From: an uncultured Bacilli bacterium
GTDB taxonomy: Bacteria > Bacillota_I > Bacilli_A > RF39 > UBA660
NCBI GenBank assembly: GCA_947629325.1
Contig: CANRDE010000010.1
Span: 1-35,203, forward strand
Length of the DNA: 35,203 bases
Reading direction: 5' to 3'
The number at the start of each line of letters is the position of its first letter. The first letter of the stretch is position 1. The notes under the pieces are model-generated. The model saw only the letters and a list, made by a program, of their open reading frames with translations, was not told the DNA's origin and did not search any database. This document shows positions 1 through 35,203 of this stretch, piece after piece. A program made the position numbers and the translations under genes.

Positions 1-68
1 TTACTATTTCTACCAATTTAGTCTTACAAACTCTATTTAATTCTATTTTCTGAAATTTAACTTTTCAT

Positions 69-97
69 TTGAGCTTTATTAAATTTTGTGGTATTAT
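69..97 (+). promoter_or_regulatory. Candidate promoter of left-edge RNA
   Basis: A -35 TTGAGC at 69-74 and a -10 TATTAT at 92-97 are separated by exactly 17 bases, with transcription expected from about 104. It has the same -10 and spacer as the antitoxin promoter at 221-249. Nothing downstream before the terminator at 214-240 is a convincing gene, so it would drive a short untranslated RNA or the leader of a decayed gene. Confidence 0.4.
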
Positions 98-103
98 GTA
101 TAC

Positions 104-240
104 AGCGATTGATATTATATATATCAAGTTAAATGTTATTGAGAAAAGTTGTAGATTACTACGTTATTCGCACCAGATAGATACCAAACTCGGACTTCCG
201 AGTAGAAATAGAGAACGTACTTGATAAAAGTACGTTTTTA
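104..240 (+). ncRNA. Candidate structured small RNA, or 3' remnant of a first cassette
   Basis: From the predicted start near 104 to the terminator T-run there are four separate hairpins: TTGATAT/ATATCAA (109-127), GTAG/CTAC (151-162), ACTCGGA/TCCGAGT (188-203) and the terminator stem (214-236). The only reading frames are tiny; the longest starting on ATG is 133-180, 15 residues with no ribosome site. The last about 70 bases are repeated at 809-877, where they follow a decayed gene. The stretch may therefore be the tail of another degraded cassette rather than a dedicated RNA gene. I do not recognise the RNA family. Confidence 0.33.
214..240 (+). terminator. Intrinsic terminator whose loop carries the next -35 box
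   Basis: AACGTACTT at 214-222 pairs perfectly with AAGTACGTT at 228-236 and is followed by a T-run. The -35 hexamer TTGATA of the antitoxin promoter (221-226) lies across the end of the left arm and the loop. Transcription from the left is therefore stopped exactly where the next unit is started. Confidence 0.6.
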
Positions 241-249
241 TGTTATTAT
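221..249 (+). promoter_or_regulatory. Promoter of antitoxin RNA 1
   Basis: TTGATA (221-226), 17-base spacer, TATTAT (244-249); start expected near 256-258. The matching positions of copy 2 read TTGAAA, 17, TACTAT. Both hexamers and the spacing are thus kept while the surrounding sequence has changed. There is no LexA-like box here, so this promoter is expected to be constitutive. Confidence 0.55.
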
Positions 250-256
250 GTATTTG

Positions 257-370
257 TCAAAGGAATTTGCATAAAATAAAAAAGGAACATTCAATATGCT
301 AATGTTGAGTGTTGCCAAAAGATTGGTTTTCACCTAATTCAAAGCAGTTGAGTTGGGTGATTTTCTTTTT
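257..370 (+). ncRNA. Antisense RNA antitoxin 1 (type I)
   Basis: Predicted about 114-nt untranslated RNA. It has a 12-bp 5' hairpin (286-297 with 302-313, including G-U pairs), a small CCAA/TTGG hairpin, and a 12-bp terminator stem (331-342 with 348-359). The stems pair fully only on the plus strand; read as minus-strand RNA they have C-A mismatches, which favours plus-strand transcription. It is nested in the 3' untranslated part of the minus-strand peptide mRNA and reaches its stop codon. Its segment TCACCTAATT (330-339) is a near-direct repeat of TCACCCAACT in the mRNA leader (486-495). It can therefore also pair, with two wobbles, with the 5' leader of its target. This is the par(pAD1)-like two-site arrangement. 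Inferred, no expression evidence. Confidence 0.5.
331..370 (+). terminator. Terminator of antitoxin RNA 1
   Basis: Stem CACCTAATTCAA (331-342) with TTGAGTTGGGTG (348-359), 12 pairs including two or three G-U wobbles, then ATTTTCTTTTT. It overlaps the stop codon of the opposing peptide gene. Confidence 0.6.
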
Positions 371-452
371 ATATTAAAACTATAAATAGTAATAATACTA
401 ATAGTAAGATAAGAATTACTAAAGATAGAATAAAAAAATCCTTCTTGTTCAT
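369..452 (-). CDS. Small hydrophobic peptide, predicted type I toxin (27 aa)
   Basis: Starts ATG at 452 and stops TAA at 369-371. The N-terminus is MNKKDFF; residues 6-27 are almost only Ile, Leu, Val and Phe, long enough for one membrane helix. The ribosome site GGGAGG (460-465) is strong and 7 bases from the start. A short CUUC/GAAG hairpin directly before the ribosome site could damp translation, as the leader hairpin of Fst does. An antisense RNA overlaps its 3' end. Copy 2 (993-1082) encodes a peptide of the same size and design with different residues, which argues for selection at the protein level. Type I toxins of this build (Ibs, TisB, Fst) insert in the membrane and depolarise or halt the cell. 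I do not see close sequence identity to a named family, so toxicity is inferred. Confidence 0.6.
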   Translation of the reverse strand: MNKKDFFILSLVILILLLVLLLFIVLI

Positions 453-514
453 GCTATCGCCTCCCTTCTTTATGAAGTTTGGCAATCACCCAACTATTAA
501 ATGTTCCTAAAACA

Positions 515-543
515 ATTATATAGAACATTTGTTCATGGCACAA
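515..543 (-). promoter_or_regulatory. Promoter of peptide gene 1
   Basis: On the minus strand, TTGTGC (538-543), a 17-base spacer and a perfect TATAAT (515-520); start near 508, giving a leader of about 55 bases. A LexA-like inverted repeat fills the spacer, so repressor binding would block RNA polymerase. Confidence 0.65.
523..534. promoter_or_regulatory. LexA/DinR-like SOS box 1
   Basis: GAAC-ATTT-GTTC on the plus strand, GAAC-AAAT-GTTC on the minus strand. It fits the Bacillus LexA (DinR) consensus GAAC-RNRY-GTTY. It sits inside the spacer of the minus-strand peptide promoter, and its TTGTTC half is the -35 of a divergent plus-strand promoter (529-557). One repressor could therefore hold both directions off until DNA damage. 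The equivalent box in copy 2 is kept. Confidence 0.6.
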
Positions 544-557
544 TACTTTTATATTAA
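529..557 (+). promoter_or_regulatory. Divergent promoter towards decayed gene
   Basis: TTGTTC (529-534, part of the LexA-like box), 17-base spacer, TATTAA (552-557). The same elements at the same spacing precede the intact gene in copy 2. Confidence 0.4.
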
Positions 558-599
558 ATTTTTCTGATTTAGAAAACACACTTGCATATTGTCGTTCAA

Positions 600-820
600 T
601 ATACTTAAAGGGGAATAATTATAAATAATTTTAAAGAAGAAGCATATAAGATTTAAATATTGCACAAATATGAAAGCACTTTAAAAATAACGCTTTCTAT
701 ATAATGAAAGACGGAAGATTTGTTGTAAAAAAGGATTATGAAGAAAAAGATAGTTCTTACTATTACGAAATTCCAGATATTAAAGGTGTTATACTTCTTT
801 TTTTAAGGCACCATTGCTGA
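600..820 (+). pseudogene. Decayed cassette gene
   Basis: The leader is homologous to that of the gene at 1248-1889. After the AAAGGGG ribosome-site-like stretch (608-614), frames are short and broken. One open stretch, 704-820 (38 residues, N-terminus MKDGRFVV, a YYYEIPDI segment), ends just before the conserved hairpin-terminator block. I see no clear residue match between that fragment and the product of the intact gene, so it may be the tail of a different cargo gene. Taken as a degraded open reading frame, not a functional gene. Confidence 0.35.
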
Positions 821-851
821 TATTAAACTCGGACTTCCCGAGTGATAGTAA

Positions 852-877
852 AACGACTTGAAAAAAAGCCGTTTTTA
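852..877 (+). terminator. Terminator overlapping antitoxin promoter 2
   Basis: AACGACTT (852-859) pairs with AAGCCGTT (866-873) with one mismatch, followed by five Ts. As in copy 1, the next -35 box begins at the end of the left arm (858). Confidence 0.4.
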
Positions 878-886
878 TGTTACTAT
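858..886 (+). promoter_or_regulatory. Promoter of antitoxin RNA 2
   Basis: TTGAAA (858-863), 17-base spacer, TACTAT (881-886); start expected near 893. No LexA-like box. Confidence 0.55.
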
Positions 887-892
887 GTATTT

Positions 893-1003
893 GTCAAGGA
901 AACTTGCATAAAATAAAAAGGGATTACTTAACCTCGCGAGTTGAGTACTTACCTAAATTTGGTGAAGCACTTAATCTATGCTAGATTGAGTGCTATTTCT
1001 TTA
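893..1003 (+). ncRNA. Antisense RNA antitoxin 2 (type I)
   Basis: Predicted about 110-nt RNA with the same plan as antitoxin 1: a 5' hairpin built on TACTTAAC and GTTGAGTA, a short linker, then a 12-bp terminator stem (967-978 with 982-993). Its AAGCACTTAA (965-974) is a direct repeat of AAGCACTCAA in the leader of the opposing mRNA (about 1115-1124), so it can pair with the leader with one wobble. The pairing sequence differs from that of copy 1, but in each copy RNA and target still match. This suggests that each antitoxin is specific to its own toxin. Confidence 0.5.
967..1003 (+). terminator. Terminator of antitoxin RNA 2
   Basis: GCACTTAATCTA (967-978), loop TGC, TAGATTGAGTGC (982-993): 12 pairs with one wobble, then TATTTCTTTAT. 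It overlaps the stop codon of the opposing peptide gene. Confidence 0.6.
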
Positions 1004-1082
1004 TACATAGAATCATTACAGAGACTATTAATAAAATGATAATTAGTATTAGAAATGCGATTAATAAATCTTTTTTCTTCAT
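993..1082 (-). CDS. Small hydrophobic peptide, predicted type I toxin (29 aa)
   Basis: Starts ATG at 1082 and stops TAG at 993-995. The N-terminus is MKKKDLL, then about 20 Ile/Leu/Val/Ala-type residues, ending in CIKK: a single membrane helix with basic ends. The ribosome site AAAGGAGG is very strong. A CUUUC/GAAAG hairpin directly abuts it, the counterpart of the CUUC/GAAG hairpin of copy 1 with paired changes on both arms. Overlapped at its 3' end by antisense RNA 2. It shares only the design and the basic-Asp start (KKD) with the copy 1 peptide. Toxicity and membrane action are inferred from design and context. Confidence 0.62.
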   Translation of the reverse strand: MKKKDLLIAFLILIIILLIVSVMILCIKK

Positions 1083-1146
1083 AATATCAAGCCTCCTTTC
1101 CAAAAGAAAGTTGGCAAGCACTCAACAATTAAGTTTCCCTACAAAA

Positions 1147-1175
1147 ATTATATCAAACATTTGTTCTTGACGCAA
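1147..1175 (-). promoter_or_regulatory. Promoter of peptide gene 2
   Basis: On the minus strand, TTGCGT (1170-1175), 17-base spacer, perfect TATAAT (1147-1152). A LexA-like box lies in the spacer. Confidence 0.65.
1155..1166. promoter_or_regulatory. LexA/DinR-like SOS box 2
   Basis: Minus strand GAAC-AAAT-GTTT, still within the GAAC-RNRY-GTTY consensus. It is placed exactly as in copy 1, between -35 and -10 of the peptide promoter and over the -35 (TTGTTC, 1161-1166) of the divergent gene. Confidence 0.6.
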
Positions 1176-1189
1176 TACTTTTATATTAA
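1161..1189 (+). promoter_or_regulatory. Promoter of the cassette gene at 1248
   Basis: TTGTTC (1161-1166), 17-base spacer, TATTAA (1184-1189). The -35 is half of SOS box 2, so the gene is probably co-repressed with the peptide. Confidence 0.45.
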
Positions 1190-1247
1190 ATTTTGCCGAT
1201 TTAGAAAACACCTTTGCATTGTCAAAAACAATAAGAAGGTGATGATA

Positions 1248-1889
1248 TTGAAAATTTTAAGAAATAGTATAAGTGATAGTGAATTTTATAATTATTATTT
1301 AATAGATGGCAATAAAAAATTAGGAATAATATATTGCGATAATGGTGATTTATATTTTACTTCGTTTGATAGAAATCAAGAAACTGATTTTTTTATAACA
1401 AAAGAAAATATGATTATTTATAATTTATTTGATGCATTATATGAATCATTTAAAAAGGGAGATGTATTTCAAGTAAGTGACTACGAATTGTCACAATGTA
1501 GTGATATGTTTGAAAAAAGAAGATTATATACACGAATTGCCGAAGCAAACCAAAATTTAAAAAATAGCGAACTATATAAAAAGATTTTTAACGACGGAAA
1601 AATTATTTGGATTAGTGATGATAGTATCTCTTTTGATTATAGAAATGCTGATGCAATGACAATTAGTAATGAAGGCGAATATTATAAATTAAGATTTACT
1701 TATTATGAAAATACTTTTCCCAATTTAAGAAGTATTAGAATTCGAAATTCTCGTAGTAGATATAAACCTTTCAATGCTCTTATGATGGATTTTTTCAAAA
1801 ATTTACAAAATTACAATCCCGACTATCATCAAATATGTATAGAAGAATATTTATACGAACAAGAAAAACAAAGAAAATTATTAAAATAA
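1248..1889 (+). CDS. Unknown protein, divergent partner of SOS-type toxin cassette (213 aa)
   Basis: I do not recognise the family. TTG at 1248 is chosen as the start because AGAAGGTGA lies just upstream; ATG at 1242 is the alternative. Farther upstream codons overlap the promoter and LexA-like box, so a start at 1161 is not credible. The protein is soluble, with no signal or membrane helix, and is rich in Tyr, Asn, Ser and Asp. It has aromatic strands in the N-terminal half (LGIIYCDNGDLYF), a charged middle (SDMFEKRRLYTRIAEANQ) and a basic Arg-rich patch (RSIRIRNSRSRYK) near residues 164-177. That patch might bind nucleic acid, which is a guess. A hairpin terminator follows. It may be cargo of the cassette, such as an SOS response or defence effector, or a regulator. 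Confidence 0.6.
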   Translation: MKILRNSISDSEFYNYYLIDGNKKLGIIYCDNGDLYFTSFDRNQETDFFITKENMIIYNLFDALYESFKKGDVFQVSDYELSQCSDMFEKRRLYTRIAEANQNLKNSELYKKIFNDGKIIWISDDSISFDYRNADAMTISNEGEYYKLRFTYYENTFPNLRSIRIRNSRSRYKPFNALMMDFFKNLQNYNPDYHQICIEEYLYEQEKQRKLLK

Positions 1890-1953
1890 AGTTATCGTAC
1901 TTCTTTATTTAGGATACTCTATGTAAATAAACTTGGTAATTCGTAAACATAGA

Positions 1954-1978
1954 AACGACTTGCAAAGGTCGTTTTTTT
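1954..1978 (+). terminator. Terminator after cassette gene
   Basis: AACGACTT (1954-1961) with AGGTCGTT (1966-1973), 8 pairs with one wobble, then seven Ts. The preceding TAAACTTGG and the ACGACTTG motif match the hairpin-terminator blocks at 186-240 and 825-877, marking the right end of the array. Confidence 0.65.
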
Positions 1979-2096
1979 ATATTTGGTATTTATTATGAAA
2001 TGGATTTAAAATTTAATCTTTCATATAAAATTTAATAATTAAAAAAGTATACTTATTTTAAATTTGTTTAAATTAATTAATAACAAGGTGAATAAA

Positions 2097-3062
2097 TTGA
2101 AAAAAATTAAATTAAACAAACATTATTTTAAAATAATTTTTAAATTGGGAATTATATTATTAATTAGCGGAATTAGTCTATTCTCTTTTATAAATATTAA
2201 AAAACAGAAAGAATATAAAAAAACATTTACTTATAAATTAACTCAGCTAGGTTATAATAAAAATGAAATTGCTACTATCGAAAATACTTATCAAAATGAA
2301 GAAATAAATTATATTTTAAAACAAGAGAAAAATAATATTTTTTTAAATTTAGCACAAGAAAAATATTTTATCTATCGCAATTTTTATGATTATTTAAATT
2401 ATCAAAAAGAAAATAATACAGAAAATCTTAATTTAATCGTGGAAAAAGTTAATACTCATACTAATTCCGAATATTACTCTAACTCAATGGCTACTGATAC
2501 TTCTAAAAAAGAACTAATGCTAGTTAATAAATATCACTATTTAGACGAATCATACCAACCAGAAAATTTAATAATTATTCCTCCTACTTATGCATGGGGA
2601 GATTATGGTTCTCAACAAGCGACCGAAGAAACATATAATGCCTTTTTAAATATGTGGACCCAAGCCCATGAACAAGGTTATTATCTCATGGTTAATTCCT
2701 CTTATAGAACTTTTAAAGAACAAGAAAAAATATATAATAATTATAAAAAAAATTATGGCACTGTTTATGCCGATTCTATTGCGGCTCGTCCTGGATATTC
2801 TGAGCATCAGACGGGTTATACATTAGATATTTTTGAAAAAGGATATTCACAAGATAATTTTCATAATTCTGAGTCCTATAAATGGCTTATTGATAATGCC
2901 CATCAATATGGATTTATTTTAAGATATCCCGAAAGTAAAGAAGATATTACGGGCTATAATTATGAATCATGGCATTTTCGTTATGTCGGAAAAAAGGTAG
3001 CGACTTATATTCATGATAATAACATCACTTTTGATGAATATTATACTTACTTTACAGAGTAA
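2097..3062 (+). CDS. D-alanyl-D-alanine carboxypeptidase, M15B (VanY/DdcY-like)
   Basis: Zinc peptidase that trims the terminal D-Ala of peptidoglycan stem peptides on the outer face of the membrane. TTG at 2097 is used because AAGGTGA sits just upstream; the frame is open further left without a ribosome site. Residues 10-33 are one signal-anchor helix, then a charged linker. The M15B fold occupies about residues 140-315. The zinc-binding motifs are seen: SEHQTGYTLDI (His237, Asp244) and ESWHFRYVG (Glu290 catalytic, His293). The SSYRTFKEQ motif is also typical. It is alone in its unit, between terminators at 1954-1978 and 3045-3071, and stands before recU and the penicillin-binding protein gene. 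The family is clear; the exact substrate (D-Ala-D-Ala or other) is not shown. Confidence 0.9.
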   Translation: MKKIKLNKHYFKIIFKLGIILLISGISLFSFINIKKQKEYKKTFTYKLTQLGYNKNEIATIENTYQNEEINYILKQEKNNIFLNLAQEKYFIYRNFYDYLNYQKENNTENLNLIVEKVNTHTNSEYYSNSMATDTSKKELMLVNKYHYLDESYQPENLIIIPPTYAWGDYGSQQATEETYNAFLNMWTQAHEQGYYLMVNSSYRTFKEQEKIYNNYKKNYGTVYADSIAARPGYSEHQTGYTLDIFEKGYSQDNFHNSESYKWLIDNAHQYGFILRYPESKEDITGYNYESWHFRYVGKKVATYIHDNNITFDEYYTYFTE

Positions 3063-3071
3063 GTTTTTTTT
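3045..3071 (+). terminator. Terminator of the M15 peptidase gene
   Basis: ACTTACT (3045-3051) and AGTAAGT (3058-3064) flank a six-base loop and are followed by eight Ts. The stem includes the stop codon. Confidence 0.65.
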
Positions 3072-3103
3072 CTATCTAACATCTTTATAAATTCAATAAT
3101 TTT

Positions 3104-3112
3104 TGCTATAAT
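3104..3112 (+). promoter_or_regulatory. Extended -10 of recU-PBP1 operon
   Basis: TGC-TATAAT is an extended -10 with a perfect hexamer; no good -35 is seen. The start would fall near 3118, only just ahead of the AGGTGA ribosome site of recU (3120-3125). Confidence 0.45.
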
Positions 3113-3130
3113 TATAGCTAGGTGAAATGT

Positions 3131-3700
3131 GTGAATTATCCCAACAAAATAAACAAGGAATATCATAAAAACATTAACTATGCTAATCGGGGAATGGATT
3201 TAGAAGCCATAATAAATGATACAAATGAATACTTGTTAGAAAAAGACATTGCCTTAATTTATAAAAAGCCCACTCCTATTGGTGTAGTAAAAGTCAATTA
3301 TGAAAATAATAAACAGATTATTGAAAAAGCATATTTTGCCAGTCAATCAACTTTAGATTACAATGGACTTTATAGAGGAAAATATATTGAATTTGACGCT
3401 AAAAATACTGAATCCAAAACCTCTTTTCCTTTAAATAATGTTCATTTACATCAAATAAAACATATTAGAAATGTTATTAAACATAATGGCATTGTGTTTT
3501 TAATTATTCGAATTAATAATTTAATCTTTTTATTAAATGGGCCGGATTTTATAGAATATATTGACACTCACGATCGCAAAAGCATTCCTTTTAATTTTAT
3601 TAAGGAAAAAGGTTATGAATTAGAATATAATTATACAAAAGGATTAAATTATTTAAAATATGTAGATTTAATTGGAGGCTTTGAAAATGAAAAAAATTAA
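3131..3700 (+). CDS. recU: Holliday junction resolvase RecU
   Basis: Cuts four-way DNA junctions in recombinational repair and chromosome segregation. GTG at 3131 is chosen: it lies after AGGTGA with good spacing and gives an N-terminus MNYPNK that matches the MIRYPN start of Bacillus RecU; GTG at 3122 overlaps the ribosome site. Family signatures are clear: YANRGMDLE, the KKPTP stretch, DYNGLYRGKYIEFDAK with the acidic catalytic residues, and TSFPLNNVHLHQ. At 189 residues it is close to the usual 200. The 3' end overlaps the PBP1 gene by 14 bases, the conserved recU-ponA pair of Bacilli, so the two are co-transcribed. No LexA-like box is seen at its promoter. Confidence 0.93.
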   Translation: MNYPNKINKEYHKNINYANRGMDLEAIINDTNEYLLEKDIALIYKKPTPIGVVKVNYENNKQIIEKAYFASQSTLDYNGLYRGKYIEFDAKNTESKTSFPLNNVHLHQIKHIRNVIKHNGIVFLIIRINNLIFLLNGPDFIEYIDTHDRKSIPFNFIKEKGYELEYNYTKGLNYLKYVDLIGGFENEKN

Positions 3701-6308
3701 ATTAAAAAAGAATAATATTAGTAACGAAAAAAACGGCAAAAGAGATAAAAGAAAAATGTGGAAATCAATTCTTAATATTTGTTTATTAGGAGCAATTGGG
3801 ATAATAAGTATTGGTCTTATATTTGCCCTCTATATTGTAATTTCATCTCCAGATTTTGATAAAGGTAAATTATATCAAAAAGAACCCACCATTTTATATG
3901 ATCGAAATGGTGATGAACTAGCTAGAGTTGGTTCTAAAGATAGCACAGTCGTAACTTATGATGAAATTCCTGACGTTTTAATTGATGCTTTAATAGCTAC
4001 AGAAGATTCTCGTTTTTTCCAACATAATGGTCTAGACTTATTTAGATTTTTAAAAGCTTCATTTTTACAACTCTTAGGTCAAGGCTATGCTGGAGGAGCA
4101 TCAACAATTTCCATGCAAGTTATCAAAAATACTTATACTAATAAAGATGATGAGGGACTTAGCGGAATAATTAGAAAATTTACTGATATATATATGTCTG
4201 TTTTTAAATTAGAAGCTAATTATACTAAAGAAGAAATTATTGAATTTTATTTTAACTCTCAATGGTTTGCTAGTAATGGTAATGTTAATGTTAGTGATGG
4301 TATTTGGGGTATTGAACAAGCTAGTCTCTATTTCTTTGGTAAATCATCTAAAGATTTAAATCTAGCGGAAGCTTCTCTTTTAGTAGGAATGTTTCAAAAT
4401 ACTAGAACTAATAATCCTTATAATTATCCAGCTAATGCGCGAAAAAGACAAAATACAGTTTTAAAACTAATGGTAAGACACGGATATATAACGGAAGAAC
4501 AAAAAGATGAAGTTTTAAAAATACCGATTTCTAGTTTATTAACAGAAAGAGAAAATACTGGTCTTCAAGTTAATAGTAATCAAGCCTTTATTGATTATGT
4601 ATTACAAGAAGTTTCGGAAGATTTAGGAATTGATCCTTATCAAACATCTTATAAAATCTATACAACTTATGATCCAAAAGTTCAAAAGGTTTTAGAAAAA
4701 GCTGAAAATGGTGATTTCTATAAATATACTGATGATGTCGTAGAAGAAGGAATTGCCGTTACTTCAACAGAAGACGGATCAATTATTGCCCTATCGGGAG
4801 GAAGAAATTACCAAGCTAAAGGAATGAACTTTGCTTATAAAATTAATCGGCAACCAGGATCAACAGCTAAGCCAATTGTGGATTATGCTATGTATATTCA
4901 AAATATAAGTAAAAGTACTTATGCTATGTTTTTAGATGAACCAACATCATATTCTAATGGCACTAGTATTTCTAACTATGATAATAAACATTTAGGATTA
5001 ATAACAATGCGTTATGCTCTTGAAGATTCAAGAAATATTCCGGCTCTATTAGCATTTAAAGCTGTAGCGGCCAAAGATATTAACTTAATTAAAGATTATG
5101 TTCATAGCGTAGGCATTGATTATGGAAAAGATTTATTTGAATCAGCAGCGATTGGTGGATTCAATGGCGTATCTCCTCTTCAATTATCGGCAGCTTATGG
5201 TGTCTTTGCAAGAGGTGGCTATTACATAGAGCCATATAGTTATACAAAAGTTATTAATAATGAAACTGAAGAAGAAACAGTTAATAATTATGAAAAGAAA
5301 AAAGTATTAGATGATTCAACATCATACCTAATCAATAATATACTAATGGGAGCATATAAAGGCACTGGCGTTAGTGGTACAGATATTGCTGCCAAAACTG
5401 GTACAACTAACTTAGACTCAGATACGAAAGATAAATATAAATTGCCAAGCGGAGCAATCATGGATGCCTGGATGGTTAGTTATTCTCCAAGTTATTCAAT
5501 AGCTTTATGGTATGGATATGAAAGCTTGGACGATACTGATCCTTCTCAAAAAATATATATAACAAGTTCTATGGGTTCTACAGCTAGAAGTAAAATTATG
5601 AATGGTTTAGCGTCTGGTATTCATAAAAAGAATCAAAGATTTAAAGTTCCTAAGACTATTACTAGTGCAAATATTGAATTAGAAACATTCCCTGCTCAAT
5701 TATGTAGTAGTTATACTCCTGCTGATAAATGTACTACTGAATATTTTGTAGCGGGAGCTGAGCCAACCGAAGTTTCATCTAGATATGATACATTAGAAAA
5801 TCCAACCAATGGTACATATACTTATAATAACAATACTATAACATTGAAATGGGAGGAAATAAAAACTCCAGATGCTATTAATCTAACTACTTTAGCAGAA
5901 CATTTTAATAAATATTATAGTAATTATGCGGAAAAATATTTTAATAAAAGAGTTGAATATAATAATGCCAATATTGGTACATTAGGTTATGAAGTATACT
6001 TAAAAAATTCGGATGGAACTGAAACTTATTTGGGTTATACAGGTAGTAATTCCTTTATTTATAATGTATCAGTTGGAGGAGAATATAAATTTATTGTTAA
6101 ATCAAGTTATTCCATCTTTAAGAACAATAAAAGTTCAGGATTGACTATTAACGCCAAAACAATCGATTCGAATGTAAATGATTTAATAGATACCAATAAT
6201 GATAATGATCGAGATAATCAAGATAACAATAAGCCAGATAATACTAATCAAAACTCTTCTACTGATACCACTAATACTACTGATACTAATCAAAATACAA
6301 CTAATTAA
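3687..6308 (+). CDS. ponA: Class A penicillin-binding protein 1A
   Basis: Bifunctional peptidoglycan glycosyltransferase and transpeptidase. ATG at 3687 follows GGAGG by eight bases. Order: basic cytoplasmic tail (1-25); one membrane helix (about 29-53); glycosyltransferase domain with the catalytic Glu106 in ATEDSRFFQHNG and the AGGASTISMQ motif; transpeptidase domain with GSTAK (Ser392, Lys395), SRN (448-450) and KTGT (570-573). After the catalytic domain come a fibronectin-III-like beta segment (about 705-815) and a disordered Asn/Asp/Thr-rich tail of about 50 residues, as in Bacillus PBP1. Length 873 against about 910 in B. subtilis. All active-site residues are present, so both activities are expected. 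It shares an operon with recU. Confidence 0.95.
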   Translation: MKKIKLKKNNISNEKNGKRDKRKMWKSILNICLLGAIGIISIGLIFALYIVISSPDFDKGKLYQKEPTILYDRNGDELARVGSKDSTVVTYDEIPDVLIDALIATEDSRFFQHNGLDLFRFLKASFLQLLGQGYAGGASTISMQVIKNTYTNKDDEGLSGIIRKFTDIYMSVFKLEANYTKEEIIEFYFNSQWFASNGNVNVSDGIWGIEQASLYFFGKSSKDLNLAEASLLVGMFQNTRTNNPYNYPANARKRQNTVLKLMVRHGYITEEQKDEVLKIPISSLLTERENTGLQVNSNQAFIDYVLQEVSEDLGIDPYQTSYKIYTTYDPKVQKVLEKAENGDFYKYTDDVVEEGIAVTSTEDGSIIALSGGRNYQAKGMNFAYKINRQPGSTAKPIVDYAMYIQNISKSTYAMFLDEPTSYSNGTSISNYDNKHLGLITMRYALEDSRNIPALLAFKAVAAKDINLIKDYVHSVGIDYGKDLFESAAIGGFNGVSPLQLSAAYGVFARGGYYIEPYSYTKVINNETEEETVNNYEKKKVLDDSTSYLINNILMGAYKGTGVSGTDIAAKTGTTNLDSDTKDKYKLPSGAIMDAWMVSYSPSYSIALWYGYESLDDTDPSQKIYITSSMGSTARSKIMNGLASGIHKKNQRFKVPKTITSANIELETFPAQLCSSYTPADKCTTEYFVAGAEPTEVSSRYDTLENPTNGTYTYNNNTITLKWEEIKTPDAINLTTLAEHFNKYYSNYAEKYFNKRVEYNNANIGTLGYEVYLKNSDGTETYLGYTGSNSFIYNVSVGGEYKFIVKSSYSIFKNNKSSGLTINAKTIDSNVNDLIDTNNDNDRDNQDNNKPDNTNQNSSTDTTNTTDTNQNTTN

Positions 6309-6323
6309 AAAATTAATTTTATG

Positions 6324-6349
6324 AGAAGCAACCAGTTGCTTCTTTTTTT
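6324..6349 (+). terminator. Terminator of recU-ponA
   Basis: AGAAGCAAC (6324-6332) and GTTGCTTCT (6335-6343) form a 9-bp stem, followed by a T-run. Confidence 0.85.
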
Positions 6350-6353
6350 CCAT

Positions 6354-6388
6354 TCAAATAAAAATAACATCTTTTAAGATGCTATTTT
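6354..6388 (-). terminator. Terminator of the phosphorelay operon
   Basis: AAAATAACATCTT (6361-6373) pairs with AAGATGCTATTTT (6376-6388). As minus-strand RNA the single mismatch becomes a G-U pair, and the stem runs into a T-rich tail. It lies between convergent units. Confidence 0.65.
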
Positions 6389-6390
6389 TA

Positions 6391-6774
6391 TTATAAAGAA
6401 TTTAAATTTACAATTTTTTCGATTTCTTCTCTAACATTTTCAAAAGTAAATGGTTTAGCTAAAACATCAACGATATCATAATTAAAGGCTCTATCTATTC
6501 TTTCTTTTTGAACATCACCGGTTATTATACATACTGGTATGCGTTTAAATAAACCATTTTCTTTAAAATAATCTAAAACTGCAAAGCCATCAACTTCAGG
6601 CATATTTAAATCCAAAAGTACACCTAAAATAGAATCATCCACATTATTTTTAATTATATCAATGGCTTCTCTACCATTAACTGCCACTAAAACTTCATAT
6701 TCATCTTTAAAAACTCGGCTGACAATATTACTTATTATTTTAGAATCATCAGCAACTAATATTTTCTTTTTCAT
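6391..6774 (-). CDS. Single-domain CheY-like response regulator
   Basis: Receiver domain only (127 residues), with no DNA-binding or enzymatic output. Visible are the acidic pair Asp9-Asp10 (VADDSK), phospho-acceptor Asp55 (LLDLNMPEVDG), Thr85 (IITGD) and Lys107 (AKPF). ATG at 6774 is preferred (AGGA nine bases upstream); GTG at 6780 is the alternative. It directly follows the HPt gene and is the last gene of the kinase-HPt-receiver operon, so it is the likely end point of the relay. It would act by protein-protein contact, as CheY or Spo0F do. Its target is not visible here. Confidence 0.9.
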   Translation of the reverse strand: MKKKILVADDSKIISNIVSRVFKDEYEVLVAVNGREAIDIIKNNVDDSILGVLLDLNMPEVDGFAVLDYFKENGLFKRIPVCIITGDVQKERIDRAFNYDIVDVLAKPFTFENVREEIEKIVNLNSL

Positions 6775-6780
6775 ATTCAC

Positions 6781-7137
6781 CTATCCTAAATATTTATTAG
6801 CTAAACTTGTAAATCTTTCTACTTGTTCAATTAATTTATCATATAATTTATTTACTTCATCAACATTATTAGCTTTACTAGCTAGTTCATGAGCATAAGC
6901 AATATCGGCTAAATCTTTAAAACCTAAATATTTAGAATCACTTTTTAGGGCATGAACCAAAATTGCATAATCAGCCATATTTTGCTCTTTCTTATATTTT
7001 TCAATATTGGGTATCCTTGTTTTATTTTCTTCTAAAAATGACTCTAAAGTTTCATCATAAAATGATAAATCGCCAAGAAGTTCTAGTGCACTATCTAAGT
7101 CTACCCCATTATCTGTTAAAATACTTACATCCCTCAT
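6781..7137 (-). CDS. HPt phosphotransfer protein
   Basis: An all-helical histidine phosphotransfer domain of 118 residues with the phospho-His in ILVHALKSDSKYLG (His62). GGAAGG precedes the ATG. It sits between the hybrid kinase and the single receiver, a few bases from the latter. It is therefore expected to carry phosphate from the kinase's own receiver domain (Asp546) to Asp55 of the CheY-like protein. Free-standing HPt proteins are unusual in small low-GC Gram-positive genomes (general knowledge). Confidence 0.85.
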   Translation of the reverse strand: MRDVSILTDNGVDLDSALELLGDLSFYDETLESFLEENKTRIPNIEKYKKEQNMADYAILVHALKSDSKYLGFKDLADIAYAHELASKANNVDEVNKLYDKLIEQVERFTSLANKYLG

Positions 7138-7173
7138 ACTATAACCTTCCTTACTATAGTAATTATAACATAT

Positions 7174-9021
7174 TTATTTAGTATTTAAATATTTTTTTAA
7201 TACTCTTTCTAGTTCTTTTTTATCAATTGGTTTGGAAATATAATCATTAAATCCTTCTTTTAAATAATTTTCTTTCATTCCGGCTATGGCATTAGCTGTT
7301 AAGGCAATAACTGGAATGTTAAATCCTTCCATCTTTTGTAACTTTTTAAAGGTCTCTACTCCGCTCATTTTAGGCATCATATCGTCCATTAATATTAAAT
7401 CGTATTTTTGCCCTAATTCAATTTTTTGTAAACATTCAAATCCACTTGCTACTTCTTCAGTTTCTAATTTATAGGTTGATAACAATCTAGCAGCTACTTT
7501 TAAATTAATTAAATTATCATCTACTATTAATACTTTTTTACCTTTAATATTCATTTTTTTGGTTTCATCTTTTGGTTCTATTTTAGCCTCTTTTACTTTA
7601 GTAACAATTCTTTGATCTATTCCTACTGTAAAAGTCGAACCTTTACCATAGACTGAATCAACAACTATTTTTCCACCCATTAAATCAACTAATTTTTTGG
7701 TAATAGCAAGCCCTAAACCGGTTCCTTCAATAGTCATATTTTTTTCAATTTCAAATCTTTCAAATTTAGTAAATAATCTATCTAAATCTTCTTTTTTTAT
7801 TCCTATACCGCTATCTTTTACACTTACAATTAAACGACAAATATTGTCTTTTTTTACCGAATTAACATTAAATTCAATAAAACCTTTTTTAGTATATTTA
7901 ACCGCATTAGTAAGCAAATTTAAAATGATTTGTTTAATTCTTACATAATCGCCATTTAAATAATCAGGTAAATCTTTATCTATTGATACTTTTAATTCTA
8001 AAGGTCTTTCTCCGATTCTTGCTTTTGTTAATTTAACCAATTCATCAAATATTTTGCGAGGTTCATACTCTACTTTGACAATTTCTAATTTATTAGCTTC
8101 AATTTTAGAAATATCTAAAATACCATTAACTATTTCTAATAAATTTTGGGAAGCCATCATAATATCTCGGGCTTCATCTTTTATAATCTTGATATCTTCT
8201 TCTTCTAAAATAAGTTGGCTAAAGCCATCAATTGCATTTAATGGGGTTCTAATTTCATGACTCATATTTGATAAGAACTCCGTTTTGGCATTATTAGCTT
8301 TTTCGGCTTGGTTCTTCGCAATATTTAATTGTTCAACTAATTTAATGTCAGGATTTTCAATAGTATGGTACATTATAAAGGTAACAAGAGTCATTGGTAA
8401 AGTAAATAGTAAAAGTTTAAAGCCAGCCATACTTAAAATCATTTCTATTAATATTAGGACTACAAAAGTAATTAAAGGTTTAAATTTAGTTCTTTCAATA
8501 TTTTTTTTCTTAGTTACAATGATTATAACGTTTAGTAATATTAAGATTATAGAAACCATGAACATAAATATCATAGAAGGGCCGTTTGATGAAATTAAAA
8601 CATTCCCCTCAAAACTATGTTTAATTGGTAATACAAATATGAAAAAAGCGATAAATAATATACTTAATAGAACAAAGGATTTTTTTATTTTAAAATTAAT
8701 TTTATTTAATTTGGAATTATCTTCTTGGGCAATTACTATCATATAAATCGTATGAAAATACATCCAAATACAATTAAATGTAAAGTATAATTTTTCGGTA
8801 AAACTAATAATATATAAAGAATTGCCTGCAAATCCGGAAAAATAAAACAGTATTTCTGATAATAAGCAAAAAACATTACTAAGAATTAAAGCGTCGTAAA
8901 CACTATTTTCTTTAGTATAAATTCTTTTTTTAGAAAAATACAATGATGCTAAAATACCGGAAAATAAAAAGCACACAATACTTACCGTAATTGAAATATA
9001 TTTTAAAGTTTCTACACTCAT
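7174..9021 (-). CDS. 7-TM hybrid sensor histidine kinase
   Basis: The start is ATG at 9021, after AGGTGG; ATG at 9039 has no ribosome site. Residues 1-220 hold about seven membrane helices with only short loops, so the stimulus is probably sensed within or at the membrane. A short coiled segment follows. The HisKA domain carries phospho-His255 in [11 protein letters not shown]. The HATPase domain has the N box ([11 protein letters not shown]), DSGIGI and GTGLGLAI. After a charged linker comes a C-terminal receiver with VDD and phospho-Asp546 ([12 protein letters not shown]), then KPID. It is the first gene of a three-gene relay with the HPt and CheY-like proteins, which lie 36 and about 390 bases further on. 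The ligand is unknown. Confidence 0.93.
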
Positions 9022-9052
9022 ACTACCACCTATTTTCATTATATATTATATT

Positions 9053-9078
9053 TAAAAAAAAAGCCACTTTTTATGGCT
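9053..9078 (-). terminator. Terminator of the acyl-CoA synthetase-like gene
   Basis: On the minus strand, AGCCA (9074-9078) and TGGCT (9062-9066) enclose a seven-base loop, followed by eight or nine Ts; the stem starts at the stop codon. Confidence 0.6.
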
Positions 9079-10912
9079 AATCTTTTTTTCGTTTTAAAAC
9101 ATTATTTGTTTGATATTCATTTGCTAATAAAGTTACATCAGGTTTTCCAACACTTGTTAATGGTAAGAAGTCTCTTGTTATATAATGAGCTGGTCTACCA
9201 TTTGGAGGAAATTTAGAAGATAAAAATTTATCTATATTTTCTTTTAATTCTTCTGGATTAACTAAAGGACTGGCAACTAAATAACAAATAATAATTTCAA
9301 ATCCAGCATTTTCAGGATCTGGTGCTCCTACAACGGCAACATTTTCAACGCCTGGTATACTGGCGATAATATCTTCCAAAGCGGTTGGATAAACTTTACT
9401 TGTGGGAAAAGTTAGAATACTTCTTGTTATACGACCGTTTACTTGGACAAAACCATTATTATGAACCACTCCTAAATCGCCTGTATGAAGCCAAACACGG
9501 CCATGTACTCCATGGGTCCCATCTACTCCATGTACTCCATGGATCCATTTAACTTTTCCTGTTAATTCTTCATCATTATAATATCCCATCATAATGGAAT
9601 TAGAACTAATACACAATTCTCCTTCTTCTTCAAAAGATAATTCTTCTTCCGTTTGAGGTTTAAATACTGAAACTGTAGTTTTAACCCAAGGAATTCCTAC
9701 CGTTCCTATTACATTGGTTTCTTCATTCATTCTTCCGGCAGCACTAGAACCATGTTCCGTTTGTCCCCAACCATATCCTAAAAAAATTGGCAGATTATAT
9801 TTTTCAAAGAATTTTTTAACTTTTATTTCAAAATTCTTAGTCACAGGCATTCCCCCGCATCCAGCAGATTTTATGAAAGATAAATCTTGATTATCAAAAG
9901 TATTACTTTTTTCAAGGGCATCTAATAACATAGGAATTAATATTAAATGATTAGATTTGGTCTCTAATACTAAATCCCCAAACTCTTCAAACTTAGGGAA
10001 AAAGCGGATAACTTCTTGCATACCAGCTGCATGAGCTAAAAAGAAACTGGAAACTGCTGCCGTAGCGGAAAATATCGGCCACAATCTTAGCCATCTGTCA
10101 CCTTTATCATAAGGTAAATCCGAATTAATATATTGATGAACCAAAGTTATAAAAGATGTATCATTAAGCATTACGCTTTTGGCTTTTCCAGTGGTTCCTC
10201 CTGTTTTAGCAATAAATAATAAATCTTCCGGATTTCTTTTTATATTGGGCATTTCATAATCTTTTCCAATATTTAAAAAGTCTTCCCAACTTAAAGTTCT
10301 GGCATCTCTATTTTGAAGAGGAGCAAAACTGACATCAATAATATTTTTCAATTTAGTTTTAGTATAAATTGATTCTTCCATTTCTTTAGTTAATAAAGCA
10401 TCAAAAATAAAGAAAAACTCGGCATTGGTTTCATTAATTGCCTCACATACTTGATTAGGAGTATATTCTGGAACTAAAGGAAAAATTGCTGCTCCAGTTT
10501 TGGCAGTTCCATAGAAGACAAAATCTTCATAGGAAATATTAGGAAACATCATCATAACTTTTTTGCCTTTGCTTGTTCCTAATTTATATAAAGAATTGGC
10601 GACTTTATCTCTAATGGCAAATAAATCACGATAAGTATATATTCCTTCATAACCATCTATTGCGATTCCATCTAAATTATCTTTATTTTGGTATTCAATA
10701 AAATCAACAACATTCATATAAGGGGCTTTATTTTTAATTTGATCTTCAGAATAGTATTTTAACCATGTTTTATCTAAAGAAGGAAAACCTGTCATAGGCC
10801 CTTGAATTTCTCCTAAAGCTAATTTTCTTAAATACAAATCCTGTTCTATTTGGGCATCTTCAGAGAATTTATTTAAATTTTCTCTATATTTTGATAACTG
10901 ATCTTTGGCCAT
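9077..10912 (-). CDS. AMP-binding acyl-CoA synthetase-like enzyme with His/Gly insert
   Basis: Adenylate-forming enzyme that would activate a carboxylic acid with ATP and pass it to CoA or another thiol. ATG at 10912 is used, eight bases after AGGTGA; GTG at 10924 overlaps the ribosome site. Core motifs in order: KTGGTTGKAKS (phosphate loop, about 236-246), GYGWGQTEHG, LHTGDLG, GRITRS, and the C-terminal SVGKPD with the catalytic Lys. About 30 extra residues precede the usual N-terminal domain. Between GKVK and VWLHTGD lies an in-frame insert built from HGV-type triplets (about residues 456-472), encoded by 9-base repeats, that I do not expect in relatives. It has its own promoter and terminator. 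The acid substrate cannot be told. Confidence 0.85.
   Translation of the reverse strand: MAKDQLSKYRENLNKFSEDAQIEQDLYLRKLALGEIQGPMTGFPSLDKTWLKYYSEDQIKNKAPYMNVVDFIEYQNKDNLDGIAIDGYEGIYTYRDLFAIRDKVANSLYKLGTSKGKKVMMMFPNISYEDFVFYGTAKTGAAIFPLVPEYTPNQVCEAINETNAEFFFIFDALLTKEMEESIYTKTKLKNIIDVSFAPLQNRDARTLSWEDFLNIGKDYEMPNIKRNPEDLLFIAKTGGTTGKAKSVMLNDTSFITLVHQYINSDLPYDKGDRWLRLWPIFSATAAVSSFFLAHAAGMQEVIRFFPKFEEFGDLVLETKSNHLILIPMLLDALEKSNTFDNQDLSFIKSAGCGGMPVTKNFEIKVKKFFEKYNLPIFLGYGWGQTEHGSSAAGRMNEETNVIGTVGIPWVKTTVSVFKPQTEEELSFEEEGELCISSNSIMMGYYNDEELTGKVKWIHGVHGVDGTHGVHGRVWLHTGDLGVVHNNGFVQVNGRITRSILTFPTSKVYPTALEDIIASIPGVENVAVVGAPDPENAGFEIIICYLVASPLVNPEELKENIDKFLSSKFPPNGRPAHYITRDFLPLTSVGKPDVTLLANEYQTNNVLKRKKD
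9499..9545 (-). repeat. 9-base repeat encoding HG-x triplets
   Basis: On the minus strand, five imperfect 9-base units based on CATGGAGTA lie in frame and encode HGV-HGV-DGT-HGV-HGR. Several units contain the palindrome CCATGG. The insert lies directly before the conserved LHTGDLG motif of the adenylating enzyme. Confidence 0.75.
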
Positions 10913-10940
10913 GATATTTCTCACCTTCTAACTAATTTTT

Positions 10941-10969
10941 ATATTAATTTATTTTTCCATATATGTCAA
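10941..10969 (-). promoter_or_regulatory. Promoter of the acyl-CoA synthetase-like gene
   Basis: On the minus strand, a perfect TTGACA (10964-10969), a 17-base spacer and TAATAT (10941-10946); the start is about 20 bases before the ATG. Confidence 0.7.
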
Positions 10970-10993
10970 TTGTACTTTACATTTTTTTGTAAA

Positions 10994-11317
10994 TTAATAT
11001 TTTAAAGGATTAGCCATAAGTTCTATTATTTTATCAAAATTATCATCTTTAGCAGCAACATTCTTTTTAATCATTCCACATTTTTCACAACGATAAACTA
11101 TTTTATATCTATCTTTTTTACCTTTTTCAATAGCGACTGGTTTTAAAACTCCTAAGCAAGCACACATCCTGTCTCCAGGATTAATATCTACATGCTTAGA
11201 ATGCAAACAATATGGACAATGATCTCTAGCACTGTATTCTAATTTGGAAACTTCTTGCCCACATACATCACAAGTAAAATTTTCATCTATCATTGTAAAT
11301 CTGGCTACGCTATCCAT
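10994..11317 (-). CDS. RNHCP-domain zinc-ribbon protein
   Basis: A 107-residue protein matching the RNHCP family. It has FTCDVCGQEV, then RDHCPYCLHSKHVD (the family's name motif, here RDHCP), PGDRMCACLG, and a second pair CEKCG near the C-terminus. The four CxxC-type pairs should bind two zinc ions. AGAGG precedes the ATG. The family's function is not established, though RNA binding is sometimes supposed. A tiny open frame with a better ribosome site overlaps its start (11311-11337). Confidence 0.85.
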   Translation of the reverse strand: MDSVARFTMIDENFTCDVCGQEVSKLEYSARDHCPYCLHSKHVDINPGDRMCACLGVLKPVAIEKGKKDRYKIVYRCEKCGMIKKNVAAKDDNFDKIIELMANPLKY

Positions 11318-11337
11318 TAAATATACCTCTTATCATA
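11311..11337 (-). other. Possible 8-codon leader ORF overlapping the RNHCP start
   Basis: ATG at 11337 lies eight bases after GGAGG and reads MIRGIFNG, then TAG. The stop overlaps the RNHCP start codon in another frame. Such an arrangement could couple or limit translation of the RNHCP gene, or the GGAGG may simply be chance. Low confidence. Confidence 0.25.
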
Positions 11338-11381
11338 TTTAAAACCTCCAATAAAGAAATCTAAATATTATTATATTTTAT

Positions 11382-11612
11382 TTAACTCTCATTTTCAAAG
11401 GTAAAAAAACAAAATACTAAAAGAATTATAGAATTAATAATGGCAAGAACACAGATAAAAATATTCAAAAAATTATAAATAGCTTTATTAATATTTTGAA
11501 TCCAAATTAAATTTATCAACATTAGAATTACTGCCAGAATTAATATAGATAATAAAAATATTATTAAATTTTTATGGAATCTTTGCTTTTTTAATTCATA
11601 TTTATCTTTCAT
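11382..11612 (-). CDS. Small two-helix membrane protein, unknown
   Basis: A 76-residue protein with a basic N-terminus (KDKYELKKQRFHK), two hydrophobic helices (about 16-38 and 45-69) joined by a short loop, and an acidic end (FENES). The ribosome site is weak (AAAGAG). It lies in the same direction as the RNHCP gene. I do not recognise it; it resembles many small membrane proteins of unknown role in Bacilli. Confidence 0.5.
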   Translation of the reverse strand: MKDKYELKKQRFHKNLIIFLLSILILAVILMLINLIWIQNINKAIYNFLNIFICVLAIINSIILLVFCFFTFENES

Positions 11613-11714
11613 AATACATCTCTTTTATCTTAAAAAGTATATCATAAAAAATTCCAATTTGCTACCCAAAAAGGTAACTATCTGTTACCGGATGTAAAAA
11701 TCATTTAATTATAA

Positions 11715-11757
11715 TAAAAAAAGCAAATTTCTTTACTCCTTTATTTGTAAATTTGCT
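11715..11757 (-). terminator. Terminator at the 3' end of the 188-aa gene
   Basis: On the minus strand, AGCAAATTT (11749-11757) pairs with AAATTTGCT (11722-11730), followed by seven Ts. The left arm is inside the coding sequence. A separate GGTAAC/GTTACC hairpin stands at 11671-11687 in the spacer beyond. Confidence 0.55.
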
Positions 11758-12299
11758 TCTGTTCCATCTAAATAAATTAATTTATTATCTTTGACATCAA
11801 TGACATTTTTTAAATCATTATAATTATCAGTCACATTTGTATATAGTAAGTCATAATATTCTTTATAATTGAGTATCCCTAAAGTATTATTGGCTTTTAT
11901 AAATACTATATAAATATTATTGGCAGTTTCTATTTTTCTTATTTTAATAATATCTTGATCTAATTTTATTCTAAAGCCTTTAAGTTTAAAATTATTTATG
12001 TATATATCATAGTAAAATGCTCTATTATATAAAGTATTTAAACGTTCTTTAAAATTATTACCAATATCTAATTTATCTATTTCAGTCGGAATAATTGGCA
12101 CTAAATAAGCATATCCTTCATCAGTTAAATAGATATTTAAATAATCTAATTTTATTTCATCCAAAACATTTATCTGATTTGAAAATTCATTAGTTCCCAA
12201 GTTAGTATCTTTATTTTGGAAAAATTTATCATAAACAATATATCCTCCTAAAATAAAAATAATTATAATTAAAAAAATAGTCAATTTATTTATTTTCAT
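11733..12299 (-). CDS. Membrane-anchored unknown protein downstream of sufU (188 aa)
   Basis: One N-terminal hydrophobic helix (about residues 6-25), then an extracytoplasmic part rich in Asn, Asp, Ile and Tyr. No lipobox Cys and no known domain is seen. Its start overlaps the end of sufU by 14 bases, so the two are translationally coupled. In Bacillus the gene after sufU is sufB; this protein is not SufB and shows no metal-binding motif. Its link to iron-sulfur assembly is positional only. Confidence 0.6.
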   Translation of the reverse strand: MKINKLTIFLIIIIFILGGYIVYDKFFQNKDTNLGTNEFSNQINVLDEIKLDYLNIYLTDEGYAYLVPIIPTEIDKLDIGNNFKERLNTLYNRAFYYDIYINNFKLKGFRIKLDQDIIKIRKIETANNIYIVFIKANNTLGILNYKEYYDLLYTNVTDNYNDLKNVIDVKDNKLIYLDGTEANLQIKE

Positions 12300-12714
12300 A
12301 TTCTTCTATAGCCTTTAATATTCCTTTATAAGGAAGTAATGCGCAATTTTTACGATTATTTTGTTTATAAATATCTTGAAAGGCCAAAGCCTCATTTAAT
12401 ACCTCTTCATCATATTCTTCCTCATTACACATGTGATAAAAATTATTAATATAATCTTTTGCTTCTTTCAATGTTTTTCCTATTAAATTTTTAATCATAA
12501 TTGAGGTAGACGCCGTTGATATAGCGCAAGCTTCACCCACAAATTTAATATCTTTGATAACATTATCAGTAAATAAAATACTAATATCTAAATTATCAAT
12601 ACAATTAGGATTTTTCGTATTTATTTTTTTATAACTTGCATCATTAATTTCTTCTTTATTTAAAGGATTTTGAAAATGCTCTAAAATTAACTCACGTCTA
12701 ACTTCTTGATCCAT
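12286..12714 (-). CDS. sufU: SufU zinc-dependent sulfurtransferase
   Basis: Accepts persulfide sulfur from the cysteine desulfurase SufS by exchanging a Cys ligand on zinc. It has the four Zn-ligand positions: Cys38 and Asp40 (NPNCID), Cys63 (GEACAIS) and Cys124 (RKNCALLP). This matches Cys41, Asp43, Cys66 and Cys128 of the Bacillus protein. At 142 residues it has the family's size. It lies 94 bases after sufS, from which it is separated by a terminator, and it has its own promoter at 12744-12772. It overlaps the unknown membrane protein downstream. Confidence 0.9.
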   Translation of the reverse strand: MDQEVRRELILEHFQNPLNKEEINDASYKKINTKNPNCIDNLDISILFTDNVIKDIKFVGEACAISTASTSIMIKNLIGKTLKEAKDYINNFYHMCNEEEYDEEVLNEALAFQDIYKQNNRKNCALLPYKGILKAIEEYENK

Positions 12715-12743
12715 GAAACATCCCTTTTCTTTCGTTTTTCTTT

Positions 12744-12772
12744 AATTTAGCGCATATTTAATTTTCTGTCAA
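12744..12772 (-). promoter_or_regulatory. Promoter of sufU
   Basis: On the minus strand, a perfect TTGACA (12767-12772), 17-base spacer and TAAATT (12744-12749), placed after the sufS terminator. Confidence 0.6.
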
Positions 12773-12782
12773 TAATTATTAA

Positions 12783-12810
12783 AATAATAAAAGAAGTATT
12801 TCTACTTCTT
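12783..12810 (-). terminator. Terminator after sufS
   Basis: On the minus strand, AAGAAGTA and TACTTCTT (12791-12798 with 12803-12810) around a four-base loop, followed by TTATTATTTT. It overlaps the last codons of sufS. Confidence 0.55.
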
Positions 12811-14005
12811 ATAACATCTCTTTCATTATCTTATCTTTATCTTTTAATAATTCAACCAAGCTATCTATTTCACTTTCCGTATTATAAAAATAAAGACTAA
12901 CTCTAATAGAATTTGTAACTCCTAGAACATCTTTAGTTAGTTTTGCACAGTGATTTCCCGCTCTAACACATATTCCATATTTATTTAAAAAATAAGCTAC
13001 ATCTTCAGAAAATAATCCTTCTACATTAAATGTTATGATACCAGAATCAGCTTCTAAATTTAAAATATCAATGTGAGGAATTACTACTAACTTTTCTATT
13101 AAATAATTACGTAAATTTTTTTCATATTTTTCAATATTATTCATTCCTATTTTATTTAAATATCTAATTGCTTCGCCTAAACCAATAACTCCAGCAATAT
13201 TGGGGGTACCAGCTTCAAAACGAGTAGGAACTTCTTTTAAAACCATCTTTTCAGGGCTATCAAATGATTCATTCATTCCGCCACCTAAATTAACAGGTTC
13301 TATATTTTGCATTAATTCATATTTAGCATATAATACGCCAACCCCAGTTGGTCCTAACATTTTATGAGCCGAAAAAGCTAAAAAATCAATATCCGTTTCA
13401 CTAACATCAATTTTTTTATGGGGAACGCTTTGAGCCCCATCTACAACCACAAATATATCTCGTTCATGTGCATACTCAGTAATTTCTTTTATTGGCCTTT
13501 TATCACCAATAACATTCGTAATTTCTGCTAAACTAATAACTTTAGTATTAGGAGTTATACTTTTTTTTACATTATCTAAAGTCACAAAATAATTTTCATC
13601 TAAGGGAATGTATTTAATAACAGCTCCTGTTTGGCCAGCAATTCGAAACCATGGCATTATATTAGAAGCATGCTCCATTTTGGTTAATAATATTTCATCC
13701 CCCGGCTCTAATATATTACTAAAAAATCCCGTTACTATTAAATTCATACTATCAGTAGTACCACTAGTAAAAACAATTTCTTCTTTTCTTTTAGCCCCAA
13801 TAAAATCTCTAACTAAATCTCTTGTATTTTCATATTCCATATCAACTTTGTATGATATATCGTAATCGCCTCGATGAGCATTAGCACTATAATTTTCATA
13901 ATAATCAACCTGTTTAGCAATTACACATTGAGGTTTTAAACTAGTAGCTCCATTATCCAAATAAATTATGTCATTTTTTAACATTGGAAAGTCTTCTCTA
14001 TGCAT
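12809..14005 (-). CDS. sufS: Cysteine desulfurase SufS
   Basis: PLP enzyme that takes sulfur from cysteine and holds it as a persulfide for SufU. The PLP-binding Lys215 stands in FSAHKMLGPTG, and the catalytic Cys353 in RAGNHCAK. The motifs VDGAQSVPH and RFEAGTPN are also typical of group II desulfurases. At 398 residues it is slightly shorter than usual. GGAGGTGA precedes the ATG, and the stop of the sufD-like gene touches this start. Order sufC-sufD-sufS-sufU is as in Bacillus, but sufB is absent from its usual place after sufU. Confidence 0.95.
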   Translation of the reverse strand: MHREDFPMLKNDIIYLDNGATSLKPQCVIAKQVDYYENYSANAHRGDYDISYKVDMEYENTRDLVRDFIGAKRKEEIVFTSGTTDSMNLIVTGFFSNILEPGDEILLTKMEHASNIMPWFRIAGQTGAVIKYIPLDENYFVTLDNVKKSITPNTKVISLAEITNVIGDKRPIKEITEYAHERDIFVVVDGAQSVPHKKIDVSETDIDFLAFSAHKMLGPTGVGVLYAKYELMQNIEPVNLGGGMNESFDSPEKMVLKEVPTRFEAGTPNIAGVIGLGEAIRYLNKIGMNNIEKYEKNLRNYLIEKLVVIPHIDILNLEADSGIITFNVEGLFSEDVAYFLNKYGICVRAGNHCAKLTKDVLGVTNSIRVSLYFYNTESEIDSLVELLKDKDKIMKEML

Positions 14006-14659
14006 TTAATCACCTCCAAAATTTTCTCCTATTTTATTATCCATATTGCTATAGATAAAACCTTTTAATAATATTTCCTTTGCCCCTTCATATTCTAACC
14101 CTTTACTCATTAGATATTCTAAGGCATTTTTATCTACACTACCTATAGTAGTTAAATGATTCGCCATTACTTCATTACTTAAAACGATAATATTTGGTTC
14201 AATATGAACGGTGCCACCATTATTTATTCCTTTTAAATCTTCTAACGCGATATTATCTTTAGTATTACTTAAAACATCAACATTAATTATTATTCTACTA
14301 TTACCACTATTACTTATATTTCTAATATTTATATTAGAGATATTATTATTCCCTTTAATATAATTGTTAATTTTATATAAAACATCACTAGTATTTATAA
14401 ATGCTGCATTATAATATAATTTAGAGTCATCGCTTTGATTAATATTGACCTCTAAATTACTTTGTATACTATTATTAAATAAATAAATTTTTAAACTACT
14501 CCCTTTATTTAAATTAATATCTAATTTAGCCAAATTTTCATTAAACAAATAAATAGTTACCACATCAGTTACATTAATAACTAAATCGTTGGTTTGACAT
14601 TTAAAATAATATTCTCCCTTTTTTATATCTATAATATCACTCACTAATAATTTATTCAT
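14006..14659 (-). CDS. sufD: Short SufB/SufD-family scaffold protein (217 aa)
   Basis: Homologous to the beta-helix core and C-terminal part of SufB/SufD. Repeating Asn/Ile-rich beta strands fill residues 20-140. Then comes VHIEPNIIVLSNEVMANH with the conserved His, followed by YLMSKGLEYEGAKEILLKGF, the C-terminal helical motif that binds SufC. Typical SufD is about 420 residues; here the N-terminal helical domain is missing and the beta-helix is short. ATG at 14659 is chosen because it follows the sufC stop; the upstream GTG at 14674 lies inside sufC. It is intact, not truncated by a frameshift that I can see. It may form the whole scaffold with SufC, as in minimal SufC-SufB systems, or pair with a SufB encoded elsewhere. 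Confidence 0.8.
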   Translation of the reverse strand: MNKLLVSDIIDIKKGEYYFKCQTNDLVINVTDVVTIYLFNENLAKLDINLNKGSSLKIYLFNNSIQSNLEVNINQSDDSKLYYNAAFINTSDVLYKINNYIKGNNNISNINIRNISNSGNSRIIINVDVLSNTKDNIALEDLKGINNGGTVHIEPNIIVLSNEVMANHLTTIGSVDKNALEYLMSKGLEYEGAKEILLKGFIYSNMDNKIGENFGGD

Positions 14660-14663
14660 ATTC

Positions 14664-15422
14664 TTAATTCTCACTTATAACAAATGTATTAGATTCTTCA
14701 CTAATTTCTTTAAATCCTTTGTTTAAAATATCTGTAGCTAAATTCTTATCTCCCGATTTAATAATTTGTTTATTAGCAATTAAATGCACAAAATAATTAT
14801 CAAAAACATTTATTAAGGTATTAGAATGGGTAATAATTAACATAGAAGGTTTATATAAATCATAATATTTTTTAAGCGAATTGGCGACAACTTTAAGAGC
14901 ATCCACATCTAATCCCGAATCTATTTCATCTAAAATTATAAATTGAGGTTTTAACATCCACATATGTAATAATTCAATTTTCTTTCTTTCTCCGCCCGAA
15001 CAGCCAACATTTATTTCCCGATGAATGAAACTTTTATCTAATTCTAAAGAACTGCATATCTTTTCTAATTCTTTATTAAAAGCAAAGATATTAACTTGTT
15101 CTCCCGTTTTTTCAGCCAAAACTGCCCTTAACATTTCGGCATTAGTAACTCCTTCTATTTGAATGGGATTTTGGCCTATAATATATATGCCTGCCTTAGC
15201 CCGTTCTGTAATACTTAAATTGGTAATATTTTGGCCATTATAAATAATTTTACCTTCAACTTTATAATTTTTATCTCCCATAATGGTTTTGGCGATACTA
15301 CTTTTGCCAATACCATTTTTCCCCATTAATACATGAATTTCTCCATTATTAATAGTAAGATTTAAATTAGAAAATAATACTTTATCGTCTATATATAAAT
15401 TTAAATTAGTAATTTCTAACAT
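14664..15422 (-). CDS. sufC: SufC ABC-type ATPase
   Basis: Cytosolic ATPase that drives shape change of the Suf scaffold during Fe-S cluster building. Walker A is GKNGIGKSS, the signature is CSGGERKK, and Walker B is FIILDEIDSGLD. Length 252 is normal for SufC. AGGTGG precedes the ATG by six bases. It is the first gene of the suf unit, with an extended -10 just upstream. Confidence 0.95.
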   Translation of the reverse strand: MLEITNLNLYIDDKVLFSNLNLTINNGEIHVLMGKNGIGKSSIAKTIMGDKNYKVEGKIIYNGQNITNLSITERAKAGIYIIGQNPIQIEGVTNAEMLRAVLAEKTGEQVNIFAFNKELEKICSSLELDKSFIHREINVGCSGGERKKIELLHMWMLKPQFIILDEIDSGLDVDALKVVANSLKKYYDLYKPSMLIITHSNTLINVFDNYFVHLIANKQIIKSGDKNLATDILNKGFKEISEESNTFVISEN

Positions 15423-15442
15423 AAAAAACCACCTACATATAG

Positions 15443-15451
15443 ATTATACCA
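15443..15451 (-). promoter_or_regulatory. Extended -10 of the suf operon
   Basis: On the minus strand, TGG-TATAAT ends at 15443, with a weak T-rich -35. The start would be close to the AGGTGG ribosome site. Confidence 0.5.
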
Positions 15452-15472
15452 CATAAATTTTAAATTAATTAA

Positions 15473-16318
15473 CTATTCATCATATTCATCTAAAAAGCTT
15501 GTATAATTTCCATCTTTTTTGTATCCTAAAACGCAATTTAAATTAATATTGTTTAGGGCTGTAAATATGTTGTTATCAATTCCCTTATTTTCATTTCTCA
15601 ATTTTCTAATTAATCTTTTCATGGCTTCTCTTCGTCCTATCTCACTACTATCTTCTGTACTTTTAGTATCTATTACACAATTAGAAGTTAGGGGACATGC
15701 ACAATTAATAAATTTTAAATTATTATAATTGGCCCACGCTCGAATTGAATCTTCTTTAACTAAGTATAGAGGCCTAATTAACTCTAAACCAGCAAAATTA
15801 TCACTTTTTAATTTAGGCAACATCGTTTTTACTTCAGCTCCGTAAAACATCGATAAAAGAGTAGTTTCTATTACATCATCAAAATGATGGCCTAAAGCAA
15901 TTTTATTGCATCCCAATTCTTGGGCTTTATTATATAAATGGCCTCTTCGCATACGAGCACACAAATAACATGGATTAGCAGGATTTAATTTATAGGCAAC
16001 GGAAAATATTTCACTAGGAAAAACCTCTAAAGGAATATTTAATAATTTGGCATTACTAATTACTTTAGCAAAATTTATTTCATTATAACCCGGATTCATA
16101 TTAACATAGTGAATATTAAAATTTATTTTTCCATGGCGTTTTAATTCTTCTAAACATTTAGCCAGCAAAAAAGAATCTTTTCCTCCACTTATGCATACCA
16201 TAATATTGTCATTATCGCAAATTAAATGATAATCTTTTACGGCTTTAGTAAACCTACTCCAAATTTCCTTACGAAATTTTTTAATTATACTTCTTTCTAT
16301 TTCTTGATATTTTTCCAT
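15473..16318 (-). CDS. ttcA: TtcA-family tRNA thiolation enzyme
   Basis: PP-loop ATPase that adenylates a tRNA cytidine and puts sulfur on it. The PP-loop is SGGKDSF (44-50). Cys117 and Cys120 (CYLCARMRRG) with a third Cys at 206 or 208 (INCACPL) match the three Fe-S ligands of TtcA. GHHFDD is the family motif. It is 281 residues long; AAGGG precedes the ATG. It lies 50 bases upstream of the suf operon in the same direction, which suits an enzyme that needs a [4Fe-4S] cluster. The exact target base (cytidine 32 or other) is not proven in this lineage. Confidence 0.88.
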   Translation of the reverse strand: MEKYQEIERSIIKKFRKEIWSRFTKAVKDYHLICDNDNIMVCISGGKDSFLLAKCLEELKRHGKINFNIHYVNMNPGYNEINFAKVISNAKLLNIPLEVFPSEIFSVAYKLNPANPCYLCARMRRGHLYNKAQELGCNKIALGHHFDDVIETTLLSMFYGAEVKTMLPKLKSDNFAGLELIRPLYLVKEDSIRAWANYNNLKFINCACPLTSNCVIDTKSTEDSSEIGRREAMKRLIRKLRNENKGIDNNIFTALNNINLNCVLGYKKDGNYTSFLDEYDE

Positions 16319-16397
16319 AATAGCCCTTCCCTAAAAAATTATAACACAAAAAGTATATTTTACACTATTTTATCTATACTTATAATAGGTGATTAAA

Positions 16398-16940
16398 ATG
16401 AGTCTGAAAAAAATGATACTTATAAATACTATTGGTACCTTTTTACTTTGTTTTTTAACCCATTTTTTATATACATGGTTTCCTAATCCTATCTTTTCTA
16501 TTTTCTTTCCCGTCAATGAAAGTATTTGGGAACACATGAAAATGTTATATACGACTATTCTTATGTACGGAATTTTAGAATATTTTCTGCTTAAAAAATT
16601 TAATATTATTCACCATAATTTCCTTTTAACCACATTTGGCAAGGCCCTTATTAGTATTCCTATCTATTTAATTATGTTTTTACCTTTTTACTATAATTTT
16701 GGCGAAAATATGTTAGTAACATTTTTAATATTATTTATAACTATTTTAGTAGTTAACTATTTAGGTGCTAAAATTCTCAATTTAAATCCTATTAATTATC
16801 AAAAAATAATGGCCGGTATTTTTATCATAATAGTTTATATTTTAATGGGAATTCTAACTTATAAACCGCCCAAAACTGACTTATTTTTTGATACTAAAGA
16901 AGAAAAATACGGAATTAATGATTATCTTATAAAAAAATAA
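16398..16940 (+). CDS. DUF6512-like integral membrane protein
   Basis: A 180-residue protein with about five or six membrane helices. After the first helix it carries WFPNPIFSIFFPVNESIWEH, the signature of a family of unknown function that I recall as DUF6512. ATG at 16398 lies five bases after AGGTGA. It is the only plus-strand gene between two minus-strand runs and is divergent from ttcA. The conserved polar residues (Asn, Glu, His) at a membrane face suggest a functional site, but the role is unknown. Confidence 0.7.
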   Translation: MSLKKMILINTIGTFLLCFLTHFLYTWFPNPIFSIFFPVNESIWEHMKMLYTTILMYGILEYFLLKKFNIIHHNFLLTTFGKALISIPIYLIMFLPFYYNFGENMLVTFLILFITILVVNYLGAKILNLNPINYQKIMAGIFIIIVYILMGILTYKPPKTDLFFDTKEEKYGINDYLIKK

Positions 16941-16970
16941 AAATTACAATTAAATGATTGTAATTTTTAT
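16941..16970. terminator. Bidirectional terminator between convergent genes
   Basis: AAATTACAAT (16941-16950) and ATTGTAATTT (16957-16966), a 10-bp stem with a six-base loop and T-runs on both strands. It serves the DUF6512 gene and the ylbE-like gene. Confidence 0.75.
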
Positions 16971-17188
16971 TTTAAAGTATCTAAAATTGAACTAACTATT
17001 TCAATAGTATTAATAGCATCATTTAATTTATCTGTTGTTCTTTCTTTATATAGTTCTTTCATTTCTTTCATAAATTGTTTTTGATATTCGGGATTACGAT
17101 TTAAATATTTAACATAATTGGTATTTTCTTCAAAATATTTGCGAAATTTTTTATCTTCTATTAATTTTTGTTGTAAATAATATTCCAT
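16967..17188 (-). CDS. ylbE: YlbE-like protein
   Basis: A 73-residue, charged, probably helical protein. Its FRKYFEENTNYVKYLNRNPE stretch resembles the LRxFIRExPxWYRxLxRNP pattern of Bacillus YlbE. ATG at 17188 follows GAGG by six bases and is one base from the ylbD stop; the frame is open further upstream. Function unknown. Adjacency to a ylbD-like gene, as in Bacillus, supports the call. Confidence 0.7.
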   Translation of the reverse strand: MEYYLQQKLIEDKKFRKYFEENTNYVKYLNRNPEYQKQFMKEMKELYKERTTDKLNDAINTIEIVSSILDTLK

Positions 17189-17189
17189 C

Positions 17190-17549
17190 TTAATCCTCAA
17201 AAAATTTATTTAAGGGGCGAGATGTTAAAGGCCCTTTGGCAATATTAGTAGGAGTAGAAGTTCCTTTAGCGGTTAAATCTTCTACCACTCCTAAAGCTTT
17301 TTGGGCGGTATTGATATGTTTTTGAATTTCATCTAAATTAATATTTTTCATAATATCGGTAATTTTACTGGGATTTAGACCACTAACATTTTTGGGAGAT
17401 CTTTCATATTTTTCCCAAACACTTTCGTCATTACCATAAACATCATATATTTCGTAAAAAGATTGCAAAGTCATTTCTTTATTTTTTATATATTCAACTA
17501 ACTCTGGTTTATTACGCATAAATTCTTTAAACTCTTCTTTTTTATTCAT
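17190..17549 (-). CDS. ylbD: YlbD-like protein
   Basis: A 119-residue soluble protein with the YlbD pattern. FKEFMRNKPELVEYIKNKE at the N-terminus is followed by QSFYEIYDVYGNDESVWEKY, a middle helix ending in IQKHINTAQKAL, and a low-complexity tail. In Bacillus YlbD is listed as a putative spore coat protein, but the family also occurs in species that make no spores. Its AGGTG ribosome site lies in the 3' arm of a terminator-like hairpin, and a T7 tract leads straight into its ATG. Confidence 0.75.
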   Translation of the reverse strand: MNKKEEFKEFMRNKPELVEYIKNKEMTLQSFYEIYDVYGNDESVWEKYERSPKNVSGLNPSKITDIMKNINLDEIQKHINTAQKALGVVEDLTAKGTSTPTNIAKGPLTSRPLNKFFED

Positions 17550-17587
17550 AAAAAAATCACCTAGTATATATTATGTATAACTAGGTG
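17550..17587 (-). terminator. parC terminator overlapping the ylbD ribosome site
   Basis: On the minus strand, CACCTAGT (17580-17587) pairs with ACTAGGTG (17558-17565), followed by ATTTTTTT and at once the ATG of ylbD. The right arm is the only ribosome site of ylbD. Confidence 0.6.
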
Positions 17588-17593
17588 TTTTTA

Positions 17594-20074
17594 TTATATT
17601 TTAAAGTCTTTAGTAAAATCCGCAAAAGAAATTTGTTCCTCTTCTTCTATTGCTCCTTTTTCCTCTTCATTTTCTTTTTTTAAAATCTTTTTTAGAGTAT
17701 ATTTAATATCGAATTTATCTACGTAACCTTTTGTTAAATTACTACCATTACTTAATAAATCCATTATTGGTATTTCGCTATTTTTTAATTCTTTTATTTC
17801 ATTATCACTTTTAATAATAATTATATCTTTAGAATTAGTTAAATAAGCATTGATAACATTATAGGCAACTGTTTTGTTTTTCTTTAATAACATCGTTCCT
17901 TTTTTACCCCGGCTTAATTCTTTTAAATCACTTATTTTAATTCTTTTAGCAGTCTTATGGTTCGTAAAAATATTTAAATATTCTATCGTATTGTCAAAAG
18001 CCGAACCATATACTAAATCGTCATCTTTTAAATTAATTCCCTTAACTCCACTTGCTTTTGGCCCTACTACAGGAATTTCACTATTTTGGTATCTTAAGAA
18101 ATATCCTGCTTTAGTTACTAGAATAACTTCATTACCAGAAAGAGATACGCTTACTAATTCATCATTTTCTTTTAATTTAATAGCAGTTAAAGTTTTGTTT
18201 GCTCTTGTAACAATTAAATCTTTCATGTTTATTTGTTTAGTAATACCCTTCTTTGTAAATAACGTAACGGATTTATCGTCTTCGAGAATAAAAGAAGCTA
18301 TTATTTTTTCAGATTCTTGCAAAGGAATAAGATTACTAACATGTTTACCAAGGTCTTTCCATTTCGCTTCAAATATTTTATAAACAGGAATAAATAGGTA
18401 ATTACCTAAATTAGTAAATAATATTAAATTATCTAAAGTAGTTGTTTCAAATAAATTCGTAATATAATCGCCCGGTTTCAATAGAGTTTCGCCATCCGAT
18501 GAACTATAAGATTTATTTGATACTCTTTTTAAATAGCCTTCATTACTTACAACAACATTAACTTTTTCCTTAGGAATCATTTTGGTTAAATCCAATTTAA
18601 TTTCTGTTATTTCATCCACTATTTCTGTTTTTCTTGGCGTAGCATACTCTTTTTTGATAATTTTTAATTCTTTTTTCATTACATATTTCAAAGCTTCTTC
18701 ATCACTTAAAATAGCTTTTAATCCTTCAATTAATTTTTTTAAATTTTCCATTTCTTCTTCTAGAGCAACCACATCAGTATTTGTAAGTCTATATAATTGT
18801 AATGTTACTATTGCTTCCGCTTGTTCTAATGTAAAAGCAAATTGGTCGACTAAATTATTTTTAGCATCACCTTTATTTTTACTTGCTCTAATTACTTTAA
18901 TAACTTCATCTAAAATAGAAATACATTTAATTAAACCTTCAACTATATGCAATCTTTTCTCTTTAACTTTTAAATCAAATTGAGTTCTTCTAGTTATAAC
19001 TTCTTTTTGATGAGCAATATAAGCATCTAAAATTGGTAATATTCCTAAAGTTTTAGGCGCTCTATTCACAATGGCAACCATATTATAGTTATAAGATATT
19101 TGGAGATCGGTGTTTTTTAATAAATAATTTAAAATTAATTCTCTATTAGCCCCAGCTTTTAAATCAATAACAATTCTTAATCCTTCTCTATCTGATTCAT
19201 CGCGAACTTCTGCCATACCTTCAATTTTTTTATCAATTCTAATAGCATCTATTTTATTAACTAATAATGCTTTATTAACATCAAAAGGGATCTCAGTAAT
19301 AACAATTTTTTCTTTGCCTTTTTCTTTTACTACTGAATATTTAGAGCGAACAATAACTTTGCCTTTTCCCGTTTTAAAGGCTTCTCTAATTCCATCTTTT
19401 CCTTCAACTATCCCCCCAGTAGGAAAATCCGGACCTTTAACAATCTCTAATATAGAGTCAAGATAACAATTGGGAGAATCAATTCTCTTTATGGTAGCAT
19501 CTATTATTTCGCCTAAATTATGAGGGGGAATATTGGTAGCATAACCAGCACTTATTCCCATGGTTCCATTTACTAATAAATTTGGATATTTAGCAGGCAA
19601 TACCGTCGGTTCTAGTAGTCGATCATCAAAATTAGGCGCCCATTCAACTGTATCTTTTTCTAAATCGTTTAATAGTTCATTACTTATTTTAGCAAGACGG
19701 GCTTCTGTATAACGATAAGCAGCCGCACTGTCACCATCCATTGAACCATTATTACCTTTCATATCAATTAAAATGGCATTTTGTTTCCACCATTGACTCA
19801 TTCTTACCATAGCATCATAAACTGATGAATCACCATGAGGATGATATTTACCCAAAACATCACCAACCGTAGCAGCACTTTTTAGATATTTTTTATCATA
19901 GGTATTACCAGCGTTAAACATTGCGTATAAAATTCTTCTTTGAACTGGTTTAAGACCATCGCGAACATCCGGAATAGCTCTATCTTGAATAATTTCTTTG
20001 GCATAAGAAGCAAAGCTTTTTTCCATTATTTCTTCAAGAGCATAATCCTCTATTTTTTTTAAAATTTCTTGCAT
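17594..20074 (-). CDS. parC: DNA topoisomerase IV subunit A
   Basis: Breaks and rejoins DNA to unlink daughter chromosomes, working with ParE. The catalytic Tyr122 stands in AAYRYTEARL. The winged-helix stretch HPHGDSSVYDAM carries Ser83, the position whose change gives quinolone resistance elsewhere; here it is the sensitive form. The C-terminal beta-pinwheel follows from about residue 500, with SRGKKG but no true GyrA box (QRRGGKG), which supports ParC over GyrA. It ends in an acidic tail. At 826 residues it is full length. GAGG precedes the ATG. It lies 10 bases after parE, one operon. Confidence 0.95.
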   Translation of the reverse strand: MQEILKKIEDYALEEIMEKSFASYAKEIIQDRAIPDVRDGLKPVQRRILYAMFNAGNTYDKKYLKSAATVGDVLGKYHPHGDSSVYDAMVRMSQWWKQNAILIDMKGNNGSMDGDSAAAYRYTEARLAKISNELLNDLEKDTVEWAPNFDDRLLEPTVLPAKYPNLLVNGTMGISAGYATNIPPHNLGEIIDATIKRIDSPNCYLDSILEIVKGPDFPTGGIVEGKDGIREAFKTGKGKVIVRSKYSVVKEKGKEKIVITEIPFDVNKALLVNKIDAIRIDKKIEGMAEVRDESDREGLRIVIDLKAGANRELILNYLLKNTDLQISYNYNMVAIVNRAPKTLGILPILDAYIAHQKEVITRRTQFDLKVKEKRLHIVEGLIKCISILDEVIKVIRASKNKGDAKNNLVDQFAFTLEQAEAIVTLQLYRLTNTDVVALEEEMENLKKLIEGLKAILSDEEALKYVMKKELKIIKKEYATPRKTEIVDEITEIKLDLTKMIPKEKVNVVVSNEGYLKRVSNKSYSSSDGETLLKPGDYITNLFETTTLDNLILFTNLGNYLFIPVYKIFEAKWKDLGKHVSNLIPLQESEKIIASFILEDDKSVTLFTKKGITKQINMKDLIVTRANKTLTAIKLKENDELVSVSLSGNEVILVTKAGYFLRYQNSEIPVVGPKASGVKGINLKDDDLVYGSAFDNTIEYLNIFTNHKTAKRIKISDLKELSRGKKGTMLLKKNKTVAYNVINAYLTNSKDIIIIKSDNEIKELKNSEIPIMDLLSNGSNLTKGYVDKFDIKYTLKKILKKENEEEKGAIEEEEQISFADFTKDFKI

Positions 20075-20084
20075 AATTCCTCAC

Positions 20085-21995
20085 TTAGCCTTCTACTCGA
20101 TAATTATCTTCCATAGTGAAAATAATATTTTCTTCTATCCATTCTTTTCGAGGTTCAACTTTATCTCCCATTAAAATATTTACCCTTTTTTCTGCTAAAG
20201 CAGCATCATAAATATTAACCCGCATTAAAGTTCGGGTGTTAGGATTCATAGTAGTATCCCATAATTCATCAGGATTCATTTCTCCCAAACCTTTATTCCT
20301 AGAAATATCGGGTTTACCAGGATTTTCTGCTACTATTTTAAATCTTTCCTCATCAGAATAAGCGTAAAAATGTTTTTTACCATAATCTATTTTATATAAT
20401 GGTGGCTTAGCTACGTAAACTTTGCCGGCTTCAATTAATGGCCGCATAAAACGATAGAAAAAAGTTAAAAGTAATATTTGGATATGAGAACCATCCACAT
20501 CGGCATCAGTCATAATGATTATTTTATCATAATTGGAATCTTCTACTACAAAATCACTACCTAATCCCGCCCCAATTGTATGAATAATAGTATTAATTTC
20601 TTCATTTTTCAATATTTCTTGGACACTGGTCTTTTCAGCATTAATAACTTTTCCACGCAAAGGTAAAATAGCTTGAAATTTTCGATCCCTACCACTTTTA
20701 GCTGAACCTCCGGCAGAATCTCCTTCTACTAGGAAAAGTTCGTTTATTTTAGCATTTTTACTAGTGGCAGGAGCTAATTTCCCTGATAAGTTTTTTTCAA
20801 TCTTATTTTTACCTTTACCATTGCGAGCATCTTCTCTTGCTTTTCTTGCCGCTTCCCTTGCAATTTTACTTTTGGATGCTTTTTCTACTATATTAAGAGC
20901 AATTTCTTTATTTTCTTCTAAAAAGAATTTAATATTCTCATAAGTTATACTTTCAGTTATACTTCTTGCTTCTGGAGTACCTAATTTTCCTTTTGTTTGC
21001 CCTTCAAATTGTAAGAGATTTTCCGGAATCTTTAGATTAATAACAACACTTAGCCCTTCTCTTACATCACTACCATCAAAAGTATTGTCTTTACCTTTAA
21101 GTAAATTGTTGGCTTTCACATAATCATTAAACGCTTTAGTTATTCCCGTTTTAAAGCCCACCTCATGTGTTCCTCCATCAGTTGTTTTAACATTATTCAC
21201 AAAAGATAAAATATTTTCATTATAAGTATCTGTATATTGCATAGCAATATTAACTTCAATATTATTTTTATTACCGGTAAAATTTAAAACTTTATGTAAA
21301 GTATTCTTATCTTCATTTATATATTCAATAAAATTAGTTAATCCTTCTTCATAATGATACTTAGCAAAACGTGATGTTTCTTCATCTATTACTTCAATGG
21401 TTAAATTAGGAATTAAAAAGGCACTTTCTTGCATTCTTTCACAAATAGTTGTATAAGAAAAATTACAATTTTTAAATATTTCATAATCTGGCCAAAAAGT
21501 TACTACAGTTCCAGTTTTGTTTGTTTCTCCTACTTTTTTTAAGGGCGAATCTAACTTACCTCCATCTTTAAAACGTATGTTAGAAATAACTCCATCCGTG
21601 TAAATTATAACATCCATTTTACTACTCAAAGCATTAACAACCGATGCGCCAACGCCATGAAGACCACCACTAACTTTATAGTTTCCTTCTTCAAATTTAC
21701 CGCCGGCATGTAAAACAGTATAAATAACTTCCGGAGTTGTTTTGCCACTTTCATGCATTCCAATAGGAACTCCTCGACCATTATCCGCAATTGTTATACT
21801 ACCATCTTTATGCATAACTATCTTTATATAATTACCATAACCATTTATAATTTCATCAATAGAATTATCGACAATTTCCCAAACTAAATGATGAAGTCCT
21901 CTTTTATCAGTACTTCCTATATACATTCCTGGTCTTTTTCGAACTGCCTCTAATCCTTCTAATATTTTTATGGATGATGCATCATATTTTGTCAT
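20085..21995 (-). CDS. parE: DNA topoisomerase IV subunit B
   Basis: ATPase subunit that closes as a gate around the transported DNA. The GHKL domain starts with RKRPGMYIGSTD and has Glu40 and Asn44 (WEIVDNSID), then GRGVPIG and the GGLHGVGASVVNALS loop. The Toprim domain has LVEGDSAGGSAK and TDADVDGSHI for metal binding; the C-terminal RNKGLGEM motif is intact. Length 636 is normal. GGTGA precedes the ATG. A strong promoter and a perfect palindrome lie upstream. Confidence 0.95.
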   Translation of the reverse strand: MTKYDASSIKILEGLEAVRKRPGMYIGSTDKRGLHHLVWEIVDNSIDEIINGYGNYIKIVMHKDGSITIADNGRGVPIGMHESGKTTPEVIYTVLHAGGKFEEGNYKVSGGLHGVGASVVNALSSKMDVIIYTDGVISNIRFKDGGKLDSPLKKVGETNKTGTVVTFWPDYEIFKNCNFSYTTICERMQESAFLIPNLTIEVIDEETSRFAKYHYEEGLTNFIEYINEDKNTLHKVLNFTGNKNNIEVNIAMQYTDTYNENILSFVNNVKTTDGGTHEVGFKTGITKAFNDYVKANNLLKGKDNTFDGSDVREGLSVVINLKIPENLLQFEGQTKGKLGTPEARSITESITYENIKFFLEENKEIALNIVEKASKSKIAREAARKAREDARNGKGKNKIEKNLSGKLAPATSKNAKINELFLVEGDSAGGSAKSGRDRKFQAILPLRGKVINAEKTSVQEILKNEEINTIIHTIGAGLGSDFVVEDSNYDKIIIMTDADVDGSHIQILLLTFFYRFMRPLIEAGKVYVAKPPLYKIDYGKKHFYAYSDEERFKIVAENPGKPDISRNKGLGEMNPDELWDTTMNPNTRTLMRVNIYDAALAEKRVNILMGDKVEPRKEWIEENIIFTMEDNYRVEG

Positions 21996-22012
21996 ATCTA
22001 TTCACCATAATA

Positions 22013-22041
22013 ATTGTAACATAAGAAAATAAAGGGTTCAA
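22013..22041 (-). promoter_or_regulatory. Promoter of parE-parC
   Basis: On the minus strand, TTGAAC (22036-22041), 17-base spacer, TACAAT (22013-22018), with the start about 10 bases before the ribosome site. Confidence 0.65.
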
Positions 22042-22052
22042 CCAAACTTAGA

Positions 22053-22070
22053 CAATATTTTACAATATTG
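22053..22070. promoter_or_regulatory. Perfect inverted repeat upstream of parE promoter
   Basis: CAATATT-TTAC-AATATTG, two 7-base arms with a 4-base spacer. It lies 12 bases beyond the -35 of parE. It could be a protein-binding site or a chance AT-rich palindrome; no T-run marks it as a terminator. Confidence 0.35.
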
Positions 22071-22096
22071 AAAACGTTAAATTTATTTCTATAAAT

Positions 22097-22123
22097 AAAA
22101 AAAACTTTACTTAAATAGTAAAG
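22097..22123 (-). terminator. Terminator of the 348-aa gene
   Basis: On the minus strand, CTTTACT and AGTAAAG (22105-22111 with 22117-22123) around a five-base loop, then eight Ts, just after the stop at 22126. Confidence 0.75.
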
Positions 22124-22125
22124 CT

Positions 22126-23172
22126 TTATTTATCAATAGTATATGTTTCTCCGGCTAATTCATCTAATTTATAATCAGTCAAAATAGGTTTTTCCACCTC
22201 AGGAGTTTCAATTTGAGGTTCTTCTTTTTTTTCTTCATTTACCTCTTTTTTCAATGCCGGTAATTCTATTTCAATATCATCATCTTTAATGATTGTACTT
22301 TGAGCTTTTGATTCAGAACTTGATTCTTCTTTTTCGGGAACATATACAGAGCTAAATATCTCTGGGCCTTTAGAGATTGGCGTAACCTCTTTATTTTCTG
22401 GCTCTCTTTCCAATTGTTCAAAACTATACGTAGGTACTTCTACTTCTGGTATAATAGTAGGCTCTGGCTTTCCAAAATCTATTTCAGGAATACTAACTTC
22501 ATCAAAAGTTATTGTATCAGTTACTTCATTAGTATCATTATTAAATACTAATGGTTTTTCTTCTTCTTTAGCAAAAATTGGCTCACTTACTGGGGTAATA
22601 TCTATGTTATTTTGCGGTTCAATAGTTGGCTCTATATTAATGGTTGGTTCCGTAACTGGTATTTCAATTTCTTTATTTTCTTCAATAATTCCACTTTCTT
22701 TTGGTAATTCCATATTTATCGGTGCATTATTATTTTCTAAATTTAAATTTAACATTTCTTGGTTTGCCAAAAATTCATTATTATTATTAATATTATTATT
22801 TACTTCTGGTATAGGTTCTGCTGATGGCAATATTGGATCAGGAATTTCATTCATTTCCGTAGTATTTTCAGCTAAATTATTTATAGTTGGTATCTCATCT
22901 ATGCTTGGTACAATAATAGTATCGTTTTCTAATTTTTGCGCTTCTGTTTCATTTACTGGATTCGCTTCTAAAGGAGCGCTAACACTATCCTCTTTAAAAG
23001 CATCATTATTTATTTGTTGTAATTTCTTAGTGGCTTCGATTTCCCGCTTTGTTTTATCCTTTTTACCCAAAAATAAAATAACTATAAATAAAATTAACAA
23101 TACTATAATCGAAATCATTAAGTAAGTGCCGAAATATTCATAATTATATAATTTATTTAAAAATTCCTCCAT
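22126..23172 (-). CDS. Membrane-anchored acidic disordered protein, unknown (348 aa)
   Basis: One membrane helix at about residues 17-36, a short basic segment (GKKDKTKREIEATKK), then about 290 residues rich in Glu, Pro, Asn, Ile and Val with no clear domain. Short patterns such as EIPxxxP, PTI and PEVE recur, and it ends in YKLDELAGETYTID. By the positive-inside rule the tail should be cytoplasmic. I do not recognise it. Membrane-tethered acidic tails of this kind are found in some division or scaffold proteins, but nothing here proves that. GAGGTG precedes the ATG. It has its own promoter and terminator. Confidence 0.65.
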   Translation of the reverse strand: MEEFLNKLYNYEYFGTYLMISIIVLLILFIVILFLGKKDKTKREIEATKKLQQINNDAFKEDSVSAPLEANPVNETEAQKLENDTIIVPSIDEIPTINNLAENTTEMNEIPDPILPSAEPIPEVNNNINNNNEFLANQEMLNLNLENNNAPINMELPKESGIIEENKEIEIPVTEPTINIEPTIEPQNNIDITPVSEPIFAKEEEKPLVFNNDTNEVTDTITFDEVSIPEIDFGKPEPTIIPEVEVPTYSFEQLEREPENKEVTPISKGPEIFSSVYVPEKEESSSESKAQSTIIKDDDIEIELPALKKEVNEEKKEEPQIETPEVEKPILTDYKLDELAGETYTIDK

Positions 23173-23197
23173 AAGGACACCTCTTTATTCTATAAAA

Positions 23198-23226
23198 ATA
23201 TTATCATAAAAATTATATTAATGCAA
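23198..23226 (-). promoter_or_regulatory. Promoter of the 348-aa gene
   Basis: On the minus strand, TTGCAT (23221-23226), 17-base spacer, TAATAT (23198-23203). The -35 overlaps a small ATGCAA/TTGCAT hairpin after the SpoVIF gene. Confidence 0.5.
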
Positions 23227-23244
23227 TATTTTTGCATGTATGAT

Positions 23245-23487
23245 TTAAAACATTTTATCTATATTTTTAGGGACATTGCCATCCACAACTTTTGATATAA
23301 TTTTATCACTTTGTTCTTTAGAAATTTTTTTACCAGTCATTTTACATAAAGTATCAATTACTTCTCGTAAAGTACCCTCATCTTTCATATTTCCCTTTTG
23401 AAGCTTTTCGGCTAGGCCTACTATAGTTTCTTTATCAACTTTTGTTTTCTTTTCCACTTTATTAAAAAAAGAATCGCTTAAATTCAT
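23245..23487 (-). CDS. SpoVIF-family protein
   Basis: An 80-residue protein that matches the stage VI sporulation protein F family: SDSFFNKVEKKTKVDKETI, KGNMKDEGTLREVID, then GKKISKEQSDKII and GNVPKNID. In Bacillus the protein helps spore coat assembly and late spore properties. Relatives also exist in Bacilli with no known spores, so it does not alone prove sporulation. GAGGTG precedes the ATG. Confidence 0.8.
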   Translation of the reverse strand: MNLSDSFFNKVEKKTKVDKETIVGLAEKLQKGNMKDEGTLREVIDTLCKMTGKKISKEQSDKIISKVVDGNVPKNIDKMF

Positions 23488-23552
23488 ATAACACCTCTAT
23501 TAAAAGTATATGCTTAAGTAATTCTTTAAGTTAAAAACTTTTTAACTCAAGT

Positions 23553-24608
23553 TTATTTAATGGTAATTGATCCAGTCTTTGGATATACTTGAATATAAGT
23601 ATTACCATCAGAAACTTCTAATTCTGTACCATCTAAATAAGTATATTTAGTTTTTTCTTCTCTTTTAGCTTTACTCCATTTAATTGGAATACTATAACCA
23701 TTAGTTATATACACTCCATCACCACTACCTATGTTGTCAAAGTTTTGTCTACCTTTATCGTCTCCAGATATAGTACTATTGTAAATAGAATATGCTATTA
23801 TATTTTTCGTAGTATATTGTTCTTTAGTTATATCATCAACATGTTCTTTACCATTAACAAATCTTTTATATGTTTTAGTAGCTTCATCATATGTATAAGA
23901 TGTTGTAACAGCATTAGAATATTTTATTGTTACTTCATTCGCTACGGTGGCATTTTCTTTATTTTGTAACTCATTATCTTTTGGAATATAATTTAAAAGA
24001 ACACCTTTATCTGTTGTTTCACGATATTTTAACTTTTGGGTTGCATTCTTCAACATTTCCATTGTGGTAAATCCTGTATGTTCTAGAGCAACATTAAGAG
24101 ATTTATCACGATAGAAATATATTCCTTCATAAGCAAGACCATTAATATTATTTATTTTTAAAGTACTAATATCACTTTGCGCTTGAGGACTCCAACCCCA
24201 ATGGACATAAATGGCATCATTTTCTAAAGCGTAGTCTAAGAAATAATGTCTTGAACTTCGGACTGAGCCAATTTTTTCAGTTTGTTGATCTTTAAATAAT
24301 GCTAAATATCTAGTTAAACCACCTTCAACGATAAATTCATATATCATGTAGGCATCTTGTAATCCAGCATGATGAGCCCTAGCATCAGGATGGTTATTAA
24401 TCATAACAGCATAAGGCCTTGAATTAGAATTCAAATCGACAATATCAACTTTTTCAACAACATCTGGTTTCTCTTTATCAGTTTTCTTTTTTATATCAGG
24501 TTTATCTTTTAAGATAAAAAATATTGATAAAGTAATAGCTATTAAAAATAGGATAGCTACAATAATTGCTCCGATTAAATATTTCTTTTTTATTTTTATC
24601 TTTTTCAT
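23553..24608 (-). CDS. DUF3048 (YerB-like) secreted protein
   Basis: One N-terminal membrane helix (about 10-33), without the lipobox Cys that Bacillus YerB has, then a Lys/Asp linker and the DUF3048 fold. Signature stretches are RPYAVMINNHPDAR, YEFIVEGGLTRYLALF, IGSVRSSRHYFLDYA and DAIYVHWGWSPQA; the C-terminal half ends with LEVSDGNTYIQVYP. The family's function is unknown. The protein should sit on the outer face of the membrane. It is the last gene of the surface-polymer run, 39 bases after the SGNH gene. Confidence 0.88.
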   Translation of the reverse strand: MKKIKIKKKYLIGAIIVAILFLIAITLSIFFILKDKPDIKKKTDKEKPDVVEKVDIVDLNSNSRPYAVMINNHPDARAHHAGLQDAYMIYEFIVEGGLTRYLALFKDQQTEKIGSVRSSRHYFLDYALENDAIYVHWGWSPQAQSDISTLKINNINGLAYEGIYFYRDKSLNVALEHTGFTTMEMLKNATQKLKYRETTDKGVLLNYIPKDNELQNKENATVANEVTIKYSNAVTTSYTYDEATKTYKRFVNGKEHVDDITKEQYTTKNIIAYSIYNSTISGDDKGRQNFDNIGSGDGVYITNGYSIPIKWSKAKREEKTKYTYLDGTELEVSDGNTYIQVYPKTGSITIK

Positions 24609-24647
24609 AAAACATTTACACTCCTTAATAATTATATCGTAGTTTTA

Positions 24648-25691
24648 CTATAAAGAAAAGTTAGAATTAAGGCTTTTTAAGTATTCATCAAAAGATTTTT
24701 TAGTTGTATCACTAAAATTTGTTTTAAACCTATTAAACTCCTTATCCCAAGATTTATAAAATTCGTCATACCGATGATCAGGAAGGTGATATTGTTCTTT
24801 TAAATATTTACCAAAATAAAGTGTATATTTTGTTGCTCCATAAACATTTAGATGTGCTGAATCACAAAAATCAGTTTTATAATCTATTTTGAAATTTTTT
24901 AAAGTATTGAAATTTATAATTTTTAATTTATTTGCTTCAATAATGGATATAACATCATTCATTAACATATTAAGTTTTTCATTATAATATCTATTAGGTA
25001 TAACAAATACTACATTTAATTTTTGTTCTTTTATATAATCAATTAACTCAGTTAATTCCTTACTCATATCTTTTGGCAAATTACTTCTTTTATTTAACCA
25101 TTTGTAACTTTCTTGAGAAATTACTTGGGCAGTTGTTAAAGTTAAATTAAATCCTTTATATAAATCAGAATCTCCTACAAAATTTTTAGATTTTATCGTT
25201 TTCCAATTATTATGATATAAGAAAAAACTAAAATAATAATTTATATAATCTTGCTTGGTAACATTTTTATATTTTAAAAACTTATCGATTACATCCTTTC
25301 TATTTAAAGAAAATTTCATGGAATCCATTGTTAGTCTTCCCATTTCCAATTCTATATCTTTTACATCAATTGCAATCATTCCAACATCAATAATATAAAC
25401 TTTAGGCCTTTGATATTTTTCTGATTCTTTTATTAAATTCTTAATCATTGAAAATGGTTGGGATCCAGCAGTTAACATGACCGTTGTAAAACCATATTCA
25501 TTGTAAGCTAAGACAGTATTAAAATGATCATAAACATTACTGGGACCTAAATATACTACATCAAGAGAATTTTTTGGCTCTTTATAAAATAAAGAAATAG
25601 GCGTAAAAACTCCCCATAATATTCTTGAAACACCATTAAATAAAATTACAAAAATAATAATAAATAGTAATGGCTTAATTAACTTTTTCAC
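24648..25691 (-). CDS. SGNH-type membrane-anchored protein, paralogue 1 (DltD/AlgX-like)
   Basis: An N-terminal membrane anchor (about 4-22) and an extracytoplasmic SGNH-like fold. The nucleophile motif is LGPSNVYDHFN (Ser51) and the C-terminal motif is DSAHLNVYGATKY (Asp277, His280), so a Ser-Asp-His set seems complete. In MBOAT systems such proteins finish transfer of the acyl group onto the polymer or select the acceptor. It is clearly paralogous to the protein at 30684-31706, sharing FYKEPKNSLD and FGKYLKE/LGKYLKE stretches. It lies after the UbiA-like gene and is part of the minus-strand run. Confidence 0.8.
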   Translation of the reverse strand: MKKLIKPLLFIIIFVILFNGVSRILWGVFTPISLFYKEPKNSLDVVYLGPSNVYDHFNTVLAYNEYGFTTVMLTAGSQPFSMIKNLIKESEKYQRPKVYIIDVGMIAIDVKDIELEMGRLTMDSMKFSLNRKDVIDKFLKYKNVTKQDYINYYFSFFLYHNNWKTIKSKNFVGDSDLYKGFNLTLTTAQVISQESYKWLNKRSNLPKDMSKELTELIDYIKEQKLNVVFVIPNRYYNEKLNMLMNDVISIIEANKLKIINFNTLKNFKIDYKTDFCDSAHLNVYGATKYTLYFGKYLKEQYHLPDHRYDEFYKSWDKEFNRFKTNFSDTTKKSFDEYLKSLNSNFSL

Positions 25692-25719
25692 AATTAAACC
25701 TCCATTAAATACAAAATAA

Positions 25720-26577
25720 TTAAGACAAATAAATTAACCCCATTAAAATTAATCCATAAATAAAAATCATACCTAATAATATTTTATCGGATGTTACCAC
25801 ATCAACAGGATCACCAAAACTATCATTTTCTACTATCATACAGTATTTTAACATAATCAAAATCACTAAAGGAATTGTCCATATTAAATATTTGCTAGTT
25901 GTAGTAATATCAATTGTCCATAATGAATAAAAAACAACTGATATAGCTAAACACATGTACATACTTTTATCCAAAAAACTTTCATTATAATAATTAAGAA
26001 CTTTCCTGGATTTATTTCCACTTTTAATAAATTCATTTCTTCTCTTACCAAAACCAAGATAAAAAGCGAGTGACATAACAGTTAAATAAAGCCAACTTGA
26101 AATTTCTACATTAATAATACTTCCACCATACAATACTCTAATAATAAAGCCAAGAGCTAATATAGCTACATCTAATAAAGGTATATCTTTTAAACCAAAA
26201 CTATATAATATATTAATAACTATATATACTAGTATATATAGATAACTCATATGAGTTATCTTACAAACAGCTAAAAATTGAAATAAAAGAGATAAAGAAA
26301 ATAATATTATTGCAAAAACGATTGCATTTTTTATTTCTATTTTACCAGATGCTAAGGGCCTATTTTTTTTAATTGGGTGTTTTTTATCCTTATCCTTATC
26401 TTTAATATCATTTACTATGTACACTACAGAAGTAGCCAAAGAAAATGCTATAAAAGCATAGATACTTTTAATTAAGTAAGGCATATTAAATAAATTGCCA
26501 CTTAAAATTATTGGAAAAAAGATTAAAAAATTTTTCACATAATGTTTTATACGCATTAATTTAATATAATTAATCAT
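25720..26577 (-). CDS. UbiA-family decaprenyl-phosphate phosphoribosyltransferase-like enzyme
   Basis: Integral membrane prenyltransferase with 8 or 9 helices. The first Asp motif VNDIKDKDKDKKHPIKKNRP (about 55-74), followed by LASG, closely follows the NDxxDxxxDxxHPxKxxRPxAxG pattern of mycobacterial DPPR synthase. That enzyme moves phosphoribose from PRPP onto a polyprenyl phosphate. GFIIRVLYGG also fits that branch. ATG at 26577 has AAAGG nine bases upstream; it overlaps the gtrA stop. With the neighbouring GtrA and GT-C proteins it suggests a lipid-linked pentose used outside the cell. The phosphatase and epimerase of the arabinose pathway are not seen here. Confidence 0.8.
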   Translation of the reverse strand: MINYIKLMRIKHYVKNFLIFFPIILSGNLFNMPYLIKSIYAFIAFSLATSVVYIVNDIKDKDKDKKHPIKKNRPLASGKIEIKNAIVFAIILFSLSLLFQFLAVCKITHMSYLYILVYIVINILYSFGLKDIPLLDVAILALGFIIRVLYGGSIINVEISSWLYLTVMSLAFYLGFGKRRNEFIKSGNKSRKVLNYYNESFLDKSMYMCLAISVVFYSLWTIDITTTSKYLIWTIPLVILIMLKYCMIVENDSFGDPVDVVTSDKILLGMIFIYGLILMGLIYLS

Positions 26578-26977
26578 TTTTATCATCCTTTACTTGAATT
26601 ATTAATTTACTTATTGGATAAGAAACTGCTAAAAATAATAATGTTAATCCTATTTTACTAATATAAACATTTAAATTAAAGATATCAACTAGAACATACA
26701 AACATACTGTATCCATTAATAATAAAACTAATTTCATTGCAAAAAATTGTATTAATTTTTTTAGATGTTCCTTATTACTTACGTTATTAGCTTTAAAAGT
26801 ATATTTTGAATTCATAAAATATGAAATTATAACTGCTATAGAATATGATACTATATTAGATATTATATAGTTAATTTTTAAACATTCTATAAAAAAAGTA
26901 AATAATAAGAAATTTAATATTGTCATAAGACCTCCAACAAAGGAAAATCTTATAAATTCAATAATTCTTTCTTTCAT
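26570..26977 (-). CDS. GtrA-family flippase-like membrane protein
   Basis: A 135-residue protein with four membrane helices and the GtrA pattern FxxVGGLMTxLNF near the start and FMNSKYTF in the middle. Such proteins help polyprenyl-linked sugars cross the membrane. ATG at 26977 overlaps the stop of the glycosyltransferase before it (TAATG), so translation is coupled. It sits between a GT2 enzyme and the DPPR-synthase-like enzyme, whose product is a likely cargo. Confidence 0.88.
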   Translation of the reverse strand: MKERIIEFIRFSFVGGLMTILNFLLFTFFIECLKINYIISNIVSYSIAVIISYFMNSKYTFKANNVSNKEHLKKLIQFFAMKLVLLLMDTVCLYVLVDIFNLNVYISKIGLTLLFLAVSYPISKLIIQVKDDKND

Positions 26978-27963
26978 TATAAATTCGGCCAAAACCTTTC
27001 TAGATTAATATTACTATAAATTTTGAAGAATAACCAATCTAAATGAATTTTTCTTAAAATTAAAATATTAAATAAAATGAGTTTAACTATAATTCTTTCA
27101 CCTTTGAATTTTAAATTTTTAATTTTGCTATATTCAGGGAACTCTTTTTCCAAAAAATTAAAAGCTTTATTATATTCTTTTTTCATTGCATCAGTTTTAA
27201 CATTACAACCGCTTTTTAATAAATGCCAACACATGCATTTATAAGCATAATAACATAAAAGAATACTCATTCCTCTTTTTTGTTTTAATTTAATAAGATA
27301 GTCAAAAACTATATCTAAAGCTTCAGGATTAAATTTCTTTAATGAAGTATGTGTTACTGATTTTTTATTTTCTACATAATAATAACCTGCACATGCTTCA
27401 TAAGAATAAGTGGGATTAGCTAATACTGTACTAAAATGAAATAATACATCATCTAGAACAGGACCATTAGGTAAATATAAATTATTTTTATTAATAAAAT
27501 CTCTTTTTATTAATTTTCCCCAAGAAGTTATTTTTTGTTTTAGAGCTATATCCTTATTTTTATATTTTCTAATATACTTTACATTACCTTTATCGTCTAT
27601 TTTTGTAAAATCACTTAAAACTAAATCAGGAAAATTATTTTCTTTTGCGCTATCATACAATTTTTCAATAAAATCTTGAGATATATAGTCATCGCAATCA
27701 ACAAATAAAATATAATCACCCGTAGCATACTTTATTCCTTCGTTTTTAGCACCACCTGGGCCAAAATTTCTTTTAGCATTATAAACTTTTATCCTTTTAT
27801 CTTGTTTTTTTAACTCTTTAAGGATGTCTGCTGTATTATCTTTAGAACAATCATTAAAAAATATTATTTCTAAGTTTTTATACGTTTGTTTTTTTAAAGA
27901 CCTATATACTTTTTTGATAAATTTTTCTCCATTATAAACTGGAACAATTACTGTAATTAACAT
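26977..27963 (-). CDS. GT2 family glycosyltransferase
   Basis: Cytosolic GT-A type enzyme. The N-terminus is VIVPVYNGEKFI, followed by IIFFNDCSKDNT, NFGPGGAKNEGI and LFVDCDDYIS (the DxD-type metal site). The C-terminal part is helical and basic, likely at the membrane surface. The start follows AAAGGAG. It would add a sugar from a nucleotide donor during repeat-unit or polymer assembly; donor and acceptor cannot be told. It lies four bases after the GT-C gene and is coupled to gtrA. Confidence 0.9.
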   Translation of the reverse strand: MLITVIVPVYNGEKFIKKVYRSLKKQTYKNLEIIFFNDCSKDNTADILKELKKQDKRIKVYNAKRNFGPGGAKNEGIKYATGDYILFVDCDDYISQDFIEKLYDSAKENNFPDLVLSDFTKIDDKGNVKYIRKYKNKDIALKQKITSWGKLIKRDFINKNNLYLPNGPVLDDVLFHFSTVLANPTYSYEACAGYYYVENKKSVTHTSLKKFNPEALDIVFDYLIKLKQKRGMSILLCYYAYKCMCWHLLKSGCNVKTDAMKKEYNKAFNFLEKEFPEYSKIKNLKFKGERIIVKLILFNILILRKIHLDWLFFKIYSNINLERFWPNL

Positions 27964-27966
27964 AAT

Positions 27967-29508
27967 TTACTTCTCCTTTTTCTTTGCAAAAATTAACTTT
28001 ATTAAATCAACTATACAATATATTCCAATAGCACAAGCAATAGATAATTGCGGAAAAATAATAGCTTTATATCTTGGTTGAACTCCTCCCAATACTAAAA
28101 TAGCTATATAGCCTACTAACATTAATAAAATTATTGATAATTCTTTTTTATGTTCACTTTTAAAAATAAATATTATGCACAAAATACTAATCATAAAATA
28201 GATAAATGCCATAAATGTATTGGCAATAAGCAAATAATCATCATAATCGTTGAGATTATTTAAAACTTTTTGAGGGTTATTACTGGTGTTAGCCCAATTA
28301 AAGAATGCAGCATCATCATCTAAAGCTATTCTAAATTTTTGATACCATATTTTAGGAAGATAACGAACATTACTTTTTATTGTTTTCTTAGCTATTTTAT
28401 CTAAATCCTCAAATACTAATTTTAAATTTCCTGAATATTTGTCATATAATTTTGAATAAATATCAGAATATATATATTCGGGATCATAATCTCCTTTATC
28501 ATTTACGGAATATCCCCATATTAAATAAGAACTAGATGAATTTACAGTTTCAGTTTTTATATAATTTTGAATTGACTTATTTAAAACATAATTAGTGGTT
28601 AAATAAATACCAATAAAAATTAAAATAAAATAACTAATATATCTCCAACTATTTTTAAAATATGTTTTTAAATTTTTAAGATTATCCATAAATTCAACTA
28701 ATATTTCGCTAGCAATAAAAACAAGTAACATATAAATTGCAATTGGTTTAAATAAATTAATTAAACACATTGATATCACTAAAGGAATTGTTAAAATATA
28801 TTTTTGTCTTATATTTTTGTTTTTTAAAACAAAACTCCATATAAAAATTACTAATGAAACAAGAAAAATAGTAAAATGATCTGGTGTTGAAACGTTAGTA
28901 TATGCTATAAGCGATGGCATAGTACTGAAAATTAGAAGTGTTAATAACCCTATTTTATTATTAAACATCCTTTTAATTCCAATATAAAGAAATATAAATG
29001 TTAATGAAAATAATATTAAATTACATACTTTAAAATAACTAGGATGACTTCCAAAAATATCTAATATTTTATAATTTATAAAATCATATGTAAACCAAGA
29101 TGGATATTGAGCAAAATAAATTTGATAATGATTATCTTTTAATTTATTTTCATGATATATAAATTTGTTTCCTTCTAGTTTATATTGATATAAATCTATT
29201 CCTTTAGCAAAATCGCTTGTTTGAGAAGTATCAAAATAATTAATAGAATAAATCCTTAAAGTCAATCCTATTATAAATAATATTATGATAATTATTAATT
29301 CTTTTACTTTACTCAATTTTATTTTTTTTAAGATATAACCAATTCCAATAAAAATAATAGAAATTATCATGAAAGAAAAAGCAATATAGGTAAATGGTTT
29401 AGTATTATTTAATTTTATTAAAGTACATCCAAAAGCTGCTAGAAATACCAAACTAGTTGCTATTAGAAAAATAGTAAATAGCCAGTTATTTTTTATTTTT
29501 TTTGTCAT
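27967..29508 (-). CDS. GT-C type membrane glycosyltransferase (PMT/ArnT-like)
   Basis: A 513-residue protein with about 11-12 membrane helices. The first outer loop has FDTSQTSDFAKGIDLY, an acidic motif typical of GT-C enzymes that use polyprenyl-phosphate sugars. A large outer loop lies at about 310-425. ATG at 29508 follows AAAAGGTGA; a longer start at 29532 lies within wecB. It probably moves a sugar from a lipid carrier to an extracellular acceptor. The DPPR-synthase-like and GtrA proteins nearby could supply that carrier. Confidence 0.8.
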   Translation of the reverse strand: MTKKIKNNWLFTIFLIATSLVFLAAFGCTLIKLNNTKPFTYIAFSFMIISIIFIGIGYILKKIKLSKVKELIIIIILFIIGLTLRIYSINYFDTSQTSDFAKGIDLYQYKLEGNKFIYHENKLKDNHYQIYFAQYPSWFTYDFINYKILDIFGSHPSYFKVCNLILFSLTFIFLYIGIKRMFNNKIGLLTLLIFSTMPSLIAYTNVSTPDHFTIFLVSLVIFIWSFVLKNKNIRQKYILTIPLVISMCLINLFKPIAIYMLLVFIASEILVEFMDNLKNLKTYFKNSWRYISYFILIFIGIYLTTNYVLNKSIQNYIKTETVNSSSSYLIWGYSVNDKGDYDPEYIYSDIYSKLYDKYSGNLKLVFEDLDKIAKKTIKSNVRYLPKIWYQKFRIALDDDAAFFNWANTSNNPQKVLNNLNDYDDYLLIANTFMAFIYFMISILCIIFIFKSEHKKELSIILLMLVGYIAILVLGGVQPRYKAIIFPQLSIACAIGIYCIVDLIKLIFAKKKEK

Positions 29509-29512
29509 AATA

Positions 29513-30625
29513 TCACCTTTTAAATTTTTCAATTATGGCATCTACTATTCTTTCACTAGCATGACCATCACCATACGGATTAGATGCTTTACTCATTTTA
29601 TCATACGCTTCTTTATCAGTTAATAACTTTTTAGCCTCCTCATAAATTGTATTTTCATCAGTTCCAACTAACTTTAAAGTACCAGCATCAATTCCTTCTG
29701 GTCTTTCAGTAGTATCTCTTAACACTAATACTGGTTTACCTAATGATGGAGCCTCTTCTTGGATACCACCAGAATCACTTAAAATTAAATAGGATTTATT
29801 TTGAAAATTATGAAAATCAAATACTTCTAAAGGTTCAATTAATTTAACACGATCACAATTTTCAAATATTTCATTAGCAACTTCTCTTACTTTTGGATTT
29901 AAATGAATTGGATAAATAACTTTAACTTTAGGAAATTCATCTACTATTTTTCTAATAGCTTTAAAAATATGGCGCATTGGTTCTCCCAAATTTTCTCTTC
30001 GATGAGCTGTTAATAATATTAACTTTTCATCGTCCTTAATCCAGTCTAATTCTGGATTTTTATAATCATTACTAATCGTTGTACTCATGGCATCAATAGC
30101 TGTATTACCCGTAACATATATTTTGCTTTCTTCAATATTTTCTTTTAGCAAATTTTCTTTACTTAAATTAGTTGGAGCAAAATACATATCTGTCATACAA
30201 TCAACCATTTGGCGATTCATTTCTTCCGGATACGGACTATATTTATCATTAGTTCTAAGCCCTGCTTCAACATGGCCAATAGCTACTTGATTATAAAAAG
30301 CTGCTAAAGCCCCGGCAAAAGTTGTAGTTGTATCACCATGAACTAAAACAATGTTTGGTTGACATTCTTTAATCACTTTTTCTAACCCGCTTAAAGCTCT
30401 TGTAGTTATATCTCCTAAAGTTTGACCTTGTTTCATAATATTTAAATCATAATCTGGTTTAATATGAAAAGTATCTAAAACTTGATCAAGCATTTCTCTA
30501 TGTTGCGCTGTAACACAAACTATACTTTCTATTTCTTCTCTTTTCTCTAGTTCTTTAACTAAAGGAGCCATTTTAATTGCTTCTGGTCTTGTTCCAAAAA
30601 TACTCATTACTTTAATTTTTTGCAT
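29513..30625 (-). CDS. wecB: UDP-N-acetylglucosamine 2-epimerase (non-hydrolysing)
   Basis: Converts UDP-GlcNAc to UDP-ManNAc, used for teichoic acid linkage units and capsules. Motifs: FGTRPEAIKMAP at the start, VHGDTTTTFAGA, GHVEAGLRT, PYPEEMNRQ, LTAHRREN and SDSGGIQEEAP. Length 370 is standard. The gene stops with TGA, which shows that TGA is not read as Trp in this organism. AGAGAGG precedes the ATG. A 58-base gap separates it from the SGNH gene upstream. Confidence 0.95.
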   Translation of the reverse strand: MQKIKVMSIFGTRPEAIKMAPLVKELEKREEIESIVCVTAQHREMLDQVLDTFHIKPDYDLNIMKQGQTLGDITTRALSGLEKVIKECQPNIVLVHGDTTTTFAGALAAFYNQVAIGHVEAGLRTNDKYSPYPEEMNRQMVDCMTDMYFAPTNLSKENLLKENIEESKIYVTGNTAIDAMSTTISNDYKNPELDWIKDDEKLILLTAHRRENLGEPMRHIFKAIRKIVDEFPKVKVIYPIHLNPKVREVANEIFENCDRVKLIEPLEVFDFHNFQNKSYLILSDSGGIQEEAPSLGKPVLVLRDTTERPEGIDAGTLKLVGTDENTIYEEAKKLLTDKEAYDKMSKASNPYGDGHASERIVDAIIEKFKR

Positions 30626-30683
30626 TTTATACCTCTCTATCTTGCTCTTATAATATTACCACACTTATTGTGTTAATAACAAT

Positions 30684-31706
30684 CTACTTTTTTTCTATCA
30701 AAGATTCGAAACCTGTTCCTATAATCTTTCTATATTCTTCTTTAAATCTTTCATATTCCTTTTCCCAAGAACTATAATAATACCCCCCCCGATTATCAGG
30801 AAGATTATAATTTTCTTTTAAATATTTTCCCAAATAAGTTGTAAATTTTGTTGCTCCATATACATTCAAATGAGCATGATTGTAATAATCATGAGAATAA
30901 TCAATTCCTAAATCAATCTTGTTAAAATTTAAAACTTCATAATTATTATTTTCACAAATTTCTACAATTGTATTCAATTTTTGCATAACATCTTCACTAT
31001 ACAATTTTGGAGATACAATAAACAAAACATTTAATTTTTCCTTATTTATATAATCTATTAGTTCGTTAAATTCTTTATTAACATCTTCTGCTAAAGGTGC
31101 TGTTCCTTTAATCCAAGGGACCTTTTTTTGAGGATCAATTCCAGAAGTATATTCATTATAATAATATCCTTTAAATAAGTCGGAACGTGTAAACTTATAT
31201 TCATTTATATTTTTATATGAACTATGATAGGTCAAAAAACTAAAATAATAATTAATATGTTCTTCTTTTGGAATATTAAACATTTCTAAATATTCTTTAA
31301 CTGCTTCGAATCTATTTGTAGATGGCTTAATTGAATCTACTACCCTTCTTATAGCACCCTCTTCTGGATATATAACTGTAGTATTAGAAATGTCAATTAC
31401 ATAAACTTTGGGTTTCTGTCTCTTTTGAGCTTCTTTGATTAAATGCTTTACAGAAATAAATTGCTGAGCATCAGTAGACAGCATTCCAGTCGTAAAACCA
31501 TATTCATGAAAAGCTAATACAGTATTAAAATGAGCATAAGCATTACTGCCACCAAAATATGCTATATCTAAAGAATTTTTGGGTTCTTTATAAAAATAAG
31601 TAACTGAATTTTTAGTTATTCCTAATATCGAAAAAACCCCATTCCATATTTGACAAAAAATTATTAAGAATAGACTTATTTTAATTAAATTTTTTAAGTA
31701 CTTCAT
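30684..31706 (-). CDS. SGNH-type membrane-anchored protein, paralogue 2, altered triad
   Basis: Paralogue of the protein at 24648-25691 with an N-terminal anchor, FGGSNAYAHFN (Ser54) and a C-terminal NHAHLNVYGATKF. At the place of Asp277 of paralogue 1 this protein has Asn276, while the His (279) is kept. A nearby Asp273 is present in both. The change may make it inactive as a hydrolase or transferase, or the nearby Asp may take over. It starts two bases after the MBOAT gene, so it is the direct partner of that enzyme, as DltD is of DltB. Confidence 0.8.
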   Translation of the reverse strand: MKYLKNLIKISLFLIIFCQIWNGVFSILGITKNSVTYFYKEPKNSLDIAYFGGSNAYAHFNTVLAFHEYGFTTGMLSTDAQQFISVKHLIKEAQKRQKPKVYVIDISNTTVIYPEEGAIRRVVDSIKPSTNRFEAVKEYLEMFNIPKEEHINYYFSFLTYHSSYKNINEYKFTRSDLFKGYYYNEYTSGIDPQKKVPWIKGTAPLAEDVNKEFNELIDYINKEKLNVLFIVSPKLYSEDVMQKLNTIVEICENNNYEVLNFNKIDLGIDYSHDYYNHAHLNVYGATKFTTYLGKYLKENYNLPDNRGGYYYSSWEKEYERFKEEYRKIIGTGFESLIEKK

Positions 31707-31708
31707 AA

Positions 31709-33238
31709 TTAAAAGCCTCTATAAATAAATGTCGCTGGATCATAGCCTGGCCCATACATTCCAAAAATTATTACAGAAAAAATAAGTAAATAAATTATTG
31801 CCCATCTAAAAACTATATTTTGTCTAAATAATTTATCCAATACATTTTCTTTTCTTTGCATTCCTTCAACTATAAACATTGCAATTAAAGATATAATTAA
31901 TACTCTAAAATCTAATAAATCTAAACCAGCAGTATAAAGTGATGAATTGTCAACTAATACCCAAGGATTATAGACAAAAATATGTTTTATTATATCAATC
32001 GCATTACCAACAGATGTCGCTCTAAAAAATATCATTGAAAATGAGAATAATATAAATGTTCTTATGCATTGATATAATTTATAACTAAATGCTTCCGTAT
32101 TAATTCCTATTTTTTTATTAATATTTTGTGATAACGGTCCAAATAAATCTTCTAAAAATATAAAGAAAAATTGCAATAAACCAGAACCAATTATATAAGT
32201 ATAGGCCCCGCCATGCCAAATTCCTATTAATATCCACATTATTAACATAGATAAATATAAAGTTATTTTTTTACTTACTTTTTTACCAAATATCTTTTTG
32301 AAAAAATTACCAATTTTTTGAATAAAATTAGATTTCATTAAAGGGTAAAATATATAATCTTTAAGCCATGCTCCTAATGTAATATGCCAATTACGCCAAA
32401 ATTCAGTTATTGTCCTAGAAAAAAATGGACTTGTAAAGTTTTCTGGTAATTCTATACCCATAATTTTAGAAATTCCCATAATTATATCAATAGATCCTGA
32501 AAAATTAGTATACAATTGTAAAGTAAAGAATATGGTAGCAATTATAATATATGTTCCATTAAAAGTACTTATATCACCATACACAGTATTTACGAATATA
32601 GCTAATCTTTGCGAAATTACTAATATCTTAAATAAACCCCAAAAAATTCTAATTAATCCTCGACATAAATTATCATAATTTAGTTTATGTTTTGTATATA
32701 ATTCCTTTTCCATTTTATCATATCTTATAAATGGCCCAGACGTTAAAATAGGAAAATAAGACATAAATAAAGCACATTTTAAAATATTCTTTTGGGGGTT
32801 ACATATTTTTCTATAAACATCGACAATATAACCAATCATGATTAATGAATAATATGAAAGCCCTACCGGTGAAGAAAAACTAACCATATTGAATTGTTTA
32901 TTAATATGGAATAAATTATTAAAATGGTTAGCAGAAACAATAAATAAATTGCTATATTTTAAAATTAAGAGTTCACCTAATATTATTATTATTGATAACA
33001 CCAAAAAAATTTTGGATTTTTTAGTATTCTCATATTTGTGAACCAGTAATGCGCCAAAATACGCGGATAATAAAATAATAAGCACATAAATAACATTATT
33101 GACAGTTAAAGCATTATAAAATAAAAACGTTAAGCTTGATGCTAGTAGTACTATCCATTGTAATTTTTTGGGAATTACAAAATAAATGATTAAGGTGATT
33201 ATTGAAAAAGTTAAAAATATTAAAGATGTTAAAACCAT
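31709..33238 (-). CDS. MBOAT-family O-acyltransferase (DltB/AlgI/PatA-like)
   Basis: A 509-residue protein with about 11 membrane helices. EFWRNWHITLGAWLKDYIFYP (residues 279-299) and GIWHGGAYTYI with the catalytic His342 are the family marks. Such enzymes take an acyl group from a carrier protein inside and pass it through the membrane to a surface polymer. The start follows GGGAG and lies three bases after the VOC gene. The neighbouring ACP and FkbH-like genes suggest that the acyl group is a glyceryl or related three-carbon unit. Confidence 0.92.
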   Translation of the reverse strand: MVLTSLIFLTFSIITLIIYFVIPKKLQWIVLLASSLTFLFYNALTVNNVIYVLIILLSAYFGALLVHKYENTKKSKIFLVLSIIIILGELLILKYSNLFIVSANHFNNLFHINKQFNMVSFSSPVGLSYYSLIMIGYIVDVYRKICNPQKNILKCALFMSYFPILTSGPFIRYDKMEKELYTKHKLNYDNLCRGLIRIFWGLFKILVISQRLAIFVNTVYGDISTFNGTYIIIATIFFTLQLYTNFSGSIDIIMGISKIMGIELPENFTSPFFSRTITEFWRNWHITLGAWLKDYIFYPLMKSNFIQKIGNFFKKIFGKKVSKKITLYLSMLIMWILIGIWHGGAYTYIIGSGLLQFFFIFLEDLFGPLSQNINKKIGINTEAFSYKLYQCIRTFILFSFSMIFFRATSVGNAIDIIKHIFVYNPWVLVDNSSLYTAGLDLLDFRVLIISLIAMFIVEGMQRKENVLDKLFRQNIVFRWAIIYLLIFSVIIFGMYGPGYDPATFIYRGF

Positions 33239-33241
33239 AAA

Positions 33242-33625
33242 TTATGCTCCCTTCTCAACTAATTCAATTAATCCTAAATCCCACATTAAAAATGCGACTT
33301 TTTTATTTTCAAATAAAATTGCCTTTTTAGGTTCTCTAACTAAAAAAGCCCCATCATTTTGTAATTTAGATATAGTCAACTCTATATCATCTACTTCGTA
33401 ACAAGTGTGATATAAATATTGTCTTTTCTTTAAAATGTTTTCTACGACTTTGCCAGTAATAAGTTCAATTTTAATACCGTCATCTAAAGTTAACATACAT
33501 AAATAAGCGTCTTGATTAGAATCATAAACAATATCACTTATATCTTTAATTTTTAAAAAGTTTTCTAATTTAGCAATCATTTTTTCTATATCATCGGTTG
33601 CAATCCCAATATGATGAAATTTCAT
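33242..33625 (-). CDS. VOC-family (glyoxalase / methylmalonyl-CoA epimerase-like) protein
   Basis: A 127-residue protein with two beta-alpha-beta-beta-beta units. Candidate metal ligands are seen at FHHIG (N-terminus), IKIELITG, LYHTCYEV and GLIELVE, which is the H-E-H-E set of the family. ATG at 33625 follows GAGGTG; the GTG at 33634 overlaps the ribosome site. Lying between ACP and MBOAT genes, it may change the stereochemistry or oxidation of the carrier-bound acyl unit. That is inference; the substrate is unknown. Confidence 0.75.
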   Translation of the reverse strand: MKFHHIGIATDDIEKMIAKLENFLKIKDISDIVYDSNQDAYLCMLTLDDGIKIELITGKVVENILKKRQYLYHTCYEVDDIELTISKLQNDGAFLVREPKKAILFENKKVAFLMWDLGLIELVEKGA

Positions 33626-33659
33626 ATTATACACCTCTTATAATTTGATTATAACAAGG

Positions 33660-33683
33660 AAAAATAACTATTGCTAGTTATTT
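33660..33683 (-). terminator. Weak terminator between ACP and VOC genes
   Basis: On the minus strand, AAATAACTA and TAGTTATTT (33662-33670 with 33675-33683) with a GCAA-type loop, followed by five Ts. A TATAAT follows before the VOC ribosome site, so there may be partial stop and restart here. Confidence 0.4.
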
Positions 33684-33920
33684 TACTCTATTTTCAATAA
33701 TATCGGCCATTTCACCAACATTCTTCATTGTTGTAACTTCACCCATATTGAATTTAATACCAAATTCTTGTTCAACTGCTACGATTAAATTAATATGTTC
33801 AAGTGAATCCCAATCTTCTATATCATTTGATGTTGTTGCATCAGTTACTACTATGCTTTCATCATCAAATACATCTCTAAAAACGTTATTAAGTCTTTCA
33901 AATATTTCTTTTCTTTCCAT
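33678..33920 (-). CDS. Acyl carrier protein
   Basis: An 80-residue acidic helical protein with the phosphopantetheine site DWDSLEHI (Ser near residue 39). Its start overlaps the FkbH-like stop (TAATG), so the two are made together. In this pair the ACP would carry the glyceryl group formed by FkbH and present it to the MBOAT enzyme, the role DltC has in D-alanylation. No fatty-acid genes are nearby, which supports a dedicated role. Confidence 0.92.
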   Translation of the reverse strand: MERKEIFERLNNVFRDVFDDESIVVTDATTSNDIEDWDSLEHINLIVAVEQEFGIKFNMGEVTTMKNVGEMADIIENRVK

Positions 33921-35203
33921 TATCTTTCCACCTCTATTACATTATTTTTATTTTTATAACCATCTACATTTAATTTGTAGGTTTTATTACCTTTCTCATC
34001 TTCACTTTCTAAAGTAAAGCCTTGTAAATCATAAAATTCTTTAACCATTTTATTTTTTAAGGTTGGATAATAATATCCATATATAGTCTCAATATTGGCC
34101 TCTTTGGCTTTTCTAACCAATTCATCCATCATGGCAAATTCCATATTACGTTTTAAAACTCGGCAGCTCATTATCCATAAATCAATATGTAATTCTTTAC
34201 CTTTAATATGGCCAATCACCACCGAAATAACCCCATTATCCCCAAATATATCTTCAAGCTTACCATAAATTTTAATATACTCATCACTATTAGCTACTTT
34301 TTCAATATCAGCTAAGCTATATCTTTTGGTAGTTAAATTAAATTGATTGCTTTTATTTGATAATTGACTTATTCTTTCTAAATAAATAGGTTTAAATGAA
34401 CTAATTTCCGCATGCATTTTTAAACTTTTTAAATAATCGTCATAATTGTCAAAAGTACTCATCATTTGACTTCTTTTAGCATTATCTTTATATAATTCAT
34501 TTTTCTTTAAATCTTCTTTAGAAAAATTAGTCATTTCAAAATAACCATTATGATCAATTATTCTAATATAATTTTCTGGAGTATCAATTTCTGGTATACC
34601 AATACCTTCAACTGTTGATTCTACAATATGTCTTTCAGCGGGATTATCATCAACAAAAACAAATGAATCTGCTCCTAAATTAAGTTCTTCAGCAATATCT
34701 TTCATATTCATATTTTTAGGATTCCAATTAGCTTTAATAATGATAAAATCTTCTGGTTTTAAAACTCCGGCTGGATGATTTAAACCAGCTATAGCATTCT
34801 CATATTCATTTTTCGAATTAACATTTAATATAATACCTAAATTTTTATGTTCTTTTAAATAATTTTGAAATTCTTCATAAACTTGCCCACTTGGAACTTC
34901 TGGCCCGATTGCTAAATTTTCAACACCATCATCGCCAACAATTCCACCCCATAAAGTATTATCTAAATCTAAAACAAAAGCTTTTTTATTTTTACCATAA
35001 ATAGATTTAATAATATTAGCCAAATTAAAAGCTAAATAAGGGATTGCGGGTACTTCTAAAGCATATTTATACATGTGCCAATAAAATTGATTGCTCCATT
35101 TATCTAATCCATAACAACTTGATAAATAATTAATATCATTAATAAAGAAATTATTATGATTATTAGCATATTCATATATTTTATTATTTAATCTATTAAT
35201 ATA
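33920..35203 (-). CDS. FkbH-like HAD-IIIC protein (partial, runs off the right edge)
   Basis: The frame stays open to the window edge, so the N-terminus is missing. The upstream codons read on through SSCYGLDKWSNQFYWHMYKY, a typical FkbH stretch, so the Met at 35074 is internal. The HAD motif is AFVLDLDNTLWGG, followed by FVDDNPAER. The C-terminal part is a GNAT-like domain (ISQLSNKSNQFNLTTKRY, then IDLWIMSCRVLKR). FkbH enzymes take 1,3-bisphosphoglycerate and load a glyceryl group on an ACP with loss of phosphate. It is coupled to the ACP gene that follows. Confidence 0.92.
   Translation of the reverse strand, partial: YINRLNNKIYEYANNHNNFFINDINYLSSCYGLDKWSNQFYWHMYKYALEVPAIPYLAFNLANIIKSIYGKNKKAFVLDLDNTLWGGIVGDDGVENLAIGPEVPSGQVYEEFQNYLKEHKNLGIILNVNSKNEYENAIAGLNHPAGVLKPEDFIIIKANWNPKNMNMKDIAEELNLGADSFVFVDDNPAERHIVESTVEGIGIPEIDTPENYIRIIDHNGYFEMTNFSKEDLKKNELYKDNAKRSQMMSTFDNYDDYLKSLKMHAEISSFKPIYLERISQLSNKSNQFNLTTKRYSLADIEKVANSDEYIKIYGKLEDIFGDNGVISVVIGHIKGKELHIDLWIMSCRVLKRNMEFAMMDELVRKAKEANIETIYGYYYPTLKNKMVKEFYDLQGFTLESEDEKGNKTYKLNVDGYKNKNNVIEVER

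Follow-up and report, generated by a model that had tools for sequence, protein, structure and literature searches.

Five genes were found on the minus strand at the right end of the window (the whole analysed stretch of 35,203 nucleotides) by sequence and profile searches, encoding an FkbH-like glyceryl transferase/phosphatase (33920-35203), an acyl carrier protein (ACP; 33678-33920), a VOC protein (Glyoxalase_4; 33242-33625, with an alternative GTG start at 33634), an MBOAT acyltransferase with a fused C-terminal acyl-shuttle motif (31709-33238), and a predicted SGNH-like membrane-anchored transferase (30684-31706). The families were matched by profiles and the SGNH-like protein by motifs, confirming the five-gene set in tight order given in the preliminary description, whose overlaps of coding ends held for FkbH and ACP (intergenic distance of -1 nt) but not for the following junctions, with gaps of 52, 3, and 2 nt. 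A promoter scan of the locus gave a score under the shuffled mean. The FkbH gene was cut by the window end, with its 3' 427 codons in the window, and its N-terminus (the first ~170 codons) was located on contig C2 (L006 positions 78-581, minus strand), which adjoins the window via an exact 77-bp overlap, resulting in a joined protein of about 595 aa. In addition, an AcpS gene lay beside FkbH on C2 in divergent orientation, as in many loci of the order.

The neighbouring genes on the minus strand included a WecB/MnaA UDP-GlcNAc 2-epimerase of a surface polymer locus (29513-30625; TIGR00236, 562 bits against a cut-off of 210), followed by polymer/glycosylation genes (25720-29532) encoding a PMT_2-like membrane glycosyltransferase, a GT2, a GtrA-like protein, and UbiA (decaprenyl-phosphate phosphoribosyltransferase-like), with the GT2 and GtrA-like assignments made from reading the sequence. 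A second SGNH-like paralog (24648-25691, minus strand) shared 45% identity with the first. Together with WecB, TagO-, TarA-, and TarF-like genes and an LCP gene represented wall-polymer functions at the same locus.

For the source of the acyl unit, FkbH matched TIGR01686 (E 1.4e-77, 261 bits against a cut-off of 147) and FkbH_N (PF21211), and its HAD residues Asp243 and Asp245 and its Cys511 were invariant in 18 homologs, assigning it to the FkbH-domain proteins. The PGK gene was present in the genome, suggesting that 1,3-bisphosphoglycerate is available as an FkbH substrate. By analogy with its family, FkbH would load glyceryl in this system, and it could load another acyl phosphate instead. 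The ACP (PF00550 PP-binding, above cut-off) was the only PP-binding match in the 82%-complete MAG, and its phosphopantetheine site, Ser39, was present in all 91 aligned homologs; the operon thus contains a dedicated carrier protein, as expected of a Dlt system.

The MBOAT, the only one in the 82%-complete MAG, scored below the cut-offs of PF03062 and TIGR04091, and its 135 bits fell short of the 375 required of a DltB equivalog. Its C-terminal extension, of PatA type, carried FIYRGF (F504-I-Y506-R-G-F509), matching the FxYxxF motif, which has been shown to act as an acyl shuttle in PatA/DltX (PMC12148441), and Y506, H342, and N267 were invariant in 35 homologs. Both the catalytic His (H342) and the C-terminal shuttle Tyr (Y506) of MBOAT-SGNH systems were therefore present, and the protein is not DltB, as shown by its score and its PatA-type extension. 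Moreover, the 2-nt gap between the MBOAT and SGNH-like genes held no small ORF for a DltX-type microprotein with FxYxxF, and none would be needed because the MBOAT carries this motif itself. The SGNH-like protein had one hydrophobic N-terminal segment (residues 6-31) and no Pfam match of its own, and a PDB profile search with its alignment returned nothing meaningful. Its assignment is based on the GxSN (Ser54) and HLN (His279) motifs, conserved across homologs except that L042 and L049 have Cys in place of the Ser, and on the weak matches of its relatives to DltD (E 1.7e-4) and GDSL_2. SGNH-like genes occurred in 2-5 copies in several related loci, and the protein is predicted to put the acyl unit on the polymer.

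Gene context, including joint recurrence across loci, gives good support to the core idea of the preliminary description, in which FkbH charges an ACP that serves an MBOAT-SGNH pair for export and transfer. Every FkbH genome of the order sample had an adjacent ACP, and the MBOAT accompanied FkbH-ACP in 19 of the 20 comparable loci, indicating that the association is not due to chance. A wider scan of well-flanked FkbH loci detected the ACP in 50/53 and the MBOAT in 40/53, with no MBOAT nearby in the remaining 13. FkbH-ACP-MBOAT was found across Bacilli, Clostridia, and Alphaproteobacteria, including the root-nodule bacterium Sinorhizobium meliloti, and the set of FkbH, ACP, VOC, MBOAT, and SGNH-like genes was present in Alphaproteobacteria at an FkbH identity of about 32%. 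The cassette also occurred with swappable tailoring genes in many gut bacteria. Elsewhere, FkbH-ACP lay next to a WcbI-type acetyltransferase, instead of an MBOAT, in Niveispirillum, and FkbH lay next to KS/FabH-like genes in Methylosinus and Pseudalkalibacillus. No paper on FkbH with an MBOAT, teichoic acid, or capsule system was found in the literature available without subscription.

Two other destinations of the acyl carrier have to be weighed against delivery to the MBOAT. Considering that the characterised PatA draws on acetyl-CoA (PMC12148441), the MBOAT-SGNH pair might be an ordinary O-acetyltransferase fed by acetyl-CoA, with FkbH, ACP, and VOC as mere neighbours whose product is some other small molecule or an acyl donor for the cytosol; the 13 flanked loci without an MBOAT and the Niveispirillum arrangement are consistent with this. 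However, the joint conservation of FkbH-ACP-MBOAT in three classes, the existence, within the order, of MBOAT-ACP pairs accompanied by an adenylation enzyme, and the lack of a ketoacyl synthase match in the genome (82% complete) to consume the ACP make such a coincidence improbable. Alternatively, glyceryl-ACP could enter a polyketide, tetronate, or lipid pathway, given that the FkbH enzymes with described products found in the literature all belong to PKS/NRPS or tetronate pathways (e.g., PMC7489565) and that FkbH adjoins KS/FabH-like genes in the two genera named above. Against this, ketoacyl synthase profiles had no match in 285/288 genomes of the order (3/288 with a match), and no PKS was found upstream of FkbH on the joined contig C2. 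A PKS using this ACP, which the preliminary description had named as the finding that would overturn it, was thus looked for in the genome and upstream on C2 and was found in neither. The single ACP, the one MBOAT, and the lack of a detected ketoacyl synthase and of DltA argue against FAS or PKS use, and, even though DltA, FAS, or a second ACP could still have been missed in a MAG of 82% completeness, we regard a polyketide or lipid destination as very improbable.

Whether the glyceryl unit predicted to reach the MBOAT is altered on its carrier would depend on the role of VOC (PF13669, E 3.5e-16). Its nearest solved chains, 2qh0/3hdp, presumably from C. acetobutylicum, are annotated as glyoxalase I, and H8, E57, H76, and E124 (GTG-start numbering) aligned with them and were invariant in 16/16 homologs. 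Based on the glyoxalase I / methylmalonyl-CoA epimerase fold, we take these residues to be putative metal ligands, so that the ligand set of this fold is matched in VOC. Among loci, the tailoring slot was empty or contained VOC, MaoC, or MaoC+SDR (sometimes fused), as well as transketolase-like pairs; on the FkbH tree the label switched no fewer than 20 times, and a MaoC-SDR fusion adjoined FkbH in two Alphaproteobacteria. Such variability suggests that the acyl unit is tailored enzymatically, and VOC probably works at C2 of the carrier-bound unit. The glyoxalase I annotation of its closest solved relatives suggests that VOC could instead act on an aldehyde-derived substrate, and, together with the many loci without any tailoring gene, it would fit an unmodified D-glyceryl unit, with VOC either detoxifying in the manner of a glyoxalase or binding metal as an accessory protein, and in both cases having no role at the carrier. 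This explanation is rather unlikely; it is opposed by the position of VOC, whose gene is flanked by those for ACP and MBOAT within the operon, by its reappearance alongside the cassette in Alphaproteobacteria, where the genes are ordered differently, and by the occupation of its slot by MaoC or MaoC+SDR in close relatives.

With all parts and conserved catalytic residues present, the chemistry and acceptor may be inferred as follows. We consider it likely that the cassette performs a carrier-protein-fed MBOAT-SGNH surface acylation, in which glyceryl-ACP is formed from 1,3-bisphosphoglycerate and probably altered at C2 by VOC. As judged by family, AcpS would add phosphopantetheine to Ser39 of the ACP, and FkbH would then remove the phosphate from 1,3-bisphosphoglycerate supplied by glycolysis and transfer D-glyceryl onto the ACP. 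VOC may act on the alpha-hydroxyacyl thioester by forming an enediolate at C2, with D- to L-glyceryl epimerisation as the most likely outcome; in other loci this step would be missing, or MaoC or MaoC+SDR would lead to pyruvyl or lactyl units. By comparison with PatA/DltX, the MBOAT would carry the acyl unit across the membrane and onto Tyr506 in its own FIYRGF. The SGNH-like protein may take it from there to esterify a polymer outside the cell; the teichoic-acid-like glycopolymer of the surrounding genes is the probable acceptor.

More broadly, it is about an even chance that these loci represent a class of surface-polymer acylation that is widespread and has no name so far. In this class, glycolytic glyceryl-ACP would be converted by exchangeable enzymes acting on the carrier (VOC, MaoC, MaoC+SDR, transketolase-like pairs) to various short hydroxy-acyl units, such as L-glyceryl, pyruvyl, or lactyl, and one MBOAT would serve one or several SGNH transferases. 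The MBOAT-SGNH systems described to date draw on either D-alanyl-DltC or acyl-CoA as donor; the present one would add a third kind, for which a glycolytic intermediate provides the charge and ATP-dependent adenylation is not required. Surface ester chemistry would then vary by exchange of one or two genes, and the variable slot would yield testable predictions of the ester of each strain. To our knowledge, a glycerate ester is not known from these bacteria. The cassette is common in gut Firmicutes, where surface ester chemistry is largely unexamined, and it would offer a candidate pathway for known polysaccharide glycerate esters, possibly explaining L-glycerate on polymers such as gellan. The presence of the set in the genetically tractable Sinorhizobium meliloti 2011, where it lies on pSymB, makes the question directly testable.

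Compared with known systems, the locus shares with Dlt (DltABCDX) a dedicated ACP activated by AcpS, an MBOAT exporter, a predicted SGNH-like transferase, and nearby teichoic-acid-like polymer genes, whereas FkbH is found here and the adenylation enzyme DltA there, the shuttle Tyr is fused to an MBOAT under the DltB cut-off rather than provided by DltX, and tailoring enzymes are predicted to act on the carrier-bound unit. FkbH had been described as standing in place of the D-alanine ligase, which agrees with the DltA profile (TIGR01734) having no match above its cut-off in the 82%-complete genome (best 107 and 65 bits against 560); however, 3/20 FkbH genomes in the order sample carried both FkbH and a DltA-like adenylation enzyme, and an adenylation-enzyme version of the ACP-MBOAT-SGNH back end exists in the order, so a strict Dlt replacement was rejected. 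The FkbH glyceryl-ACP modules of polyketide pathways (methoxymalonyl-ACP, tetronates) differ in that KS, O-methyltransferase, and acyl-ACP dehydrogenases are lacking here and delivery is predicted to the MBOAT-SGNH pair. Like PatA-PatB and AlgI/AlgX-type O-acetyltransferases, the system combines an MBOAT C-terminal extension with FxYxxF, an invariant His, and a separate, putative membrane-anchored SGNH-like partner, but those pathways have no carrier protein and reportedly take their acyl groups from acyl-CoA (PMC12148441), whereas the operon here encodes both an ACP and the enzyme predicted to charge it. Finally, gellan gum of Sphingomonas, for which a review names only one verified acetyltransferase (PMC4443731), is a bacterial surface polysaccharide that bears glycerate, as its L form, in ester linkage (PMC9104527), a substituent of the kind predicted for the locus described here.

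The cassette lies on the minus strand of the window (contig C10) and comprises genes for FkbH (33920-35203, truncated where the window stops), ACP (33678-33920), a VOC protein (33242-33625), MBOAT (31709-33238), and an SGNH-like protein (30684-31706), with a purine-rich stretch 5' of each start. The tight gene order of the preliminary description was borne out, but its overlapping coding ends apply only to FkbH and ACP (one base), given the intergenic gaps of -1, 52, 3, and 2 nt in this order. Bases 35127-35203, the final 77 of the window, are identical to the first 77 of contig C2 (L006:1-77), and based on this exact overlap C2 most likely continues the window, the two contigs probably being adjacent. 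A 77-bp exact overlap is typical of a k-mer assembly graph. Read across the join, FkbH has ~595 aa and is adjoined on C2 by a divergently oriented AcpS gene (TIGR00516, over cut-off).

The window FkbH matched TIGR01686 (E 1.4e-77) as well as PF21211, and its HAD residues Asp243/Asp245 and Cys511, the latter presumably the acyl-enzyme site, as reported for OzmB, were unchanged in 18 homologs. Similarly, Ser39 of the ACP occurred in 91/91 aligned homologs, and the catalytic His342, Asn267, and Tyr506 of the MBOAT were unchanged in 35 homologs. Compared with DltB, the MBOAT has ~100 additional residues at its C-terminus, which include two hydrophobic segments and a last motif FIYRGF. The SGNH-like protein has a single hydrophobic segment, at its N-terminus, and its GxSN and HLN motifs are conserved; its relatives matched DltD (E 1.7e-4) and GDSL_2, both weakly. 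Elsewhere, Cys replaces the GxSN Ser in two SGNH-like proteins (L042:4248-5255 and L049:8661-9683), and one cassette (L075:11027-18989) holds five SGNH-like genes with one MBOAT, suggesting that one exporter serves several position-specific transferases.

Within the genome (884 kb, 34 contigs, G+C 26%), PP-binding and MBOAT each gave one match, namely the window ACP and MBOAT, and PGK was found. A polyketide synthase using this ACP, the case that would speak against the preliminary description, was looked for and not encountered: no ketoacyl synthase was detected in the genome. A DltA over cut-off was also missing, both absences being tempered by the 82%-complete assembly. Ketoacyl synthase was likewise absent from G068, a 93%-complete, cassette-bearing genome of the same genus, and occurred in only 3/288 genomes of the order. 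C2 carries upstream of the cassette genes for TarA-like (201 bits; cut-off 350), TarF-like glycerophosphotransferase (162 bits; cut-off 550), weakly LtaS-like sulfatase-fold (73 bits), LCP ligase, TagO/WecA-like transferase, flippase-like, and glycosyltransferase proteins. Downstream, the window encodes WecB (over cut-off), PMT_2-like transferase, GT2, GtrA-like, and UbiA-family (near decaprenyl-phosphate phosphoribosyltransferases) proteins and a second SGNH-like paralog (45% identity to the first). With these neighbours, the surroundings look like a teichoic-acid-like cell-wall glycopolymer locus, whose polymer would be the acceptor of the acyl unit.

Glyceryl-ACP, the predicted product of FkbH, is an alpha-hydroxyacyl thioester, and members of the VOC family, among them glyoxalase I and methylmalonyl-CoA epimerase, perform enediolate or enolate chemistry beside a thioester. 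Considering this chemistry and the ligand positions that the window VOC shares with glyoxalase 2qh0/3hdp, the most economical guess is that VOC epimerises C2 of the carrier-bound unit to give L-glyceryl. At other loci, MaoC may dehydrate C2-C3 to a pyruvyl unit, which SDR could reduce to lactyl; a similar glyceryl-to-lactyl conversion has reportedly been proposed for bryostatin.

FkbH was found in 20/288 genomes of the order, each with an adjoining ACP, and MBOAT in 19/20 comparable loci after these were extended, usually followed by 1-3 SGNH-like genes; AcpS often lies divergently beside FkbH. The tailoring slot between ACP and MBOAT holds VOC (eight relatives plus the window), MaoC, MaoC and SDR, or nothing. 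A scan of GTDB genomes recovered 80 FkbH loci (including a few contigs shared with the order sample), mostly from uncultured Lachnospiraceae, Oscillospiraceae, and Bacilli; the cultured carriers were Lachnospiraceae 28-4, Eisenbergiella tayi, Butyrivibrio XPD2002, and Gemmiger formicilis. Where flanks were ample (n=53), ACP was present in 50 and MBOAT in 40, the latter comprising 23 loci without any tailoring gene searched for, six with VOC, and 11 with MaoC-containing sets. Some MaoC-containing sets add an aldo-keto reductase and a transketolase-like subunit pair, as in L033:12768-15333, L085, L086, L089, and L110 (split N and C genes), possibly for two-carbon extension of the carrier-bound unit. 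The tailoring label requires at least 20 changes on the FkbH tree (63 loci) and 19 on the MBOAT tree, both fewer than for shuffled labels; related loci thus tend to share one set, yet exchanges are common. For example, L116 (VOC) and L139 (MaoC and SDR) are close sisters on both trees. The VOC gene of L023:2826-3207 (equal to L045 region 7900-8320) is split between two frames, either because this tailoring gene has decayed or through an error in sequencing. At L050:9116-16225, a divergent FkbH (34% identity) with ACP is neighboured by an AMP-binding enzyme, sulfatase-fold proteins, and a UDP-glycosyltransferase-like protein, and appears to represent another kind of FkbH system.

A plasmid search also revealed alphaproteobacterial FkbH at ~32% identity. 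Sinorhizobium meliloti pSymB carries, close to a capsular gene, VOC, MBOAT ending FLYQGF, ACP, and FkbH, with a protein annotated as TonB receptor in the SGNH position, a set also present in strain 2011; Rhodobacteraceae SC52 has ACP, FkbH, MBOAT ending FIYFNF, a hypothetical protein, and VOC; and Tistrella has FkbH, ACP, and MBOAT ending FIYAGF. Proteins in the SGNH position of these loci had no Pfam match. In Niveispirillum and Maritalea, a single ORF next to FkbH encodes a fusion of MaoC and SDR domains, which argues that both domains would act jointly on the product of FkbH. Unlike the cassette, the FkbH genes of Methylosinus and Pseudalkalibacillus lie in polyketide/tetronate-type clusters without MBOAT.

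The order also contains an adenylation version of the operon (L172:2457-7905, L173:320-6116, and L176:5769-11588), with an AMP-binding enzyme, a PLP decarboxylase/racemase-fold (Orn/DAP-decarboxylase-like) enzyme, ACP, MBOAT ending PIYADF or PMYANF, and SGNH-like genes, adjoined by AcpS in 2/3, suggesting another, probably amino-acid-derived, acyl unit. Together with the DltA-like enzyme in 3/20 FkbH genomes (G068, G223, and G235), this indicates that back ends of one kind are served by various charging enzymes. The proposal of FkbH as the loading enzyme of such a back end is well supported by gene context, but not as a plain replacement of DltA; FkbH would instead provide a front end alternative or parallel to it. 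Separately, L168, L169, L170, and L175 pair a DltA-like adenylation enzyme (453-473 aa) with a possible carrier (75-78 aa) and a VanW-like protein (tested in L168), with no MBOAT adjoining.

Our literature search found no paper tying FkbH to MBOAT or teichoic acid decoration. Gellan bears L-glycerate (PMC9104527), with only one verified acetyltransferase named in a review (PMC4443731). In PatA, the Tyr of the FxYxxF motif is autoacetylated, DltX bears the same motif for D-Ala, and MBOAT-SGNH pathways besides Dlt are described as lacking a carrier protein (PMC12148441). The window locus combines features of both systems, its MBOAT being PatA-like and its carrier Dlt-like.
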